Assembly: GCA_030427255.1 (NCBI GenBank)
Contig: JAUHWY010000019.1
Coordinates: forward strand, 1 to 64,000
Source: Bacteroidia bacterium
GTDB taxonomy: Bacteria > Bacteroidota > Bacteroidia > CAIKAF01
Reading direction: 5' to 3'
Length of the DNA: 64,000 nucleotides
Under the pieces are notes generated by a model that was not told the DNA's origin, did no database searches, and saw only the letters and a list, made by a program, of their open reading frames with translations. Position 1 is the stretch's first letter. Each line of letters begins with the position of its first letter. Made by a program: the position numbers and the translations under genes. Shown piece after piece: positions 1-64,000 of the stretch.

Positions 1-215
1 AGAGGGAAGGCATTCCGTCTTTACTGCATCATTCATCATTGTGAGACGGAAGGCATTCCGTCTTTACTGCATCATTCATCATTGTGAGACGGAAGGCATT
101 CCGTCTTTACTGCATCATTCATCATTGTGAGACGGAAGGCATTCCGTCTTTACTGCATCATTCATCATTGTGAGAGGGAAGGCATTCCGTCTTTACTGCA
201 TCATTCATCATTCAT
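1..215. repeat. 43-bp tandem hairpin repeat (about 5 units)
   Basis: Five head-to-tail copies with an exact 43-bp period (units begin near 43, 86, 129 and 172, and the first is cut by the window edge). Each unit contains an 8-bp inverted repeat AGACGGAA / TTCCGTCT around a GGCA loop, then a TTTACTGCATCATTCATCATT-like tail. The first and last units carry one stem change (AGAGGGAA). The units abut with no unique spacers, so this is not a CRISPR array. Related hairpins occur at 13.1-13.4 kb and 20.4-20.5 kb. Confidence 0.9.
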
Positions 216-280
216 CATTCACCATTGATCTATGACTTTTCTCATAGATGCTCTGTTTCAATATCCTTACCTTTGTTCCG

Positions 281-288
281 TAACTTTG
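281..288 (+). promoter_or_regulatory. Predicted -7 promoter element (TAACTTTG) of the homogentisate dioxygenase gene
   Basis: TAACTTTG matches the Bacteroidota -7 consensus TAnnTTTG and ends 6 nt before the chosen ATG at 295. No convincing -33 TTTG is seen. Its position argues against the longer in-frame start at 232, which would place the promoter inside the gene. Confidence 0.5.
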
Positions 289-294
289 CAACGT

Positions 295-1452
295 ATGCCG
301 ATTTACCATCGTTTAGGAGAATTCCCGCAAAAAAGACATACCCAGTTCAAGAAGCCGGACGGAAGTTTGTACTACGAACAGCTTTTTGGCACCATTGGTT
401 TTGCCGGTATGTCGAGTTTGCTCTACCACCACCATAGACCCACCCGTATTGCCTCTATGGGCGAACCGAAACCCTATGGCGCTCAGGTGGCAGTTAAGAA
501 CAACATGACGCCGCGCCGCTTATTGGGCTTTATGACCAAGCCTGCCAACGATTATTTACAGGCACGAAACTATGTTTTGGTAAACGAGGATGTGGCCATT
601 GCCTTAGCAGCTCCTACGGACTCCATGACCGACTATTTTTTTAAAAACGCGGATGCCGATGAGCTGATTTTTGTGCACGAGGGAGCCGGAACGCTGCGTA
701 CCCAAATGGGCAATATTGACTTTGAATCGGGCGACTATTTGCTTATTCCACGCGGAATCATTCATGCCTTTACCTTTCAAGGCAGCAACAACCGACTGTT
801 GGTCACCGAAAGCAGGCAGCCTTTATATACCCCAAAGCGCTACCGCAATCATTTTGGACAGCTTTTGGAGCATTCGCCTTTTTGCGAGCGCGATTATAAG
901 CTGCCCGGTCAATTAGAGACCTACGACCAGTTGGGCGATTTTTTGGTCCAGGTTAAAAAGCAAGATGTATTGCACCCCATACATTACCAAAGTCATCCCT
1001 TTGATGTGGTAGGCTGGGACGGATATAATTTCCCTTATGGATTTAGTATCCACAATTTTGAACCGATTACGGGCAGGGTACACCAACCTCCACCTGTGCA
1101 TCAAACCTTTGAGTGCGACGCCTTTGTGGTTTGTTCCTTTTGTCCCAGGCTTTACGATTACCATCCGGAATCGATTCCGGCGCCCTACAACCACAGCAAC
1201 ATCGATAGCGATGAGGTGCTGTACTATGTGGACGGAGACTTTATGAGCCGGAACGATGTAGAAAAGGGAATGATTACCCTACACCCGGCCGGCATTCCCC
1301 ATGGACCACAACCCGGGGCCACGGAGCGGAGCATTGGCAAGAAGGAAACCAACGAGTTGGCCGTAATGATTGACACCTTTAGGCCGCTTTATTTGACCCA
1401 ACAGGCCATAGACATCGAAGACGCTGAATATTGGAAATCTTGGCAAGAGTAA
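295..1452 (+). CDS. hmgA: Homogentisate 1,2-dioxygenase
   Basis: Opens the aromatic ring of homogentisate to maleylacetoacetate in tyrosine/phenylalanine catabolism; cytosolic, Fe(II)-dependent cupin enzyme. The 385-residue protein begins MPIYHRLGEFPQKRHTQFKK and continues with the LYYEQLFGTIGF block typical of bacterial homogentisate dioxygenases. Metal-site candidates lie in the PYNHSN...SDEVLYY stretch and in GIPHGPQPG near the C-terminus. An in-frame ATG at 232 would add 21 residues that do not look like the family, and a promoter-like TAACTTTG lies between the two starts, so 295 is preferred. The next gene, 20 bp downstream, makes the substrate of this enzyme, so the two form a catabolic operon. 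Regulation is not visible beyond the promoter. Confidence 0.95.
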   Translation: MPIYHRLGEFPQKRHTQFKKPDGSLYYEQLFGTIGFAGMSSLLYHHHRPTRIASMGEPKPYGAQVAVKNNMTPRRLLGFMTKPANDYLQARNYVLVNEDVAIALAAPTDSMTDYFFKNADADELIFVHEGAGTLRTQMGNIDFESGDYLLIPRGIIHAFTFQGSNNRLLVTESRQPLYTPKRYRNHFGQLLEHSPFCERDYKLPGQLETYDQLGDFLVQVKKQDVLHPIHYQSHPFDVVGWDGYNFPYGFSIHNFEPITGRVHQPPPVHQTFECDAFVVCSFCPRLYDYHPESIPAPYNHSNIDSDEVLYYVDGDFMSRNDVEKGMITLHPAGIPHGPQPGATERSIGKKETNELAVMIDTFRPLYLTQQAIDIEDAEYWKSWQE

Positions 1453-1472
1453 TTGCCTAAAATCTTTAGATT

Positions 1473-2609
1473 ATGGAAAGCACCCTCAATAAAACCTACA
1501 AGAAAGTAATCGAAGAAGCTGCGGATTTTTTACCCATTCTAGGCACCGATTATGTAGAAATGTACGTAGGCAACGCCAAACAGGCTGCACATTATTATAA
1601 AACCGCTTTTGGCTTCAAAGATTTGGCCTTTAGCGGCATGGAAACCGGCCGCAAAGACCAGGTTTCTTATGTGTTGCAGCAGGGTAAAATACGGCTGGTT
1701 CTTACGGCTCCTTTGTCTCCTGAAAGTGAAATTTGGCCGCATATTCAAACCCATGGCGATGGGGTAAAGGTTATTGCGCTTTGGGTAGACGATGCTACCA
1801 AATCGTTCAACGAAACTGTAGAAAGAGGCGCTGAACCCTATTTTGAACCAAGAGTTGAGAAAGACGAGCACGGTGAAGTGGTGCGGGCCGGCATTCGCAC
1901 TTATGGCGATACGGTACACGTATTTGTAGAGAGAAAAAATTACCATGGCGTCTTTTTGCCCGGATATAAACCGCACAATACGGGATTTGCTCCCGAAGAC
2001 ACCGGACTACTCTACATTGACCATATGGTGGGAAATGTGGATTGGGGACAGATGAATACTTGGTGTAAGTTCTATGCCGAAGTAATGGGCTTTGCTCAGC
2101 TTATTTCGTTTGATGATAAGGACATCAGTACCGACTATACCGCCTTAATGTCTAAGGTTATGAGCAATGGCTCAGGGTACATAAAATTCCCCATTAACGA
2201 ACCGGCCAAGGGCAAGAAAAAATCGCAGATAGAGGAGTATATAGACTATTATCGAGGCGCCGGAGTGCAGCATATTGCTGTGGCAACCAATGATATCATA
2301 CACACCGTAGCGCAACTTAGGGCGAGAGGCGTAGAATTTTTGGAGGTGCCGGACGCCTATTACGACGATTTGATCGAACGGGTGGGCAGCATCGACGAAG
2401 AAATAGAAACGCTCCGAAAACTCCGGATTTTAGTAGATAGGGACGATCAAGGCTATTTGCTTCAATTGTTTACCAAGCCGGTAGTGGATAGGCCTACGGT
2501 CTTTATAGAGATTATTCAGCGGAAAGGCGCTACCAGCTTTGGAAAAGGCAATTTTAAGGCATTATTCGAAGCTATAGAGCGGGAGCAGGAGCTTCGGGGC
2601 ACTTTGTGA
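1473..2609 (+). CDS. hppD: 4-hydroxyphenylpyruvate dioxygenase
   Basis: Converts 4-hydroxyphenylpyruvate to homogentisate, the step before the preceding gene. The 378-residue protein has two vicinal-oxygen-chelate (glyoxalase-like) halves. The N-terminal half carries YVGNAKQAAHYYKTAFGF; the catalytic C-terminal half carries the expected iron ligands: His in YIDHMVGNV, His in GVQHIAVAT and Glu in TVFIEIIQR. The C-terminal gate helix GNFKALFEAIEREQ is intact. Length is normal for the family. Lying 20 bp behind the homogentisate dioxygenase gene, it is almost certainly cotranscribed. A perfect 9-bp stem hairpin follows the stop at 2634-2653. Confidence 0.96.
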   Translation: MESTLNKTYKKVIEEAADFLPILGTDYVEMYVGNAKQAAHYYKTAFGFKDLAFSGMETGRKDQVSYVLQQGKIRLVLTAPLSPESEIWPHIQTHGDGVKVIALWVDDATKSFNETVERGAEPYFEPRVEKDEHGEVVRAGIRTYGDTVHVFVERKNYHGVFLPGYKPHNTGFAPEDTGLLYIDHMVGNVDWGQMNTWCKFYAEVMGFAQLISFDDKDISTDYTALMSKVMSNGSGYIKFPINEPAKGKKKSQIEEYIDYYRGAGVQHIAVATNDIIHTVAQLRARGVEFLEVPDAYYDDLIERVGSIDEEIETLRKLRILVDRDDQGYLLQLFTKPVVDRPTVFIEIIQRKGATSFGKGNFKALFEAIEREQELRGTL

Positions 2610-2633
2610 CCGGTTTCACGGGAATCACCGAAT

Positions 2634-2653
2634 CACCGGATTGAAATCCGGTG
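2634..2653. other. Perfect inverted repeat after hppD
   Basis: CACCGGATT and AATCCGGTG form a perfect 9-bp stem around a 2-nt loop, 24 bp after the hppD stop. There is no T-run, so it is not a canonical intrinsic terminator. It may act as an mRNA 3' end stabiliser or be repeat debris. Confidence 0.45.
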
Positions 2654-2661
2654 TTGTAAGA

Positions 2662-2877
2662 GACTGTTGATGCGTTGCGTTTTCAAGGCAAATTAAGGCG
2701 CAGGCAAATAGAAAGGCCGCTGACGCTTCGGTCAGGACAGGCCGGAGTTTACTAATTGTAAATGAGGACCCTGTGACGCTACGGTCAGGGCAAAATGCTT
2801 GAGATTTGGCTGCAACGCAAACCCTGACGCTGCGGTCAGGGCAGGTGTGCCGCCAGAATAGCATTGCATCGACAGTC
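2662..2877. repeat. Intergenic repeat family A, copy 1 (with three internal hairpin insertions)
   Basis: Bounded by imperfect terminal inverted repeats GACTGTTGATGCGTTGC (2662-2678) and GCATTGCATCGACAGTC (2861-2877), 14 of 17 positions complementary. The internal sequence matches a second copy at 21067-21197 in order (GTTTTCAAGGC, AATTGTAAATGAGGA, GCCGCCAGAATAG), but this copy carries three extra segments, each with a CTGACGCTNCGGTCAG-type hairpin. MITE-like; no coding capacity is seen. The 517-bp gap 2610-3126 consists mostly of this element and the GC-rich palindrome after it. Confidence 0.75.
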
Positions 2878-2889
2878 ACTATGGGAGAA

Positions 2890-3060
2890 TGGCACCCGGG
2901 ACCGAGGAGCCTGCCCCGGATTGGGCAGCCCTTGTTTCGGCCCCTGAGGCACGTGGAGCGCCAGCAAACGCTGACGAAGGGTTTGCCGAACATGGGCTGC
3001 CCAAACGGAGCAGGCCGGAGGGCCCAGAGAATACTAAAACTACCCATGGAGGAGGGCCCA
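2890..3060. repeat. GC-rich imperfect palindrome
   Basis: Arms at 2921-2941 (TTGGGCAGCCCTTGTTTCGGC) and 2985-3004 are complementary at about 20 positions and enclose a loop of some 43 nt. The element ends in GGGCCCAAAAA, an ending shared (in either orientation) with the GC-rich elements near 8660 and 62012. Short open frames across it are artefacts of high GC content. Confidence 0.6.
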
Positions 3061-3091
3061 AAAAACCCTCACATCATTTAACGTAATCGGT

Positions 3092-3122
3092 TTTGTTTCC
3101 GGCAATCGGCCTCGTATTTTTA
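3092..3122 (+). promoter_or_regulatory. Predicted promoter of the SDR gene
   Basis: TTTG at 3092-3095, a 19-nt spacer, then TATTTTTA at 3115-3122, one base off TAnnTTTG. The -7 element ends 4 nt before the ATG at 3127, the spacing seen at several other genes in the window. Confidence 0.45.
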
Positions 3123-3126
3123 GGCT

Positions 3127-3855
3127 ATGAAGCAAGTGAAACGAATTTTAGTGACCGGAGCCAATCGGGGCTTGGGTTTGGCGCTTACCGAGCAATTGTT
3201 GAGTGAGGGGCACGTGGTTTTTGCCGGGGCGCGCAAGCCGGAGAGTTTTGTGGCTTTGCAGGCGAAATATCCGGAAACGCTCCTTCCGGTGGAGTTGGAT
3301 ATGGAACGGCCGGATAGCTTTGAGGCTTGTTTTCAAAAGGTTCAGGCTTCGGGGGCTGCTTTGGATGTGCTGGTCAACAATGCCGGCGTGCATTTGGACG
3401 GCGGAAACTGGCAAAAAAATACCACCCTAGAGGTTTCGATGGCCACGCTGCGTCAAACTTTTGAGGTGAACTTTTTTGGTTTGGTCGATTTTACCCGACG
3501 TATGCTGCCTTTGCTGAACGGGTCTTCCGATCCGCGTATTGTACTGGTTTCGAGTATTATGGGTTCCTTAACCATGCATGCAAGCGAGCAAGGGTTGGGC
3601 GATATCAAGCCTTTTGCCTACGATGCCTCCAAAACGGCGGTAAATGCGTTTCTGGTGCATTTGGCGCATGCCTTAAAGGAGGGTCCTATACGTGTGTTTG
3701 CAGCGCATCCGGGTTGGGTAGCTACGGATATGGGTACCGAGCGGGCGCCGCTTTCGCCGCAAGAAGGCATAGCCACCTTGCATAAGTTGGCCGTGGGGGA
3801 GGAGCTTCCACCGCACGGAGCATTTGTGCATTTGGAAAAGGAGCTTCCTTGGTAA
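3127..3855 (+). CDS. Short-chain dehydrogenase/reductase (classical SDR)
   Basis: A 242-residue Rossmann-fold NAD(P)-dependent oxidoreductase of unknown substrate. Visible motifs are the cofactor loop TGANRGLG at the N-terminus, NNAG near residue 86, the catalytic Ser in VLVSSIMGS and the YDASK pair (YxxxK) near residue 165, followed by HPGWVATDM. This pattern resembles the C-factor/sniffer-like SDRs with a TGxxxGxG motif and a PGWVxTDMG segment. The gene stands alone between repeats and an adhesin gene on the same strand, so context does not reveal the substrate. Start chosen at the ATG just before KQVKRILVTGA. Confidence 0.85.
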   Translation: MKQVKRILVTGANRGLGLALTEQLLSEGHVVFAGARKPESFVALQAKYPETLLPVELDMERPDSFEACFQKVQASGAALDVLVNNAGVHLDGGNWQKNTTLEVSMATLRQTFEVNFFGLVDFTRRMLPLLNGSSDPRIVLVSSIMGSLTMHASEQGLGDIKPFAYDASKTAVNAFLVHLAHALKEGPIRVFAAHPGWVATDMGTERAPLSPQEGIATLHKLAVGEELPPHGAFVHLEKELPW

Positions 3856-3911
3856 TTGCATATTTATCAATTCCGTAATTGAAGGCTAAACCTTAAGAAA
3901 CAAGAGCTGCT

Positions 3912-3919
3912 TATTTTTG
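3912..3919 (+). promoter_or_regulatory. Predicted -7 element (TATTTTTG) 4 nt before a start codon
   Basis: TATTTTTG matches TAnnTTTG and is separated from the ATG at 3924 by AATT. A transcript starting a few bases after it would be leaderless. No clear -33 element. Confidence 0.45.
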
Positions 3920-3923
3920 AATT

Positions 3924-5795
3924 ATGCGGTTATTGTTCTTTTTAGCTATTTCAATGGTTTGTTGTTTGAACGCCCAAACCAACATCTACTTGGAGGACTT
4001 TAGTGGGTATCCGAATCCTACTTTACAAAATTTGCCGGATTGGTCCACGCAAGCCACCGATATGGATGATCCCGGCCTAAACCAAGGCAATTATTGGGGA
4101 ACCTTTAATGGGGAGTTCCGGTGCAACGACGTGGAGGGACCCGGAAACAACAACCTAAATTACCTAACTACCCGGTATTTTTCCATTTCAGGCGCAGGAA
4201 AAGTGAGCCTTTCGGTAGATTTCAGGCATTCGGGAAGTATGGAATGTGGCTGTGGGCCCAATTGCGAAGACTTAATGACTTTTGCTTACAGTTTGGATGG
4301 AGCCCCTTTTGTAACTTTTGCGCAAAATGGAGTGGTTTGTGGCTCCAATGGTTCTCCCGGTCAGGCCCGCCAAAACTGCCTAGAAGGCGATTCCATTTCG
4401 GTTCGAATTTCCATGGGAAATCAGGCCAATGGTGAAGACTATTTCATTGATAATATTCGCATTGATGCTCAGCAGGTAACTCCCATTTCCGCAGGTCAGG
4501 ATACCCTAATTTGCTCCGGAACTCAAGGACAACTTACAGGAATCGGTGGCAGCAATTTCCAATGGTCGGGCCCCGGACTTTCCTGCACCTCTTGCGCCAA
4601 CCCTTTTGCCCAACCTTCCCAAAGTACATGGTATACCTTGAATGCGGTGGACGTTTTAGGCTGTCCTCAGAACGACTCGATATGGGTGGAAGTGATTTCT
4701 GCGCCAATGCTTAGCCTCGGCCCCGATACCGTAGTTTGTGCAGGAAACTCCTTTATGATTGGAGCCTCGGCAGACACCCTTTCGCAATACCTTTGGAATA
4801 CAGGAGATACCCTTCCTCAATTGTCGATAAGCCAGTCTGGTCTTTATGTGCTTAACCAAAGCAATATTTGTGGAATTGCGGTAGACAGCATAACGGTTTC
4901 CGTGCAGCCGGGGCCTATGCCCTCTTTGCCGGAGGATACCCTGCTCTGCGCTTTGGCTTTTCCGTTGGATTTGTGGGCAGGACAGGCCGACAGCTATGCT
5001 TGGAGCACCGGAGAAACATCCGACAGCATTCAGGTTTCTCAAGGCGGTTGGTATTATGTAGACCTTAATTCGGCCTGCGGAACGGTTTCTGATTCGGTGG
5101 AAGTTTTAAGCGACAGTCTACCATGGGTTGATGCAGGTGGGGATACTTCTTTGTGCAATTCCACCAACATTCAACTTTTGGCGAATGCCAATGCCTCCGA
5201 TTTTCTATGGAATAATGGCTCGACATCTCCTCAACTTCCAGTTGATAGTCCGGGTGCTTATTGGGTACGCGTTTCCAACCTTTGCGGAACGGCTACGGAC
5301 ACCGTAGTAGTGGAGGCTGGGTTAGGGCCCGTGCCTATTTTCTCCGATACCGTCCTTTCTTGTTTGGGCGATAGCCTCCAAATGAAACTTGTGGACAGCA
5401 GTTACACTGTGGTTTGGCCGGATCAAAGTACAGGGCCGGAGTTTTGGGTGGCCGATACCGGATTGTATGTGGCGCTGCTCCAACGTTGCAACCAAAGCGT
5501 AGCAGATTCCTTTCTGGTTTCATTGGCGCCCTCCACTTCGTCGGTTGTTTTGCCCAATGTATTTAGCCCAAACGGCGATGGCATAAATGATGTGTACCAA
5601 ATCCCAATTCCTAGCCCCGATTTGGAATTTTGGGTGTACAACCGTTGGGGGAAATCCTTATTTCATGGCAATCATAGTACGCCTTGGGACGGGTCAGGAG
5701 CCCCGGAAGGGGTGTATCAGGTTACGGCACGTTGGACCGATCCATGCAGGGGAGAACCGGTGGAGGGAAGGACCTCCTTACATCTTTTCCGATAA
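3924..5795 (+). CDS. Secreted adhesin-like protein with CHU-type (gliding-motility-associated) C-terminal domain
   Basis: A 623-residue exported protein. A Sec signal peptide (MRLLFFLAISMVCCLNAQT) is followed by a lectin/jelly-roll-like N-terminal domain (about residues 20-185) and five repeated Ig-like modules, each with an xAGxDTxxC / YxWxTGxTxxxIxVxxxGxYxV pattern. The C-terminus has VVLPNVFSPNGDGINDVY and the YNRWGKSLFHG/PWDGSG block of the type-B T9SS sorting domain. It is expected on the cell surface or in the medium, probably binding polysaccharide or protein; the ligand cannot be told. It converges with a metalloprotease gene with only 18 bp between stop codons. Confidence 0.88.
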   Translation: MRLLFFLAISMVCCLNAQTNIYLEDFSGYPNPTLQNLPDWSTQATDMDDPGLNQGNYWGTFNGEFRCNDVEGPGNNNLNYLTTRYFSISGAGKVSLSVDFRHSGSMECGCGPNCEDLMTFAYSLDGAPFVTFAQNGVVCGSNGSPGQARQNCLEGDSISVRISMGNQANGEDYFIDNIRIDAQQVTPISAGQDTLICSGTQGQLTGIGGSNFQWSGPGLSCTSCANPFAQPSQSTWYTLNAVDVLGCPQNDSIWVEVISAPMLSLGPDTVVCAGNSFMIGASADTLSQYLWNTGDTLPQLSISQSGLYVLNQSNICGIAVDSITVSVQPGPMPSLPEDTLLCALAFPLDLWAGQADSYAWSTGETSDSIQVSQGGWYYVDLNSACGTVSDSVEVLSDSLPWVDAGGDTSLCNSTNIQLLANANASDFLWNNGSTSPQLPVDSPGAYWVRVSNLCGTATDTVVVEAGLGPVPIFSDTVLSCLGDSLQMKLVDSSYTVVWPDQSTGPEFWVADTGLYVALLQRCNQSVADSFLVSLAPSTSSVVLPNVFSPNGDGINDVYQIPIPSPDLEFWVYNRWGKSLFHGNHSTPWDGSGAPEGVYQVTARWTDPCRGEPVEGRTSLHLFR

Positions 5796-5813
5796 ATGAC
5801 AAAAAAGCAAGAA

Positions 5814-7988
5814 TTAGGGAATCAAAAGCCTTTCCCTATAGCTGCTATTGCCATGCTGACCGATTAAGAAGTAAACTCCTTTAGGCGCATCCTCAATATG
5901 CAATTGCATGCCGGATGACAAACGGAAAGGAACTTCTCTTCCTGCTACATCGAAAACTTGCCATGTCCAGTCTGTGAATTCTCCGGATTGGGGGAGTTGA
6001 AAAACGCCATCTTTAGAGGGGTTAGGATATGCCACAGCCGAAGAAGAACTGCTCCAAGCGGCGGTGCTTAGGATATTATTTATGGTGAAATCGGCATTGG
6101 AAATGTCGTAAAAAATATTGCCAATGCTTTCCACCATTACCCGTGCCTGAGTAATCAAAGCGGGTTCTCCGGGCAGAGGGTTTAAAACAAAACTTTCGCT
6201 CCCGTCGTTGGCGGTGGAATTAAGCAAGGTGTGCGGGTAGGTAAAGCCTCCGTCGGTAGACAAGCGAATCCGCACATCGCTGCAGTTTACCGGGCTGTTT
6301 TGGGTATTGGCCACGTCCCAATCAACGGTTACCGTTGTTCCTGCATTCCATATGGCTAAGACGGAGTTGGGGTTGTTCACCACAAAAGGACCCGCCTGGT
6401 CGGTGCTGTTGTACGTGACTTGGTCGTAACTCACTCCTCCAAGGTTGTCCCGAACAGTTACTCGGAAGGTCATGTTTCTACTGTAGGTTGGGAGTTTTTC
6501 TAAATTGGAGTTGACATTGTTCACCACAAAATTCAACCTTGGAAACCAGCGAATTTGCTCCGATACGGGAGGTAAGGAAACAAATAGCGGAGGAGTGCCC
6601 GAACTGGGGTTTTGATTGATAGCCACAGAAGGGCCTCGATTATATTGTTCCCAACAATAGCTTATGGGATCGCCATTGGGGTCGCTTCCTGCGGCTTCCA
6701 GTTTAAAGGGGGTTTCGATAGGAAAGGTGGTAGAAGAGGTACTTGCGGCCACAACCACAGGCGGCGTATTGTTGGTAGCGGAGTTTGCGGCGCAACTGCC
6801 TCCGGTGCCTTGCAAAAAGTTGAGCATGGTTTGGTAATTCCGAACATGAAAATAATCGTCGGAATTGTTGGCAATATTGTCTGAAGAGCATAATCCGGCA
6901 TAAGCCATTATGGTGCTTCCGCTGCCCGGTTCGTAGGCATTGTTTCCGGACCGATTGCCGTTGCAACCTCCCAGGCTCGAATTAAAGGTATGGCTGCCGT
7001 TGAATTGGTGTCCAATTTCGTGGGCTACATAGTCTACATAAAAGGGGTCGCCAATGGGATTTCCTAAGCCTGTAACGCCTTCGGCTTTATCGTTGGTGCA
7101 TACGGAGGCCAAATTTGCAATACCTCCACCTCCGGTGCTAAACACATGCCCAATGTCGTAGTTGTTGGAGCCTATGATTTGGTCTACCGTGTTTTGATTT
7201 TGCCCCAACATGCTAAACCCATCGTTGTTGCTGTAAGGGTCGTTGTTTGCATCAAAAAAGATGAGTTGGTCGTTGTTGGGAATCAAAATCATTTCTACGG
7301 CCAATTCACGGGCATAAATTCCATTTACCCGATTCATGGCCGTGTTCATGGCCGATAAAACGCTTGTGGTGGTGCCTCCATGATAATTGGCGTATTCTCC
7401 GGTGCAGGCCAAAGCCAGTCGGTATGTCCGTAGTGTGGTGCCATTGGGGTTCAGGCTTTCGTTCATTGAATCCTCCTCCCAAGCCTGTGCTTCTTCTTCT
7501 GTTAAGCAGGAAAACTCGTGTGGATTGCTGCTGCTTGCCTTGGTGTAGCAAAGGTACCTATGGCTTTCGCCATACACTACCGGATCTATATACCAGCTCC
7601 CATTGGGACCCAAAACCTGCACATGCAGGCCTTGGCTGCCCAAATCCAAACGGACGCTGGCTTTGCCTGCCTGACCCTTCCAAGCGCCAATGCTAGGGTA
7701 CTTTTTCGCCAGTTCGGGTGCCAAAACATCGTGCCGCTCGAGCACCATAGCCGTAGGCCGGCCCTCCGGGTTCGGCAATGCTATCGCTTGCCCTTGGTCC
7801 AGAAGTGCTCTAAGCTCTTGAACATCCAAGAAAAACCCTACGGCTTGTTGGGGTTGCAAGGGGTGTAAAGACTTCCAAATGTTTAAGCTGTCAGCGTTCA
7901 CCAAACGCAGGCTTTGTGGACTTTGCGCAAAAAGTTGTGGCAATGTGGCCAAAAGGACAAAAAGAACAGAAAGGCGAATACTCCTCAT
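5814..7988 (-). CDS. Secreted metzincin (reprolysin-like) metalloprotease with T9SS sorting domain
   Basis: A 724-residue secreted zinc protease. A signal peptide (ending LPQLFAQS) and an N-terminal pro-region are followed by the catalytic domain with HEIGHQFNGSH (HExxHxxGxxH zinc site) and a downstream STIMAYAGLC Met-turn, typical of M12B-like metzincins in Bacteroidota. After the protease come Ig/fibronectin-like repeats and a type-A T9SS domain (YPNPSKDGVF ... PKGVYFLIGQ). Its ATG lies 1 nt after the stop of riboflavin synthase, so the two are transcriptionally and perhaps translationally coupled. Role: extracellular protein degradation or maturation. Confidence 0.92.
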   Translation of the reverse strand: MRSIRLSVLFVLLATLPQLFAQSPQSLRLVNADSLNIWKSLHPLQPQQAVGFFLDVQELRALLDQGQAIALPNPEGRPTAMVLERHDVLAPELAKKYPSIGAWKGQAGKASVRLDLGSQGLHVQVLGPNGSWYIDPVVYGESHRYLCYTKASSSNPHEFSCLTEEEAQAWEEDSMNESLNPNGTTLRTYRLALACTGEYANYHGGTTTSVLSAMNTAMNRVNGIYARELAVEMILIPNNDQLIFFDANNDPYSNNDGFSMLGQNQNTVDQIIGSNNYDIGHVFSTGGGGIANLASVCTNDKAEGVTGLGNPIGDPFYVDYVAHEIGHQFNGSHTFNSSLGGCNGNRSGNNAYEPGSGSTIMAYAGLCSSDNIANNSDDYFHVRNYQTMLNFLQGTGGSCAANSATNNTPPVVVAASTSSTTFPIETPFKLEAAGSDPNGDPISYCWEQYNRGPSVAINQNPSSGTPPLFVSLPPVSEQIRWFPRLNFVVNNVNSNLEKLPTYSRNMTFRVTVRDNLGGVSYDQVTYNSTDQAGPFVVNNPNSVLAIWNAGTTVTVDWDVANTQNSPVNCSDVRIRLSTDGGFTYPHTLLNSTANDGSESFVLNPLPGEPALITQARVMVESIGNIFYDISNADFTINNILSTAAWSSSSSAVAYPNPSKDGVFQLPQSGEFTDWTWQVFDVAGREVPFRLSSGMQLHIEDAPKGVYFLIGQHGNSSYRERLLIP

Positions 7989-7989
7989 A

Positions 7990-8589
7990 TCAGCGGCTTT
8001 GTTGTGTGCGGTTTAGGTATTGTTGAATGTATTTTCCTAAAATATCGAATTCAAGATTTACGGCTTCGCCCGGTTTTATTCGGTGGAAACCTGTATGTTC
8101 CCAAGTGTATGGAATCACCACCACCGAAAAGCGGTCTTTTTCGCTATCTACAATGGTTAAGCTCACCCCATCCACGCAGATAGATCCTTTCTCCACCGTC
8201 ATTCCGGCTTCGGGAGCATGACGCACCCACACTTTATGGCTGCCGTCCAAGGCCTCAATTTTTTCCACCTTTCCTTTGGTGTCCACATGTCCTTGCACAA
8301 TATGACCGTCCAATCGACCACCCGCCGGCATGCAGCGCTCCAAATTTACCAAATCGCCCTCCGACAAAAGCCCCAAATTGCTGCGGTCAAGCGTTTCCTG
8401 AACTGCAGTAACCCGGTAAACATCGCCACCGACCAGTTCGTCCACTGTTAAACACACGCCCCGGTGTGCAAGACTTTGGTCCAAATGCAATTCGCCGGCC
8501 TTTTCCCAACAAAAATAAAAATGCACATTGGTGCCGGAATTGCTGCGCCGCTCAAGACGTGCCTGTCCCTCCACAATACCTGTAAACAT
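7990..8589 (-). CDS. ribE: Riboflavin synthase (alpha subunit)
   Basis: Dismutates two 6,7-dimethyl-8-ribityllumazine molecules to riboflavin. The 199-residue protein starts with the invariant MFTGIVEGQA and has two lumazine-binding repeats; DGHIVQGHVDTKGKV and VDGVSLTIV mark the second barrel junction, and GKYIQQYL is the C-terminal trimerisation helix. Length is normal. No other rib genes or FMN riboswitch are nearby. It is the first gene of a two-gene unit with the metalloprotease. Confidence 0.97.
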   Translation of the reverse strand: MFTGIVEGQARLERRSNSGTNVHFYFCWEKAGELHLDQSLAHRGVCLTVDELVGGDVYRVTAVQETLDRSNLGLLSEGDLVNLERCMPAGGRLDGHIVQGHVDTKGKVEKIEALDGSHKVWVRHAPEAGMTVEKGSICVDGVSLTIVDSEKDRFSVVVIPYTWEHTGFHRIKPGEAVNLEFDILGKYIQQYLNRTQQSR

Positions 8590-8659
8590 GCCTTCAATTT
8601 ACTACAAATGAAACAGCCTAAGCTGTTTTGGGTTTATTTTCTTAAGCCTTTTTGCTTTT

Positions 8660-8836
8660 GGGCCCCGGTTCCAATGGGGTTTAAGGCATCTTCTCCGGCC
8701 AAAAACCTGCTGCTTCCTTTGGGTCGCCTAGGGCAGGGCAAGGCTTGCGGGGTCCCCCCGAACCTTCGTGGGGCCTCCTCAGCCGGCCCTGCCCAAGGCG
8801 CCCCTTCAGGAGAGCATTCGGCCGGGCCGGGGGGCC
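8660..8836. repeat. GC-rich intergenic palindromic element
   Basis: Lies in the 314-bp gap between ribE and the Omp28-like gene. It starts GGGCCCC and holds nested palindromes (for example CAGGGCAAGGC with a downstream GGCCCTGCC, and GGGGTCCCCCC). It shares a GCTTCCTTTGGGTCGC segment with the GGTCGC motif of repeat family B. No gene is seen here. Confidence 0.55.
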
Positions 8837-8856
8837 ATTTTGTGGAAATTTGATAC

Positions 8857-8886
8857 AAAAAAAGCCGCCCCCAAGGGAGCGGCTTT
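8857..8886 (-). terminator. Intrinsic terminator of the Omp28-like gene
   Basis: On the minus strand AAAGCCGC and GCGGCTTT form an 8-bp stem followed by a run of T, 18 bp past the stop codon of the gene ending at 8904. Confidence 0.85.
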
Positions 8887-8903
8887 CATTATTACTTGAT
8901 GTT

Positions 8904-10823
8904 TTAGTGCTGAACCATCAAACGGGTGCCGATTTGCATTTCTCCGGCAATTAAGCGTACCTGATACATGCCATTGGCCAAATCCTGAACAGGAATTTGC
9001 ACGTCTTGTACACCTGCAAAAGTTTGACTTGCTTGGCTGTAAACCACTGCGCCTAGCATGTTCACCACTTCCAAACGAGCCTCGAAAGGTGCATCTGCAC
9101 TTACACGAAGGGTGGCTTGATTGGTGGCTGGATTCGGGAAAATTTGCAAGCCTTGCTCAAGACCGTATACCTCTTCAAAGCTTGCGGTAGCCTTTTCTCC
9201 AAGGAAAATGTTGTCCAGATACAACATATCTCCAAAATCAGAAGTCCCTTTAAAGCGAAGCAATACATCGCTCAATCCGCTAATAGCAGGAATGTCGGCA
9301 CGTTCGTTTCTCCATTGGGTGGCTGTAGGTACAAACGACTGGTTGCTACTGCCAAGTGGAGGAGCTGTAGATAAAGCTGTGCCGGCTTTGTTGTATACTG
9401 AGTTCCATGTAGAGCCGCAATCGGTGGAGTAATGTACTTCCAGACGATCTTGCTCAGGAGTTGCGGCAGTGTAATAGGTATAAGCTACATCAAAAACGAG
9501 TTCTGCGTTGGTTACTCCACTCAAATCAAAGCGCTTAGAGTACAAATAAGCGATGGTACCGGAGCTCATATTCCAAAAACGGCAACGGATACTGCGGCTG
9601 GAGTTGTTGGCACCTGCTCCATTTACCCAGCCCCATCCAATAGGAGCGCCCAAATTGTCAATAATATAATTTGCAGGGAAAGAGTTGGCTTCGAACCCTT
9701 CGGGTTGTAGAGCCACAGTAGGTGCTCCTGAAATACTGAAATTGGTACTTGAGGTTCCAACGGCTGAGGTGCTGCCTGAGTTGTTGATGTTGGCCAACCA
9801 AACGTTTAAGCTATGGTTTCCACCACTTACACCGGAAATGGCAGGAATATTTACGTTGTCGGTAGCTCCTGTAGCTAAGTTACCGGTCCATGGGAAACTC
9901 ATAGGAGTGCCATTATCGACTTGGTAATAAATATCGGCAGAAGTCATGGCGTTATTGCCCACATTTTCGATGGTGGCGGTAGCGTTGTTCAAATCGCCTT
10001 GGCAATCGAGGCCACTTAGGCCAGAATTCACGGTATTTACCTTTCCATAGTTGCCCACGGGTAGAGGCTCAGAGATGCCGGCTTGGTATACTTCTTTGGT
10101 ATTGTTGTTTTGAACAAAAACCACAATAGCAACCTCGGTCATATCATATATATAGGAAGGTACAGCCACGTCAAAATTCCAGCTCTGATTTTGAGTGTTG
10201 GTCCAGGCAGAGCCAATGGTGGTTCCGTTGCCATCCGGGTACATTTTGCGCATTACGCTTTTAAAGCTGGTTTCACCATTGGACCCTGGAGGGTTGGTAA
10301 AGCTAATGTCTTTTTCTACCAACAATACATGCAATTTCATGGTTTGGTTACCAATGTCCAAGGCTTGAGAGGCCGTTAAATCAACGGTAATGAAAGCACT
10401 ATCTAGTCCGGCAGACAAGGTGTGGCTCACCTGCAAATCAAAAGGTGAATCTACCGAATAGCGGTTGTCTATGGTGGTTTGATTTAGATTGGAAAGAGCA
10501 CCGGAGTATGAGCTTCCGGTAAATGCACTCCCATCTAAGCATCCCCAGGGCACCCCATTTACCCCATAATAACTTACCCTCGTAGAGGCATCGGTTGGGT
10601 TTTGAGCGTTCATTGGGTCTGTTCCCGGCCAGTTGGTCTGATACTTAACCTTTACCACCTTAGTGGTGTTGTTTCCTAACAAGGTATTATAGCCGGGATT
10701 TTGTGCGGCACATGGGCCACAACTTGCATTGGAGAAGGCTTCGGAAAGAACGAGCCTTTGGCTTTGGCCATGCACCATACCTGCGAAGGCTAGAGCAATT
10801 CCTGTAATGTAGACAGATTTCAT
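8904..10823 (-). CDS. Omp28-like secreted protein with choice-of-anchor-J and T9SS sorting domains
   Basis: A 639-residue exported protein. After a signal peptide (ending GMVHGQ) comes an Omp28-related, thioredoxin-like domain with SNASCGPCAAQNPGY (CxxC), residues about 25-260. A CARDB/Ig-like stretch follows, then a jelly-roll resembling choice-of-anchor J (FEANSFPANYIIDN ... GDMLYLDNIFLGE), and a type-A T9SS domain (IFPNPATNQATLRV ... LANGMYQVRLIAG). An ATG two codons upstream (10829) is possible. The CxxC suggests thiol-disulfide binding, but function is not established. Its own terminator sits at 8857-8886. Confidence 0.87.
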   Translation of the reverse strand: MKSVYITGIALAFAGMVHGQSQRLVLSEAFSNASCGPCAAQNPGYNTLLGNNTTKVVKVKYQTNWPGTDPMNAQNPTDASTRVSYYGVNGVPWGCLDGSAFTGSSYSGALSNLNQTTIDNRYSVDSPFDLQVSHTLSAGLDSAFITVDLTASQALDIGNQTMKLHVLLVEKDISFTNPPGSNGETSFKSVMRKMYPDGNGTTIGSAWTNTQNQSWNFDVAVPSYIYDMTEVAIVVFVQNNNTKEVYQAGISEPLPVGNYGKVNTVNSGLSGLDCQGDLNNATATIENVGNNAMTSADIYYQVDNGTPMSFPWTGNLATGATDNVNIPAISGVSGGNHSLNVWLANINNSGSTSAVGTSSTNFSISGAPTVALQPEGFEANSFPANYIIDNLGAPIGWGWVNGAGANNSSRSIRCRFWNMSSGTIAYLYSKRFDLSGVTNAELVFDVAYTYYTAATPEQDRLEVHYSTDCGSTWNSVYNKAGTALSTAPPLGSSNQSFVPTATQWRNERADIPAISGLSDVLLRFKGTSDFGDMLYLDNIFLGEKATASFEEVYGLEQGLQIFPNPATNQATLRVSADAPFEARLEVVNMLGAVVYSQASQTFAGVQDVQIPVQDLANGMYQVRLIAGEMQIGTRLMVQH

Positions 10824-10949
10824 GTACAAAGGGTTTAACTTTTTCTTAACCCAATTTTACAACAATTCGTTAAGAATCCCGCAAAATCTTACACAGAATT
10901 TCAAGTTAATTTAATTTCTTGCCCCTTTTACGGGATTCTTAGAGCCTCA

Positions 10950-10980
10950 TTTGTGCTGCTTTAAGATTGTCTTATCTTTG
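10950..10980 (+). promoter_or_regulatory. Predicted promoter of the DUF349 gene
   Basis: TTTG (10950-10953), a 19-nt spacer and TATCTTTG (10973-10980): a full match to the Bacteroidota consensus. The ATG at 11014 follows after a 33-nt leader, which decides against the upstream in-frame start at 10951. Confidence 0.75.
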
Positions 10981-11013
10981 ATACCCTTAATTTTCAACGG
11001 ACATACAGCACCG

Positions 11014-12996
11014 ATGACAGAAAACAAAGAGCAAAACCCTAGCAACTCTTCTCAAGCTGCTCCTGAGGCAGCCTCCATAAACCGTGCATTGGCACCTGAA
11101 GAAAATACAGACCAAGCTTCTGAAAATGAAGGTGATGCTGAGCCAAACGAGCCTGCCCAACCTTCGGAGTCAGTACCTCAGAACGAGAACACTTCCCCCG
11201 CTGAGACCGCTCAGGAAGAGGAAGTAGAAGCCGATGAGGAAGTAGTAGAGGAGGACGAAGAAGTAGATTTTCAAGATGCCCCCGGTGAAATTCTTTTTAG
11301 TTGGCTTAGAGAATCTATAGAAGAGGATAAGGTTTGGGAAAGGCGTCGGTCTATTCAGCAAGTACGTAATCGGGTAAACGAACTGTTCGATGAGGCCAAA
11401 AATGCCCAACTGCAAGAGTTCCTCAAGCAAGACGAGGTAACCGAAGAAGATTTTCAGTTTCAGCCCTCCGATTTGCTTAAAAAGCTAAGAGAGCTCACCA
11501 AAAAGTTTCTGGATAAACGCCAAGAACTGCGCAAAAACTTGGAAAAATCGCTTAATGCCAATTTGTTGGCTAAAAGGGATATCCTGGATGAGATGCGCAG
11601 AATCATGACCGACGAAACCGATATTCCAAAAGCTGCTCAGGCTTTTCGGGAGGCCATAAAGCGGTGGAGAGAAGTTGGACCAATCCCCAAACAAGCTGCC
11701 GACGAAATCTACAGCAGCTACCGGCACTTCAATCAGCAGTTCCACGAAATGCTTAAGGTCAATCGGGAACTACACGAAATGGACATTAAAAAGTCCCTTG
11801 AAACCCGAGAAGGCCTCATTAAACAAGCCGAGGAATTGCTTCAAGTAGAATCCATTCGCCGCAGCTTAGAACTGCTCATCCCCATTCGTAAGGAATGGAG
11901 AGAAGCCGGCTATTTACCCGATGATTTAGACCAACAGCTCTTTGAACGCTTCAAAGCAGCTTGCGATGCACTATACGCGCGACGCGATGCGCACCGAAAA
12001 GAACAGGACCAAAAGCGTCAAGCCAATTTGGAAACCAAAACTCAACTTTGTGCCGAAGCAGAAGCCTTGGCCGAAGGCAGTTACGATTCCATGAAGGATT
12101 GGAAAGCCGAAGAGCCACGCATGCTCGACATCGAAAACCGCTGGAGAAGCACCGGACCTGTACCCAAGGCTCAATCCGATGAGGTTTGGGACCGCTTCCG
12201 AAAGGCTAAAAGGCAGTTTCATAAGCACCGCTACGAGCTTATGAAGGAGAAATCCAACGAGCTTAGCGAGAATCTTAAGCAAAAAATGGCTTTAATTGAA
12301 CAAGCCGAAGCCTTAAAAGACAGTACCGATTGGAAAGAAACCACAGCCAAACTCATTAAGCTTCAAAAGGAGTGGAAAGCCACTGGCCCTGTGCAACGCA
12401 AAAAGTCAGATGCCGTTTGGGAGCGTTTCAGAGCTGCTTGCGACCATTTTTTCCAAGCAAAAGATGCGTGGTTTGGTGGTAAAGACGACCGCGAAAAAGA
12501 AAACTTAGAAGCCAAGCAAGCGCTTATTGAACAACTGAAATCTCAAGAAAAACCCGAATCGGAAGAGGCAGGAAAGCAAGTTTTGCAAGATTTGCAAAAA
12601 GCTTGGGACGAAATCGGTTTTGTGCCGGCAAAAAAGAAGCGCGAAATAGAACAAGATTGGGACACCGCCCGAAAAGAATTCTTAGCGGCTATGGGACTAG
12701 ATCCCGCCCAACTGCGCAAAGCCGAGTATGCCGATAAACTGGAACGCTTGTCTGCAGGTGAGAATCCCGAACGTGCCCTCAAAGAGGAGCGCTCCTTCTT
12801 GGGTAATCGGGTGCGCAAACTCGAAGAAGAGCTGGCGCAAGTAGAAAACAACTTGGGCTTCTTCAATATTTCCAAAGGAAACGAAGGGCTTCAAAAGCAA
12901 TTCGACAAGAAAATTGAGCGCCTAAAACGCGAAATTTCCATCTGGCAAGACCGCCGCTTGCAGTTGAAGCACTTTATGAAGCAAAAAGGCCTATAA
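11014..12996 (+). CDS. DUF349-repeat coiled-coil protein
   Basis: A 660-residue highly charged, helical, cytosolic protein of unknown function. The first ~90 residues are Glu/Asp/Pro-rich and probably disordered (EEEVEADEEVVEEDEEVDF). The rest is a series of DUF349 repeats of about 70 residues, each with a W-x-x-x-G-x-[VI]P and a W-x-x-F/R-x-A-x-x-x-F/Y-like core (WREVGPIPKQAADE, WRSTGPVPKAQSDEVWDRFR, WKATGPVQRKKSDAVWERFR, WDEIGFVPAKKK). The C-terminal ~70 residues form a Leu/Glu/Lys-rich coiled coil. DUF349 proteins have been linked to DNA damage and stress phenotypes in other bacteria, but no activity is visible here. It stands alone after a strong promoter. Confidence 0.88.
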   Translation: MTENKEQNPSNSSQAAPEAASINRALAPEENTDQASENEGDAEPNEPAQPSESVPQNENTSPAETAQEEEVEADEEVVEEDEEVDFQDAPGEILFSWLRESIEEDKVWERRRSIQQVRNRVNELFDEAKNAQLQEFLKQDEVTEEDFQFQPSDLLKKLRELTKKFLDKRQELRKNLEKSLNANLLAKRDILDEMRRIMTDETDIPKAAQAFREAIKRWREVGPIPKQAADEIYSSYRHFNQQFHEMLKVNRELHEMDIKKSLETREGLIKQAEELLQVESIRRSLELLIPIRKEWREAGYLPDDLDQQLFERFKAACDALYARRDAHRKEQDQKRQANLETKTQLCAEAEALAEGSYDSMKDWKAEEPRMLDIENRWRSTGPVPKAQSDEVWDRFRKAKRQFHKHRYELMKEKSNELSENLKQKMALIEQAEALKDSTDWKETTAKLIKLQKEWKATGPVQRKKSDAVWERFRAACDHFFQAKDAWFGGKDDREKENLEAKQALIEQLKSQEKPESEEAGKQVLQDLQKAWDEIGFVPAKKKREIEQDWDTARKEFLAAMGLDPAQLRKAEYADKLERLSAGENPERALKEERSFLGNRVRKLEEELAQVENNLGFFNISKGNEGLQKQFDKKIERLKREISIWQDRRLQLKHFMKQKGL

Positions 12997-13007
12997 TATA
13001 GACGCAC

Positions 13008-13511
13008 CAATGGTGAATGATGAGTGGTGAATGATGAATGGTGAATGGTGAATGATGAGTGGTGAATGATGAGTGGTGAGTAAAGACGCAACATCTTGCG
13101 TCTCTCGCGTCTCCAACCCCAGTAAAGACGGGATACCTCCCGTCTCTCAGTAAAGACGGGATGCCTCCCGTCTCTCAATGATGAATGACCTTTGCGTGCG
13201 CTCTTCCGCACTGAAGTTAACAGGGTTAAAACCCTGTTCTTTGCGGCTTGGCGCCTTTGCGTGCCACCTTTTCCGCGCTAATGATGAATGATGAATGGTG
13301 AGTAAAGACGCAACATCTTGCGTCTCTCGCGTCTCTCGCGTCTCCAACCCCAGTAAAGACGGGATGCCTTCCGTCTCTCAGTAAAGATGGAGGACTCTCC
13401 GTCTCTCCATGATGAATGGCCTTTGCCTGCGCTTTTCCGCGCTGAAGTTAACAGGGTAAAACCCTGTTCTTTGTGGCTTGGCGCCTTTGCGTGCCACCTT
13501 TTCCGCGCTAA
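13008..13511. repeat. Tandem 222-bp duplication of hairpin and ATGATGAATGGTG repeats
   Basis: This fills the 580-bp gap before the zinc-ribbon gene. It opens with degenerate ATGAGTGGTGA/ATGATGAATGG satellite units (13008-13080), then two copies of a roughly 215-bp block beginning at 13076 and 13298. Each block has AGTAAAGAC hairpins (AGACGCAA-GATG-TTGCGTCT, AGACGGGA-like stems), an AACAGGGTT-AA-AACCCTGTT palindrome, and a TTGGCGCCTTTGCGTGCC segment. The second copy differs by scattered substitutions, including stem changes that keep pairing. No gene is seen. Confidence 0.85.
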
Positions 13512-13576
13512 TTCCCTTTATGTTACAGGAGGACCGAGTTGTAGCCAGAAATGGAGGAAACCATGTCCTCTGCTTT

Positions 13577-14266
13577 TCAAACCTTTTTTTGGTCAAGGCT
13601 TGTGGTTAATTCAATCAACTGGTTTGGGCTTACTTTTCGAAAGGCATATTGATAGCCTTCGTAAACCGCAATTCCGTAAAACAGAATATCTACGTAAGAA
13701 AAGCTATCGACCAGCAATTCGATTATAAAGGTGGCCCCAAAGCTGCTGGAGGCTTCCCACAAACTTATACCCAATTCACTACTCAAGAATCCAAGGATAC
13801 TTAAATAATTTCCAAGCGCAACGCTTAAAATAGAGATTCCTCCCCCCAATAGGCCAAATGTTTTATCGACTCCTTTACCAAAAAACCGCACCGTAATGCC
13901 CACAGCAGCACCTACTCCAATAGCCATGAAGCCAATCTGAAAACCGGCAATTACAGTGATTATTCCCCAGAAAACTGCCGCCAAAAGACCGATAGATAGA
14001 CCTGCCATAGCTGCCTTGGGTAGATGCTGTTCCTGCCTTAGCTTTTCCCAGGCTTCTGCACTCAGACGGTGCTTTAAATCTATGGCTTTGCCGGAGGTTT
14101 CTTCATCCTCATCGTCCCTTATGGTGGTTTCATCCAAAGTGAAATCCGGGCATTCTTTTTCAAAAATGGGCTTTTGGTTGGTAAGCCCACATACCAAACC
14201 AAGCTCCGCAGTCATTTTTCGGTTTTGGCACCGATCGCAAAATAGTAAGCGTTCTTCTTGAGTCAT
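13577..14266 (-). CDS. Membrane protein with N-terminal zinc-ribbon-like motif (function unknown)
   Basis: A 229-residue protein not assignable to a characterised family. Residues 1-45 carry four cysteines spaced FCDRCQ...GLVCGLT...EKECPDF, a putative zinc-binding knuckle of a kind seen at the N-terminus of many Bacteroidota proteins. An acidic linker follows, then hydrophobic segments (AAMAGLSIGLLAAVFWGIITVIAG, FMAIGVGAAVGITVRFF, FGLLGGGISILSVALGNYLSIL and a region around VDILFYGIAVYEGY), giving about four membrane spans. It is oriented with the glycosyltransferase genes upstream but separated by 147 bp, so it is probably independent. Confidence 0.7.
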   Translation of the reverse strand: MTQEERLLFCDRCQNRKMTAELGLVCGLTNQKPIFEKECPDFTLDETTIRDDEDEETSGKAIDLKHRLSAEAWEKLRQEQHLPKAAMAGLSIGLLAAVFWGIITVIAGFQIGFMAIGVGAAVGITVRFFGKGVDKTFGLLGGGISILSVALGNYLSILGFLSSELGISLWEASSSFGATFIIELLVDSFSYVDILFYGIAVYEGYQYAFRKVSPNQLIELTTSLDQKKV

Positions 14267-14413
14267 GGAGGTTGGGCTTGGAAAAATAAGTGCTACAATA
14301 CTAAGGGTTAAGCATCTAGACCTTTAAGGGATATGGGTATACCTCAAATATAGTAAATAAAACGGTAAAGTACAGCCTTTTGATACCTAAGGTGCTGTGT
14401 TCTCCGGGGTTTT

Positions 14414-15373
14414 CTAGTTTCCGGTAAAGTTTTCTTTCGCTTCGGGCAAATGCGCCGATTGAACCACATACAGCGGTCTGCCTTGCAAATTGCGGTGCAT
14501 TCTACTCAGGTATTGACCAATAACGCCAATGGCCAACAATTGCACGCCACCCAAAAAAGTTAGAGTTATCATAAGGGATGTCCAACCTGTAATGGTGCGC
14601 TCCCAAATAAAGTGAGCCAACAGCGCATAAAGAATTAAGCCTCCCGAAATGGCCGAAATGCTTAACCCGAGCCTGCTAACCCAAAGCAAAGGCTTGTCCG
14701 AAAATCCGGTAATGCCATCTAAGGCAAAGCGGAGCATTTTCTTCAGTGGATAGTGGCTCTTGCCATGTATTCTGGAATCGCGGTCAAACAATACTTCTGC
14801 AGAACGGAATCCCATCCAGGCGATTTGGCCGCGTAGGAATTTGCTTTGTTCCGGCATTTCTTTCAAATACGCAACCACTTTTTGGTCAATCAATCGAAAA
14901 TCTCCGGTATCAAGAGGAATGTCTATCTCTGTAAGTTTTTTTAGCAACCGGTAAAAAAGTTTGGCGGTGGCTTTTTTAAACCAAGATTCTCCCTCTCGGC
15001 TTCTTCTCCGGGCATATACCACCTCATGTCCCTCCTTATATTTGGCATACAATTCAGGAATCAGTTCCGGAGGATCCTGAAGGTCACCATCCATAATAAC
15101 TACCGCTTTTCCTCGTGCATTTTCCAAACCGGCCATTACGGCAATCTGGTGTCCGAAATTTCTGCTGAACAGTAGGAAAAAGGTATTAGGGTCTTTGGCT
15201 GCCAATTGCCGCAAAACAGAAGCGGAGCCATCCTTACTGCCGTCGTTCACAAACCACAATTCATAGCTGAGGCCCATGGCCTTTAGCGTGGCACTCAAGC
15301 GTTCGTGAAGCTTGGGAAGGTTAAGCTCTTCTTCATAAATCGGGACAACCACGGATAGGTCAGGATGGCTCAT
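14414..15373 (-). CDS. GT2 family polyprenyl-phosphate sugar transferase (GtrB/DPM1-like)
   Basis: A 319-residue enzyme that likely transfers a sugar from a nucleotide donor to undecaprenyl phosphate on the inner face of the membrane. The N-terminal GT-A domain has LSVVVPIYEEELNLP, FVNDGSKDGSASVL and VIMDGDLQDPPELIP (DxD-type metal site); two C-terminal transmembrane helices (LGLSISAISGGLILYALLAHF and a second near residue 265) match the GtrB topology. Its start overlaps the preceding gene by 4 nt (ATGA), so it is translationally coupled to an ArnT-like transferase that could use the lipid-linked sugar. Confidence 0.9.
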   Translation of the reverse strand: MSHPDLSVVVPIYEEELNLPKLHERLSATLKAMGLSYELWFVNDGSKDGSASVLRQLAAKDPNTFFLLFSRNFGHQIAVMAGLENARGKAVVIMDGDLQDPPELIPELYAKYKEGHEVVYARRRSREGESWFKKATAKLFYRLLKKLTEIDIPLDTGDFRLIDQKVVAYLKEMPEQSKFLRGQIAWMGFRSAEVLFDRDSRIHGKSHYPLKKMLRFALDGITGFSDKPLLWVSRLGLSISAISGGLILYALLAHFIWERTITGWTSLMITLTFLGGVQLLAIGVIGQYLSRMHRNLQGRPLYVVQSAHLPEAKENFTGN

Positions 15374-16848
15374 GGCTTTATGGGTTTAAGGATTAATAGC
15401 TCCCAAACGCCTTTGGTCAAGGGCCTGCTTTGGGTATGAAACTGTTGATTCAGGCTTTGATACAACTTGGCTTGGCCTACCCAAACCAACATGCCCGGCT
15501 TTACTTCTGAGGCACGGCAAAAGTCAACCCTTTGTCCTTCCCATTGTGCTCTTTGGATGTAGGGCAACAGGTGGGCTGCATATCCGTCCCATACAATTCG
15601 GACATCCTGAATGGGTTTGCCCTGCTTCCATTGCTGTTTTAAATAGTAACTCAGCGGATAAAAGTCGGCGTAAAGCGGTAATTCTTTTGGAAAGTATTGC
15701 TTGGCGGCTATTTTGCTGTAAGGGCCTATGAGCAATAAAAAAATTACGCAGCCCCCAATAACTTCTCTTGGGTATTTAAGGCCGGTTTTTTTTATCTCGG
15801 AGATGCGCCTTGCAAACCAATCTATGGAAAGCCCAAATACCAAAGCCAACATCGGGTAGACAGGCATATCGTAGGAAGGAATTTTGGTTCCTGCAGTGCT
15901 TATGATTAAAAAAATACAAAGCAACTGCCATGCAGCCAGGCAAGCCAACTGCCTCCGTTTTTTGGATTTGGCGCTTAAGGCAATGGCCATAGCCGGTAAA
16001 ACCAACCAATACCAATAGGCCCAGCGTCCATTAAACCATTGCTCCAAATAGTATCCGAAACCTCCGGTGTGGCCTTCCAGAGACTCTCCGTAGCGACCGC
16101 CGATTTCGTTATAAAACATGGCTTCCAAATAGCCGGGCATGCTTAGTCCGGCTATCAGGTAATAGAGCAAAGGAATACCCGGGAAAAGCAGTAGGGCTTT
16201 ATAGAATGCCGAACTGCTCAGTAGCACCTTAATTTTTTTGTGTTGCCAAAGAAACAGAAACAGTCCGGGCCCTGCAAAGAGGGCCACCACTCCTTTGGTC
16301 ATAGCAGCTAAACCAAAAAACAAAAAGCCCAACAGTAAGTAACGTGCCTTAGACTTTAGGTGCCAAAGAAACACCAGCAAAATTCCTCCGGTTAAAAAGA
16401 AGGTCAAGAGGGCATCAAAGTCGCCGGTACGGGTGCCGTGGTGCCCCACATAACCTTGAAAGGTAATGAGGCATATTCCGGAAATAAAACCAACCATAGG
16501 TCGATTTAGTGCACGAATAGAAAACCAAAGCAATAAAAATACGGTGCCTAAACCGGCTAGGGCGGAGGGCAAACGAACGGCCAATTCGCCCGGACCAAAT
16601 ACATGCATAAAGCCGGTCTGAAGCCATATGAGCAAGGGTGGCTTGGTGTTCCAAAAATCCGGTGCTCCCTGAAACCATAGGGTAAGGCTGAACCCATTTT
16701 GGTACATTTCCATGGCATTCATGGTATTCCTAGACTCATCCCAAAGCCGGATGGGCCAATATTCCAAATGCCCGAAAAGCGGCCAATAACTGACAAGGGC
16801 TAGGATGATTCCCAATCCCAAAATCGATAGATTTTGAGTTCTATTCAT
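15370..16848 (-). CDS. ArnT/PMT-like (GT39/GT83-type) membrane glycosyltransferase
   Basis: A 492-residue integral membrane protein with about 10-12 hydrophobic helices. Near the N-terminus it has YWPIRLWDESRNTMNAMEM, with the Asp-Glu pair in the first periplasmic loop that is catalytic in ArnT/PMT enzymes, and PDFWNTKPPLLIWLQ, the KPPL motif of the family. It probably moves a sugar from polyprenyl phosphate to lipid A or a surface glycan or protein. The GtrB-like gene overlaps its 3' end by 4 nt and could make the donor. The ATG at 16848 is preferred over an in-frame one at 16863 because a TATTTTTG element lies between. Confidence 0.86.
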   Translation of the reverse strand: MNRTQNLSILGLGIILALVSYWPLFGHLEYWPIRLWDESRNTMNAMEMYQNGFSLTLWFQGAPDFWNTKPPLLIWLQTGFMHVFGPGELAVRLPSALAGLGTVFLLLWFSIRALNRPMVGFISGICLITFQGYVGHHGTRTGDFDALLTFFLTGGILLVFLWHLKSKARYLLLGFLFFGLAAMTKGVVALFAGPGLFLFLWQHKKIKVLLSSSAFYKALLLFPGIPLLYYLIAGLSMPGYLEAMFYNEIGGRYGESLEGHTGGFGYYLEQWFNGRWAYWYWLVLPAMAIALSAKSKKRRQLACLAAWQLLCIFLIISTAGTKIPSYDMPVYPMLALVFGLSIDWFARRISEIKKTGLKYPREVIGGCVIFLLLIGPYSKIAAKQYFPKELPLYADFYPLSYYLKQQWKQGKPIQDVRIVWDGYAAHLLPYIQRAQWEGQRVDFCRASEVKPGMLVWVGQAKLYQSLNQQFHTQSRPLTKGVWELLILKPIKP

Positions 16849-16852
16849 CGCC

Positions 16853-16860
16853 CAAAAATA
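16853..16860 (-). promoter_or_regulatory. Predicted -7 element (TATTTTTG) 4 nt before the ArnT-like start
   Basis: Read on the minus strand, TATTTTTG is followed by GGCG and the ATG at 16848. The spacing equals that of other leaderless-type promoters in the window. Confidence 0.45.
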
Positions 16861-16942
16861 CACATTAAGTAGGTGCTTTCACCTCTTTTAATGCAGTTAA
16901 AGTGTTTTATTTGCCCCATACACCTCCCGGCTAAGAAAAGCT

Positions 16943-17806
16943 TCAAGGTTTCATCCACACCTTGCGGGGTGGAATGGCCAAAGGAATGCCCTCCTCATCG
17001 AAACGCAATTTTATTCTGCGGTTCATGTCCATTTCTAAATCCCAGGCTTTTATGGAGTTTTCTGCCCATAAATAGGTGCGGATTACGGCACCGTCCAAGG
17101 ACAAATAGCGCACAATGACTTCTACTTCCGGTGATCCTTCGGCCTTTTGGGTCTCTGTGCGCGGATCCAAATACAAAGGATGGCTCAAGGTTTCTTCCCG
17201 CAAAATGGACAAAGCCCGCTCCAAATTGGCTTCGAAAGGAACGGTAATGTGAAAAAAGCGCACCACCTTTTGGTCCGCAATGTCACGATTCACAATAACC
17301 TGTGTAGAAATAACAGAGTTTGGAATAATGACGCGTTTGTTTTCGAAGTTTTGAATGACGGTATGGCGTAAGGTAATGTCTTCTACCACACCCATATAGG
17401 CATCTTGCCTGTCCACCTCTATAATGTCTCCGATTCGAAATGGCTTAAACACCACAATCATAATGCCGTTCATAATATTGGAAAAGGCAGTTTGGCTGGC
17501 AAATCCTATGATTGCCGCTAAAATACCCGCTCCGGCAAATAGGGTAACCGCCAATTGCCTAAAGCTGGGAATGGCATAAATGATGTTCAAAAAGGCTATG
17601 ACCAAAATAAGGAAACTCACCCCATTTTTCAGAAAGTTGTAGGCGGTAGGGTCTACATTGATGCGCGCCGATTCTCGTTTGAAATAGCGGTTTAGGGCAA
17701 AACGCACCATTTTGTTGAGCACAAAGGCCCCAACTACAATAACGGCAATTTTAAGTGGGACTTCGTATTCCGTCCACCAAGCGATGGTTGTACCGCTTTC
17801 TTCCAT
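16943..17806 (-). CDS. MscS-type mechanosensitive channel
   Basis: A 287-residue small-conductance mechanosensitive ion channel of the inner membrane, relieving turgor at hypo-osmotic shock. Three hydrophobic segments occupy residues about 15-130; the pore helix region reads GAGILAAIIGFASQTAFSNIMNG, followed by the beta-domain signature PFRIGDIIEV. The cytoplasmic domain runs to the C-terminus with a length typical of the minimal MscS core. The start lies 4 bp after the stop of the glycine-rich protein on the same strand, so the two are probably cotranscribed. No specific regulation is seen. Confidence 0.93.
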   Translation of the reverse strand: MEESGTTIAWWTEYEVPLKIAVIVVGAFVLNKMVRFALNRYFKRESARINVDPTAYNFLKNGVSFLILVIAFLNIIYAIPSFRQLAVTLFAGAGILAAIIGFASQTAFSNIMNGIMIVVFKPFRIGDIIEVDRQDAYMGVVEDITLRHTVIQNFENKRVIIPNSVISTQVIVNRDIADQKVVRFFHITVPFEANLERALSILREETLSHPLYLDPRTETQKAEGSPEVEVIVRYLSLDGAVIRTYLWAENSIKAWDLEMDMNRRIKLRFDEEGIPLAIPPRKVWMKP

Positions 17807-17810
17807 AGGC

Positions 17811-19418
17811 TTAAGGGCAAATGCGGGTTATGGTTACAGAGCCATGGCCGGTATTTACTCCCGCTTGGTTGTTTTGGTTGCTGCCGCTATTGAAACTGCC
17901 TGCACCATAAGAGGGGTAGCTGCTGTTGTACATATTGGTATCTACGCTGCTGCCTCCGGTGTAGCCACCGCCACCACCGCCTTCCCAACGGGTAGCTCCA
18001 CCGCCGCCAAAGCCACCGTTCCCGGGTTTTCCATAGGCTTGTCCTCCTGCCCCTCCATTCAAAAAGGATAGGCCTCCGTCGGCATCGCTAGAAGAATAAT
18101 TGCCGCCGTTTCCGCTAAAGCCGCCACCGCCACCTCCACGTCCATGGCTGCTGCTTTGGCTTTCAGACAATCCACCGCCCGTGCCGTTGTTGGTGGTGCG
18201 GGCATCCGGACCATTGGTTTGCCAATTTTCCCAGTTGGTTCCGTTTCCACCCCCGGCCACAATTAAAGGTTGGTTGGTATTGCTTACCACAAAGCTGCCT
18301 CCGCCTCCGCCTCCGGCAAAAGTAGAACTGCTTATGGGATTTCCTTGGCTGCCTTGTTGACCAACTAAAATTTTGATTACACTACCCCCGCTAAGGTTAA
18401 AAGTACCCTGCATGCTCGCGCCCCTTCCCGGGTTGTGGGGAGCTCCTTGGTAGCCGCCGCCGCCTGCACCAACCGCAGTAATGGTGTAATTGCCGGTGGC
18501 CGGAACGGTCCATTCTTGAATTCCATTAACCACATTCACAACCCCCGTGCCGTAGCTGCTGTTGCACTGTGCCTGAGATGGACCAAAACGTCCCGAATTT
18601 CCGCAAGTAGTGAAGCTCCAGGTGGTCGGCTGGCAATTGGTTACGGTAACCAAAGAATCGTTGGTCGATACACAACCATCCGCATCCGTGACGGTTAGGT
18701 TTACCTGAAAACTACCTGTATTGCTCCAGGATACCTGTGGGGACTGACTTACAGAACTGGCCGGTGTGCCGCTTTGAAAGGTCCATGCATAGCTTGCTCC
18801 GCTTGCGTTTGCACTAAAGGTGCTGCTGTTGTTCACCAAAGGTGGATTTGGGCTTATAGTAAAGGTTGAGTCCGGATTGCTGACATCAACCAAAAATCCA
18901 AAAGGCGAGGAGCTGCCGCAGGTGTTGCTTGCAACTACGGTAGCATTGCGGTTGCCCGGAACGGTTGAAAACCAAACCAAGACCGAATCGGTGCCTTGGC
19001 CGCTCAAAATACTATCGCCGGAGCCGAATTGCCACTGGTAGACGGAGGCTCCTTGCACCAAAGGGGTGGTGAACAATACGGCCGAATCGCCCTCGCACAC
19101 ATGGGCAGGGCCAGCCACCTGGCTAGGTGCCGGCGGAGCAATCGAACAGTCGCATTCCAAAGCTTTCCAAGCCCCGGAAGGGAACCAAGCTTCGATGCAC
19201 TGACTGGTGGTATTGTAAATTTGCAATCCTGTAGCCGGATTGGCAATGGCGTTGCGTTGCTGCAAGCTTAATCGGGGCAACAAAAACCCTCCGGTAGTGG
19301 ATTGGACATCCAAAGTGGCGGAAGGATCCGGTGGGGTGTTGGATCCAATGGTAACTCCTTGGCTAAAAACAGAAGTGTACAAGAGTGAAAAAAAGGCAAC
19401 AAACAAATGCGTTTTCAT
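17811..19418 (-). CDS. Secreted PKD and glycine-rich surface protein (paralogue 1)
   Basis: A 535-residue exported protein of unknown function. A signal peptide (ending TSVFSQG) is followed by the Bacteroidota head motif VTIGSNTPPDPSATLDVQ...GGFLLPRLSLQQRNAI, two PKD/Ig-like domains (second near residues 185-260: YAWTFQSGTPASS ... GSFQVNLTVTDADGCVS) and a C-terminal domain of about 240 residues dominated by Gly, Asn and Ser, starting TFTTCGNSGRFGPSQAQCNS and ending VTITRICP. The same architecture recurs at 51627 and 58781. No classical T9SS domain is visible at the C-terminus. The glycine-rich part resembles the bacterial glycine-rich beta-sandwich domain; adhesion is a guess. Confidence 0.78.
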   Translation of the reverse strand: MKTHLFVAFFSLLYTSVFSQGVTIGSNTPPDPSATLDVQSTTGGFLLPRLSLQQRNAIANPATGLQIYNTTSQCIEAWFPSGAWKALECDCSIAPPAPSQVAGPAHVCEGDSAVLFTTPLVQGASVYQWQFGSGDSILSGQGTDSVLVWFSTVPGNRNATVVASNTCGSSSPFGFLVDVSNPDSTFTISPNPPLVNNSSTFSANASGASYAWTFQSGTPASSVSQSPQVSWSNTGSFQVNLTVTDADGCVSTNDSLVTVTNCQPTTWSFTTCGNSGRFGPSQAQCNSSYGTGVVNVVNGIQEWTVPATGNYTITAVGAGGGGYQGAPHNPGRGASMQGTFNLSGGSVIKILVGQQGSQGNPISSSTFAGGGGGGSFVVSNTNQPLIVAGGGNGTNWENWQTNGPDARTTNNGTGGGLSESQSSSHGRGGGGGGFSGNGGNYSSSDADGGLSFLNGGAGGQAYGKPGNGGFGGGGATRWEGGGGGGYTGGSSVDTNMYNSSYPSYGAGSFNSGSNQNNQAGVNTGHGSVTITRICP

Positions 19419-19483
19419 GGGCTTGGCTTAAGTTTCAAAGATAGCTATTCCCATCTCCCTGTCAAGGTGTTGGGGAGGCTTTT

Positions 19484-19514
19484 TTTGCCTTGCCCAATGT
19501 CGGCATTACCTTTG
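19484..19514 (+). promoter_or_regulatory. Predicted promoter, leaderless type, of the DUF481-like gene
   Basis: TTTG (19484-19487), a 19-nt spacer and TACCTTTG (19507-19514), with the ATG 4 nt later at 19519. Best complete example of the leaderless-type arrangement in the window. Confidence 0.7.
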
Positions 19515-19518
19515 TTGC

Positions 19519-20382
19519 ATGCGTTTTGTTGTCCTCTTTTTTTTGTTTTTGGTGGCTAGCGGCACAGGCGTAGCCCAAATCTTAAACATTGAACAACGCC
19601 GCGAAGATTTGGCCTACGATAGTTTAGTGAAACAGGGCAAAAAAATGTGGTGGCTCGGCAAAGCTACCTTGGGTTTTCAAATGTTCAATAGAAGTGCCTC
19701 TGCAAATGCGCCCGTGGATTTGCTGGGTCTAAACGGGGCATTAAACACCGCCCTGTATCGTAAAAAGCAAGCATGGATCCTGCTGGGGCAGTTGGATTTT
19801 TTACAAATCAACGATGAGCCTTGGCTCAATTTTGGTTTTTTGCATGGCCGTTGGCATGGTTGGCGCAAAAATCGATTCAGTCCCGAAGCTTTTGTGCAGT
19901 ATTCTTACGACAATTTTAGGGGCTTGGACCCGCGGTGGTTGTTGGGAGGAAACCTGCGTTGGCGCATCATCCAAGGAAAAAAGTCCTCGGCCGGAAATCG
20001 GGCCGACAGCAGCGCTCAAACAAGTGCTAAATTCCGTATGGACGCAGGCTTGGGCGTGTTTTATGAGTGGGAGCGTTGGCAACACCCCACCACCAACACC
20101 CTACAAGAGGTCCGCTTTTTAAAAGCAAACAGCTACCTACACGTTCGTTGGACGCTCAAAGATTGGATGGACTTGAACCTAACGGGTTACTATCAAAGCG
20201 GCTATGATGCTTCCATTCGTGACTTTAGGCATCGATTTCATGGCGTGGCATTTATGAATTTACGCCTGCTCAAGTGGCTGAGTCTAACCCAACAGTTCGA
20301 AGGCAGTTATGAAGACAAACCCATCGTGCCCATCACCAAGTGGGTCTTTAGCTGGCGCATGGGCTTGTCTGTGGATTTTTAG
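19519..20382 (+). CDS. DUF481-like outer-membrane beta-barrel protein
   Basis: A 287-residue exported protein. A signal peptide (ending SGTGVAQ) leads into ILNIEQRREDL, the usual start of mature DUF481 proteins in Bacteroidota, followed by alternating amphipathic strands rich in Trp, Tyr and Phe (GQLDFLQIND, SPEAFVQYSYDNFRGLDPRWLLGGNLRWR) and a C-terminal Phe (LSVDF), all consistent with a small outer-membrane barrel. Function of the family is not known. It is followed by an intrinsic terminator at 20402-20426, so it is monocistronic. Confidence 0.78.
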   Translation: MRFVVLFFLFLVASGTGVAQILNIEQRREDLAYDSLVKQGKKMWWLGKATLGFQMFNRSASANAPVDLLGLNGALNTALYRKKQAWILLGQLDFLQINDEPWLNFGFLHGRWHGWRKNRFSPEAFVQYSYDNFRGLDPRWLLGGNLRWRIIQGKKSSAGNRADSSAQTSAKFRMDAGLGVFYEWERWQHPTTNTLQEVRFLKANSYLHVRWTLKDWMDLNLTGYYQSGYDASIRDFRHRFHGVAFMNLRLLKWLSLTQQFEGSYEDKPIVPITKWVFSWRMGLSVDF

Positions 20383-20401
20383 GCAGGCTGTGTAGAATAC
20401 C

Positions 20402-20426
20402 GAGAAGGGGGACACCCCCATTTTTT
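20402..20426 (+). terminator. Intrinsic terminator of the DUF481-like gene
   Basis: GGGGG-ACA-CCCCC stem-loop followed by A and six T, 20 bp past the stop codon. Confidence 0.75.
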
Positions 20427-20433
20427 CCTTATC

Positions 20434-20577
20434 ATTCATCATTCCGAGACGGGGGGCACCGCGTCTTTACCTTATCATTGAGAGACGGGAGGCATCCCGT
20501 CTTTACCTCATCATTGAGAGACGGGAGGCATCCCGTCTTTACCTCATCTTCCATCATTCATCATTCATCATTCCCCT
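20434..20577. repeat. AGACGGGA-GGCA-TCCCGTCT hairpin array (third locus)
   Basis: Three hairpin units at a spacing of about 40 bp separated by TTTACCTCATCATTGAG-like tails, bounded by ATCATTCATCATT satellite. The first unit has a mismatched stem (AGACGGGG...CCGCGTCT); the other two are perfect 8-bp stems. The stem sequence differs from the array at 1-215 at two paired positions. Confidence 0.85.
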
Positions 20578-20579
20578 TA

Positions 20580-20891
20580 TTAAACCGCCAAATACACCCA
20601 TGCCATTGGTCCCAAAGCCGCCAGCAAGAACAAAAAAATGCCTCCCTGAAGGGCTTTCGTTTTTTGGGCCAAGAAAGCAATGAGCAAGACCGTTAAAAGG
20701 AAGAAGAGGGCCAAACCGCTCATGGAGGCCAAAGTATACATGGCATAAGTGGCTTCTTCTTGCAGCATGCCTTCCGGCATGGAAGAGAAGCGTTCGACGA
20801 ATCTGCCGGCGAGAATAAAATTAATGACCAACATAAAAGCGGCAGTAATTAATGCGCTGTATTTTAGCTTTTTTAGGCTTCTATTTTTCAT
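20580..20891 (-). CDS. Small three-helix membrane protein (function unknown)
   Basis: 103 residues, starting MKNRSLKKLKYSALIT. A basic N-terminus and three hydrophobic segments (about residues 11-28, 47-68 and 80-101) predict an inner-membrane protein. No family is recognised. An upstream in-frame ATG at 20933 would add an unlikely 14 residues. The gene is isolated between a hairpin array and a 734-bp repeat-filled gap. Confidence 0.5.
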   Translation of the reverse strand: MKNRSLKKLKYSALITAAFMLVINFILAGRFVERFSSMPEGMLQEEATYAMYTLASMSGLALFFLLTVLLIAFLAQKTKALQGGIFLFLLAALGPMAWVYLAV

Positions 20892-21017
20892 AACTTTTTC
20901 TTTTAGTATACATTTATTTATAAAAAGATGCAAGAATTTAATAAGTTTTAAGAGGTGATTTAACGTGTAAAAACAGAAGAAAAACGGTAGGAGAACTGAA
21001 GGTCTTATAGGTTTTTT

Positions 21018-21311
21018 GGGCGCCTTATCCGTCTCCGGCGATTAGCTTCCTCGTGGGATGGGGATAGTTGATTTATGCCGTTTTCAAGGCAGATTAAGGC
21101 GTGGACAAATCGAAAGTCCGCAGTTTACCAATTGTAAATGAGGAACTTGAGGTTTGGCCACAACGCAAAGATGCCGCCAGAATAGGTATAAATCAACATT
21201 CCCAAGTTGCTACGCCGCCAAGCAAAGCCAAGGAGCTTCCAATGGTCGCTCTTGCCCATGCGGCTGCTGTGCACCCCATTTCGGCAGGCTAATTGGCCTC
21301 CGCCGGGGCGC
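21018..21311. repeat. Repeat family B (GGGCGCC palindrome), interrupted by a family A element
   Basis: The outer sequence matches the copy at 27660-27805: GGGCGCCTTATCCGTCTCCGG at the left end, GGAGCTTCC-NNN-GGTCGCTCTTGCC in the centre and GCAGGCTAATTGGCCTCCGCC at the right end. The ends are imperfectly self-complementary. Between the left and central parts sits the 131-bp family A copy (21067-21197). Part of the 734-bp gene-free gap 20892-21625; the remaining 21312-21600 holds no recognisable feature. Confidence 0.75.
21067..21197. repeat. Repeat family A, copy 2 (nested in family B)
   Basis: Terminal inverted repeats GTTGATTTATGCC (21067-21079) and GGTATAAATCAAC (21185-21197), complementary at 12 of 13 positions; adjacent GGGA / TCCC extends the stem. 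The interior lines up with copy 1 at 2662-2877 but lacks that copy's three CTGACGCTNCGGTCAG insertions. The terminal sequences differ from copy 1 yet remain self-complementary. Confidence 0.75.
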
Positions 21312-21615
21312 AGATCTCGCTCCGTATTAAAAGCCCAAAATAAGGGGAGGTCTTGGAATGAAGGGGAAGAAAAGAACCCATTTGTCCTCTTATCTTCTGT
21401 GCTCCACGCGCTGCCTTTTATTTTTAAGCCTTATGGAATATTTTTGAAGGTACACAATCAACCATGACCTCCACTCTGCCTTACAAACGACAGCGCTGGT
21501 TTTGCCCAACACACAGGCCGACCTTTCGAAAAACCAAACGAGCTGCTTTTTAATTGCTTCATTCACCAGTCTAAAATATTGGCTATTTTTATTAACCATT
21601 TTCGTTAATAATATT

Positions 21616-21623
21616 TATCTTTG
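21616..21623 (+). promoter_or_regulatory. Predicted -7 element (TATCTTTG) of the HigB/HigA-like module
   Basis: TATCTTTG ends 2 nt before the ATG of the toxin gene, implying a leaderless or nearly leaderless mRNA. A TTG at 21589 is a weak -33 candidate. Confidence 0.5.
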
Positions 21624-21625
21624 CA

Positions 21626-21958
21626 ATGGAGGTAAGCTTCAAAACTCGAAAACTCGAAAAGCAACTAACCAACCCAAAGGAGATGGCAAAATCATTTGGA
21701 CAGTTGGCTCGCAAGGTGAATCAAAGGCTTAAGGACTTATCCGATGCAGACAAATTAGCTATTATGAGAACCATACCGGCAGCAAGGTGCCACGAGCTGA
21801 CAGGTGACCGAAAAGGGGAATTTGCAGTAGATGTTTCCGGAAACTACCGAATGATTTTTGAACCACTTCATGACCCAATACCCAAAAAAGACGATGGCGG
21901 TTTGAATTGGGACGCAATAACTAAAATTCAGATTAACAAAATAGAAGACTACCATTAA
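21626..21958 (+). CDS. higB: HigB/RelE-like toxin
   Basis: A 110-residue basic protein of the RelE/ParE (HigB) ribonuclease superfamily, expected to cut mRNA at the ribosome. Features are the N-terminal beta strand and long helix (KTRKLEKQLTNPKEMAKSFG), the helix RLKDLSDADKLAIMRTIPAARCHELTGDRKGEFAVDVSGNYRMIFEP with the HELxGxRxGxFAVDVSGNYRMIFEP-type core, and a C-terminal TKIQINKIEDYH strand. It is 22 bp upstream of its partner. The region is visibly more AT-rich than the flanking genes and is surrounded by repeats, suggesting lateral acquisition. Confidence 0.88.
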   Translation: MEVSFKTRKLEKQLTNPKEMAKSFGQLARKVNQRLKDLSDADKLAIMRTIPAARCHELTGDRKGEFAVDVSGNYRMIFEPLHDPIPKKDDGGLNWDAITKIQINKIEDYH

Positions 21959-21980
21959 CAAACAGATTAAAACAAACAAC

Positions 21981-23072
21981 ATGGCAACGAAACTTGAACT
22001 AGCAAAATCTTTACTCTCCCCTCCTGGCGATACCCTTCAGGAGCATTTAGATTTTATTGGCATGAGCCAAGCTGAACTTGCCGAGAGAATGGGAAGACCC
22101 AAAGAGAAAATTAATGACATAATCAAAGGAAGAGAGCCAATCACAACGGCAACAGCTTTTCAATTGGAAAAAGTGTTGGACATTCCTGCAAGCTTTTGGC
22201 TAAACAGAGAGAAAACATTCCGTAAAGAGTTGTATGAACTGCAACAGCAAGAAGAACTCGAAAAAGAAAAAGACTGGTTAGGTGCATTCCCCGTAAATGA
22301 AATGCGAAAGTTTGGTTGGCTACCCGACACAAGAGAAAAACATATTTTGGTTGACAGCCTGCTTAAATTCTTTTGCGTGGCTTCGTCCAAGGAATGGGAA
22401 CGCATATACATTGACGAAGAAGTTTCCGTAGCGTTCAGAGTTTCTTTAGCTCATACCCAAAGTCCGCATGCAATTTCTGCATGGTTACGTAAAGGCGAAA
22501 TTCAAGCAAAAGAAATTGAAATTGCAGATTTTGACAAAAAGAAATTCAAAGAAGCCTTAGCAGAAATTAAGGAACTGGCTTTTTTAATGCCTAACGATTT
22601 TATAAAACAACTACAAATCATTTGTGCCAACTGCGGTGTTGCAGTAGTGTTTACACAAAACTTGCCAAAAGCTCCAATTAGCGGTGCAACACGATGGTTT
22701 CATAACAAACCTATTATTCAACTTTCGGGCAGATATAAAACCAACGACCATTTTTGGTTCACCTTTTTTCATGAAGCAGCACACATTATTTTACATGGTA
22801 AGAAGGATATTTTCTTAGAGAACGTAGAAGGTGCAGATATTGACCAAGAAAAAGAAGAAGAAGCGAATGCTTTTGCAGCTAAAGTATTATTGACAAAAAA
22901 GGAACTGCAACAAGTAATTGATGCAGTTCCATTAAATGAAGAAAGGATACATGAATTTGCTCATAAATTCAGAACACCGGCAGGGGTAATCGTTGGCAGG
23001 CTGCAACATTTAAAACTCATTCCATTCCATATTGGCAATGGGTTCAGACAAAAAGTTGATTTGTTTAATTGA
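21981..23072 (+). CDS. higA: HigA-like antitoxin fused to an ImmA/IrrE (M78) metallopeptidase domain
   Basis: A 363-residue two-domain protein. Residues about 10-85 form an XRE-type HTH of the HigA addiction-module family (LQEHLDFIGMSQAELAERMGRPKEKINDIIKG ... AFQLEKVLDIPASFWLNRE). Residues about 190-345 form an M78 metallopeptidase with TFFHEAAHIILHGKK (HExxH) and a downstream acidic EKEEEANAFAAKVLL helix supplying the third ligand. The HTH should bind the module's promoter and neutralise the toxin; a protease domain could make the antitoxin self-limiting or sense stress. Similar fusions occur in databases, but the role of the protease in a HigB context is inference. AT-rich like higB. Confidence 0.88.
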   Translation: MATKLELAKSLLSPPGDTLQEHLDFIGMSQAELAERMGRPKEKINDIIKGREPITTATAFQLEKVLDIPASFWLNREKTFRKELYELQQQEELEKEKDWLGAFPVNEMRKFGWLPDTREKHILVDSLLKFFCVASSKEWERIYIDEEVSVAFRVSLAHTQSPHAISAWLRKGEIQAKEIEIADFDKKKFKEALAEIKELAFLMPNDFIKQLQIICANCGVAVVFTQNLPKAPISGATRWFHNKPIIQLSGRYKTNDHFWFTFFHEAAHIILHGKKDIFLENVEGADIDQEKEEEANAFAAKVLLTKKELQQVIDAVPLNEERIHEFAHKFRTPAGVIVGRLQHLKLIPFHIGNGFRQKVDLFN

Positions 23073-23194
23073 GAATTATAGCGAATAGTGCCAATACTGC
23101 AGTGGAGAGGAAATGATAAAGGTACCCATCCGTTTCGATTTTAAGCATTGAGTCAGTAGTTTCGCCCTTGTCGCTTCGGCCCCAGCAATAAACT

Positions 23195-23241
23195 CTGGCG
23201 CTTTGGTCAGAACAAAATGCTTGAAAACGCAATGCATCAAC
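23195..23241. repeat. Repeat family A fragment
   Basis: Contains a CTGGCGCTTTGGTCAG hairpin followed by AACAAAATGCTTGAAAACGC and AATGCATCAAC. The last part is the reverse complement of the family A left end (GTTGATGCGTTGCGTTTTCAAG), and the hairpin with AAAATGCTTGA matches an insertion segment of copy 1. It lies in the 464-bp gap after higA. Confidence 0.55.
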
Positions 23242-23329
23242 CATTTCAAAATTTTTATTTATAGAATGGACGGTGGAATAATTGCAGAAACCATTCCCAC
23301 CCTCCAACCGCAAAACATCAAAGAATCCC

Positions 23330-23474
23330 GCGCCCCTGACCGAACGGATACCCCACAGGGGGGCGGGCCGCCGGGCTTAGGACACGGAGGCGACCCTAGA
23401 AGCCCCCGTAGGCCTTAGCCCGGCGTGACCGGCCACCGAGGAGTAGCAGGGAGGGCAGGATAAGGCGCCCAAAA
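23330..23474. repeat. GC-rich palindrome ending in the family B GGGCGCC end
   Basis: An internal inverted repeat (CGCCGGGCTTAGGAC against GGCCTTAGCCCGGCG) forms a long imperfect stem. On the minus strand the element begins TTTTGGGCGCCTTATCC, matching the left ends of family B at 21018, 27660 and 40918. No gene is seen. Confidence 0.6.
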
Positions 23475-23536
23475 GTGACCCTTATCACCAAATCTTAATG
23501 GGAAGCTACCGACCTTTGTTCCACAATTATTCAATT

Positions 23537-24016
23537 ATGCAACGTTTGTCGTCTTGGAAATTTGCCCTTTTGTTGACCGGTTTGGGAGCCGCCGCCGGCT
23601 ATGCCTACTACCATTTTGTGGGCTGTAGCAATGGCTGCACCATAACTTCCAACCCCCTGTACAGCAGCTTGTACGGTTCGGCTTTTGGCTTTTTGTCCTG
23701 GCAGTCGCTGCGGAAACCCCAAAACAAAAAGAAAATGATGATTCAAGAGTATCTCCAGAAAAATGCCCTCATTGTGGATGTGCGCAGCGAAGGTGAATAT
23801 GCCATGGGTCATGTGGAAGGGTCGCAAAATTTGCCCCTGCAACAATTGCCCCATCGGCTGAGCGAACTCCAACAGCTCAACAAACCCATTATTTTTTGCT
23901 GTGCCTCCGGCAATCGCTCCGGTCAGGCTACCGATTTTGCCAAGCAGCAGGGCATCGACTGCATCAATGGAGGCGGCTGGGCTGCCTTGAATAAGGTGGT
24001 TTTGCAACAGGCCTAA
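23537..24016 (+). CDS. DUF6132-rhodanese fusion protein
   Basis: A 159-residue membrane-anchored sulfurtransferase-like protein. Residues 1-60 match the small DUF6132 membrane family: a Gly-rich helix (LLTGLGAAAGYAYYHFVGC), then CSNGCTITSNPLYSSLYGSAFGFL. Residues 70-159 are a single rhodanese domain (LIVDVRSEGEYAMGHVEGSQNLP) with the active-site loop CCASGNRSGQA. In other Bacteroidota these two are commonly separate adjacent genes. The ATG at 23537 is chosen because an upstream one (23498) gives a poor N-terminus. Likely role: sulfur transfer or sulfide/polysulfide handling at the membrane. Confidence 0.85.
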   Translation: MQRLSSWKFALLLTGLGAAAGYAYYHFVGCSNGCTITSNPLYSSLYGSAFGFLSWQSLRKPQNKKKMMIQEYLQKNALIVDVRSEGEYAMGHVEGSQNLPLQQLPHRLSELQQLNKPIIFCCASGNRSGQATDFAKQQGIDCINGGGWAALNKVVLQQA

Positions 24017-24057
24017 GCGGCGTTAATCGCCTTTAAATCCCCTTAAAAGCTCTTAAA

Positions 24058-24085
24058 GGCCCGGGTTTTGCGCTCGGGCTTTCTT
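24058..24085 (+). terminator. Possible intrinsic terminator after the rhodanese gene
   Basis: GGCCCGGGTTTTGCGCTCGGGC forms a stem (GCCCG / CGGGC) followed by TTTCTTA; a short T-run makes it weak. Confidence 0.45.
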
Positions 24086-24108
24086 ATATTTATGTCAAAT
24101 ATAATTTT

Positions 24109-24576
24109 ATGAAAAACACCATTGGATTAGATAAAAACAAATCGGAACTTTTGGCCCAAAAACTCAACCTGTTGTTGGCCAATTATCAAATGTTCTACAT
24201 CAATGCCCGTGGCTTTCACTGGAACATTAAGGGCGAAAAGTTTTTTGAGTTGCATGTGAAATTCGAAGAGCTGTACAACGATGCGGTGCTTAAAATCGAT
24301 GAGATTGCCGAACGGGTGCTCACTTTGGGTCATACGCCCATGCATACCTATGAGGATTACCTGGCACAATCTACCATTAAGCCGGCAAAAGATGTGAGCG
24401 ATGGCCGCGCATGTGTGGAACATATTGTTTCCGGGTTCCAAACCTTGCTCGAAATCGAACGCGAAATTTTAGATTTGTCCGACGAAACCGGCGATGAGGG
24501 CACCAATGCCCAAATGTCGGATTACATTACCGAGCAAGAAAAAACCGTATGGATGTACAACGCATTTCTCAGCTGA
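24109..24576 (+). CDS. dps: Dps-family DNA-binding ferritin-like protein
   Basis: A 155-residue mini-ferritin that should form a dodecamer, oxidise and store Fe(II) with peroxide, and protect DNA. The ferroxidase ligands are all present: GFHWNIKGEKFFELHVKFEELYND with the two His and KIDEIAERV with the Asp/Glu pair. Length is typical. Its 3' end overlaps the rhodanese-thioredoxin gene by 28 nt, so a peroxide-protection protein is cotranscribed with a thiol/sulfur enzyme. Confidence 0.94.
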   Translation: MKNTIGLDKNKSELLAQKLNLLLANYQMFYINARGFHWNIKGEKFFELHVKFEELYNDAVLKIDEIAERVLTLGHTPMHTYEDYLAQSTIKPAKDVSDGRACVEHIVSGFQTLLEIEREILDLSDETGDEGTNAQMSDYITEQEKTVWMYNAFLS

Positions 24577-25310
24577 TTGCCAAGCGTTTGGGCTTGCCCT
24601 TTTTGGCCGCCCTATTGTTTATGGCTTGCGGAGGAGGTTCTTCCGCACAAACGGGGCAGTGGCCCAAACAAGCCGATCCGCAAACCTTTCAGAAGCTCAT
24701 GCAAGAGCATCCGGAAGCGGTGGTGCTGGACGTGCGTACGCCCGGTGAAACTGCCAAGGGGATGATTGCAGGCGCCAAAGCCATGGATTTCAACTCCCCG
24801 GATTTTAAGCAGCAAGCGGCGTCTTTGCCCAAAGACAAGCCCGTGTTGGTATACTGCCTTTCGGGTGGCCGAAGCAAAGCGGCTGCCGATTATTTAAGGC
24901 GTCAAGGGTACGCTGAAGTAACCGAGTTGCAAGGCGGGATTTTGCAATGGAAAGCCGCAAATCTGACCTTGGAAACCTCCCAACAAACGGCGGTGGAGCA
25001 GGCCATGACTTTGGAAGCGTTTGAATCGCGTGTGCAGTCTGAATCGTATGTGTTGGTGGATTTTCAGGCCAAATGGTGCAAGCCTTGTCAAATGATGAAG
25101 CCCGACATTCAACGCTTGCTGAAGGAGCAATCGGAACTGCGCTTAATTGACGTGGATGTGGATGCCTCACCCGCCATTGCCGAGGCATACCAAGTGCAAG
25201 CGCTTCCTACCTTGCATTGGTATAAAGAGGGCAAGCTCATAAATAGTACCTTAGGTCTGCAAAGCTTTGATGAATTGAAGGGGCTTTGGGAGAAGCTTAA
25301 GAAAAATTAG
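24549..25310 (+). CDS. Rhodanese-thioredoxin fusion lipoprotein
   Basis: A 253-residue protein probably in the periplasm. An N-terminal signal with a lipobox-like LLFMAC (Cys near residue 26) predicts a lipoprotein. Residues about 40-135 are a rhodanese domain (VVLDVRTPGETAKGMIAGA, active loop VYCLSGGRSKAA). Residues about 150-250 are a thioredoxin domain with FQAKWCKPCQMMKP (WCxxC) and ALPTLHWYKEG with the cis-Pro. The ATG lies inside the dps coding region (28-nt overlap); a TTG start at 24588 is an alternative. The fusion suggests that a persulfide made by the rhodanese is reduced by the thioredoxin domain. Confidence 0.88.
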   Translation: MDVQRISQLIAKRLGLPFLAALLFMACGGGSSAQTGQWPKQADPQTFQKLMQEHPEAVVLDVRTPGETAKGMIAGAKAMDFNSPDFKQQAASLPKDKPVLVYCLSGGRSKAAADYLRRQGYAEVTELQGGILQWKAANLTLETSQQTAVEQAMTLEAFESRVQSESYVLVDFQAKWCKPCQMMKPDIQRLLKEQSELRLIDVDVDASPAIAEAYQVQALPTLHWYKEGKLINSTLGLQSFDELKGLWEKLKKN

Positions 25311-25371
25311 ACGCTGTTTAAGAGCTAAACCCTGCTTACTTTGTATCTTGCTCATACATTAAATGGATGCT

Positions 25372-26145
25372 ATGAAAGGATACGTACTATTTGGAGCCGC
25401 TATGGCCCTTGCTTGCACAAGTCAAGCGCAAACCAAAACCATTGCTTATCAGGAACTACCACCGGCAGGGTCCAATATGTTCTTTGCCGCTGAAATGGAT
25501 CAGGATACCATTCGGGTAACCTTTGCAGGCGCCGACGACCGTTGGATTGCCCTTGGCTTGGGCAACGGCATGGCCCCCACCGATGTATTGGTGTACTCCG
25601 AAGGCAAGTCCGGAGCCACGCATGCCCAGTCTTGGCGCGATTATTTCAACAGTTCTCAATTGATTACCGGGGTTAATGAAGATGCCTCTCAAGATTGGAT
25701 TATTGATTCCTCTATAGTGTCCAATGGCCTAAGAACCGTGTATGCGCATCGTCCGCTCAGCACCGGGGATAATTCCGATGTAGATGTGGTTTTTGCCAAT
25801 GGAAACTTAGATTTGGTGTGGGCACGAGGATCGGGCACTTCCTTTGTGTTGGCCAACCATGGTGCCGGAAACCGCAGACCGGGCATTAGTCTGGCTTGGC
25901 AAAATTCTGCCGGCTTCGAAGAAGCGGTGGTAGGAAAAGACTGGAGCCAAAAGGGCAAGCGAATTGTTTTGCATGTTCCCGAAGGTTCCGAGTTTCAAGC
26001 CTTGTTGACCGACATGCAAGGCCGGGTGTTGTACCAAACCCGCTCAAGCCTCGAAATGCGCTTGGATATGTTCCCCAGCGGCGTTTATGTGCTTCAATTG
26101 CACCGCGAAGGCAAGGCAACCGCAGCAAAAGTGTATCTACCTTAA
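25372..26145 (+). CDS. DOMON-domain secreted protein with short T9SS-like C-terminus
   Basis: A 257-residue exported protein. A signal peptide (ending TSQAQ) is followed by a DOMON domain (residues about 25-180; RWIALGLGNGMAPTDVLVYS, DWIIDSSIVSNGLRTVYAHRPLSTGD, LVWARGSGTSFVLANHG), a heme- or sugar-binding fold found in extracellular redox proteins. The last ~70 residues resemble a type-A T9SS sorting domain (EFQALLTDMQGRVLYQ ... FPSGVYVLQLHREG). An in-frame ATG three codons upstream is also possible. The ankyrin gene begins 5 bp downstream, indicating an operon. Confidence 0.83.
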   Translation: MKGYVLFGAAMALACTSQAQTKTIAYQELPPAGSNMFFAAEMDQDTIRVTFAGADDRWIALGLGNGMAPTDVLVYSEGKSGATHAQSWRDYFNSSQLITGVNEDASQDWIIDSSIVSNGLRTVYAHRPLSTGDNSDVDVVFANGNLDLVWARGSGTSFVLANHGAGNRRPGISLAWQNSAGFEEAVVGKDWSQKGKRIVLHVPEGSEFQALLTDMQGRVLYQTRSSLEMRLDMFPSGVYVLQLHREGKATAAKVYLP

Positions 26146-26150
26146 GTTAT

Positions 26151-26702
26151 ATGGCTGTCAAACCAATGCGCATAGCGCTGGTTGGGCTGTTGGCACTGAT
26201 TTCTATGCAAAAGGGTATCGGCCAAACCACGCCATTCGAGGCTGCACGGTTGGGTGATACCCTTTGGCTTTCCCAATGGCTAAAGGCGCATCCCACCTCC
26301 GTGGACACGCCCAATGCCGAAGGCTATGCCCCCCTCATGCTCGCGGCCTATCGCGGCCATTCCAACGCTGTGCATTTGTTGCTGCGTGCCGGAGCCGAGA
26401 TTAACCGCATGAGCGACCAAGGTACCGTTTGCGCAGGCATTGCTTTTGTGGGCGATAAGGCCTTGCTCCGACAGCTTTTGGAAGCAGGCGCAGATCCCAA
26501 CTTAAGCGCTGCAGACGGCATAAGTCCCATCATGTATGCCGCCATGAATGGCGATGTGGAAATCCTAGAGATTTTGCTTCAGCATGGCGCAGACCCTTTG
26601 GCCAAGGATGCCGAGGGACAAACCGCTTGGTTCTATGCCCGTCGAGCAGGGAAAGATGCCTTTGCCGAACGTTTGGAGCAAATTATGGACGAGCAGCCCT
26701 AA
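26151..26702 (+). CDS. Exported ankyrin-repeat protein
   Basis: 183 residues. A hydrophobic N-terminus (MRIALVGLLALISMQKGIGQ, signal peptide) is followed by about four ankyrin repeats (AEGYAPLMLAAYRGHSNAVHLLLRAGAEIN, KALLRQLLEAGADPNLSAADGISPIMYAA, DVEILEILLQHGADPLAKDAEGQTAWFYA). Protein-protein interaction in the periplasm is likely. The frame stays open far upstream through the DOMON gene, but the ATG at 26151 starts a proper signal peptide. Small periplasmic ankyrin proteins often accompany catalase or other oxidative defence genes, which would fit the Dps neighbourhood, but this is inference. Confidence 0.85.
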   Translation: MAVKPMRIALVGLLALISMQKGIGQTTPFEAARLGDTLWLSQWLKAHPTSVDTPNAEGYAPLMLAAYRGHSNAVHLLLRAGAEINRMSDQGTVCAGIAFVGDKALLRQLLEAGADPNLSAADGISPIMYAAMNGDVEILEILLQHGADPLAKDAEGQTAWFYARRAGKDAFAERLEQIMDEQP

Positions 26703-26737
26703 AGGCAACAAAGCTCCGGTTCGCTTGTTTTTAAAGT

Positions 26738-27625
26738 ATGTCAAAAACCGTATTGATTACCGGTGGATCCGGTTTGGTGGGAAAGCGTTTGACCGAAGTC
26801 TTGATTCAAGATGGAGTGCAAGTGCGCTGGCTAAGCCGAAAGCCCTCCGCCAACCAGCCGGTTCCCTCCTTCGAATGGCATCCGGGCCAAAAGCAAATGG
26901 ACGAGCATGCCTTGGATGGGGTAGACGTGGTAGTGAACCTTGCCGGGAAAAGCCTTATGGAAGGTTCCTGGAACGCCGGTTCCAAGCAGGCTTTTTTGCA
27001 AAGTCGACTGGATGCTTTAGAAACCCTGGGTCACCACTGGAATGGGAGAGCTCCCTATCTGATTTCGGCCTCCGCCATCGGATTTTACGGCATGGCCGCC
27101 GACACCTTCGAGGTGGACGAGCAGTCGCCTCCGGGCCATGATTTTTTGGCCGAGCTTTGCGTACAATGGGAGGACATGGCACGTCAGGTGGCCCCCGCAG
27201 CCTTAGCCATAGCGCGCGTGGGTGTGGTATTGGACCCGCGCGGTGGCGCCCTGCCGCAAATGGCAAAGCCGATTCAATGGTTTGCCGGAGCGGTTCCCGG
27301 AAAAGGCAAGCAAGGATTAAGCTGGGTACATCACCGGGACATCAGCCGCACTTTCTGTTTTTTGATGGACCGAGAGCTTAGCGGAATCTACAATTTCACC
27401 GGCCCGGAACCGGTGGATTTGCAAAGGTTTATGAAGACCCTGGCCAATGTAATGCACAAACCCCTGTGGCCCATGCATGTCCCGCCAAGCCTCATGCGCG
27501 TGGCCCTTGGCGAAAAGGCAAATCTGGTCACCGAAGGAGCTTTTGTGTATCCGAAAGCCCTTTTGGAGGCCGGCTTTGAGTTCCAATTTCCCGACCATGC
27601 TTCGGCTTTGGACTCCCTTCACTAA
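26738..27625 (+). CDS. TIGR01777-type NAD-dependent epimerase (YfcH-like)
   Basis: A 295-residue extended SDR. The N-terminal cofactor motif is TGGSGLVGKRLTE, followed by VNLAGKSL, the ISASAIGFYG block and WVHHRDISR, all typical of the YfcH/SulA-like TIGR01777 family; the C-terminal DUF1731-like region (VPPSLMRVALGEKANLVTEGAFVYPKALLEAGF) is intact. The substrate is unknown for the family. It follows the ankyrin gene by 35 bp on the same strand. Confidence 0.93.
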   Translation: MSKTVLITGGSGLVGKRLTEVLIQDGVQVRWLSRKPSANQPVPSFEWHPGQKQMDEHALDGVDVVVNLAGKSLMEGSWNAGSKQAFLQSRLDALETLGHHWNGRAPYLISASAIGFYGMAADTFEVDEQSPPGHDFLAELCVQWEDMARQVAPAALAIARVGVVLDPRGGALPQMAKPIQWFAGAVPGKGKQGLSWVHHRDISRTFCFLMDRELSGIYNFTGPEPVDLQRFMKTLANVMHKPLWPMHVPPSLMRVALGEKANLVTEGAFVYPKALLEAGFEFQFPDHASALDSLH

Positions 27626-27659
27626 AAGCGTACTGCATTTTTTCCCTTGTTTTTTATTT

Positions 27660-27805
27660 GGGCGCCTAATCCGTCTCCGGCCATTAGCTGCCTCGTAGAT
27701 TTGCCACACAGCCAAGCATGGCCAAGGAGCTTCCTGTGGTCGCTCTTGCCCCTGCGGCTGCTGGGCAATCTACTTCGGCAGGCTAATTGGCCTCCGCCGG
27801 GGCGC
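27660..27805. repeat. Repeat family B, uninterrupted copy
   Basis: A 146-bp imperfect palindrome running from GGGCGCCTAATCCGTCTCCGG to CTCCGCCGGGGCGC. Inner arms GTAGATTTGCC and GGGCAATCTAC pair with each other; the centre has GGAGCTTCCTGTGGTCGCTC. A T-run follows (CTTTTT), so it might also end transcription of the epimerase gene. It lies in the 383-bp gap before the LytTR gene. Confidence 0.75.
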
Positions 27806-27840
27806 TTTTTACTCCGAAAAGCACTCCATTTTTTGGAAAA

Positions 27841-27907
27841 AAATCTCTACATGAATCGATTTAATCAATTGATTATCAGTACTAATTGAGAATAAAAATC
27901 TCTACAT
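27841..27907. repeat. Pair of AAATCTCTACAT direct repeats, 55-bp period
   Basis: AAATCTCTACAT at 27841 and again at 27896, exactly 55 bp apart, with TGATTATCAG midway. The same arrangement with the same period occurs at 53028. From here to 28008 nothing else is recognisable. Confidence 0.6.
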
Positions 27908-28008
27908 CCGGCATTTGTATGCATGCAGATCAAAAAACGTCCATTTCATAGGCGGGAAGAGTAAGGAATTCCTGTTTTAGAGGCTTTCCTTGAGCTTAGG
28001 CAGATGGT

Positions 28009-28869
28009 TTAATTGGGTATATGACCAAACCTGCGCTGATATACTTCGCGAAACACTTCGATTCTTGAGCGTGCTACCGGTACGGTGTCTTTGTTTTCAA
28101 GAATCAATTCCAAACCTCGGGCATTTCCGTTTACCGAACGCACAGCACTTAACTTTATAATATGGCTTCGGTGCACTTGTAAGTAATCCGGATGGCCCTC
28201 TAACTTTGCGGCAATTTCAGAGAAGCGATAGCCATTGAGTGGGTTTGGTCTATCTGAGTTCCGCAGCCGATAAATCAAAAAATTCCCTTGGGCTTCAAAG
28301 TGCACAATTTCCGGTAAGGGGTGTTCTAAGGGTACATCCTCTAAATCCCAATCGGGTTTGGAGCTTTGGTAACTTTGGGTGGTTTCTTGACTACCAAGCT
28401 TTTCGAACTTTTGAGCTTCCATTTGAAATGCCTTCCTAAGCCGCCACTCCCTTAGAAAAAGAAAGAACAGAATGGGAACCAAGCCCACCGACACCGTAAT
28501 GGGAATAAAATACAAAAGCAGTTTCCACCCAAAAGGGTTGTTCCAGACCAAACTGGTAAACCAAGCGTTCCCAATGGCAATGAGCAGTAAGTTCAGGCAA
28601 ATAAGCAATAGTTCAGCGCCCAAGGTCCAAGGGGGTAACTTGGTGCGCAGCAAGTAATGAAGGGTTCCGATGAGGCCGGTACAAACAAAGGTAACCAAGC
28701 CATATCCAATGGAAACCCGCAATAAGTCTCCGGAAAAATTGCTTAAGCCAAAGGGCTTAAACACGTAAAGAAAAAGAGCGACCAATATCCCTGAGCTTAG
28801 CGGAAAAACTAAGGAGTCCTTGGATTTAGGATACGGCCTTTGGAGAAAACGCAGCAAGGCATGCACCAT
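28009..28869 (-). CDS. Membrane-anchored LytTR-family transcriptional regulator
   Basis: A 286-residue protein. Residues about 20-150 hold four hydrophobic helices (LSSGILVALFLYVFKPFGL, SIGYGLVTFVCTGLIGTLHYLL, ELLLICLNLLLIAIGNAWF, LLLYFIPITVSVGLVPILFFLF). The C-terminal ~100 residues form a LytTR DNA-binding domain (IVHFEAQGNFLIYRL ... YRFSEIAAKLEGHPDYLQVHRSHIIKLSAVRSVNG). Such proteins lack a receiver domain and probably bind DNA from the membrane. It starts 11 bp after the stop of a large adhesin gene on the same strand, suggesting a shared operon and possibly control of surface-protein genes. Confidence 0.88.
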   Translation of the reverse strand: MVHALLRFLQRPYPKSKDSLVFPLSSGILVALFLYVFKPFGLSNFSGDLLRVSIGYGLVTFVCTGLIGTLHYLLRTKLPPWTLGAELLLICLNLLLIAIGNAWFTSLVWNNPFGWKLLLYFIPITVSVGLVPILFFLFLREWRLRKAFQMEAQKFEKLGSQETTQSYQSSKPDWDLEDVPLEHPLPEIVHFEAQGNFLIYRLRNSDRPNPLNGYRFSEIAAKLEGHPDYLQVHRSHIIKLSAVRSVNGNARGLELILENKDTVPVARSRIEVFREVYQRRFGHIPN

Positions 28870-28880
28870 AGTTTAATGGC

Positions 28881-31313
28881 TTAGCGTATCAGGTTGACTT
28901 TGCCAAGGAATTCTTTAAAGTCGTTGCGTTCGTTAATGAAAATGATTTTATAGGAATAAGTTCCCGGCTGACAATCGGTTAAATTGTCCGGTGCTTTTCC
29001 GTTCCAAGGTTTGTTGGGATTATCGCCTTCGTACACCAAATTGCCCCACCGGTCATATATAAGCACTTCTATGCTTACATTTTCGGTAAGGTTGGTGCCC
29101 TTTGGGAAAAAAGTTTCGTTTATGCCATCGCCATTGGGGGTAAAGGCATTGGGTATCCATATTTCAGAAATTCCTTCTACAATGACAACTCCGCCAATGG
29201 AGTCCGTACAACCGTATTGATTGGCTACTCTGAGCATCACTTCGAACTCTCCCACTTCATTAAAGGTCCAGTTGGGGTTTTCTTCGTTGATTAAATTGGA
29301 GTTGCCAAAACGCCAAGTCCAGTTGGTAACGTCGGGAGTGGATTCATCAAAGAAGCGATAGGTTGGGTCGCCAATATTCACTTTTTCGGGGTCGTGGCTG
29401 AAATCCGCAACCGGATTAGGCCGAGCAAAGAAAAGGCTGTCTAATCTAAGGCTGTCGCGGCAACCATTGCTGGTAGTTACGATGAGCTTGGCGCCGTAGG
29501 CACCCGGTGTATTGTAGGTGAGTACCGGAGCCGGGTCGTTTTGATAGCCTTTGCCATCAATAAACCAATCCCACTGATTGATGGTACCGGCAACTACGGT
29601 ACTGTTGTCGGTAAAGGTAAAGGTGGCGGGAACGCAAGCTTCGTCGGGTGCTACTGAAAAATCTACTACGGGGCTTGCCCAAATTTCAACAGGCGCAAAA
29701 GCTGAATCTACGCACCCATTGGCATCGGTTCCAACCACCTTATAGGTAGTTGAAGTGGTCGGGGCCACAGTAAATGCGCTTCCTGTGCTTTGTCCGGCAA
29801 AATTGGCGGGGCTCCACAGATAGTTGGTGCCACCACTGGCGGAAAGTACTACCGTGTCGTAAAGACACATGCTGTGCTGGGCAGGCGTAATGTCAACTAC
29901 AGCTGCCGGAAAGACGGTAACAATGGAGGTATCGTTTTGCACGCAGCCTTGAGGACTTGTTCCGGTAACAATATACGTGGTGGTTTGGTTGGGATCCGCA
30001 ATAGGGTTTGCTATGCTGGGGTCGCTCAGTCCGGTTGCCGGAGTCCACGAATAAGAAGCTGCTCCGCTGGCGGTAAGTTGCACATCGTCTTCCGGGCAAA
30101 TGGAGGGGTTTGCCGGTTGAATATCCACCATGGGCAAGGGATTCACCGTAACGTTAACGGTGGCCGTATTGGAGCAAATAGGGGATGTTACTGTTACGGT
30201 GTAAGCCGTAGTTTGAGCAGGAGAAACCCAAGTAGAAGCAGCGTTGGGGCTGCTTACTGAGGCGGCGGGAGCCCAACTGTAGGTCAGATTTTGCCCGGCA
30301 GCATTGGCCCATATTAAGGCGGAGTCACCGGCACAAATGGCGGTATCGTTGCTTGTGGTAATGGGCAAGGGGGCAATGGTAACGGTAACTGTATCCTCAA
30401 AAAATGAAGTACCGCAGCTGGAGTAGGGAAGTCTGGCTATGTAGGAGGTTGTGGTATTTGGGCTTACATTAATGCTGTTGCCGGAACCTACGGCAGCGCC
30501 CCCTAGAGTTGTCCATTGAATGGCAGGAATATTGGTGGCAATAAAGATGGGCGAAAAGGCGGTGGGAGCCACGGTATAGCTACCTCCATTTGGTGTAAAC
30601 CTTTGTCCGTCAGCGGTTGCCGACCATTGAGTTGGGAAGTTTCTGCCCGGAACTACGACAGCCTGTGTTCCATTGGCGTTTTGAATGCCATGAATGGCCC
30701 TACCTGAATTCCAAGAGGGACACAATTGCTTGCTGGCAATATGGGTTTCAATGATATTACTGCCTTCGTATAAGTGGATTTGCGCACCGTAGCAAATGTT
30801 GGTGCAACTAAACATGTTGATGTCTCGGAATTCTACAATAAAAATTCGGTTGGGAGCATTTCCTACAGTCTTGTAGCTTATTACGCCTGTTGGTGAGGTA
30901 AAGGGGCTGGGGTTGATGTCCTGCCAGGGTGCCATAATAGAGTTGGCGGGGCCATTTCCCGGTATACCTCCATTGATTACCCAAGAAGAATATCCATTGG
31001 CGTTGCCGGTGTTAAAGGAAATATATCCGTTGGAGCTAATGATGCAACTGCTGTAATTGTTGCCCCAAAAATTGAAGTTGAAACCAATAGGTACTACGCC
31101 GCTGTATTGATCGTCATTCAAGTTAACCGTGCCTTGGTTTCCGGGGCCACTGCCTATAACCGCGGCGTTAAGGGTAACTTGCTGTCCGGCACAAATGGCG
31201 GTGTCAGGTCCGGCAATAACCACTTGGTTCTGCGCTTTCATTTGAAGCATTGGCGCAAGAACCAAAAAGAACAAGGGGGTGAACTTTAGGAGTTTAGGTA
31301 TGTGTGTTCCCAT
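28881..31313 (-). CDS. Large surface adhesin with PKD/Ig-like repeats and CHU-type C-terminal domain
   Basis: An 810-residue secreted protein. A signal peptide (ending PMLQMKAQ) is followed by a VVIAGPDTAICAGQQV Ig-like module, a split beta-sandwich with GVVPIGFNFNFWGNNYSSCIISSNGYISF (a nidogen-like or PapD-type surface fold), several Ig/PKD repeats (ITTSNDTAICAGDSALIWA, YSWTPATGLSDPSIANP), two PKD domains and a type-B T9SS domain (IWIPNAFTPNGDGINETFFP ... YDRWGNLVYEG). It is expected on the cell surface. Its start lies 116 bp from tRNA-Leu, with a TATCTTTA-like promoter in between. Confidence 0.9.
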   Translation of the reverse strand: MGTHIPKLLKFTPLFFLVLAPMLQMKAQNQVVIAGPDTAICAGQQVTLNAAVIGSGPGNQGTVNLNDDQYSGVVPIGFNFNFWGNNYSSCIISSNGYISFNTGNANGYSSWVINGGIPGNGPANSIMAPWQDINPSPFTSPTGVISYKTVGNAPNRIFIVEFRDINMFSCTNICYGAQIHLYEGSNIIETHIASKQLCPSWNSGRAIHGIQNANGTQAVVVPGRNFPTQWSATADGQRFTPNGGSYTVAPTAFSPIFIATNIPAIQWTTLGGAAVGSGNSINVSPNTTTSYIARLPYSSCGTSFFEDTVTVTIAPLPITTSNDTAICAGDSALIWANAAGQNLTYSWAPAASVSSPNAASTWVSPAQTTAYTVTVTSPICSNTATVNVTVNPLPMVDIQPANPSICPEDDVQLTASGAASYSWTPATGLSDPSIANPIADPNQTTTYIVTGTSPQGCVQNDTSIVTVFPAAVVDITPAQHSMCLYDTVVLSASGGTNYLWSPANFAGQSTGSAFTVAPTTSTTYKVVGTDANGCVDSAFAPVEIWASPVVDFSVAPDEACVPATFTFTDNSTVVAGTINQWDWFIDGKGYQNDPAPVLTYNTPGAYGAKLIVTTSNGCRDSLRLDSLFFARPNPVADFSHDPEKVNIGDPTYRFFDESTPDVTNWTWRFGNSNLINEENPNWTFNEVGEFEVMLRVANQYGCTDSIGGVVIVEGISEIWIPNAFTPNGDGINETFFPKGTNLTENVSIEVLIYDRWGNLVYEGDNPNKPWNGKAPDNLTDCQPGTYSYKIIFINERNDFKEFLGKVNLIR

Positions 31314-31400
31314 AAGGAAGTTTAAGCCTAGGTTAAGAATCTAATACCTAAAGATACAAAACCTTCTTTGGATTCCCATATTCAATTATTGGCCTAAACG

Positions 31401-31430
31401 AAAAAATGCAGGCCATAAAGACCTGCATTT
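31401..31430 (-). terminator. Intrinsic terminator of tRNA-Leu
   Basis: Minus-strand AAATGCAGG / CCTGCATTT stem with T-run immediately downstream of the tRNA 3' end. Confidence 0.8.
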
Positions 31431-31435
31431 CAATG

Positions 31436-31519
31436 TGCCCGGGAAGGGAATCGAACCCCCACGGTATTGCTACCACCGGATTTTGAGTCCGGCGCGTCTA
31501 CCAGTTCCGCCACCCGGGC
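31436..31519 (-). tRNA. tRNA-Leu (anticodon CAA)
   Basis: An 84-nt class II tRNA on the minus strand. The acceptor stem GCCCGGG pairs with CCCGGGC, the discriminator is A, and the anticodon loop CTCAAAA gives anticodon CAA (codon UUG). A long variable arm (TGGTAGCAATACCG) and the T-loop GGTTCGATTCC are present. No CCA is encoded. Confidence 0.95.
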
Positions 31520-31526
31520 GGGAGTG

Positions 31527-31534
31527 CAAAAGTA
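31527..31534 (-). promoter_or_regulatory. Predicted -7 element (TACTTTTG) of tRNA-Leu
   Basis: On the minus strand TACTTTTG fits TAnnTTTG and ends 7 nt before the tRNA 5' end. Confidence 0.55.
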
Positions 31535-31690
31535 ATACAGTATTTTAATATTTCCGCTTTTTTGTGGAATTTCAATAAAACGCCAAGGATTGCCTAGGTC
31601 GTCTCCAACGGCCCTATTATGCTTTGGTAGGCTTTTGGGAGCAGGGTGCACAGGCTTTATTAAAGGAGTATCATCTATTTTTATGGCTTC

Positions 31691-31722
31691 TTTGCGGAAC
31701 TAAAGGCGATTACCTACCTTTG
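31691..31722 (+). promoter_or_regulatory. Predicted promoter of prs
   Basis: TTTG (31691-31694), a 20-nt spacer and TACCTTTG (31715-31722), 17 nt before the GTG start at 31740. Confidence 0.7.
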
Positions 31723-31739
31723 CACTCCAATTTGCAGAA

Positions 31740-32678
31740 GTGTCGGCAGGTGTTAAATTATTTTCGGGTCAAGCAAGCGGTTATTTAGCCGCCGAAATCG
31801 CCAAATCTTTTGGTGCCCCTCTAGGGCGCATCGAAGTGCAGCGTTTTTCGGATGGAGAAATACAGCCCGTAATAGAAGAAACCGTGCGAGGATGCGATGT
31901 GTTCCTTATTCAATCGACCTTTCCACCTGCCGAAAACCTTCTCGAATTACTGCTTTCTATTGATGCTGCCAAACGCGCTTCCGCAAGGCAAGTGGTGGCC
32001 GTTATTCCCTATTTTGGTTATGCACGTCAAGACCGAAAAGACAAACCCAGGGTGTCTATTGGTTCCAAAATGGTAGCCAATTTGCTTAGTGCGGCCGGAG
32101 TAACCCGCATTATGACCATGGATTTACATGCCGACCAAATCCAAGGTTTTTTTGATGTGCCTGTGGACCACCTGTATGCTTCTTCCATTTTTGCTCCGCA
32201 CATTCGAAATTTGGGAATTCCCTCGGAGGAAATGGTTATCGCAGCCCCTGATATTGGTGGGTCTAAACGTGCCAATGCCTACTCTAAGTTCTTGGGTTGC
32301 GGCATGGCCATGCTCTACAAAGAACGTAAAGTGGCCAATCAAGTCGACTACATGACCTTAATCGGCGACGTGAAAGGGAAGCATGTAATCATGATAGATG
32401 ACTTGGTAGACACTGCCGGTACCTTAACTAAAGCTGCGGCTTTGATGGCAGATAATGGAGCAGCATCCGTTCGTGCCTATTGCACACATCCCGTTCTTTC
32501 CGGCAATGCGCTCGAAAAAATTGAATCATCCGTCCTTGCCGAAATGGTAGTTACCGATACCATTCCTTTGCGTTCCTCGTCACAAAAAATAAAGGTGCTC
32601 AGTGTAGCTCCTTTGTTTAGCGACGTCATTCATAAACTCCTAAACGACGACAGCATCAGCTCGTCTTTTCTTTTTTAG
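31740..32678 (+). CDS. prs: Ribose-phosphate pyrophosphokinase
   Basis: Makes PRPP from ribose 5-phosphate and ATP for nucleotide, His and Trp synthesis. A 312-residue class I enzyme: VKLFSGQASGYLAAEIAK at the N-terminus, RFSDGEIQPVIEETVRG, the flexible loop YARQDRKDKPR, DLHADQIQGFF and the PRPP-binding loop VIMIDDLVDTAGTL. The start codon is GTG, supported by the promoter 17 nt upstream and by alignment of the first residues with the family. It is followed after 25 bp by the L25 gene, a Prs-L25 pairing common in bacteria. Confidence 0.97.
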   Translation: MSAGVKLFSGQASGYLAAEIAKSFGAPLGRIEVQRFSDGEIQPVIEETVRGCDVFLIQSTFPPAENLLELLLSIDAAKRASARQVVAVIPYFGYARQDRKDKPRVSIGSKMVANLLSAAGVTRIMTMDLHADQIQGFFDVPVDHLYASSIFAPHIRNLGIPSEEMVIAAPDIGGSKRANAYSKFLGCGMAMLYKERKVANQVDYMTLIGDVKGKHVIMIDDLVDTAGTLTKAAALMADNGAASVRAYCTHPVLSGNALEKIESSVLAEMVVTDTIPLRSSSQKIKVLSVAPLFSDVIHKLLNDDSISSSFLF

Positions 32679-32703
32679 TTAGACTCTAATTTTTGCATGC
32701 CTC

Positions 32704-33282
32704 ATGAAAACTTTTGATCTCAAAGGCCAGCTCCGCTCCGACATCGGAACCAAAAGCGCCCGCCAATTGCGCCGGGAAGACCAAGTACCTTGCGTACTTT
32801 ATGGTGGAGAACAACCACTTCATTTTAGTGTAGATACCCGCGATGTAAAGGACTTGGTCTATACGCCTCACGTGTATTTCGTTCAAATAGACGTGGATGG
32901 AAAATCGTTTAAGGCCGTACTTAAGGATCTTCAATTCCATCCTGTAACCGACAACCTGCTACACCTTGACTTTCAGCAAGTGTTTGAAGACAAAGTGGTG
33001 CGTATGGCTGTACCGGTTGAGATTACCGGAAACTCCATTGGGGTTAGAAATGGTGGTAAGCTCGTAGTTAACACACGTAAGTTAATGGTTGCTGCGCTTC
33101 CCAAAGATATGCCCGACACCGTGGCCGTTGACATCAGCAAATTGGAAATTGGTGACTCTTTCCGTATCCGCGATATTAAGGCCGATAACGTAGAGTTCCT
33201 AGAAAACTCTGCCATTGTTGTGGCTGCTGTTCGCATGACACGTAGCGCCCGCTCTGCTCAAGCAGCTGCGGCTGAAGCCTAA
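32704..33282 (+). CDS. rplY: 50S ribosomal protein L25 (Ctc type)
   Basis: A 192-residue protein with the 5S-rRNA-binding N-terminal L25 domain (FDLKGQLRSDIGTKSARQLRREDQVPCVLYGG) and the C-terminal TL5/Ctc beta domain (VVRMAVPVEITGNSIGVRNGGKLVV ... LPDTVAVDISKLEIGDSFRIRDI-like segment), ending in an Ala-rich tail. It is cotranscribed with prs and followed by a GGGCGC hairpin at 33293-33352. Confidence 0.96.
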   Translation: MKTFDLKGQLRSDIGTKSARQLRREDQVPCVLYGGEQPLHFSVDTRDVKDLVYTPHVYFVQIDVDGKSFKAVLKDLQFHPVTDNLLHLDFQQVFEDKVVRMAVPVEITGNSIGVRNGGKLVVNTRKLMVAALPKDMPDTVAVDISKLEIGDSFRIRDIKADNVEFLENSAIVVAAVRMTRSARSAQAAAAEA

Positions 33283-33292
33283 TCTAAACATA

Positions 33293-33352
33293 ACAGGGCG
33301 CCTTAATAGAGGAAGATATTCTCTTTATCTATTATTGCGCCCTGTCTCTTTT
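33293..33352. terminator. Stem-loop terminator after rplY
   Basis: ACAGGGCGC (33293-33301) pairs perfectly with GCGCCCTGT (33337-33345), enclosing a second weaker stem; CTCTTTT follows. It sits between convergent genes and overlaps the last 2 bp of the DUF389 gene. Confidence 0.75.
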
Positions 33353-34697
33353 ACTGTTCTCCCTCTTTTATCCTTATTTCTTGGTGCATCCACACCTTAG
33401 GTGTGCCCAAGCGCAAAGGAAGCCATTGAACCAACCTTAAGCTGTCGATAACCGGCAAACGCTCGCTTAGCTGAAGCCAAACTACCGTGGTGGTATCCGC
33501 TTGGTTTAGGCTACTGTCCGTCCATGTTTCGCCGGTTTGCAAGAATAAACCACAAAGTTGCGGAGCGTATCCGGCGCGAATTTCTTGAAACAGGTCACTG
33601 CTTTGAACCTCGGTGAAATTTCTTCTTTCCAAAATGCGTTGCAGACTGTCTATGGCGCGTTCTTTGCCCAATAAAAGTGTCTTTAACTGAAAAATTTCCT
33701 CGTTGGCTTTGTTGCCCTCTTGCACCCTTCCTTGGGTAATGCTCAACTGGGTACCCTTAAGTCCATAGTCAGGTAATTTAGATTCTGCCATGCGGATCAT
33801 TTCGTCCGGAACCGGCCCGCCAATAATGCCTACTTCAATGCGTTTAGGGTCTTCGGCAATGCGGGTGCCGCTCACAAAGGTGCCCGGAAAACTCAACTCT
33901 TTTTCTATAAAGGCATTGGCATTTCTTTGAAAATATAAGTCCGTAACCATGGAATAAGCTAGTATTAGGCTTGGAACCACCGTGATCAAAATAGCTGTGG
34001 TTACGATGTTGCGTGTCCACTTTTTGACCTTAGGATCCACAAAGGACCTACTTGGGAACTTTAAAAATCGAACAATCAAAAGCGTAGAAAGTGCTATATA
34101 TACACAATTGATTAGGAAGAGGTAAAATGCACCCAAAAAGAACATCCATTCGCCGTTGGCCAGTCCGTAACCTGCGGTGCATAAGGGAGGCATAAGTGCA
34201 GTGGCAATGGCTACCCCGGGAATCACGTTGGATTTTTCTTGTCTGGTTCCGGCGACAATGCCTGCCAAGCCCCCAAAAAAAGCTACTCCAACATCCCAAA
34301 GTGTAGGCTTTGTTCGGTTAAATAACTCACTTTGAGGCTCGTCTAGAGGCGTTACAATAAAGTAAAGGAACGACGCCAACACACTTATTCCAACCGCTAT
34401 GGCCAAGTTTTTTAGGGACTTGCGAATGAGCGGAATGTCGTTAATGCCTGCACCCAAACCAAGGCCGATTATAGGACCCATGATTGGAGAAATTAACATG
34501 GCTCCAATAATTACGGCAGTGCTGTTTACATTTAGCCCAATGGAGCAAATAAAAATGGCAAAAAACAGAATCCAAAGGTTTGCGCCCTTAAAGACTACTC
34601 CTTTTGAAATCCCTTGGACAATTTCGTCGTAGGGAGCCCTGTCATCGTCTAAGTTAAAACGCAAACGCAGGAATTCCAGCAGTTGATTTCTCAGCAT
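33351..34697 (-). CDS. DUF389-family membrane protein
   Basis: A 448-residue membrane protein of unknown function. The DUF389 core occupies residues about 30-240 with six or so hydrophobic helices and the signature NVNSTAVIIGAMLISPIMGPIIGLGLG; GVAIATALMPPLCTAGYGLANGEW is also typical (TIGR00271/TIGR00341-like). The C-terminal ~200 residues are soluble and specific to Bacteroidota members. A TACCTTTG element lies 4 nt upstream of the ATG. It converges with rplY. Confidence 0.92.
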   Translation of the reverse strand: MLRNQLLEFLRLRFNLDDDRAPYDEIVQGISKGVVFKGANLWILFFAIFICSIGLNVNSTAVIIGAMLISPIMGPIIGLGLGAGINDIPLIRKSLKNLAIAVGISVLASFLYFIVTPLDEPQSELFNRTKPTLWDVGVAFFGGLAGIVAGTRQEKSNVIPGVAIATALMPPLCTAGYGLANGEWMFFLGAFYLFLINCVYIALSTLLIVRFLKFPSRSFVDPKVKKWTRNIVTTAILITVVPSLILAYSMVTDLYFQRNANAFIEKELSFPGTFVSGTRIAEDPKRIEVGIIGGPVPDEMIRMAESKLPDYGLKGTQLSITQGRVQEGNKANEEIFQLKTLLLGKERAIDSLQRILERRNFTEVQSSDLFQEIRAGYAPQLCGLFLQTGETWTDSSLNQADTTTVVWLQLSERLPVIDSLRLVQWLPLRLGTPKVWMHQEIRIKEGEQ

Positions 34698-34701
34698 AGC
34701 T

Positions 34702-34709
34702 CAAAGGTA
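34702..34709 (-). promoter_or_regulatory. Predicted -7 element (TACCTTTG) 4 nt before the DUF389 start
   Basis: On the minus strand TACCTTTG is followed by AGCT and the ATG at 34697. No clear -33 element. Confidence 0.5.
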
Positions 34710-34817
34710 AAACATTGTCCGATTCCTTTTTTTAAGACTCCCTTTTTGTCATTTTTTTCGCTTTAGGTAAGGACTCATTATATTTTCTTTACTTTGGTCT
34801 GTAAATCAATTGCTGTC

Positions 34818-35390
34818 ATGGCCAACCGGGCATACCTTTTTGCCACCAATGATGCAACCGAGCATCTGAATAATTTATCCGAAGCACGTTTTCCCATTCC
34901 TTTTTGGTATAAGCTCCTTATGGGGTTTCAGGTGGAAATGGTACCCAGTCAACTTTGGGATGAAAAAGAACCTATTGCTCTGCGCGCACGCCTCAGTCCC
35001 GGGTTGGAACGCCTTTTTGAATTCGGACAATACCTTCAAAGCCAGGAGCTTCCGGACGTAGATCTGTTGCTTGATTTCCTCGAGAGAACCAAACAGTTTT
35101 TTAATCAAGATAGGGCATCTTCCCCTTGGCTTTTTCTAGAAGCCGCTGAAATCTATGACCTTATTCCCGAAGAGCCTGCTGAGGAGCAAAACGAGCAACT
35201 CCTTTTTGAAATTCGACGCATTTATGTCGATTTAGGTAAAATACTTAAAGACAAACCCGACGATATTCGCAAGTTTTCAGGAGCAGTTTGGATTAAGGAT
35301 TTGTTCAACGATTGGGAAGCCTCCATGGACATTCGCTGGTCCGAGGATCTTTCTTACGCCTTAGAAGACGAAGAGGAAGACTTTTCATGA
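34818..35390 (+). CDS. Conserved protein of the MANRAYLF type (function unknown)
   Basis: A 190-residue soluble acidic protein. The first residues MANRAYLFATND resemble a group of bacterial proteins that start MANRSYLY and are of unknown function (DUF7822-like, from memory). The C-terminus is very acidic (LEDEEEDFS). No catalytic motif is visible. A TTG eight codons upstream is in frame but the ATG matches the family start. The gene stands alone on the plus strand ahead of nhaA. Confidence 0.6.
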   Translation: MANRAYLFATNDATEHLNNLSEARFPIPFWYKLLMGFQVEMVPSQLWDEKEPIALRARLSPGLERLFEFGQYLQSQELPDVDLLLDFLERTKQFFNQDRASSPWLFLEAAEIYDLIPEEPAEEQNEQLLFEIRRIYVDLGKILKDKPDDIRKFSGAVWIKDLFNDWEASMDIRWSEDLSYALEDEEEDFS

Positions 35391-35497
35391 GGAATTCAAG
35401 CCCTCTGCTTGTTCCTAAACCTTTCTTTATAGGCCAAAACCAGGCCTAAATTTTCTTAATTCCTTGGTGGTCCTTACTTTTTTTTCTACCCTATAAC

Positions 35498-36835
35498 GTG
35501 CGTTTTTGGGAAGAATACCTTAATAAACTTAGAAACATAAACCTTAGAGAGCAGGCAGCATTGCCCGGCCTTTTACTTCTTTTTTCGGCAATAGTTGCGC
35601 TTATTTGGGCAAATTCCCCTTGGAAAGAAGCTTACCATCATCTTTGGGAAACCCCGATTCGTCTGCAAGTAGGGGATTGGAGCCTGCACAGGAGTTTGCA
35701 CCATTTCATTAACGATGGCTTTATGGCCGTTTTTTTCTTTGTGGTGGGGCTTGAATTAAAACGGGCATGGATTTCCGGCCCCTTAAGCAAACCTTCCAAG
35801 GCGCTTTTGCCTCTTGCCGCCGCTATGGGTGGAATGCTATTCCCCGCTTTGATTTTCTTGGGTTTTAATGCCGGAACTCCGCAAGCCGACGGCTGGGGAA
35901 TACCCATGGCCACAGATATTGCTTTTGCGCTAGGCATACTTAGTTTGGCCGCTCCCAATATTCCTTCTTCTTACCGCTTGTTTTTAACAGCCTTGGCTAT
36001 AGCAGACGACTTGGGGGCGGTATTGGTCATTGCTTTTTTTTATACTTCTCAAGTGCATTGGGATTCGTTGCTTATGGGAATGGTGGCCTTGAGTATTTTG
36101 TTTGCAGCAAATAGAATTGGAATTCGAAGTCCCTTGTTTTACGCCATGGTAGGCATAGGGGGCGTTTGGTTGGCTTTTCTCGTTTCAGGTATTCACCCCA
36201 CCATTGCCGGAGTTTTGGCGGCTTTTATGATTCCTGCACGGCCAAAAGTTTCCGGAAAAAAATACCTGAGCTTAGCCGATAAGCTTTTGGGCAAGTTGCG
36301 CAAACGTCCGCCTGGAAACACCCCTGTGGTTGAACCTATACGCGCTGAACTCTTTCACAGCATTCAAGCAGTTTCTCGAAATGCTTTACCTCCTTTACAG
36401 CGATTAGAACATGTGCTTCAGCCTTGGGTTTCTTTACTGATTCTTCCCCTGTTTGCTTTGGCAAATGCCGGTGTGGTTTTGCCCGATTTTTCATGGCGGG
36501 TAGTTACCGAACCTTTGGTCTTGGGAGTCTTTTTAGGCTTATTGGTCGGGAAAGTATTAGGCATTTGTGCGGTGGGCTGGCTTGCGGCCTATATTTCCGG
36601 ACAAAAATTACCTGTTCCTCCTAAACACCCTGCTTGGTGGGCCCTAGGGTTTTTGGGTGGAATCGGATTTACTATGGCGCTTTTCATTTCTGTCTTGGCT
36701 TTTAAGGACCCCCAATTAAAAGCCTCTGCTAAAACAGCAGTACTCCTTGGCTCACTTATTTCAGGTGCCTTGGCAGTGCTATTGCTTAAAATTAAGCCAT
36801 TACCTGAGGCATCTTCCTCCAAGCCCAAAACTTAA
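35498..36835 (+). CDS. nhaA: Na+/H+ antiporter NhaA
   Basis: A 445-residue inner-membrane antiporter that exports Na+ in exchange for H+. About 11-12 helices are visible. Key motifs: FINDGFMAVFFFVVGLELKR, PMATDIAFALGIL and TALAIADDLGAVLVIA, carrying the Asp residues equivalent to E. coli D133 and D163/D164, and WALGFLGGIGFTMALFISVLAF near the C-terminus. The start codon is GTG at 35498; the next ATG lies well inside the first helices. A Na+/H+ antiporter fits a marine or brackish habitat but does not prove it. Confidence 0.96.
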   Translation: MRFWEEYLNKLRNINLREQAALPGLLLLFSAIVALIWANSPWKEAYHHLWETPIRLQVGDWSLHRSLHHFINDGFMAVFFFVVGLELKRAWISGPLSKPSKALLPLAAAMGGMLFPALIFLGFNAGTPQADGWGIPMATDIAFALGILSLAAPNIPSSYRLFLTALAIADDLGAVLVIAFFYTSQVHWDSLLMGMVALSILFAANRIGIRSPLFYAMVGIGGVWLAFLVSGIHPTIAGVLAAFMIPARPKVSGKKYLSLADKLLGKLRKRPPGNTPVVEPIRAELFHSIQAVSRNALPPLQRLEHVLQPWVSLLILPLFALANAGVVLPDFSWRVVTEPLVLGVFLGLLVGKVLGICAVGWLAAYISGQKLPVPPKHPAWWALGFLGGIGFTMALFISVLAFKDPQLKASAKTAVLLGSLISGALAVLLLKIKPLPEASSSKPKT

Positions 36836-36840
36836 TGAAC

Positions 36841-37443
36841 CTAAGCCTTTGCGGGCTGGAACAGGGGGAGTGTTTTGTTGTACCAGTTTTTTGTTCGGTA
36901 AAAAACAGCAGCTCCTGCAACGGCAATGGGCAGCGAAAAGGCAAAGGCGAGCCCTCCTTTTTGGATTAAAGCAACAAGTGGGGTCAGTAGCATCAATGCG
37001 CCGGAACTGAACATAAGTGCAGTAAACGAGAAAAATAAAAGACGAAGCCAAAGGAAATATTTATGACTTTGCAATTGCTTTATGCGCTTTTCTCGGCTGC
37101 GTTGCATGGCTTCTTTTCGCTCCTTAATCCGCTCTGCACGCATTCTGGCCAAATGCTCTCTATACCTGCGTTCGGCCTCACTTCGGTCCGGAGGAGAAGT
37201 CTTTGGCGCTGTTGGCGAAGCTTGTCTATAGCTAACGCGGCTGCGGCTATGCAAATCAATTCGGCCCTCCTTAAGGTCTACCAAATAATCATAGGCTTGC
37301 TGTACCTGAATGAAGGCTTCTTTGGCTTGCTCATCGGGATTTAAATCCGGATGAAGTTCCATGGCCTTTTTTCGGTAGGCACGCTTAATTTCTTGCAAAC
37401 TTGCTTCCGAAGTAAGCCCTAATATATGGTATGCTTGTTGCAT
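36841..37443 (-). CDS. Membrane-anchored J-domain protein
   Basis: A 200-residue protein. Residues 1-65 form a J domain with helix II/III and the HPD motif (RKKAMELHPDLNPDEQAKEAFIQVQQAYDYL), which stimulates DnaK ATPase. An Arg-rich linker follows, then two hydrophobic segments (about residues 125-150 and 160-180). There is no Gly/Phe or zinc domain, so it is a type III (class C) J protein placing DnaK at the membrane. It converges with nhaA with 5 bp between the genes. Confidence 0.9.
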   Translation of the reverse strand: MQQAYHILGLTSEASLQEIKRAYRKKAMELHPDLNPDEQAKEAFIQVQQAYDYLVDLKEGRIDLHSRSRVSYRQASPTAPKTSPPDRSEAERRYREHLARMRAERIKERKEAMQRSREKRIKQLQSHKYFLWLRLLFFSFTALMFSSGALMLLTPLVALIQKGGLAFAFSLPIAVAGAAVFYRTKNWYNKTLPLFQPAKA

Positions 37444-37496
37444 GGTAAGGATCCTGTGCTAATTTAACCATTTTCCTTTGCTTATGTAACCTTGGT

Positions 37497-38087
37497 CTAC
37501 TCGGTAGGCTTCGAACAAATCCATAGGCCCGTTCCCATACCCAAAGTTTCAAACTTAGCCTTCCCATGCTTGTCCATCCATGCTTTAAGACTCCAAGCCG
37601 GACGACTTACCAAATAGGAAATGAGTCGATAACCGAATTTGGCTCCCCGATAGGGCTCTTTCTCCAAACCCAAATCAAGAACCAATAAAGTTCCTCCGGG
37701 CTCTAGGATTTTCCAAGCTTTCGATAATGCTTCTTCAGGCCGGGGGTGAACACCCAATACAAACGGAAAGTAAATGCCCGCCACCTCTACACCTTTATCG
37801 TAATCTTCCCAACTCTGATAATGCCAAGTTTGTAGCAAGCCTCTTATTTGACCTCGTATTTTCCCCTTTCGAGCCATGGCTTTAGACGGTTCTACCATGT
37901 GCCATTCCACCCCCGCGTTTAAAAACCTATATTCGGGCAAGGTTCCTGCCCCAACGATTATCCATTGGCCATCGCAACCGGATTTTATTTGGGCAACAGC
38001 ATGCTTGCGGCAAGCATTGAACGGTCTCTCGACCAAAAAGTAAAAGGGAGCAATGAGAGAAAAGGGAAGGTGTCCTCCAAACTTCAT
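37497..38087 (-). CDS. Class I SAM-methyltransferase-like protein
   Basis: A 196-residue protein with a Rossmann-type arrangement: QWIIVGAGTLPEYRFLNAG (motif I-like, GAGT), HMVEPSKAM, FVLGVHPRPEEALSKAWKILEPGGTLLVLDLG (motif IV-VI-like with LEPGG) and a C-terminal region like LigE/UbiE-type methyltransferases. The substrate is unknown. The ATG overlaps the stop of the 909-residue adhesin gene by 1 nt (TAATG on the minus strand), so translation is coupled. Confidence 0.72.
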   Translation of the reverse strand: MKFGGHLPFSLIAPFYFLVERPFNACRKHAVAQIKSGCDGQWIIVGAGTLPEYRFLNAGVEWHMVEPSKAMARKGKIRGQIRGLLQTWHYQSWEDYDKGVEVAGIYFPFVLGVHPRPEEALSKAWKILEPGGTLLVLDLGLEKEPYRGAKFGYRLISYLVSRPAWSLKAWMDKHGKAKFETLGMGTGLWICSKPTE

Positions 38088-40816
38088 TAGGGAAGCAGTT
38101 GCACCTTTCCGGCAAAGGTATGCTCTTTGTTGTTGTTGTCCACCACACGAATCTTATAGGTATAAGTGTCTTGTTTCAACACCTCTCCTACGTTATGCTT
38201 GGCACCATTCCAACCTTTGGCCTTGTCGTTGGTAAAGTATAGCTCTTCGCCCCAACGATTAAATATCCACATTTGATAGGTTTTCCAATTTACCCCCTGT
38301 GCAACAAATAAATCGTTAAGTCCATCCCCATTGGGAGTAAATACGTTGGGAATATAGACCGAAGTCTCGTCCCGTACACGAATAGGGAATTCTATAAAAG
38401 CAGTGCACCCATCGGAATTCACTACTTCTAACCTTCCTTGATACAGTCCGGGAGAGTTAAAATACCAACTGAACGATGAATCTTGGCTGCTTGTTTCGCC
38501 TTCGATTTCCCAACTCCATTGCACAATATCAGGGTAGGAGCGATCCGAAAATTCAACTTCCGGATTAAGCATGCTCGGGTCTTGGGGCGTGAAATTGGGG
38601 ACTACCGTAGGTGATGGTAATACCACAAAACTTTTTTCCACCGTATCCCTGCAGTTAAAGATATTGGTGGCTATAAGTTGAACCGTATAGTTGCCGGCAT
38701 AATACACTTTTTGTGGTGATACGTCGGCAGATTGCCCTTCGTCTAAATCCCAAGCATAGTCCTTAATGGTACCTGAGCCCGGATCTGTTTGGTTGGTGAA
38801 AATCATCTGAATAGGCTCACAATAGGGCCCATCTATTAAGAAATCAGCCACAGGATCGTGGTGGTAAAACAATACCACTTCGTCCGTTAAACTGTTGCCG
38901 CAACTATCCGTTACGGTAATGGTATAGCTGGTAGTGTCCGAAGGCCACAAATTGCTCAAAGCAGCGGTTTGAGGACCATGGTCCCATTGATAGCTTAGTT
39001 GCCCCCTGCCCCCTGAAATTATTGGGTTTATTGCCTTTGCTTGCCTTGGACAGTCTATGAATTGGTCCGGTCCGGCATCCAATTGCAAGGGCACGATATC
39101 TACTATAGTTACTGTGGCAGTGAATGGAACCGTTGTACCATCGCACAAGGTATCTACTACGGTTATTGTAACCGTTTCATTCCCCTCATTCTGCACATCA
39201 TAATTGGGCACCACATCTATATACACGGTATCCTGCCCAGCGGCATAGGAAATGCTTTGTGCTATATTGGCATAATCCGTGCCGTTGACCGCCGACCCTG
39301 AAATTTGAATAGGATAGGTTTTGGCTTGATTTACCGAAATGGAACGGCTAATGGCCAATCGGGCAGTGCCACAACCCTCAACCACGCTGGTGGGTTGAAA
39401 TCCATGAAAATCAAAACCTGCAGTTACCGGCTCAACAAAGTCAACATAGAGGGAATCCTCTACCGTATTGCCGCAAGTGTCCGTTACTGAAAAAACCACA
39501 TACCTGTCCTGTGTAGGAATATAATTGTAATTAAGCCCGGTTGAGGCTCCATTGTCCCAACTGTACTGATATCCCGGCTTACCACCGCTTACTGTGGCAG
39601 TAAGCAGGGCTCCATTGCAATCAATCACCGTATCGTTTCCTGCAAATGCCGTCAACGGAACATAATCGTTAATGTAAAAGTTAATGCTGGTGGTTTGCGT
39701 GTTGCAACCACTGCCTTGCACTGAAATACTAACGATTTCTTGCCCTTCCGCCAACTGATCCAACAAGGGAATAATGTCTAAGGTATCGGTCGCTTGTCCG
39801 GGCTGAAAATTAATGGTGGTGGGTATATTTTGATAATCCACCCCGTTGGTCGCAGAGCCGGTTACGTTTAAGTTAACCGTCAATGCACTGGCCACTCCAC
39901 TGGTACGGGTCACCACCAACTGGGCTTGGCCGCAACCTTCAGTTAATATAGTATCCGCAGCACTCGTTGTGTTATTGGCCACCGATAGCTGTAAATTGGA
40001 AGATTGAAAACTACCGGTTTCTAAAAATACCGCTGAATTGAGCGCACCATCCACAATATCCGCTACAGCCAAAGTAATGGTGTAGGTCGAACAAGGCACT
40101 ACCTCTGCCACTGCCCATAAAGGAACCGTGGCCCCACCAAAACCATGTCCGTTGTTTTGGTTGCAATTGTCCACATAATACTGGCAATTAGTACAAGGGC
40201 CATTCCCACAAGCAAAATTCTGCCCATTATTAACCGTATTAATGGTAACCGGCTGAGTCGAATTGGGAATCAAGGCCACATTGGTTTGGTTGTAGGCCGG
40301 TCCATTTGGGTTAGGACCCGTTAAGAAAAAGGCAAAAATGTCATTAAACGAGGAGTTTACAAACTGATTGTACTCGTTGCTCGCAAACACATAGCGGAAC
40401 TTTAGGGTATCGCCTTGTGGAATAAAATTAAAAGTTAAAACAGCCGCATTATTGGTGTTGAGCGCATTACCGAAAATTTGGCCATAATACTGCGACAGCG
40501 GCTGCCACCCCGGAGTACCCGCTCCGGTAATAAAGCCATTAGGAAAAAAACCGTTTGGCGGATTTATTTGACCGGTGGAAAGCACCACACCACTAGCAAG
40601 ACCCAAATTAGACGCAGTGCCATTGAAGGTGCCTATTTGCGTATTTTGATTTCCTTGAAACGTAACATTCGATACCTGAAGACCTGCACCAACCAAAGTG
40701 TTTTGAACCAAATTGGTCGGCGTTTGACCGGTACTGGTGGTCACCTGACTCCTCAACAATGCAAAAAATCCGGGCAAAACAGAAAAAAGAACCAATAAAC
40801 GTACGTCACGCATCAT
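38087..40816 (-). CDS. Large surface protein with choice-of-anchor-L, Calx-beta-like and CHU-type C-terminal domains
   Basis: A 909-residue secreted protein (second ATG at 40813 possible). After the signal peptide, residues about 30-285 form a choice-of-anchor-L domain (TPTNLVQNTLVGAGLQVSNV, TASNLGLASGVVLSTG, FRYVFASNEYNQFVNSSFNDIFAFFL). Two Calx-beta-like/Ig pairs follow (ATDTLDIIPLLDQLAEGQEIVSI, DTVYIDVVPNYDVQNEGNETVTI), then PKD domains and the type-B T9SS domain (VYIPNVFTPNGDGLNDLF ... FNRWGEELYFT). It is expected on the outer surface, perhaps in adhesion. Translationally coupled to the methyltransferase-like gene. Confidence 0.9.
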   Translation of the reverse strand: MMRDVRLLVLFSVLPGFFALLRSQVTTSTGQTPTNLVQNTLVGAGLQVSNVTFQGNQNTQIGTFNGTASNLGLASGVVLSTGQINPPNGFFPNGFITGAGTPGWQPLSQYYGQIFGNALNTNNAAVLTFNFIPQGDTLKFRYVFASNEYNQFVNSSFNDIFAFFLTGPNPNGPAYNQTNVALIPNSTQPVTINTVNNGQNFACGNGPCTNCQYYVDNCNQNNGHGFGGATVPLWAVAEVVPCSTYTITLAVADIVDGALNSAVFLETGSFQSSNLQLSVANNTTSAADTILTEGCGQAQLVVTRTSGVASALTVNLNVTGSATNGVDYQNIPTTINFQPGQATDTLDIIPLLDQLAEGQEIVSISVQGSGCNTQTTSINFYINDYVPLTAFAGNDTVIDCNGALLTATVSGGKPGYQYSWDNGASTGLNYNYIPTQDRYVVFSVTDTCGNTVEDSLYVDFVEPVTAGFDFHGFQPTSVVEGCGTARLAISRSISVNQAKTYPIQISGSAVNGTDYANIAQSISYAAGQDTVYIDVVPNYDVQNEGNETVTITVVDTLCDGTTVPFTATVTIVDIVPLQLDAGPDQFIDCPRQAKAINPIISGGRGQLSYQWDHGPQTAALSNLWPSDTTSYTITVTDSCGNSLTDEVVLFYHHDPVADFLIDGPYCEPIQMIFTNQTDPGSGTIKDYAWDLDEGQSADVSPQKVYYAGNYTVQLIATNIFNCRDTVEKSFVVLPSPTVVPNFTPQDPSMLNPEVEFSDRSYPDIVQWSWEIEGETSSQDSSFSWYFNSPGLYQGRLEVVNSDGCTAFIEFPIRVRDETSVYIPNVFTPNGDGLNDLFVAQGVNWKTYQMWIFNRWGEELYFTNDKAKGWNGAKHNVGEVLKQDTYTYKIRVVDNNNKEHTFAGKVQLLP

Positions 40817-40915
40817 AGACTAGGGTAGTATATCCTACAAAAATAAACGAATCTGGATGTCCTGCAAGTATTTATCCGCCTTTTTCTTTAAACCATGTTA
40901 ATGATAACTTAGCAT

Positions 40916-41045
40916 TTGGGCGCCTTAACGGGCTTTCGGCTATACGCCCAATAAGAAAAAGGGAAATCCGCCGTGTGCCATGGGAGCTTCCAAGGTCGCT
41001 CCATGCCACCCTGGCGGCTTTAACCCTTTTCCTCATTGGGGGTGC
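40916..41045. repeat. Repeat family B-related long hairpin
   Basis: Begins TTGGGCGCCTTAACGGGC like the other family B ends. Bases 40947-41040 form one long imperfect hairpin whose outer arms are CCCAATAAGAAAAAGGG and CCCTTTTCCTCATTGGG, with GGGAGCTTCCAAGGTCGCTC at the centre. It fills most of the 274-bp space between two minus-strand genes. Confidence 0.7.
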
Positions 41046-41090
41046 CGCCTCTATCCCTGGCGCATTTTCTCTTCCAAATTTAAACTTTCG

Positions 41091-42326
41091 CTATGCTAAG
41101 TGCGCCTTTATGCGCTCCAATACTCGGCTACCTGCCCCCGACTGCTCCTCAAACCAACCCAATAGCATTTGCTCGCTTTCTTTTCGTACCGCTTTTGCCT
41201 CCATCCGCTGCAACCATTTCAATAAGTCATCCGCATCTTTAACTTGGCTAGCTGTCCCCATCTCCAAAAAGGCTTGTGCTTCAATGCTTCCCCCAAGCTT
41301 TGGACCAAAGGACATAGGCAGTCCATAAACCGCAGGTTCCAAACAGCTGTGTATGCTCCTACCAAATCCCCCGCCTACATAAGCAGCCGACCCAAAACGA
41401 TACAAACGCTTAAGTTCCCCCAAACCGTCCACTACCACTACTCTTGGCCACTCATCCATTGGGCTTGGCGAAAGCCTACTCCAAGCCTTCGCACCGCCTA
41501 GCTCTTGACCCATGGCAAGCAACCGAGTTACCTCAGCTTTTTCCGGATGATGCGGGGCACAAAGTAGGTTCCATTTTGGAGCTTCTTTTAGGGCTGAAAA
41601 CAATAGTTTTTCATCCGCTGGCCAAGTGCTTCCCGCAATCAGCCAGAGAACCTCTTCCGGAGCATTCGCTTCTTTGGGAAACTCTTTGGGTAAGCCTAGG
41701 AGCCTATCTACCCGCGGGTTTCCATCTATATGCACACGGTGTTTCTCCATGCCCAACTGCAACAGAAAGTGAGCAGCACTCGAATCTTGGCAAGAGATCC
41801 AACACAATCGATTCAATTGTTTTTTCCAAAAAGCCGAACCAAGGCCTGCCCAAGCTTTAGATCTTCCGGGGGCAAAGGCTACCAAAGCCGAAGGAACCCC
41901 GGCCTTCTCCAAAACCTTTAAACTTACGGGCCAAAGCTCCGCTTTTACAAACAAAGCAAACTCCGGATTAAATTGCTTCAATAAAGCCTCCACCGGCTTT
42001 TTGCGATCTCCCGGAAACATGATTATAGCATCTGCGGCACTTTGAACTACTTGTTCAAATCCTGAGGGAGAGTAAAAAGTCAACAAAACTTTGCCCTGTT
42101 CTTGGGTACGCCAAGCCTCTATTATCGGTCGAGCTTGTTCATACTCACCAACCGAGGCGGCATGAACCCAAACCCAACGTCCCCGGCTTCGCTTTGGCCA
42201 AGCTTGGGAACGGTAAGTGACCCTTCGCGCTGCTTTTTTGTGAAAAAGCCCCACCAAAGGCATGGCCGCTTCAAAACCGGCAATCGTCAAAGGGTATAGC
42301 CATTCGAGTAATTTAGCGAAAATCAA
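41091..42326 (-). CDS. waaA: 3-deoxy-D-manno-octulosonic acid (Kdo) transferase
   Basis: A 411-residue GT30 enzyme that adds Kdo from CMP-Kdo to lipid A precursor at the inner membrane. It has an N-terminal hydrophobic anchor, WVWVHAASVGEYEQARPIIEA with the catalytic-site Glu, TFYSPSGFEQV, a VALVAF-like segment of the N-domain and the signature AAYVGGGFGRSIHSCLEPAVYGLPMSFGP in the C-terminal domain. Its start overlaps the barrel-protein gene by 14 nt, so the two are cotranscribed. It shows that the organism makes a Kdo-containing LPS. Confidence 0.95.
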   Translation of the reverse strand: MIFAKLLEWLYPLTIAGFEAAMPLVGLFHKKAARRVTYRSQAWPKRSRGRWVWVHAASVGEYEQARPIIEAWRTQEQGKVLLTFYSPSGFEQVVQSAADAIIMFPGDRKKPVEALLKQFNPEFALFVKAELWPVSLKVLEKAGVPSALVAFAPGRSKAWAGLGSAFWKKQLNRLCWISCQDSSAAHFLLQLGMEKHRVHIDGNPRVDRLLGLPKEFPKEANAPEEVLWLIAGSTWPADEKLLFSALKEAPKWNLLCAPHHPEKAEVTRLLAMGQELGGAKAWSRLSPSPMDEWPRVVVVDGLGELKRLYRFGSAAYVGGGFGRSIHSCLEPAVYGLPMSFGPKLGGSIEAQAFLEMGTASQVKDADDLLKWLQRMEAKAVRKESEQMLLGWFEEQSGAGSRVLERIKAHLA

Positions 42327-43077
42327 TGTAGCTCTGATTGGTTCGCTTATATACCGGAAACAACCAAGCAGCCCGCAAACCCAAATACAAGTCGGTTCGG
42401 CTGCCTGTGGGCAACTCGCCTACATCGTATTGAAAACCACGTTGGTGAAACAAAACGGCTTGGTGGAATTCTAAACCTACGTAAAAGTTTATTTTTCGGT
42501 TGTTGGACAAATATTGATAACCCAGCATTTGACTCCAAACGGTACCGGTGCTCATACGATCGTAGCCCTTATTGTACGGAGGCTCCAATTGGGGTGTTAG
42601 GCTTCCTGCTGTGCGTAAGCTGTACCAGGTAGCCGTGTAACCTCCGGTCAGCATTAGCATAAGTCCGGAGTTCCTGTTTGGCTTACCTATAGGCAGCAAA
42701 CCGGCAACCATCCCTCTAAACATGGCACCCTGAAAAGTGGCACTAATAGCAGGAAAACTTCCATCGCCTCCAACAATGGGTAATAAATTGGATGCAAAAG
42801 AAGTGTCCTTTATGCGCTCCCCAAACATGAAATGTCCGGAAGCGCCAATTTGTACGTACTTCTTAAACTTGTACCAAACTTCACCTCCCACAGGATACAC
42901 TAAACTTACCCTATCCGAAAACGCTCCTACAGGAAAATTGAACCCGCCGCTGGCCCCAAACATAAATACAGAAACCAAGCTGTCGCGAACATTGACTTGG
43001 GCCACACTTTTGCCCCAAAAGCTTAAGCATAGTAACAAGCCAATAAGTGGCTTTAAAAAGACCTTTGTCTTTGCCAT
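42313..43077 (-). CDS. Outer-membrane beta-barrel protein (function unknown)
   Basis: A 254-residue exported protein. A signal peptide (ending WGKSVAQ) is followed by Gly/Tyr/Phe-rich amphipathic strands (VFMFGASGGFNFPVGAF, YVQIGASGHFMFGE, INFYVGLEFHQAVLF, TDLYLGLRAAWLFPV) typical of an 8-12-strand barrel. No named family is recognised. A TAACTTTG element sits 4 nt upstream of the ATG, and waaA overlaps its 3' end by 14 nt. Confidence 0.75.
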   Translation of the reverse strand: MAKTKVFLKPLIGLLLCLSFWGKSVAQVNVRDSLVSVFMFGASGGFNFPVGAFSDRVSLVYPVGGEVWYKFKKYVQIGASGHFMFGERIKDTSFASNLLPIVGGDGSFPAISATFQGAMFRGMVAGLLPIGKPNRNSGLMLMLTGGYTATWYSLRTAGSLTPQLEPPYNKGYDRMSTGTVWSQMLGYQYLSNNRKINFYVGLEFHQAVLFHQRGFQYDVGELPTGSRTDLYLGLRAAWLFPVYKRTNQSYIDFR

Positions 43078-43081
43078 TGGC

Positions 43082-43089
43082 CAAAGTTA
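43082..43089 (-). promoter_or_regulatory. Predicted -7 element (TAACTTTG) 4 nt before the barrel-protein start
   Basis: On the minus strand TAACTTTG is followed by GCCA and the ATG at 43077; part of the recurring leaderless-type pattern. Confidence 0.5.
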
Positions 43090-43208
43090 GGGATTTCGCT
43101 CCATAGCTCATTTGGCTTTTTATGATCAAAATTTACATGCTCTTTCCTTTTTGGTCTCCCCACTGTGCAATACTTCCCTTATTTTAGCTCCCAGAATTGC
43201 CCATCGCT

Positions 43209-44342
43209 ATGCACCCTATCGAAATGGTTGACCTTAAGCGTCAACACCTTGCCATACGAAAAGAATTGAATGCTGCCTACGAGGAGGTTATGGACACCGC
43301 AGGTTTTATTAACGGACCTTCGGTTAACAAATTTGCCACAGAACTTGGACAGTACCTTGGGGCTCATGTAGTTCCATGCGCGAATGGTACAGATGCGCTG
43401 CAAATTTGCCTTATGAGCCTAAACCTTAAACCCGGTGCTAAGGTGTTGGTTCCTGCTTTTACTTATGTGGCTACTGCTGAGGTGGCTGCCTTGCTGGGCT
43501 ATGAACTGGTCTTTGCCGACGTAGATCCCGATGATTTTAACCTGAGTGCTCAGGAAGTAGCCAAGGCTTTTGAACAGCACCCCGACATTCAGGTGGTAGT
43601 GCCTGTGCATCTATTTGGACAAATGGCTCCCATGGAGCCCATTTTGGAATTGGCCAAAGCGCAGGGCGCATATGTGGTAGAAGACATGGCTCAGGCTATT
43701 GGCGCCCATTACTCGCACAATGGCATCCAAGGGATGGCAGGCACCCTGGGGCACATTAGCGCAACGTCTTTCTTCCCTTCCAAAAATTTGGGATGCATGG
43801 GCGATGGAGGAGCTATGATTAGTTCGGATAAACAGCGCGCTGCTCTCGCAAAAACCATTGCTAATCACGGTCAGGGAAAACAATACGTTCATGAAGAAGT
43901 CGGTGTAAACAGCCGGTTGGACGGTTTGCAAGCCGCCTTTCTTTCTGTGAAACTTAAGCAACTCGATAAATACATTGCTCGTCGACAAGAAGCCGCCGGC
44001 TTTTACGACGAAAGCTTAGGACAAATCGATGGCTTGATTACTCCTGTTCGTAGACCTTACAGTACCCATGTGTACCACCAGTATACCCTAAAATGGGAAA
44101 GAGGAAATAGAGATGAATTGCTTAAGCATTTGGCCGAAAAGGGCATTCCGGCTAAAGTTTATTATCCTATTCCTCTCTATAAGCAAAAGGCATACCAAGC
44201 AAGCACTTTTGCTCCCAAAGCCCTTCCGGTTAGTGAGGCCTTGGTAGGTAAAGTGTTTAGCCTTCCTATGCATACCGAACTCGACCAAGAACAACTCCAT
44301 TATATTTGCGACACCTTAATTGGTTGGTGCAAACGCCATTAA
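43209..44342 (+). CDS. DegT/DnrJ/EryC1-family PLP aminotransferase (WbpE/WlbC-like)
   Basis: A 377-residue sugar aminotransferase. MVDLKRQHLAIRKELNAAYEE at the N-terminus, PCANGTDALQICLMSLNLKPG, PAFTYVATAEVAALLG, VVPVHLFGQMAPME and SFFPSKNLGCMGDGGAM with the PLP-binding Lys match enzymes that aminate C3 of 3-keto-UDP-GlcNAcA. The ATG at 43209 is preferred to a TTG at 43197. It opens a run of six same-strand nucleotide-sugar genes; together with the acyltransferase and UDP-HexNAc dehydrogenase below it could make a 3-acylamido-hexuronate precursor. Substrate is inferred from context. Confidence 0.9.
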   Translation: MHPIEMVDLKRQHLAIRKELNAAYEEVMDTAGFINGPSVNKFATELGQYLGAHVVPCANGTDALQICLMSLNLKPGAKVLVPAFTYVATAEVAALLGYELVFADVDPDDFNLSAQEVAKAFEQHPDIQVVVPVHLFGQMAPMEPILELAKAQGAYVVEDMAQAIGAHYSHNGIQGMAGTLGHISATSFFPSKNLGCMGDGGAMISSDKQRAALAKTIANHGQGKQYVHEEVGVNSRLDGLQAAFLSVKLKQLDKYIARRQEAAGFYDESLGQIDGLITPVRRPYSTHVYHQYTLKWERGNRDELLKHLAEKGIPAKVYYPIPLYKQKAYQASTFAPKALPVSEALVGKVFSLPMHTELDQEQLHYICDTLIGWCKRH

Positions 44343-44352
44343 AGATAAAAAC

Positions 44353-45654
44353 ATGAAAGTTTGTGTGATTGGAACAGGTTATGTGGGTTTGGTTACAGGT
44401 ACTTGCTTGGCCGAAACCGGAAACCAAGTGACCTGTGTGGATATTGATGCCGAAAAGGTGGCCCGTATGCAAGCGGGAGTGATTCCCATTTATGAGCCTG
44501 GCCTTGACGTTTTGTTTGAGCGTAATATCCGACAAGGGCGATTAACCTTTACCACCGCACTTAGCGAGGGCATTAAAGACGCCGAAGTGCTGTTTTTGGC
44601 CTTGCCTACTCCTCCCGGAGAGGACGGGTCCGCCGATTTAAGCTATGTACTCGCCGTGGCAGAAGACTTAGGCCCCTTGCTCCAAAATTATACCGTTGTT
44701 ATTGACAAAAGCACCGTGCCGGTAGGAACGGCAGACTTGGTAAGAAAAACCATAGGTCAGTCGGCTAAGGTACCCTTTGATGTAGTGTCGAATCCTGAGT
44801 TCCTTAGAGAAGGTTTTGCAGTAGAAGATTTTATGAAGCCTGATCGGATTGTGATTGGCACTAGCTCCGAGCGTGCAAAACAACTGCTTTCCGAACTGTA
44901 TGCGCCTTATGTAAGGCAAGGGAATCCTATATTTTTTATGGACGAACGGTCCGCCGAAATGACCAAGTATGCCGCAAATGCTTTTTTGGCTACCAAAATA
45001 TCCTTTATGAATGAGGTGGCACAGCTCTGCGAAAGGGTGGGGGCCAATGTGGATCAGGTGAGGCTTGGCATTGGCGCCGATGACCGTATTGGTAAGCGCT
45101 TTTTGTTTCCCGGCCTGGGTTTTGGGGGTAGTTGTTTCCCAAAAGACGTGCTTGCTTTAGTCCATACGGCAGCTCAAACAGATTATTCTTTTGAGATTCT
45201 AAAAGCAGTCTTGAAGGTGAATCAGGGGCAACGACAATTTTTTGCCGATAAAGTACTGGCTCATTTTAACGGCAATTTGCAAGGAAAGACCTTAGGCATT
45301 TGGGGCCTATCCTTTAAGCCTGATACCGACGATATCCGAGAGGCCCCGGCACTTTATTTGGTAGATCGTTTCTTGCAAGCCGGTGCTACCCTTAAGGTCT
45401 ATGATCCTGAAGCTATGGAGCATGTTAAGGCTTTGTATGGCGAAAGATTGCACTTTGCCGATAACAGCTACGATGCGGCAGAAGGTGTAGATGCGTTAAT
45501 AGTAGCTACCGAATGGTCTGTGTTTCGTAGCCCCGATTTTGGCCGCCTAAAATCCTTAATGCGTCAATCCTTAATTTTTGACGGAAGAAATATTTACGAT
45601 CATAAAAAAATGGAGGCCCTAGGCTTCTCTTATCACAGCATTGGCAGATCATAA
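44353..45654 (+). CDS. ugd: UDP-glucose 6-dehydrogenase
   Basis: A 433-residue NAD-dependent enzyme oxidising UDP-glucose to UDP-glucuronate. N-terminal Rossmann motif [72 protein letters not shown], and the catalytic Cys in [13 protein letters not shown]. The C-terminal domain has [17 protein letters not shown]. An upstream in-frame start would overlap the aminotransferase gene; the ATG at 44353 fits the family. It supplies the substrate of the next gene. Confidence 0.95.
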
Positions 45655-45661
45655 GCACACT

Positions 45662-46624
45662 ATGAGCAAAAAACGCATACTCATCACCGGAGGCGCCGGG
45701 TTTTTAGGTTCGCATTTGTGCGAACACTTTTTGGACAAAGGCTATCGAGTGGTGGCAATGGATAATCTCATAACCGGAGACATCCGAAACATAGAACACT
45801 TGTTTCCAAATCCGGATTTTGAATTTTACCACCACGATGTATCAAAATTTGTGCACGTGGCGGGGCCATTGGACTATATTTTGCACTTCGCCAGCCCGGC
45901 TTCTCCCATCGACTACCTGAAAATTCCTATCCAAACCCTTAAGGTAGGGTCTTTGGGCACCCATAACCTACTTGGGCTTGCTTTGGCCAAGCGCGCCAGG
46001 ATTCTAGTGGCTTCTACCTCCGAAATTTATGGAGACCCCTTGGTGCACCCCCAAAGCGAATCCTACTGGGGAAATGTAAACCCCATTGGACCCAGGGGTG
46101 TTTATGACGAGGCTAAACGCTTTCAAGAAGCCATGACCATGGCTTACAACCGCTACCATAAACTGGAGACACGCATCGTGCGTATTTTTAATACCTACGG
46201 ACCACGCATGCGACTCAACGATGGAAGGGCACTTCCTGCTTTTATTGGACAAGCCCTGAGGGGGGAGTCTTTAACCGTTTTTGGAGATGGTAGTCAAACC
46301 AGGTCCTTTTGTTATGTTTCTGATTTGGTAGAAGGCATTTACCGGCTTTTGCTAAGCGATTACGACCAGCCGGTGAACCTTGGTAACCCTTCGGAAATTA
46401 CCATAAAAGAGTTTGCCGAAGAAATTCTAAAGCTTACCGGTTCCAAAAGCACCATTGAATTTAAAGCCTTGCCGGAGGACGACCCAAAACAAAGGCAGCC
46501 GGACATTAGTCTTGCCAAAAAAGTATTGGATTGGGAGCCTAAGGTAGATCGGAGCGAGGGTTTGGCAAAAACCTACACCTACTTTAAAGGTTTAGGACCT
46601 CAGGAATTAAGAGAGCGTCAATGA
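45662..46624 (+). CDS. UDP-glucuronate decarboxylase (UDP-xylose synthase)
   Basis: A 320-residue extended SDR converting UDP-glucuronate to UDP-xylose. [49 protein letters not shown], the catalytic YDEAK, and [16 protein letters not shown] are the exact signatures of the UXS family. It follows ugd by 7 bp, so UDP-Glc to UDP-GlcA to UDP-Xyl is encoded in two adjacent genes. A GC-rich hairpin separates it from the next gene. Confidence 0.95.
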
Positions 46625-46790
46625 ACCCGGCGCCCGGATGCAGCGAAAAGCCCGGACCTTGGGTGCCCGTTTCGGCTTGGCGAACGGAGGCGGCCCGAAC
46701 CATCGGGGCGCCCACGTACCGCCTAGCCGAACGTGGCACCCAAGGGAGGACTTGCAGCAAGCAGCCGGAAATGCGCCCCACCTTTTTATA
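46625..46790. repeat. GC-rich long hairpin inside the nucleotide-sugar operon
   Basis: Arms 46657-46682 (starting CCTTGGGTGCCCGTTTCGGC) and 46720-46745 are complementary at about 22 of 26 positions with a 37-nt loop. It fills the gap between the UDP-xylose synthase stop and the acyltransferase start, where other genes of the cluster are nearly contiguous. An open frame runs through it into the acyltransferase, but its translation looks like random GC-rich sequence. Confidence 0.65.
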
Positions 46791-46799
46791 CTTCCTTTT

Positions 46800-47381
46800 A
46801 TGATTGAGCCATTTGTACACGAAAGTTCCATTGTGCACCCTACCGCAAAGCTAGGTAATGGGGTGAAAGTGTGGCAGTTTTGCCATGTAATGCAGGATGC
46901 TGAGCTGGACGATGGTACCAGTTTAGGACAAAATGTAATGATTGGTCCTAAAGTAAGGCTCGGTAAAAACTGCAAAGTGCAGAACAATGTGTCTGTTTAC
47001 GAAGGAGTTACCTGCGAAGACGAGGTGTTTTTGGGCCCCTCCATGGTGTTCACCAATGTAATGAACCCGCGCAGCGGTGTTAACCGAAAATCGGAGTTTA
47101 GAACGACTCTTGTTCGTAAAGGAGCCACCATTGGCGCTAATGCCACCATTGTTTGCGGCGTAGAGCTTGGCCGCTATTGCTTTATTGGCGCCGGTGCCGT
47201 GATTTTAAAAAGCGTTCCTGATTTTGCCCTTATGGTCGGAAATCCTGCGCGACAAGTGGGCTGGATGAGCATGCGCGGTCAGCGTCTGCACTTCGGCGAT
47301 GACGGCAAAGCCCAATGCCCGGAAGAGGGGCGTTGGTACCTTAAATTGGCCGATGGCCGGGTGCAGGAAGAAGCCATATAA
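46800..47381 (+). CDS. Left-handed beta-helix N-acyltransferase (WbpD/WlbB-like)
   Basis: A 193-residue hexapeptide-repeat acyltransferase. FVHESSIVHPTAKLGNGVKVWQFCHVMQDAELDDGTS-type start (cited here by its first and last motifs), the N-x-x-VYEGVTCEDEVFLGPSMVFTN block with a catalytic-type His region, NPRSGVNRKSEFRTTLVRKGATIGANATIVCG, and the C-terminal VGNPARQVGWM. These match enzymes that N-acetylate UDP-GlcNAc(3NH2)A. The ATG at 46800 is the family start; the frame remains open upstream through the hairpin repeat. It pairs functionally with the DegT-type aminotransferase at the head of the cluster. Confidence 0.92.
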   Translation: MIEPFVHESSIVHPTAKLGNGVKVWQFCHVMQDAELDDGTSLGQNVMIGPKVRLGKNCKVQNNVSVYEGVTCEDEVFLGPSMVFTNVMNPRSGVNRKSEFRTTLVRKGATIGANATIVCGVELGRYCFIGAGAVILKSVPDFALMVGNPARQVGWMSMRGQRLHFGDDGKAQCPEEGRWYLKLADGRVQEEAI

Positions 47382-47406
47382 ATCCAATAAAACAGAATTA
47401 TTCAAA

Positions 47407-47414
47407 TATCTTTG
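47407..47414 (+). promoter_or_regulatory. Predicted internal promoter -7 element (TATCTTTG)
   Basis: TATCTTTG in the 66-bp gap before the UDP-HexNAc dehydrogenase, 33 nt upstream of its ATG; suggests a second transcription start inside the cluster. Confidence 0.45.
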
Positions 47415-47447
47415 GCATCTGAACCTGCCTTGAAAAACTTAGCTACA

Positions 47448-48743
47448 ATGAACCTTTACGACGCCATTATTCAAAAGGAAGCCCCCATTGCCGTGGTTGG
47501 GCTCGGGTATGTTGGGCTGCCTATTGCCTTGGAATTTGCCCGCAAAGCAAAAGTTATTGGATTTGACATAAATCCCAAAAGGGTGGAAATGATGCGGCAA
47601 GGAATTGACCCCTCCGATGAGCTCGAAAAAGAAGATTTTGAAGGGGCTGACATTTATTTCACCGCAGACATTGCCGAACTCAAAGAAGCAAAATTCTTTA
47701 TTGTTGCAGTCCCTACCCCTATCGATAACTACAAACAACCTGACCTAAAACCGCTGATTTCGGCTTCCAAAACCGTGGGACAGGCGCTAAAACCCGGCGA
47801 TTACGTGGTGTTTGAATCTACCGTGTATCCCGGCTGCACCGAAGACGATTGCATTCCCGTCCTAGAAGAGGTTTCCGGACTAAGCTTCGGCAAAGATTTT
47901 AAAGTGGGTTACAGTCCCGAGCGCATCAATCCCGGCGATAAAGAACATACCCTTTCCTCCATAGTAAAAGTAGTTTCTGGTTCCGACAAAGAGTCCTCAG
48001 AAATTATCGCTAAAACTTACGAGTTGGTGGTGAAGGCCGGAGTGCACCGGGCCTCGTCCATAAAGGTGGCCGAAGCTGCAAAAATTATTGAAAACACTCA
48101 GCGCGATGTAAATATTGCGCTAATGAATGAACTGTCCATCATCTTTGGAAAAATGGGCATCAATACCTATGAAGTGCTGGAGGCTGCCGGAACCAAATGG
48201 AACTTTTTAAAGTTTTTTCCCGGTTTGGTGGGCGGACACTGCATTGGTGTGGACCCCTATTACCTTACCCATAAGTCGGCACAGCTGGGCTACCATGCCA
48301 AAATGATAAATGCCGGCCGTGAAATAAACGATTATATGGGCGCACATGCCGCCCGCCAATTGGTAAAGCGATTAATCGCCAAGGAAAACACCCTAAGGAC
48401 CTCTCGGGTTTTGATTTTGGGAACTACCTTCAAGGAAAACGTTACCGATATCCGTAACTCCAAAGTGGTGGATGTGGTTGAGGAATTCAAAAGCTATGGA
48501 GTACAAGTAGACGTGATTGATCCCTATGCCGATAAGGACGAGGTCGCTCAGGAGTACGGGTATCAATTGGCCGAAGGCCCCTCAGGCATGTACGATGTGG
48601 CCGTGGTGGCCGTTTCGCACCAACCTTATGTGGCCATGACCGAAAATGATTTTAAGGCCTTTCTAAAGCCCGAAGGAATCTTGGCGGATTTGAAAGGATT
48701 GTACCGAGGCAAAATCAGTGCATTCGAGTACTGGAGCCTATAA
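47448..48743 (+). CDS. UDP-N-acetylhexosamine 6-dehydrogenase (WbpA/TviB-like)
   Basis: A 431-residue enzyme of the UDP-Glc/GDP-Man dehydrogenase family. PIAVVGLGYVGLPIALEFARK, VIGFDINPKRVEMMRQGID, FIVAVPTPIDNYKQPDL, ESTVYPGCTEDDCIPVLEE, YSPERINPGDKEHTL and the catalytic Cys in VGGHCIGVDPYYLTHK place it with TviB/WbpO/WbpA enzymes acting on UDP-GlcNAc or UDP-GalNAc, not with Ugd. A TTG start 12 codons upstream is in frame; ATG at 47448 fits the family. It would supply the hexuronate that the aminotransferase and acyltransferase modify. Confidence 0.93.
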   Translation: MNLYDAIIQKEAPIAVVGLGYVGLPIALEFARKAKVIGFDINPKRVEMMRQGIDPSDELEKEDFEGADIYFTADIAELKEAKFFIVAVPTPIDNYKQPDLKPLISASKTVGQALKPGDYVVFESTVYPGCTEDDCIPVLEEVSGLSFGKDFKVGYSPERINPGDKEHTLSSIVKVVSGSDKESSEIIAKTYELVVKAGVHRASSIKVAEAAKIIENTQRDVNIALMNELSIIFGKMGINTYEVLEAAGTKWNFLKFFPGLVGGHCIGVDPYYLTHKSAQLGYHAKMINAGREINDYMGAHAARQLVKRLIAKENTLRTSRVLILGTTFKENVTDIRNSKVVDVVEEFKSYGVQVDVIDPYADKDEVAQEYGYQLAEGPSGMYDVAVVAVSHQPYVAMTENDFKAFLKPEGILADLKGLYRGKISAFEYWSL

Positions 48744-48755
48744 ATTTTTCCATAA

Positions 48756-49823
48756 ATGGCAGATTTTAAGCAACGTATTTTAGTAACCGGTGGTGCCGGC
48801 TTTATTGGCTCTCATGTGGTGCGGCTTTTGGTGCAAAAGTATCCCGATTACCTTATTTGTAATCTGGATAAACTTACCTATGCCGGAAATTTAGAAAACC
48901 TCCTGGATGTTGAATCCGCACCAAATTACCGCTTTATTAAAGGCGATATTTTGGACGAGAACCTACTGGTCAAGCTTTTTAAGGATTATGCTTTTGACGG
49001 CGTGATTCATTTGGCAGCCGAAAGCCACGTAGACCGAAGCATCAGCAATCCCAAAGAGTTTTTAGAAACCAACATCATGGGAACGGTAACGCTGCTAAAT
49101 GCGGCTAAAACTGCTTGGCATGGCAACATGGAAGGCAAGCGATTCTACCATATCTCTACCGACGAAGTATATGGCTCCCTTGGCGAAACAGGCCTTTTTA
49201 CCGAAACTACCGCCTACGATCCCCGCAGCCCTTACTCTTCTTCCAAAGCATCCTCTGACCATTTGGTGCGCGCTTGGCACCATACCTATGGTTTGCCGGT
49301 GGTTATTAGCAATTGCAGCAACAACTACGGCCCCAACCAATTCCCGGAGAAACTTATCCCACTGTTCATCCACAACATCCGAAACGGAAAACCCTTGCCG
49401 GTGTATGGCGATGGACAATACACCCGCGATTGGCTATATGTAATTGATCATGCCATTGCTATTGATTTGATTTACCACCAAGGAGTCAATGGCGAAACCT
49501 ACAATATTGGAGGTTTTAACGAGTGGAAAAACATCGATTTGATTCGCTTGCTTATCCGCCTTATGGACCAAAAGCTTGGGAATCCTCAAGGACACTCCGA
49601 ATCGCTGATTAGCTACGTAACGGATCGACCCGGGCACGACCGCAGGTATGCCATTGATGCCAATAAAATTCACAAGGAATTAGGCTGGGAACCCTCGGTG
49701 AATTTTGAACAAGGACTAGATGCAACGGTGGATTGGTACCTCAACAACCAAGAATGGCTTGATCGGGTAACCTCCGGTGCTTACCAAGAATACTACGCGC
49801 AACAATATGCGCAACATGACTAA
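48756..49823 (+). CDS. rmlB: dTDP-glucose 4,6-dehydratase
   Basis: A 355-residue extended SDR making dTDP-4-keto-6-deoxyglucose. ILVTGGAGFIGSHVVRLLVQ, NLDKLTYAGNLENLLDV, LAAESHVDRSISNP, HISTDEVYGSLGE, the catalytic YSSSK, NCSNNYGPNQFPEKLIP and RDWLYVIDHA are all diagnostic. It starts 12 bp after the UDP-HexNAc dehydrogenase. No rmlA, rmlC or rmlD lies in the window, so the final sugar (rhamnose or another 6-deoxy sugar) is open. Confidence 0.96.
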   Translation: MADFKQRILVTGGAGFIGSHVVRLLVQKYPDYLICNLDKLTYAGNLENLLDVESAPNYRFIKGDILDENLLVKLFKDYAFDGVIHLAAESHVDRSISNPKEFLETNIMGTVTLLNAAKTAWHGNMEGKRFYHISTDEVYGSLGETGLFTETTAYDPRSPYSSSKASSDHLVRAWHHTYGLPVVISNCSNNYGPNQFPEKLIPLFIHNIRNGKPLPVYGDGQYTRDWLYVIDHAIAIDLIYHQGVNGETYNIGGFNEWKNIDLIRLLIRLMDQKLGNPQGHSESLISYVTDRPGHDRRYAIDANKIHKELGWEPSVNFEQGLDATVDWYLNNQEWLDRVTSGAYQEYYAQQYAQHD

Positions 49824-50298
49824 GCCGCTTGCCCTTCTTGCCCTGTTGCTTTTCTTTTGGGCTTGTGGAGCTTCATCGGAACGGATGGACCCCTGCAACC
49901 AGTGGAAAAGTCAAGGTGAAACCTTGTATACCTCTCTGGGCGAAAGTCTGGTGCTCAGTGCCGAGGCACTGGAAAAAAGAGACTCCTTGGCTTTGGAGAA
50001 AAGCATTGTACAGATCAAAGCGACCTTGGATTCTTGTGCATTGCCTAAGCAAAAGTGTGCAAGCCAAAAAAATCTAGCTCCTGCGGTTAAAGCACTGCAT
50101 GCAGAGCTACAAAACCTGCACCAAGAAATTCTTCCCTCGCTACGCTTTTTGTTTGCCAAGGAGCTGTCGGCTGACCAAGAAGCGCAAATAAAAATGGCCG
50201 TAGAGCATTTAGAAACAGAAACCCCTGAGGTTCTGCATCACTTCGCTTCCATAACGGTGCCGCAATTGGAGCAAGTGCGCAACGATTCATTGGAATAA
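49816..50298 (+). CDS. Small lipoprotein (function unknown)
   Basis: 160 residues with a type II signal: [20 protein letters not shown], Cys at residue 17. The mature part is mostly helical with [13 protein letters not shown] and Glu/Leu-rich segments; no family is recognised. Its ATG overlaps the end of rmlB by 8 nt. Its last 61 bp overlap the 3' end of the convergent 3-hydroxyanthranilate dioxygenase gene, so both strands are coding there. Confidence 0.7.
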
Positions 50299-50750
50299 AA
50301 GCGCTGAAAAACGCCTTGAAAATCCTTTTCTATATTGGTGAGGGGGAAATACTCCTCGTATAGCTTGTGGTTGCAATGGTCGCAAAACCAAAGCAGCCCA
50401 TCTTTTTCCTCGGGCCGGCGTTTACGCTCTATCACCAAGCCTAGGCTTCCCTCCGGACGCATAGGGGAGTGCGGCACACGTGCAGGAAGCAAAAACACTT
50501 CTCCGGCTTTGATGGGCACCGAAACGCGCTTTCCATCCTCCTGAATATCTACCTGTATTTCGCCCTCCAGTTGGTAAAAGAATTCCTCGCCTTCGTTATA
50601 GTGAAAATCCTTTCGCGCGTTGGGTCCCCCCACCGCCATAACAATGAACTCGGCATCTTGCCATATCATTTTATTGCCCACCGGCGGTTTCAATAAATGC
50701 CGATGCTCGTCGAGCCAAGCTTGCAGGCTAAAGGGTCGTTGAATTGCCAT
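50238..50750 (-). CDS. nbaC: 3-hydroxyanthranilate 3,4-dioxygenase
   Basis: A 170-residue cupin dioxygenase of the kynurenine pathway, cleaving 3-hydroxyanthranilate on the way to quinolinate/NAD or degradation. The iron site is [27 protein letters not shown] (His/Glu) plus [12 protein letters not shown] (His). The C-terminal rubredoxin-like iron site [12 protein letters not shown] ... [11 protein letters not shown] has both CxxC pairs, as in bacterial trimer-type enzymes. Start at 50750 ([16 protein letters not shown]) is preferred over 50783. No other kynurenine genes are in the window. It overlaps the lipoprotein gene tail-to-tail by 61 bp. Confidence 0.95.
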
Positions 50751-50811
50751 GCTTCTTTTTTGGAAAGGTACAAAATGGTGCAATTTACCCCAAGCTTTGT
50801 GCCTAAAAGCA

Positions 50812-50819
50812 TAACTTTG
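50812..50819 (+). promoter_or_regulatory. Predicted -7 element (TAACTTTG) of the atypical SDR gene
   Basis: TAACTTTG ends 9 nt before the ATG at 50829 and argues against the long N-terminal extension that the open frame allows (start at 50697). Confidence 0.45.
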
Positions 50820-50828
50820 AGAAAATCT

Positions 50829-51623
50829 ATGGGCATGAATATCGATTTATCCGGCAAAAGGGCGCTGGTTTGTGGCGCAAGTCAGGGCATTGGAAAAGCA
50901 ACCGCATGGAGCTTGGCTATGAGCGGTGCGGCACTTACTCTTTTAGCACGCGACAAAGAAGCCCTTACGGAGCTTAGAGATACGTTACCTGCGCTTCAAG
51001 GGCAAAAACACCACATTCTCCCCGTAGATTTACTCGATACCACCGCACTCAAGGACCGACTCAACGACTACCTGGGCAAAGGCAACGAAATTCATATCCT
51101 AGTAAATAACAGCGGTGGCCCGGCCGCAGGTGCTTTAATTCACGAAGCCCCCGAGAAGTTCGAAGAGGTTTTTCGCCAACATTTGATTTCTGCACATATC
51201 CTTACCCAGTGTGTCTTAGATGGCATGATTGCCGCAGGTTATGGCCGTATCATTAATGTGATTTCTACCAGCGTTAAGGCGCCTCTAGAAAATTTAGGCG
51301 TTTCAAATACCATTCGTGGTGCCGTAGCCAATTGGAGCAAAACCCTGGCCGCTGAGGTCGGCCGTTGGGGAATTACGGTAAACAATGTGCTTCCCGGCGC
51401 TACCTCTACCGGTCGGTTGACCGGACTTATAGCCAATAAAGCCCGTAAAACAGGCAAAACCGAAGAGGAAATCGCCAAAGCCATGCAGCAGGAAATTCCG
51501 CTCAACCGCTTCGCCCAACCGGAGGAATTGGCCGCTGCCATCACTTTCTTAGCTTCTCCACAGGCCGCTTACATTACCGGAGTGAATTTGCCTGTAGACG
51601 GCGGCAGACTCAAAAATTTATAA
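50829..51623 (+). CDS. Atypical SDR oxidoreductase lacking the YxxxK pair
   Basis: A 264-residue SDR ([20 protein letters not shown] at the N-terminus). The cofactor loop [13 protein letters not shown] and NNSGGP are normal, and the C-terminal [20 protein letters not shown] is that of FabG-like enzymes. Where classical SDRs have YxxxK, this one has SNTIR within [19 protein letters not shown]; Tyr is replaced by Ser and Lys by Arg. Such divergent SDRs are known, often annotated as 3-oxoacyl-ACP reductase-like, with unclear activity. Glycine-rich paralogue 2 follows after 3 bp, so they share a transcript. Confidence 0.85.
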
Positions 51624-51626
51624 GTT

Positions 51627-53018
51627 ATGCGTTTAGTTCTTTTTCTGTTTTTTAGCTTTTTAACCCTTTCTTCAGCCTCTGCTCAAGGAGTAACCATTGG
51701 CAGCAACAATGCCCCGGATTCCGCTGCAGTACTCGATTTGCAAGGCACCCAAGGTGGACTTCTTCTTCCCAGGCTTACCACAGCCCAACGCAACGCACTA
51801 CCCAGCCCTCCTCCCGGATTGCAGGTATACAACATCGACAGCGACTGCGTGGAGTTGTTTTTTGCCAACGGCGGATGGAAACCCCTCACTTGTGGCTGCA
51901 ATGCCTTTCCCAATGCGGTGTTTTCTCTGCCAAGCGCGTCCGTGAATAGTGCTGTGTCTTTTGCAGCACCCCAACCAAATGCCACCTATGCTTGGTTGTT
52001 TCAAAACGGTAGCCCGGCTTCCAGCAACTTGGCAAACCCCAGCGTCAGCTGGGCAAATGCCGGCACTTATGCCGTGAGCTTAACCGTAACCGACAGCGCC
52101 GGATGCAGCTCCAGCCACACCGACTCCTTAACCGTTCAAAACTGCAGTCCACAACAATATACCTTCACTACTTGCGGAAGCACAGGTTCGGCCGGTCCTA
52201 ACCAAAGCCAATGCAACAGCAGTTACGGCCCCGGTGTAGTGACCGTTTCTAGCGGAATTCAGGCATGGACCGTTCCTGCTACAGGCAATTATACCATCGA
52301 AGCACGAGGTGCCCGCGGCGGCCCCTCGCAATACGGATTTCAGGGCGGAAGTGGCGCCATCATTCAAGGCACCTTTAGCCTCACCGCCGGACAAGTTTTG
52401 AACTTGGTCGTTGGACAACAGGGACTGCAGTCGCCCCACCAAACCTACGCCGGTGGGGGAGGAGGAGGAGGCTCCTTTGTATACAATCAATCTACCGCCA
52501 ATCTACTCCTCGCTGCCGGCGGAGGCGGCGGTGCCAGCGGGCGAACCCAAGGACCCGCAGGCGGTAACGCCCAAACCGGAACTACCGGAGGGAGCGCTAT
52601 TCCTCACCCCAGCCAAACCTCTACGCCAACCGCCCCGGGTGGCTCCGGCGGAACCGGTGGGCAAAACGGACAAGGCAGCTCAAGCGTCGATGGGGCCGGA
52701 GGTGGAGGCTTCACCGGCGACGGACAAGGCATTACCGGCGGCGATGCCTTCCTCAATGGCGCCTTGGGCGGCAGCAGCAACAATGGTTCAGGCGATGGCG
52801 GATTTGGCGGCGGTGGCGCCTCCGGCTTAAATGGCTCCGGTTACCACGGCGGTGGCGGTGGCGGCTACAGCGGCGGTGGCGGCGGTGCCAACAGCGGCAG
52901 CGCCAGCTTTGGACAAGGCGGCGGCGGTGGCGCCAGCTTCAACGGCGGAACCAACCCCTCCTCCAGCGTAAGCAACAACGGCCCGGGCACCATCATCATA
53001 ACCCGAATTTGCCCCTAA
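51627..53018 (+). CDS. Secreted PKD and glycine-rich surface protein (paralogue 2)
   Basis: A 463-residue exported protein with the same layout as the one at 17811-19418: signal peptide (ending SSASAQG), head motif VTIGSNNAPDSAAVLDLQ...GGLLLPRLTTAQRNAL, one PKD domain (YAWLFQNGSPASSNLANPSV-type, then GTYAVSLTVTDSAGCSS) and a Gly/Ser/Asn-rich C-terminal domain of about 290 residues ending IIITRICP. It has one fewer Ig-like domain than paralogue 1. Likely a surface structural or adhesive protein; the export route is unclear because no T9SS domain is evident. Begins 3 bp after the atypical SDR gene. Confidence 0.8.
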   Translation: MRLVLFLFFSFLTLSSASAQGVTIGSNNAPDSAAVLDLQGTQGGLLLPRLTTAQRNALPSPPPGLQVYNIDSDCVELFFANGGWKPLTCGCNAFPNAVFSLPSASVNSAVSFAAPQPNATYAWLFQNGSPASSNLANPSVSWANAGTYAVSLTVTDSAGCSSSHTDSLTVQNCSPQQYTFTTCGSTGSAGPNQSQCNSSYGPGVVTVSSGIQAWTVPATGNYTIEARGARGGPSQYGFQGGSGAIIQGTFSLTAGQVLNLVVGQQGLQSPHQTYAGGGGGGGSFVYNQSTANLLLAAGGGGGASGRTQGPAGGNAQTGTTGGSAIPHPSQTSTPTAPGGSGGTGGQNGQGSSSVDGAGGGGFTGDGQGITGGDAFLNGALGGSSNNGSGDGGFGGGGASGLNGSGYHGGGGGGYSGGGGGANSGSASFGQGGGGGASFNGGTNPSSSVSNNGPGTIIITRICP

Positions 53019-53027
53019 GCCAGGGGG

Positions 53028-53145
53028 GAATCTCTACATGTTTTTTGCTAAATATCTGATAATCAGAATGTTTTTATTCAAGAAATCTCTACATCCCATT
53101 TCCTTGGACCAAAAGAGCTTGGTTAAGGCCAAAGGGTAAAATCTC
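53028..53145. repeat. AATCTCTACAT direct repeats, 55-bp period (second locus)
   Basis: GAATCTCTACAT at 53028, AAATCTCTACAT at 53083 and a partial AAATCTCT at 53138, each exactly 55 bp apart. CTGATAATCAG lies midway between the first two. It matches the pair at 27841. Part of the 502-bp gap 53019-53520. Confidence 0.6.
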
Positions 53146-53218
53146 TGGGGTAAAGCGGCTATTATTTTTTAAGAAAGAGGTTTTGGGGGCCTTTTCCATA
53201 GGTCATTTTTTTATCCTC

Positions 53219-53366
53219 TCCGGCCCATGCTCCGGTCGCTCTCGCCGGCCCGGGGGCGCAGGCCGCTGCGGGGGTTCGCTAAAGCTCCACCTCCTCGTCG
53301 GCCTTTGCCCAACCGGCCCGGCTTCGTGCGGCCCTCCACAGGCCGGGGGCCTCCATCTTTAGAGTT
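53219..53366. repeat. GC-rich palindromic element
   Basis: Starts CCGGCCCATGCTCCGGTCGCTC and contains GGGGGTTCGCTAAAGCTCCACCTCCTCG-like sequence, which reappears in altered form on the minus strand of the element at 61845-62012. Contains the GGTCGCTC core of family B. No gene is seen. Confidence 0.5.
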
Positions 53367-53466
53367 TAGTATTTTAAGGAAGTTCCGGGGCTTAGGCCTT
53401 CGATTTTTGGCCTCTTTTCATCCTCCCTTAGCGTTCATGCTAGAGTGCAAATTCCAAGAAAAATAT

Positions 53467-53508
53467 TTTGAATCCTTTAATTTAGTATATACCTTTGAAG
53501 TATACTAA
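53467..53508 (+). promoter_or_regulatory. Promoter and candidate autoregulatory operator of the MazEF-like module
   Basis: TTTG (53467-53470), a 19-nt spacer and TACCTTTG (53490-53497) form a full consensus promoter. A perfect 8-bp inverted repeat, TTAGTATA (53482-53489) and TATACTAA (53501-53508), flanks the -7 element on both sides with an 11-bp spacer. A ribbon-helix-helix antitoxin dimer bound here would block RNA polymerase. Confidence 0.75.
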
Positions 53509-53520
53509 GATGGAAAGCAG

Positions 53521-53754
53521 ATGAAAACTCTATCTCTAAAGCTTGACGATATCGTTTACGAAGAAACTGAGCAATTATTAGAAAAGATAAAAAAGCCAAG
53601 AAATCGATATATTAATGAGGCTCTTCAGTATTATAATCGTATTCAAAAAAGAAAGATCATATCCGAATTGCTAGTATTAGAATCAAAGCTGGTTTGCGAA
53701 GAATCTATGAATGTTCTTAATGAATTCGAAAATCTAGACGAATATGACAGCTAA
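53521..53754 (+). CDS. Ribbon-helix-helix antitoxin
   Basis: 77 residues. The N-terminal half KTLSLKLDDIVYEETEQLLEK followed by RNRYINEALQYYNR has the strand-helix-helix pattern of RHH repressors; the C-terminal half is acidic and likely wraps the toxin. It precedes and overlaps the toxin gene by 11 nt, standard for type II modules. AT-rich compared with the flanking genes. Confidence 0.85.
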   Translation: MKTLSLKLDDIVYEETEQLLEKIKKPRNRYINEALQYYNRIQKRKIISELLVLESKLVCEESMNVLNEFENLDEYDS

Positions 53755-54091
53755 GAAATATGAAGTTTGGCTGGCAAACCTCGATCCTAGGTTTGGAACT
53801 GAAGCGGGCAAAACGAGGCCTGTATTAATCGTACAAACAGATGTTTTGAATAAAATTCATCCTTCTACTTTAATTTGTCCAATCACAACAAACATTAAGC
53901 TTGAAAGTCAAATACTAAGAGTTCATTTAAAAAAAGGTACCGCAAAAGTTAAAGAAAGCTGCGATGTAATGATTGATCAATTGAGAGCTATTGACAACAA
54001 AAGATTAATCAAGAAAATTGGAGAACTACCAAAAGAAATCACTGACCAAGTAAAAGAAAATATAAAAATAGTCCTAGATCTTGAGGATTAA
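53744..54091 (+). CDS. mazF: MazF/PemK-family toxin (mRNA interferase)
   Basis: A 115-residue endoribonuclease-type toxin. KYEVWLANLDPRFGTEAGKTRPVLIVQTDVLN carries the beta-strand core and catalytic Arg, and STLICPITTNI the conserved Thr; DQLRAIDNKRLIKKIGELPKE is the typical C-terminal part. It should cut specific RNA sequences when released from the antitoxin. The ATG lies within the antitoxin gene. The module sits between repeats and the 3' end of the lptC operon. Confidence 0.93.
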   Translation: MTAKKYEVWLANLDPRFGTEAGKTRPVLIVQTDVLNKIHPSTLICPITTNIKLESQILRVHLKKGTAKVKESCDVMIDQLRAIDNKRLIKKIGELPKEITDQVKENIKIVLDLED

Positions 54092-54181
54092 GTACGAAAC
54101 GCTAACAGCGCCTCAAGCATCAGCCCGGATCTTACTTCGAAATAAAAAATGTAAGAAAAAGTTCTATCTACGGGATACTAA

Positions 54182-54367
54182 TTATTTGAGAGAGCAGGCC
54201 GAACGCCTTTGGGCAGAACGGTATGACCTAAAAGAAAACCAAGCCTGAAAGACAAGCAAAACCAACACAGCTGCCAAAGGGCGATCCAACACCCACCGAG
54301 TAATAAAAGCAGCCAGAGTCATTAGACTTAGTACCCATTGAAGCCTATGCAAACGCTCACTCTTCAT
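54182..54367 (-). CDS. Small two-helix membrane protein at the end of the lptC operon
   Basis: 61 residues, starting MKSERLHRLQWVLSLMTLA, with two hydrophobic segments (about residues 9-24 and 29-46) and a basic C-terminus. Its start overlaps the lptC stop region by 11 nt, which supports a real coupled gene. No family is recognised. Confidence 0.55.
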   Translation of the reverse strand: MKSERLHRLQWVLSLMTLAAFITRWVLDRPLAAVLVLLVFQAWFSFRSYRSAQRRSACSLK

Positions 54368-54908
54368 TCAAATAAATGGTTCCTGTGGGTACCAAAAATC
54401 GATAGGGCGAAAAATCCCGATCGGCCGTCATTCCAAGTCCGGTAAGCAATTTGTCCTTGGTTTTAATCTCCACCAATTGATCGGTATAAATCAGCCCTTC
54501 TCCGTCCGGATTGTCGCGCCAATACAAAATACTGGTGCTAAGTTCTTCCCCAAAACTGTTGGTGACCCGAACGTTTCCCATGGCTACTACTAGGTTGTCT
54601 TTTTCGTACATCACGGCGGAGTCTGCCCTAAGGGTAGAGGCTTCCTTACCGGTCTCATCTAAGAATCTTGTGGTAAGCCCTTTAGGCATTTCGCTTCTGG
54701 GGTCTTTGCCTTGGTAAACCTCTCTAAGCGGTGCCTCCATAACAAAGCGAATCTTTCCTGAATCGCTGTACATGAGTTTAAGGTCATGGGTCACCAAAAC
54801 CGGAAGGTCTTGCTCATCCATGCTTGCCATTACTTGGTCCAAATCATTGGTGCACGACAGCATAGCCAAGAAACCAAGGGCCGAAACCAAAAGCCAAGCC
54901 CCTTTCAC
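54357..54908 (-). CDS. lptC: LptC-like LPS export protein
   Basis: A 183-residue protein that should bridge the LptBFG transporter to LptA in LPS transport. The N-terminus MKGAWLLVSALGFLAMLSC contains a lipobox-like LSC; the body has the beta-jellyroll pattern of LptC (LKLMYSDSGKIRFVMEAPLREVY, TTRFLDETGKEASTLRADSAVMYEKDNLVVAMGNVRVTN given here by its ends, GLIYTDQLVEIKT). The start is a GTG at 54908, 2 nt beyond the TPR gene stop; an upstream extension would overlap the TPR gene by 85 nt. Confidence 0.88.
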   Translation of the reverse strand: MKGAWLLVSALGFLAMLSCTNDLDQVMASMDEQDLPVLVTHDLKLMYSDSGKIRFVMEAPLREVYQGKDPRSEMPKGLTTRFLDETGKEASTLRADSAVMYEKDNLVVAMGNVRVTNSFGEELSTSILYWRDNPDGEGLIYTDQLVEIKTKDKLLTGLGMTADRDFSPYRFLVPTGTIYLNEE

Positions 54909-54910
54909 TT

Positions 54911-56299
54911 TTATCGAGTGCGAACGGTGGTGGAGGTTTGAATCCAGCAGCCAACGCTCACGGCATCTCCATCGCGTTTTTCCACAAAGAAACAATCCGA
55001 CTTAAGCGGGTAACTCCCTGCTACGGAGTTGATTCGGCTTTGCGCTTTTCCACCTGCGGAAGGATCTACGCTACGTGCCTTTTGGTACATGTCTACCGCG
55101 GCCCAATAGGCGCCATAGCTGGTACATGGGTCGTCGGTTTTGCACCGGTTAAAGGAGCTTACATACAAATCTCCGATAAAAATGTAAGGATTTCCCCAGT
55201 TGGGTTTAAGTTCAGCAGCAGAGCGTGCCGAGCTGCGTGCTCCGCTGTACTGACCTGCTTCGCTTTGTGCAGAGGCCAACACCATATAATAACGTGCTTT
55301 TTTCTCCGAATCACTTTCCAAAGCAATGGCTTTTTCAAATGCTTCGATGGCTTTTTCGGTATTTTTAAGGATGCTGTACTGCCGACCTAAACGGAGGAAT
55401 GCGGTAGCGTTAGGGAACATATTGGCATTTTGCTCCATGATTTTAACGAGCAATGCATTCGATTGATACGCCTCGTTTTTGGCACAAGCTCGGCGGTCAA
55501 GAGCGGCGGAAGTTTTACGTACCCAACCCGAATCAGCGCTTTTGGCTTCGTAGTCGCGTTCCAATATTTCCATGAGGTTGTCGCAGGTGAGGCAGGGACC
55601 GGCCAATTCGTCTACTTTTTTCTGAGCCAAGCTGTAGTTTTTGTAGCGAATGCTGTCTTGTCCTTCGGTCATTTCCATGCCCTTTTCTATGAATTCATTC
55701 AAGGTATTGTAGGCATCAATTACGTCCCCACAATCTAATTTGTTGGCTTTGCGCAAAAAGGCGGTATAGATCATGTGTATATACATTACCTGTCCTGCAG
55801 TTTGCTCGCGTTCCAGCTCAACGGCTTGCTTCGAAAGGGCGTAGATGGTATCTACCTCGTTTTTGCGGTAGGCGGCCATAGCAATTACCTTACGGCCTAT
55901 GATAAAGCCTTTGCTACCATACTTTTCTTCTTGTGCTGCAGCCTCCATTCTGCGGTCAAGCAGCTGAAATAAGGTGTCAACGTACAACTGCTTCAAGGAG
56001 TCGTTGCTCTCTTTTTTAATGAGGTCGTGGAGCATGTTTTCTCCGCGGATGTATAAACCGGTTCCTGGAGTAAGGCAATGCTCCATAAGGTATCTAAATG
56101 CCGGTAATGCATATTGATAGTCTTTTAGTTTGGCATTGTCCGTAAAGATGGCCATTTGTTTTAGGCACTCTTCAGAACCGGTGCCGGAATCGTCCGCAGC
56201 CTCTTCCTGGCCCTCGTCGGTTTGCGCCATAAGCTTGGGGCTAGTGGCAGTTACAGCTAAAAATAAAGATGCTATTATCCAAAATTTACGCGCTTCCAT
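54911..56299 (-). CDS. Exported TPR protein
   Basis: A 462-residue protein with a signal peptide (ending SPKLMAQT) and tetratricopeptide-like helices, clearest near residues 300-390 (AFLRLGRQYSILKNTEKAIEAFEKAIAL, YYMVLASAQSEAGQYSGARSSARSAAEL). It is found between the coaX-linked outer-membrane protein and lptC in many Bacteroidota; function not established, but the location suggests a role in envelope assembly. The ATG at 56299 gives the best signal peptide. Confidence 0.85.
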   Translation of the reverse strand: MEARKFWIIASLFLAVTATSPKLMAQTDEGQEEAADDSGTGSEECLKQMAIFTDNAKLKDYQYALPAFRYLMEHCLTPGTGLYIRGENMLHDLIKKESNDSLKQLYVDTLFQLLDRRMEAAAQEEKYGSKGFIIGRKVIAMAAYRKNEVDTIYALSKQAVELEREQTAGQVMYIHMIYTAFLRKANKLDCGDVIDAYNTLNEFIEKGMEMTEGQDSIRYKNYSLAQKKVDELAGPCLTCDNLMEILERDYEAKSADSGWVRKTSAALDRRACAKNEAYQSNALLVKIMEQNANMFPNATAFLRLGRQYSILKNTEKAIEAFEKAIALESDSEKKARYYMVLASAQSEAGQYSGARSSARSAAELKPNWGNPYIFIGDLYVSSFNRCKTDDPCTSYGAYWAAVDMYQKARSVDPSAGGKAQSRINSVAGSYPLKSDCFFVEKRDGDAVSVGCWIQTSTTVRTR

Positions 56300-56325
56300 A
56301 GCTTTATGTTTAATAATCATTCCCT

Positions 56326-57723
56326 TTAATTGATGCGTGGTTTATCAAACCACCAGTCTCTTAGGCTCAAGCCAAGAGTAATTCTAAAGAACATATCGGA
56401 ATAGCTTCCGGGAGTTCGGGTGTTTCCCCAACTTACATCAAAACCTAAGTTTAGATAAGAGCCAACATATTTTGAGGTGCCCATGTTTCTACCGGATTTG
56501 ATGCCGTGGTTAAACGGTAAACCTAGTCCAAAGGCCATGCCAAACTCATCTACGGGAAGCAACTCAGGTTGGAACTTTCGGTTCAAATACCTAAGTCCTG
56601 CCCTTAGCACCAACATACGCGAAAAGAGCTTTCGACCTTGTTTAAGTCCCAGATTTCCAGGGTGTATTTGGGTGCCTAAGGCTATTTGGTAACTGTTGCT
56701 GTAAAAGGGGAGGTTTTCGTTAAAATATCTAAAATCGCTCCAAGCGGTATATTGGGCATCTACATTAAAACTGTATTGAGCTGGCTTCCGCAATTGAAAT
56801 CCTGCCCCTATACTCATGGGCATGCCCACGGTTCCTGAACTTAGAGGACTTTGCTCTAGCGTGTCTACCGTAGGACCCGGAACTTGATTTAAAAATTGGT
56901 AGGCAATGTTGCTTCGGTTCACGGTCCAATCCATGGCAGGCCGAAAGGTCAATCCCGCGGTCCATTCCATTTTGCTGCGGATGGTGTCTGTTTTTCCTTC
57001 GGCGTTTATCACCAAACGTTGGTAAGGCATGCGCCCGGTGTATTGAATCCCAAAATCCGCATCAAAGTTTCCGGCGGTTACCAGCTCGGTTACCCGTGTG
57101 GATAAAAATCCGGAATTGGCCGGAAAAAGGAGACTGCGGTTGCGGGTAAGGCTTCCAAAATTATAGTGCAAATTCACCCCTACAGCCAAATGCCCAAAAA
57201 GGGTAAAGCCGTTGGAAAGCGTAAGCCGATTCCAACCGCCCGAACCGGTAAATGAACGCTCTATACCCAACGTGTCTTCGCCAAAGACTTGAGGCAAGGA
57301 GTCGTTAAAGTCGTAACCGGCTTGCGAAAAAGGCCTAAAGGCAACCACCGAAGTCCATTGAAACCGTGGACTTTTTCGAATAATGGGCAACGCTAAGGCA
57401 AATTCGTTTGGGTAAAAATTTCCGGCACGAAAATCCTGACCATTAATGGTACGCCTGCCCAAATTCATTTCCGCTCCAATTTGAAAGGTGGCAAGCTCTA
57501 TGCCGCTCACCGAAGCCGGGTTCATTAAATTGATGCTCATGGAGTCTCGTAAACCTACTCCCACTCCACCCATACCAATAGCATTGGCAGCAGTAAAGCC
57601 TTGGATATCGCCGGGACCATAGATGGAATACGGCGAAAAATCATCGGTTTGGGCTTGCAGTAAAGGCGACCAAAGCCCAAAACAAAGTATGCATAGGGCA
57701 AAAATACGTTGGACTATTCTCAT
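56326..57723 (-). CDS. Outer-membrane beta-barrel protein linked to coaX
   Basis: A 465-residue exported protein. Signal peptide (ending PLLQAQT), then DDFSPYSIYGPGDIQGFTAANAIGMGGVGVGLRDSMSINLMNPASVSG (first and last motifs given) resembling the N-terminal hatch of FadL/PorV-type barrels, and multiple aromatic amphipathic strands to the C-terminus. Conserved next to coaX in Bacteroidota. Its start overlaps the coaX stop by 4 nt (ATGA). Confidence 0.85.
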   Translation of the reverse strand: MRIVQRIFALCILCFGLWSPLLQAQTDDFSPYSIYGPGDIQGFTAANAIGMGGVGVGLRDSMSINLMNPASVSGIELATFQIGAEMNLGRRTINGQDFRAGNFYPNEFALALPIIRKSPRFQWTSVVAFRPFSQAGYDFNDSLPQVFGEDTLGIERSFTGSGGWNRLTLSNGFTLFGHLAVGVNLHYNFGSLTRNRSLLFPANSGFLSTRVTELVTAGNFDADFGIQYTGRMPYQRLVINAEGKTDTIRSKMEWTAGLTFRPAMDWTVNRSNIAYQFLNQVPGPTVDTLEQSPLSSGTVGMPMSIGAGFQLRKPAQYSFNVDAQYTAWSDFRYFNENLPFYSNSYQIALGTQIHPGNLGLKQGRKLFSRMLVLRAGLRYLNRKFQPELLPVDEFGMAFGLGLPFNHGIKSGRNMGTSKYVGSYLNLGFDVSWGNTRTPGSYSDMFFRITLGLSLRDWWFDKPRIN

Positions 57724-58460
57724 ACCATTTGTAATCGCAGCAGAGCCGCTAAGCCTTCTAATGTCAAATCAGGCGCTGCAAAGATGTGATTTTTCGTTAA
57801 GTGGGCAAACTTAGGGGCATCTCCTCCGGTCAAAAATACCCTTCCCGAGGGGTAGCTTCTAATGAATCGAGCCGTAGCAGCTTCAATTTCTGCCTCAATT
57901 CCTTGATTCACGCCAAACCATAGAGCATCTTGGGTGTTCCGCGCAGGAAAAAAGCGCCCCGGCTCCTCTTCATCTTTAGGTAAAGGCAGTTTTTCTGTGC
58001 CCTGATGCATGGCCATAAACCGCATGGCAAAGCCCGGCGAAATTTTTCCGCCCAAATAACCTTGGTCGGGACTCAGGTATTCGAAATTGATGCAGGTGCC
58101 CATATCTATGACCAAAGATGCTCGGTCCGGATGCCTGGCCCAAGCTCCTGCAGCTCCGGCCAAGCGGTCTGCCCCCAAACTAAGCGGATTGTCATAATTG
58201 ATCCTAAAGGGAAGATTAATTTTAGACGACAATTCAAAACAGCGCGCCGAACCAAACCATTGGTCTAAAGGCTGCTTGTCTTTGCGAACCGAAGCACGCA
58301 ATACAGCCAAGGGCTTGGCACGCCTTATTTGTTCGTAGACCTCCCTGCAATCATAGGTGCTACTCACTCCCTTCCATTGCCAGTCCTGCGATTTGGAACT
58401 AAATAGGGCAGCCTTAATGCGGCTGTTGCCTTCGTCAATTACGGCGTAGTAAGGATTCAT
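57720..58460 (-). CDS. coaX: Type III pantothenate kinase
   Basis: A 246-residue enzyme phosphorylating pantothenate in CoA synthesis. Motifs: phosphate-1 DEGNSRIKAALF near the N-terminus, SLGADRLAGAAGAW (GADR) and VIDMGTCINFEYL (DxGT), then GGKISPGFAMRFMAM. Length is normal for CoaX. First gene of the operon coaX, barrel protein, TPR, lptC, small membrane protein, all linked by overlaps or very short gaps. Confidence 0.95.
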   Translation of the reverse strand: MNPYYAVIDEGNSRIKAALFSSKSQDWQWKGVSSTYDCREVYEQIRRAKPLAVLRASVRKDKQPLDQWFGSARCFELSSKINLPFRINYDNPLSLGADRLAGAAGAWARHPDRASLVIDMGTCINFEYLSPDQGYLGGKISPGFAMRFMAMHQGTEKLPLPKDEEEPGRFFPARNTQDALWFGVNQGIEAEIEAATARFIRSYPSGRVFLTGGDAPKFAHLTKNHIFAAPDLTLEGLAALLRLQMV

Positions 58461-58537
58461 CTCGGTGAATAAACAACAAAACAGACGCTTTGGTATACCT
58501 CAGCGCTAACAAATTTCGTCAATTATCGAAAGCAGAC

Positions 58538-58567
58538 TTGTACGGTTTTGTTTTTTATGTACATTTG
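58538..58567 (+). promoter_or_regulatory. Predicted promoter of tRNA-Phe
   Basis: TTG (58538-58540), a 19-nt spacer and TACATTTG (58560-58567), 15 nt before the tRNA. Confidence 0.6.
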
Positions 58568-58582
58568 CCCTCCCAAAGGATT

Positions 58583-58655
58583 GGTACCATAGCTCAGTTG
58601 GTAGAGCAAAGGACTGAAAATCCTTGTGTCGTTGGTTCGATTCCAACTGGTACCA
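58583..58655 (+). tRNA. tRNA-Phe (anticodon GAA)
   Basis: 73 nt. The acceptor stem GGTACCA pairs with TGGTACC and the discriminator is A. D-loop AGCTCAGTTGGTAGAGC, anticodon loop CTGAAAA (GAA), T-arm GTTGGTTCGATTCCAAC. No encoded CCA. Confidence 0.97.
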
Positions 58656-58656
58656 C

Positions 58657-58684
58657 AAAGGCCGCTTATTGCGGCTTTTTTTTT
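58657..58684 (+). terminator. Intrinsic terminator of tRNA-Phe
   Basis: GCCGC-TTATT-GCGGC stem followed by nine T, directly after the tRNA. Confidence 0.9.
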
Positions 58685-58780
58685 GTCCTCTCACTTGGCT
58701 TTATTAAACCTCCATGAAATTTCTTTGGGGCCGTCTTAAATTCCCTAATATGAATACCTTTATCAATTAAAGTTTGCCTT

Positions 58781-59945
58781 ATGAAATTTTTTGCCAGTTG
58801 TTTGTTTTGGGCTTTGCTCCTAATGCTGCAAGCCCAGTCCAATGGGGTGGGAATAGGCACCGGTGCTCCTCCCCATCCCTCCGCCATGCTAGATATTCAA
58901 GATACTACCGGAGGGTTGTTGTACCCTCGATTGACCACGGCTCAGCGCAATGCCATCAATAACCCGGCTCCGGGCCTTACCATATTTAATACGACCTCCC
59001 AATGTTTTGAAGCCTACTTTGCGAATGGCTGGAAGGCCACCGCATGCGCTTGCAACAGTTTCCCCGATCCCAGCTTTACCATTCCGGGTTTTGTTCCTGT
59101 GAACCAAGCCGCAAGCTTTTCGGCAACCACAGGGGGAGCTACGTATGCCTGGACATTTCCCTCCGGCACTCCGGCGAGTTCCAACCTTCAAAATCCCCAA
59201 GTTACTTGGGCCAAATACAGGAACCTATACGGTAAAACTGGTGGTTACCGACAACCAAGGATGCGCAGACAGCTCGACGCAGTCGGTTACCGTAACCAAT
59301 TGCCCTCCTCCCGGATCGCAAACCTTTAGCTATACCGGAAGTCCTCAGAGCTTTACCGTGCCGGCTTGCATTACTTCCATTCAAGTAGATGTACGTGGCG
59401 CACAAGGGGGCAATGGAGGAAATGGCCAATATTGCAGCAATACCGTACTTGGAGGCAATGGTGGACGCGTACAAGCTACTTTAGCGGTAAGTCCCGGTCA
59501 GGTGCTCAGTGTTATTGTAGGGCAAAAGGGAAGCAACGGACAGTCGTTCTGTGGCCCTTGCACCGGTGGAGCCGGAGGCTACGGCGGCTCCTTCAACGGA
59601 ATTAATGGCGGAAATACCTCTTCCGGGGTTACAGCCTCCGGCGGCGGCGGCGGTGGAGCTTCTTATGTGGTGGTTAGCGGAAATAATGTCCTTATTGCCG
59701 GCGGCGGTGGTGGTGGTGGTGCCAACAACCACGGAAATTCAAGCTCAGCCGGTGGAAAAGGCGGCCATCCCAACTACGGTGGAAACGGCGGTTGTGCCGC
59801 CAACACCGTGGCCAGTTGCACGCAATGCAGCGGCGGCGGCGGTGGCCCGGGACAAGGCGGCCAAGGCTTTGCTTCTCAAGGTACCAACATCAGTACCACC
59901 ACCGGTTTCCAAACCAACGACGGTTCGGTAATCATTAGCTGGTAA
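58781..59945 (+). pseudogene. Frameshifted glycine-rich surface protein (paralogue 3)
   Basis: The first frame (58781 to about 59212) encodes a signal peptide (ending MLQAQS), the head motif VGIGTGAPPHPSAMLDIQ...GGLLYPRLTTAQRNAI and the start of a PKD domain (ATYAWTFPSGTPASSNLQNPQV). The second frame (about 59214-59945) continues it exactly (NTGTYTVKLVVTDNQGCADSS) and adds the Gly-rich domain to the C-terminus VIISW. Removing one A from the AAA at 59213-59215 (GGGCCAAATAC) restores a single frame of about 387 residues aligned with paralogues 1 and 2. It could be a true mutation, a phase-variation slip or a sequencing error. Confidence 0.85.
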
Positions 59946-59963
59946 ATTATGCCGGCATAGGCC

Positions 59964-59971
59964 TACCTTTG
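59964..59971 (+). promoter_or_regulatory. Predicted -7 element (TACCTTTG) 4 nt before a start codon
   Basis: TACCTTTG is followed by CCTT and the ATG at 59976; same spacing as other leaderless-type promoters here. Confidence 0.5.
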
Positions 59972-59975
59972 CCTT

Positions 59976-60497
59976 ATGTGTGTTAAGGATTGGTGGAACC
60001 TATGGCAAAAACGCAAAGGCTTAGCCCTTGCTGTATTGGCTTTTGTTTTAGGCCAAGCCTACTTTAGTTTTAAAGGGGTAGAGACTTTTCCTTGGCTGCA
60101 TTTTGGCATGTTCTCAGCCCCTTACCAAAGCCCTCCTGAATACCTGGATCTAGAGCAAGGCCTCCATTCGGTTTTGAAGGAGTTGCCGGCAAAAAAACGC
60201 GAGTTTGTGGTGCAAAACGCCAAATTTTGGTTGCAGCGCCACCAAAACGAAACAGCGCAAAGCCCTGTAGCAGAAGCTATAGAGCAGCGTTTCCCTTCGG
60301 CAAAGTTTCCACAAGTACACGCATTATTGCATAAAAATCTTAACCAAAGTCATTTAAATTCCGGCGAATCGGCAGCTTGGTTTTATAGCTTGGAAGGCGT
60401 GAACCCGCAAGGGCCGGACCTGTTGCTCATTCGGTATAAAGGCATTGGGGAGAACAGAATTACCGAGTATTATGCTTTACCTAAGCCCAACCCATAA
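59976..60497 (+). CDS. Membrane-anchored protein partnered with an HTTM-like protein (function unknown)
   Basis: 173 residues. One N-terminal hydrophobic helix (GLALAVLAFVLGQAYFSF) followed by a soluble domain that begins FPWLHFGMFSAPYQSPPEYLDL, with an aromatic WxHFGMFS motif, and ends YKGIGENRITEYYALP. No family is recognised. Its stop overlaps the next start by 1 nt (TAATG), so it very likely acts with the following membrane protein. Confidence 0.6.
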   Translation: MCVKDWWNLWQKRKGLALAVLAFVLGQAYFSFKGVETFPWLHFGMFSAPYQSPPEYLDLEQGLHSVLKELPAKKREFVVQNAKFWLQRHQNETAQSPVAEAIEQRFPSAKFPQVHALLHKNLNQSHLNSGESAAWFYSLEGVNPQGPDLLLIRYKGIGENRITEYYALPKPNP

Positions 60498-61297
60498 TGA
60501 AGCATTGGCTAAGTAAACGACCGGAGCTTTTTTGGCGTCGATTGGCGGGCTTTTTATTGCTTTTACTTTGGTTTCGACAAGGCTGGGGAGGCGTTTGGCT
60601 TAGTCAATTGGGTTCGCCTCCTTTTGCTAATCCCGAAGCCGATTGGTTGTATTGGCTGTTGCAAGCCTTGGGCATTCCTCAGTTTTTTTTAGGCTCATGG
60701 GGTAGTTGGGTATTGGATATTACCCTGGGTCTGGGTTTGGTTTTGCAGTGTTTTTTTCCGCTTAAGGCATGGGTGGTCCGGCTCAACGTCCTAAGTTGGT
60801 TGCTGTACTTTGTGAGTTATTATGCGGCATTTACCATGCACAACCATGGGCTTATCGGCGGATTCGCGCTACAACTGGCCTTAAGCATAAAGCCCTTTAG
60901 CCTGGGCTTGTCGGGATTGCGTTATTATGTGTTGTGGATGCATGCCTCCGCATTGGGCTGGAAGCTGGCGCGTGGAACGGCCTGGAGTACTCAACATGCC
61001 ATGGACGTATTAACACACCAACAAGCCGAAGCCATGCATGATGCCGGGCATTGGGTACATTTTTTTCTCGAAACCCCATGGTTCTGGTGGATAGGCTGGT
61101 ACATGGCCTTGATTTGGCAGGGCTTGCATGTATTGGGGTTTTTTACTCGGAGTTTGGATGTGGTATTTTTTGCAGGCTTGTTTGTGTTCCATATAGGCAA
61201 CCTGCTGCTGCTGGACACCACTTTTAGCGATGTGCTGGTGGTGGCCCTGGCTTATGTGCCCTTGGCTTGGATGAGCCGGGGAAAAACTCACACTTAA
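60497..61297 (+). CDS. HTTM-like multi-pass membrane protein
   Basis: A 266-residue protein with about seven hydrophobic segments. The layout (SLGSPP-type loop early, ALGIPQFFLGSWGSWVLDITLGLGLVLQ, FVSYYAAFTMHNHGLIGG, WWIGWYMALIWQGLHVLGFFTRSL, LLLLDTTFSDVLVVALAYVPLAW) resembles the horizontally transferred transmembrane (HTTM/vitamin K-dependent carboxylase-like) superfamily, but without a clear catalytic Lys motif. Assignment is by topology and local resemblance only. Coupled to the preceding gene. Confidence 0.55.
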   Translation: MKHWLSKRPELFWRRLAGFLLLLLWFRQGWGGVWLSQLGSPPFANPEADWLYWLLQALGIPQFFLGSWGSWVLDITLGLGLVLQCFFPLKAWVVRLNVLSWLLYFVSYYAAFTMHNHGLIGGFALQLALSIKPFSLGLSGLRYYVLWMHASALGWKLARGTAWSTQHAMDVLTHQQAEAMHDAGHWVHFFLETPWFWWIGWYMALIWQGLHVLGFFTRSLDVVFFAGLFVFHIGNLLLLDTTFSDVLVVALAYVPLAWMSRGKTHT

Positions 61298-61330
61298 AAA
61301 GCGTTTGACTCCTTACTTTAAACTATATAC

Positions 61331-61804
61331 ATGAATCGTAGTCAAAAATTTTCCAAACGTTTGGAAGCCGTGCTCTTGAACGGTCAATGGATTGCCCATA
61401 CCAACCTCCAAAACGAAGCAAACCTTTTGTCCATGGAAATGGCACAGAAAAAGGTGCATGGACTAAATACTGCCCTTGAGTTGATTTTTCACATACGCTA
61501 CTATTCCGAAGGCATTGCCGAGGTGTTGAACGGTGGACCGCTTTCCATTAAAGATGCCTACAGTTTCCATGCGCCTACCATGAACTCGGAAGAAGATTGG
61601 CAGGCGTTTAAGGATCGATTGGAGCAAAGCTCCAAAGCATTGATTCAATTGGTGTCCCAAATGCCGGAAGAAAGCTGGGACCTGGATTTTGCCGATGGAA
61701 CCTATGGCAGCATTGAAAAGAACATTGAAGGGTTTGTTGAGCATGCCTATTACCATTTAGGGCAACTACGATTGATACGCAAGTTATTGCACATGGATGC
61801 CTAG
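61331..61804 (+). CDS. DinB-superfamily protein
   Basis: A 157-residue four-helix-bundle protein. HIRYYSEGIAEVLNG (first metal His), then GFVEHAYYHLGQLRLIRK with HxxxHxxQ-type ligands near the C-terminus, is the DinB/YfiT-like metal site. Members are thiol-dependent transferases or of unknown function. Alone between the HTTM-like gene (33 bp upstream) and a GC-rich repeat. Confidence 0.85.
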   Translation: MNRSQKFSKRLEAVLLNGQWIAHTNLQNEANLLSMEMAQKKVHGLNTALELIFHIRYYSEGIAEVLNGGPLSIKDAYSFHAPTMNSEEDWQAFKDRLEQSSKALIQLVSQMPEESWDLDFADGTYGSIEKNIEGFVEHAYYHLGQLRLIRKLLHMDA

Positions 61805-61844
61805 GTGTTCGAATCCGCCCTAGAGTTCCAGGTTTCCAAAGCTG

Positions 61845-62012
61845 CGGCCCCCCGCTCGGCAGAGGGCCCTGCGCCGACGGGTGGCATGCCGCCAAGCGGG
61901 CGAGGAGGTGTAGCCTTGCGAAACCCCCACAGCCCCTTGGCGGCGCCACCCGGCAAGCAGGACCGCCGCAGGAGCGGTTAAAATAGTAAGGCTTTATTCG
62001 GAGCCGGGGCCC
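61845..62012. repeat. GC-rich palindromic element
   Basis: Holds GCGGCCCCCCGC, GCCGACGGGTGGC...GCCACCCGGC inverted segments and ends GGGGCCCAAAAA. On the minus strand its CTACACCTCCTCGCCCGC segment matches the element at 53219-53366 in altered form. It lies 14 bp beyond the stop of the MazG-like gene and may also shape its mRNA end. Confidence 0.55.
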
Positions 62013-62025
62013 AAAAATCCATCTG

Positions 62026-62355
62026 CTATAACTCCTTGTATTTTTTGGCCGTGCCTTTGGCCTTGTCGACCGGATATTTTTCTGCGTTGCGTTTGATTTT
62101 TTCGAGGACAATTTCCTGTACGTCAAAGCTGTACTTGTCGGCGAGGAGCAAAGCATAGGCGAATACATCGGCCAGTTCTTCCTTTACTTTCTCGGGGTCC
62201 ACTTGGTCGGGATACTTCCACAAAAAGGCTTCCAGCAGCTCGCTGCTTTCTATGGACAAGGCCAGGGCTAAGTCTTTGGCGTTGTGGAACTGCGCCCAGT
62301 CGCGTTCGTCGCGGAAGGCCCGCAGGGTTTGGCAAAGTGCTTTCCAGTCGTGCAT
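62026..62355 (-). CDS. MazG-like nucleotide pyrophosphohydrolase
   Basis: A 109-residue all-alpha NTP pyrophosphohydrolase (RS21-C6/dCTPase-type). The metal site is complete: LALALSIESSELLEAFLW (ExxE) and VKEELADVFAYALLLAD (ExxD). It probably hydrolyses non-canonical or excess dNTPs for house cleaning. Start at 62355 gives the usual family N-terminus (LRAFRDERDWAQFHNAKDLA). Divergent from the DUF1800 gene with 83 bp between starts. Confidence 0.93.
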   Translation of the reverse strand: MHDWKALCQTLRAFRDERDWAQFHNAKDLALALSIESSELLEAFLWKYPDQVDPEKVKEELADVFAYALLLADKYSFDVQEIVLEKIKRNAEKYPVDKAKGTAKKYKEL

Positions 62356-62438
62356 GCCGCAGGGGGTTTTGATTTTCGAAGTCCAATATACGTCGGCTCG
62401 ATTAAACCCTCTGGCATCATATTTGGTCTAAACCATAT

Positions 62439-63818
62439 ATGACGCTGCAAGAAACACTTCACCTCTTTTGGCGGGCAGGTTTTGGCCCCGACCCCACGCA
62501 AGTGCCTCGGCTGGTGCAATTGACTCGGGCAGAGGCCGTGGATTTGTTGTTCCAAGATGCACAAGACTACAGTCCCATGGACCGGGCGGAAATGCCTGCC
62601 TCCATGCGTTGGCGCAAGCAAATGCGCAACAATCCCGAGGACAAAAAGGCGGTGCGTAAGTTCAATTTAGAACAGCTGGGCGATATGAACATTCAGGCGC
62701 TCAATGAATTTGCCTTTAGTCGGGCACAATTGCGCGAAAAAATGTTTCTTTTTTGGCACGACCATTTTGCCTGTTTTGTGCCTTTTGCTTACATGCTTCA
62801 GCTGCACATCAATAAGCTTAAGGCCGAAGCTTTAGGCAATTACCGCACCATGCTGCATACCGTGGCCAAAGATGCGGCCATGTTGGAGTTTCTGAACAAT
62901 ACCCAGAATAGATCCCGCAATCCCAACGAGAATTTTGCACGTGAAGTGCTGGAATTGTACACCTTGGGTATTGGCCAATACACCGAGCAAGACATTAAGG
63001 AAGCCGCTCGTGCCTTTACCGGTTGGAACTACGACGACGCCGGTGCCTTTTGGTTGGTAGAGCGCTGGCACGATACCGGTACCAAGACCTTTAGAGGTAA
63101 AAGCGGCGCTTTTGGGGGCGAAGACATATTAAATACGGTGCTGGACGACCCGGCTACTGCCGCTTTTTTGGCCAAAAAACTCTATGCGTGGTTTGTTTCC
63201 GAGCAACCCCATACCGAACGGGAAAAGGAAATTGCCGAGGTTTTGTACAGCAGCGGTTATGCCATTGACCAAACCATGCGTCATATATTTATGAGCGATT
63301 GGTTTTACGATCCCAAGGTCATGGGCAACCGAATTAAATCTCCGGCCGATTTGCTCACCGGTTTTCGTCGGCAGGTAGGCCTCACCTTCAAAGACGAGCA
63401 GGTGCTTTTTGCTTTGCAGCGGATTTTGGGCCAAACTGTAGGGCATCCGCCCAATGTAGCCGGTTGGAAAGACGGCCGGGCCTGGATCGACGCTTCTACC
63501 CTGGTGTTTCGCATGCGTCTGGGGGAGGCCTTGCTGAGCAACAGCGATTTGGAATTGCAAACCCGTGATTTACCGGAACAGCCAAGCTATGGCAAGCTAG
63601 ATAAGCTCCAAACCGAGTTGAGTTTGCAGCATTTCTACGAACTCTGTGCCGGCTTGAGCGATACCGAACTCACCGAGTTTATTTGCGGGGTAACTGCTGT
63701 GCCTCAAAACAAGCTGCATTCCCGAATTCGTCCGGTGCAAGCGGCTTGGCCCTTGGAGAAAAAGGTGCAGCATGTGTTGCTCGAAACTGTTCGGAGTCCT
63801 GAATATCAATTGTGTTAA
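62439..63818 (+). CDS. DUF1800 family protein
   Basis: A 459-residue protein. Signatures are FWRAGFGPDPTQV at the start, LREKMFLFWHDHFACF, NPNENFAREVLELYTLGIGQYTEQDIKEAARAFTGW, RIKSPADLLTGFRRQVGL and GHPPNVAGWKDGRAWID. No signal peptide is seen. DUF1800 genes are almost always next to a DUF1501 gene, as here; the function is unknown. The partner starts 3 bp after its stop. Confidence 0.94.
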   Translation: MTLQETLHLFWRAGFGPDPTQVPRLVQLTRAEAVDLLFQDAQDYSPMDRAEMPASMRWRKQMRNNPEDKKAVRKFNLEQLGDMNIQALNEFAFSRAQLREKMFLFWHDHFACFVPFAYMLQLHINKLKAEALGNYRTMLHTVAKDAAMLEFLNNTQNRSRNPNENFAREVLELYTLGIGQYTEQDIKEAARAFTGWNYDDAGAFWLVERWHDTGTKTFRGKSGAFGGEDILNTVLDDPATAAFLAKKLYAWFVSEQPHTEREKEIAEVLYSSGYAIDQTMRHIFMSDWFYDPKVMGNRIKSPADLLTGFRRQVGLTFKDEQVLFALQRILGQTVGHPPNVAGWKDGRAWIDASTLVFRMRLGEALLSNSDLELQTRDLPEQPSYGKLDKLQTELSLQHFYELCAGLSDTELTEFICGVTAVPQNKLHSRIRPVQAAWPLEKKVQHVLLETVRSPEYQLC

Positions 63819-63821
63819 GCC

Positions 63822-64000
63822 ATGAACCGAAGAGATTTTATAAAGCGCAGCGGATTGGCCAGTACGGCCCTTTTGGTACCCCGGTTTTTGCAGGCAAGCT
63901 CTTTGCTGCGTGCCGATAATCCCGATGGACCTATTTTGGTGATGGTGCAGCTGAGTGGCGGCAACGACGGCCTCAATACCGTTGTGCCTTACGCCAACGA
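63822..64000 (+). CDS. DUF1501 family protein (5' part, cut by window end)
   Basis: The first ~59 residues are visible: a twin-arginine-like signal MNRRDFIKRSGLASTALLVP and then VMVQLSGGNDGLNTVVPYAN, the N-terminal block of DUF1501 (alkaline-phosphatase-superfamily-like) proteins. Export by Tat is predicted. It forms the usual pair with the DUF1800 gene. The rest lies outside the window. Confidence 0.93.
   Translation, partial: MNRRDFIKRSGLASTALLVPRFLQASSLLRADNPDGPILVMVQLSGGNDGLNTVVPYAN

Follow-up and report, generated by a model that had tools for sequence, protein, structure and literature searches.

Gene organization of the locus

Two open reading frames on the forward strand, genes A and B, occupy positions 21626–21958 and 21981–23072 of the window (the whole stretch of 64,000 nucleotides that was analysed), separated by 22 nt. 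The two genes and their associated features are as follows:

21589..21611, + strand: candidate autoregulatory operator, TTATTAAC-N7-GTTAATAA (core TTAAC-N7-GTTAA), with perfect 8-nt arms, directly upstream of A
21616..21623, + strand: TATCTTTG (TAnnTTTG), a probable -7 promoter box of the Bacteroidota type, lying 2 nt ahead of the start codon of A
21626..21958, + strand: gene A, predicted HigB-family (PF05015) RNase toxin, 110 aa, assigned by Pfam, profile, fold and residues
21981..23072, + strand: gene B, 363 aa, HigA HTH antitoxin/repressor (predicted role) with an M78 (ImmA/IrrE/CapP-type) zinc peptidase; HTH at residues ~13–100, a helical middle region, M78 peptidase at ~206–343
22422..22451, + strand: B residues 148–157, a low-confidence loop that connects the HTH/middle region to the protease; hypothetical cleavage or binding segment

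The first-pass annotation had described the region as AT-rich, and the base composition agrees: the GC contents of A and B are 42 and 38%, respectively, versus 48% for the window, and their GC3 values are 42 and 32%, versus 51–62% in the adjoining genes. The neighbouring genes in the window encode a DUF481-like protein, a rhodanese, a ferritin-like protein and thioredoxin-rhodanese proteins, and a domain search of the window ORFs found no defence genes beside the module. No RNA families were found at 19.5–25 kb of the window. There is no tRNA integration site near the module, the tRNAs being located at 31.4 and 58.6 kb.

The flanking repeats, which had been regarded as mobile-looking, are present, but they do not have the character of element ends. 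A perfect 17-nt inverted repeat lies on both sides of the module (21014–21030 and 23458–23474), and was considered as an element boundary. The same motif, TTTTGGGCGCCTTATCC, also occurs in the window at 27656–27672, 40914–40930 and 53181–53197, and the 3.2-Mb genome carries 10 exact copies and 35 copies with one mismatch, with none for the motif read backwards. The motif thus belongs to a family of repeats dispersed through this genome and does not mark element ends, so that the boundary was rejected. Longer repeats related to TTTTGGGCGCCTTATCC, at 21012–21311, also occur in a congener. At 20436–20548 there are three tandem repeats of 36 nt, each unit containing the hairpin GACGGG-N6-CCCGTC; relatives of this unit number dozens in the nearest congener, often in tandem.

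Gene A encodes a predicted HigB-family toxin

The product of gene A matched PF05015 HigB-like_toxin in Pfam (3.4e-6, over the curated cut-off) and the P. vulgaris HigB profile (2.4e-7). Its AlphaFold model, built from homologues, had a pLDDT of 94.5, and the best Foldseek match was P. vulgaris HigB 5ixl (E 3e-6, TM 0.71/0.82); the top matches were all P. vulgaris HigB, ribosome complexes included, and the Y91A and delta-H92 entries of this protein were among the matches. The candidate catalytic residues H56, D108, Y109 and H110 correspond to the HigB catalytic set, which in P. vulgaris comprises H54, D90, Y91 and H92. In the alignment of A, H56, R75 and H110 are invariant, and D108 and Y109 are conserved to at least 90%. 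By sequence, predicted fold and catalytic residues, A is a HigB-family protein, in line with the HigB-type toxin gene that had been proposed at 21626. Its toxicity, through ribosome-dependent mRNA cleavage, would follow from what is known of the family.

Gene B joins a HigA-type HTH to an M78 peptidase

The fusion of a HigA-like HTH and an M78 protease in one 363-residue chain, as first proposed, was borne out by the domain matches and an intact zinc site. In Pfam, B matched PF06114 Peptidase_M78 (3.2e-13) and HTH_3 (4.5e-6), and its N-terminus matched TIGR02607 HigA (2.5e-12) at 46.5 bits, about one bit short of the curated cut-off of 47.7. In the AlphaFold model, also built from homologues (pLDDT 88.8), residues ~10–102 had HigA structures as their best matches (Z up to 13.8), and for residues 190–358 the nearest solved structure was CapP 7t5t (Z 8.0). 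The zinc-site candidates are H264, E265, H268 and E292, with HEAAH at residues 264–268.

Across 62 genome homologues of B, collected with search patterns that did not contain the HExxH motif, H264 and E265 are conserved to 98% and H268 and E292 to 100%, and HExxH is intact in 61 copies. The corresponding figure for the viral loci (46/46) is not evidence of conservation because their search patterns held the motif. Degeneration of the zinc site in close homologues had been named as an observation that would speak against the first-pass interpretation; it was found in only one of the 62 genome copies, a homologue 61% identical to B (L021:4001-5137), in which QLAAH replaces HExxH and A is intact. 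Provided that the MAG sequence is correct, this copy is a natural protease-dead variant. In four further homologues (L015, L016, L017 and L031), B ends at approximately residue 304–313, shortly past the third zinc ligand, so that the last ~50 residues are missing, and A is intact. Nearly one break point is shared by L015–L017; a frameshift was considered for these three (stop near residue 312), but no continuation was found in other frames, and the form was treated as an inherited truncation.

The loop at residues 148–157 deserves separate mention. Its residues 148–154 have a pLDDT below 50, yet F152 (85%), R153 (81%) and S155 (98%) are conserved, forming the motif F152-R153-x-S155. Conservation in a stretch that lacks predicted structure would be expected of a site for cleavage or docking, and we put forward such a role for the F-R-x-S loop as a hypothesis based on the model. 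By analogy with characterized families, B would both neutralise A and repress the promoter.

Candidate operator and promoter

The dyad upstream of A was evaluated using a fixed rule: TTAAC, TTTAC, TTACC or TTATC plus the matching right arm, with an N7 spacer, no more than 70 nt from the start of A. The rule was derived from the genome set, and the viral loci were fetched afterwards as a separate test. It was satisfied in 43 of the 52 genome loci with full-length A (shuffle mean 0.16, max 3) and, unchanged, in 16 of the 41 viral loci (shuffle mean 0.11, max 2), counts that do not represent independent events because both sets include near-copies. The half-sites vary in a matched fashion across loci, with TTAAC/GTTAA in most Bacteroidota and Cyanobacteria, TTTAC/GTAAA in Ignavibacteria and others, and TTACC/GGTAA in the Mucilaginibacter–Pedobacter group. 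Between the dyad and A, a box like TATCTTTG occupies the same spot in most close homologues; it fits the Bacteroidota -7 consensus, TAnnTTTG, and is a probable promoter element, so placed that the mRNA may be nearly leaderless. The half-site of P. aeruginosa HigA is TTAAC, identical to that of the dyad described here (PMC6987408). Given this identity and the conservation of the dyad in two sets of loci, the operon is probably autorepressed by the HigA-type HTH of B at this candidate operator.

Conservation and horizontal transfer of the pair

The suggested check for conserved synteny showed that the pair is retained: B is preceded by A, or by what can still be identified as a remnant of A, in 59 of the 62 genome loci (the window counted) and in 41 of the 46 viral contigs, and the spacing in most loci ranges from an 11-nt overlap to a gap of ~35 nt. 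Versus close homologues, dN/dS was 0.05–0.15 for A and 0.05–0.08 for B; both genes are under purifying selection. Since the pair is also conserved across phyla, its arrangement is not due to chance. In one locus (L002), B is intact and A is frameshifted.

Regarding the origin of the module, the tree places Cyclobacteriaceae, Saprospiraceae, Flectobacillaceae and a Halomonas bin among the relatives of the window sequence, and the gene was absent from all 15 other genomes of the window's family that were searched. The mixed-taxon tree and this patchy occurrence therefore indicate that the module moves laterally and, as judged from these comparisons, is horizontally acquired and mobile. Relatives occur on plasmids and on viral contigs, and restriction-modification genes adjoin them in a minority only. 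The nearest congener (G055) is without the module and retains both flanks, with the left block (16952–20383) at 87% and the right block (23325 onwards) at 86% identity. In that genome, ~13 kb lies between the two blocks and their relative orientation is opposite, so that a clean empty site could not be read. In one gut phage (NatCom_20922, 1980–3035), an HTH-M78 protein annotated as a transcriptional regulator is encoded between the terminase and portal genes; two small hypothetical ORFs precede it, and there is no annotated toxin.

PD-lambda-2 and the third gene

PD-lambda-2 is a three-gene anti-phage system of E. coli that provides abortive defence (Vassallo et al. 2022, PMC9519451). Our comparison with it rests on PADLOC models and the published description. 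As in the window, a HigB-like gene is followed by a HigA-HTH protein with a C-terminal peptidase, and B residues 22–343 match PD-Lambda-2_B (PDLC03982) at 1.7e-35. The first genes differ: A is PF05015-type, whereas the PD-Lambda-2_A models match PF09907-type HigB; the PD-Lambda-2_A model PDLC03981 misses A and matches two other genes of this genome, and A had no match in PADLOC at E<=1. The same genome carries a second, unrelated TA pair (L063, G000:C10:23280-23555), consisting of a PF09907-type HigB and an adjoining HTH protein. This HigB matches the PD-Lambda-2_A models at 1e-36 though no HTH-peptidase is nearby; therefore, the PADLOC PD-Lambda-2_A model alone is not specific.

The module also differs from PD-lambda-2 in being without a third gene, C. 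A search of the whole genome at E<=10 gave no hit to PDLC03983 (PD-Lambda-2_C) or to PF14350 Beta_protein, and a third component in this genome was thus rejected. Six relatives (L034–L039), which form a single fully supported branch in the tree, have a PF14350 Beta_protein gene directly after B, together with a PF05015-type toxin, and Beta_protein was found anywhere in only 1 of the 43 other genomes searched. Among the sampled relatives, two genes are thus the norm, with the three-gene form making up one branch.

Proposed mechanism and alternative explanations

That A and B form a TA pair of the HigB class, autoregulated through the HTH, appears highly probable. The complete chain of events, namely a horizontally acquired, autoregulated HigBA-class type II TA in which cleavage of the HTH or linker by the protein's own M78 domain releases HigB, we consider about as likely to hold as to fail. 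Under this proposal, B would bind TTAAC-N7-GTTAA upstream of the operon via its HigA-type HTH, repress transcription, and hold HigB (A) inactive in a complex. When triggered, most plausibly by ssDNA, DNA damage or phage takeover by analogy with PprI and CapP, the M78 domain would serve as a release switch by cutting the HTH or linker of B, in cis or in trans; the operon would then be de-repressed, and the freed HigB would cut ribosome-bound mRNA and stop growth (abortive infection or stress arrest). More speculatively, and in our view with a rather low probability, the FRxS segment (residues 148–157) may be the built-in substrate or pseudo-substrate of a single-chain LexA-like sensor, with ssDNA- or phage-triggered self-cleavage of B de-repressing the operon and releasing HigB. 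If true, a two-gene module would accomplish what takes more genes in CapH/CapP or PD-lambda-2. We know of no self-cleavage in a B-type protein. In favour of the proposal are the predicted HigB fold and the catalytic residues of A, the conservation of the zinc site, the upstream dyad, the gene pair and the FRxS motif, and the purifying selection on both genes. Analogy also favours it: M78 relatives of the CapP/PprI type cleave HTH repressors upon ssDNA activation (PMC10904395, PMC13373217), and here the HTH sits on the same chain; in addition, abortive phage defence is provided by PD-lambda-2, the closest relative that has been tested. On the other side, PD-lambda-2 defence requires the P4-antitoxin-like gene C (PMC9519451), the counterpart of which is absent here, the module has no adjoining defence genes in the window, and a few homologues have lost HExxH (one) or the last ~50 residues of B (four).

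The PD-lambda-2 result also cautions us against the toxin and antitoxin roles that had been assigned to A and B, which may be reversed. In that system, overexpression of the HTH-peptidase PD-lambda-2B proved toxic, and the cells were rescued by HigB-like PD-lambda-2A (PMC9519451); by analogy, unrestrained DNA binding or proteolysis would make B toxic, with A acting as an inhibitor or co-repressor. The stronger constraint on B, in terms of dN/dS, points in the same direction. However, A belongs to a different HigB subfamily (PF05015, not PF09907-type), so that the toxicity result may not carry over, and its HigB catalytic residues are close to invariant, a conservation that the role of an inhibitor alone would not demand; moreover, the locus with an intact B and a frameshifted A fits an antitoxin without its toxin better than the converse. 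We regard reversed roles as unlikely, though deserving of attention.

Two further explanations appear slightly less probable still, one of which concerns the target of the protease. The M78 domain may not cut B at all, serving instead to sense a ligand or metal, or cleaving another host or phage protein, with A freed by housekeeping proteases as in ordinary HigBA. The HExxH-less homologue with an intact A and the four homologues truncated past the third zinc ligand are consistent with this, as is the fact that cleavage in the superfamily is known in trans on the separate repressors DdrO, CapH and ImmR (PMC10904395, PMC10440598), whereas the conservation of the zinc ligands and catalytic Glu (98–100% in the 62 homologues) and the fusion of the natural type of substrate, an HTH repressor, to the protease argue for cleavage of B. 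Alternatively, the pair may be an ordinary mobile TA kept by post-segregational killing without host benefit, an explanation that is compatible with the proposed mechanism. Its low GC content, absence from the 15 other family genomes, position at the junction of two blocks rearranged in the nearest congener, and occurrence on plasmids and viral contigs would all suit such a selfish cassette; this would leave the retention of a conserved protease unexplained, and the restriction-modification genes adjoining some relatives, as well as the phage-defence function of one relative (PMC9519451), speak against it.

Comparison with known systems

The module resembles the HigBA systems of P. vulgaris, P. 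aeruginosa and P. putida (GraTA) in toxin fold, catalytic residues, toxin-first order, HigA-type HTH and TTAAC half-site, and differs from them in its 363-aa antitoxin with a fused M78 peptidase and in half-sites placed 7 nt apart. With CapH/CapP, DdrO/PprI(IrrE) and ImmR/ImmA, it shares an M78-type protease and an Xre HTH as the candidate substrate; in those systems, protease and repressor are separate chains and there is no HigB toxin. CapP is a CBASS-associated protease, and its ssDNA-bound form cleaves the repressor CapH (PMC13373217, PMC10904395). RosmerTA (RmrA/RmrT) likewise combines an antitoxin carrying an HTH and an ImmA-type protease with a toxin partner (PMC10440598). However, the RmrA models reached at best 8e-15 on B, compared with 1.7e-35 for PD-Lambda-2_B, A was without a PADLOC match, and the HTH and toxin of the window are HigA-type and HigB-type, respectively.

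The closest precedent is that of Makarova et al. 2009, who described Xre-COG2856 fusions beside RelE toxins, hypothesized that the protease cuts the repressor in a LexA-like manner, and named the Microscilla sp. PRE1 plasmid pSD15 (PMC2701414). This plasmid (L079) carries both genes, and its B is 62% identical along the full length of the protein. The window copy, from a 3.2-Mb genome assembly, is a further member of the group and does not differ from those fusions in anything fundamental. The first-pass annotation had located the novelty in the mechanism, which does not stand, since HTH cleavage was proposed in 2009 and suggested again for RosmerTA-like systems in the NetFlax paper of 2023 (PMC10440598). 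The architecture, the link to RelE-type toxins and the idea of LexA-like self-cleavage are thus already published. Toxin release by a built-in protease is a prediction standing since 2009, and the sole tested relative behaved unexpectedly, its fusion protein being toxic. The module offers a compact two-gene system whose candidate operator is clear and whose active sites are intact, and it has many natural variants: some carry a third gene and others do not, one is HExxH-dead and four are truncated. The additions made here are modest, comprising the phylum-wide candidate operator, the two-/three-gene split, the subfamily difference of A, and the HExxH-loss and truncation variants. Overall, the window module represents a known kind of system, of which it is a well-preserved example, rather than a new one.
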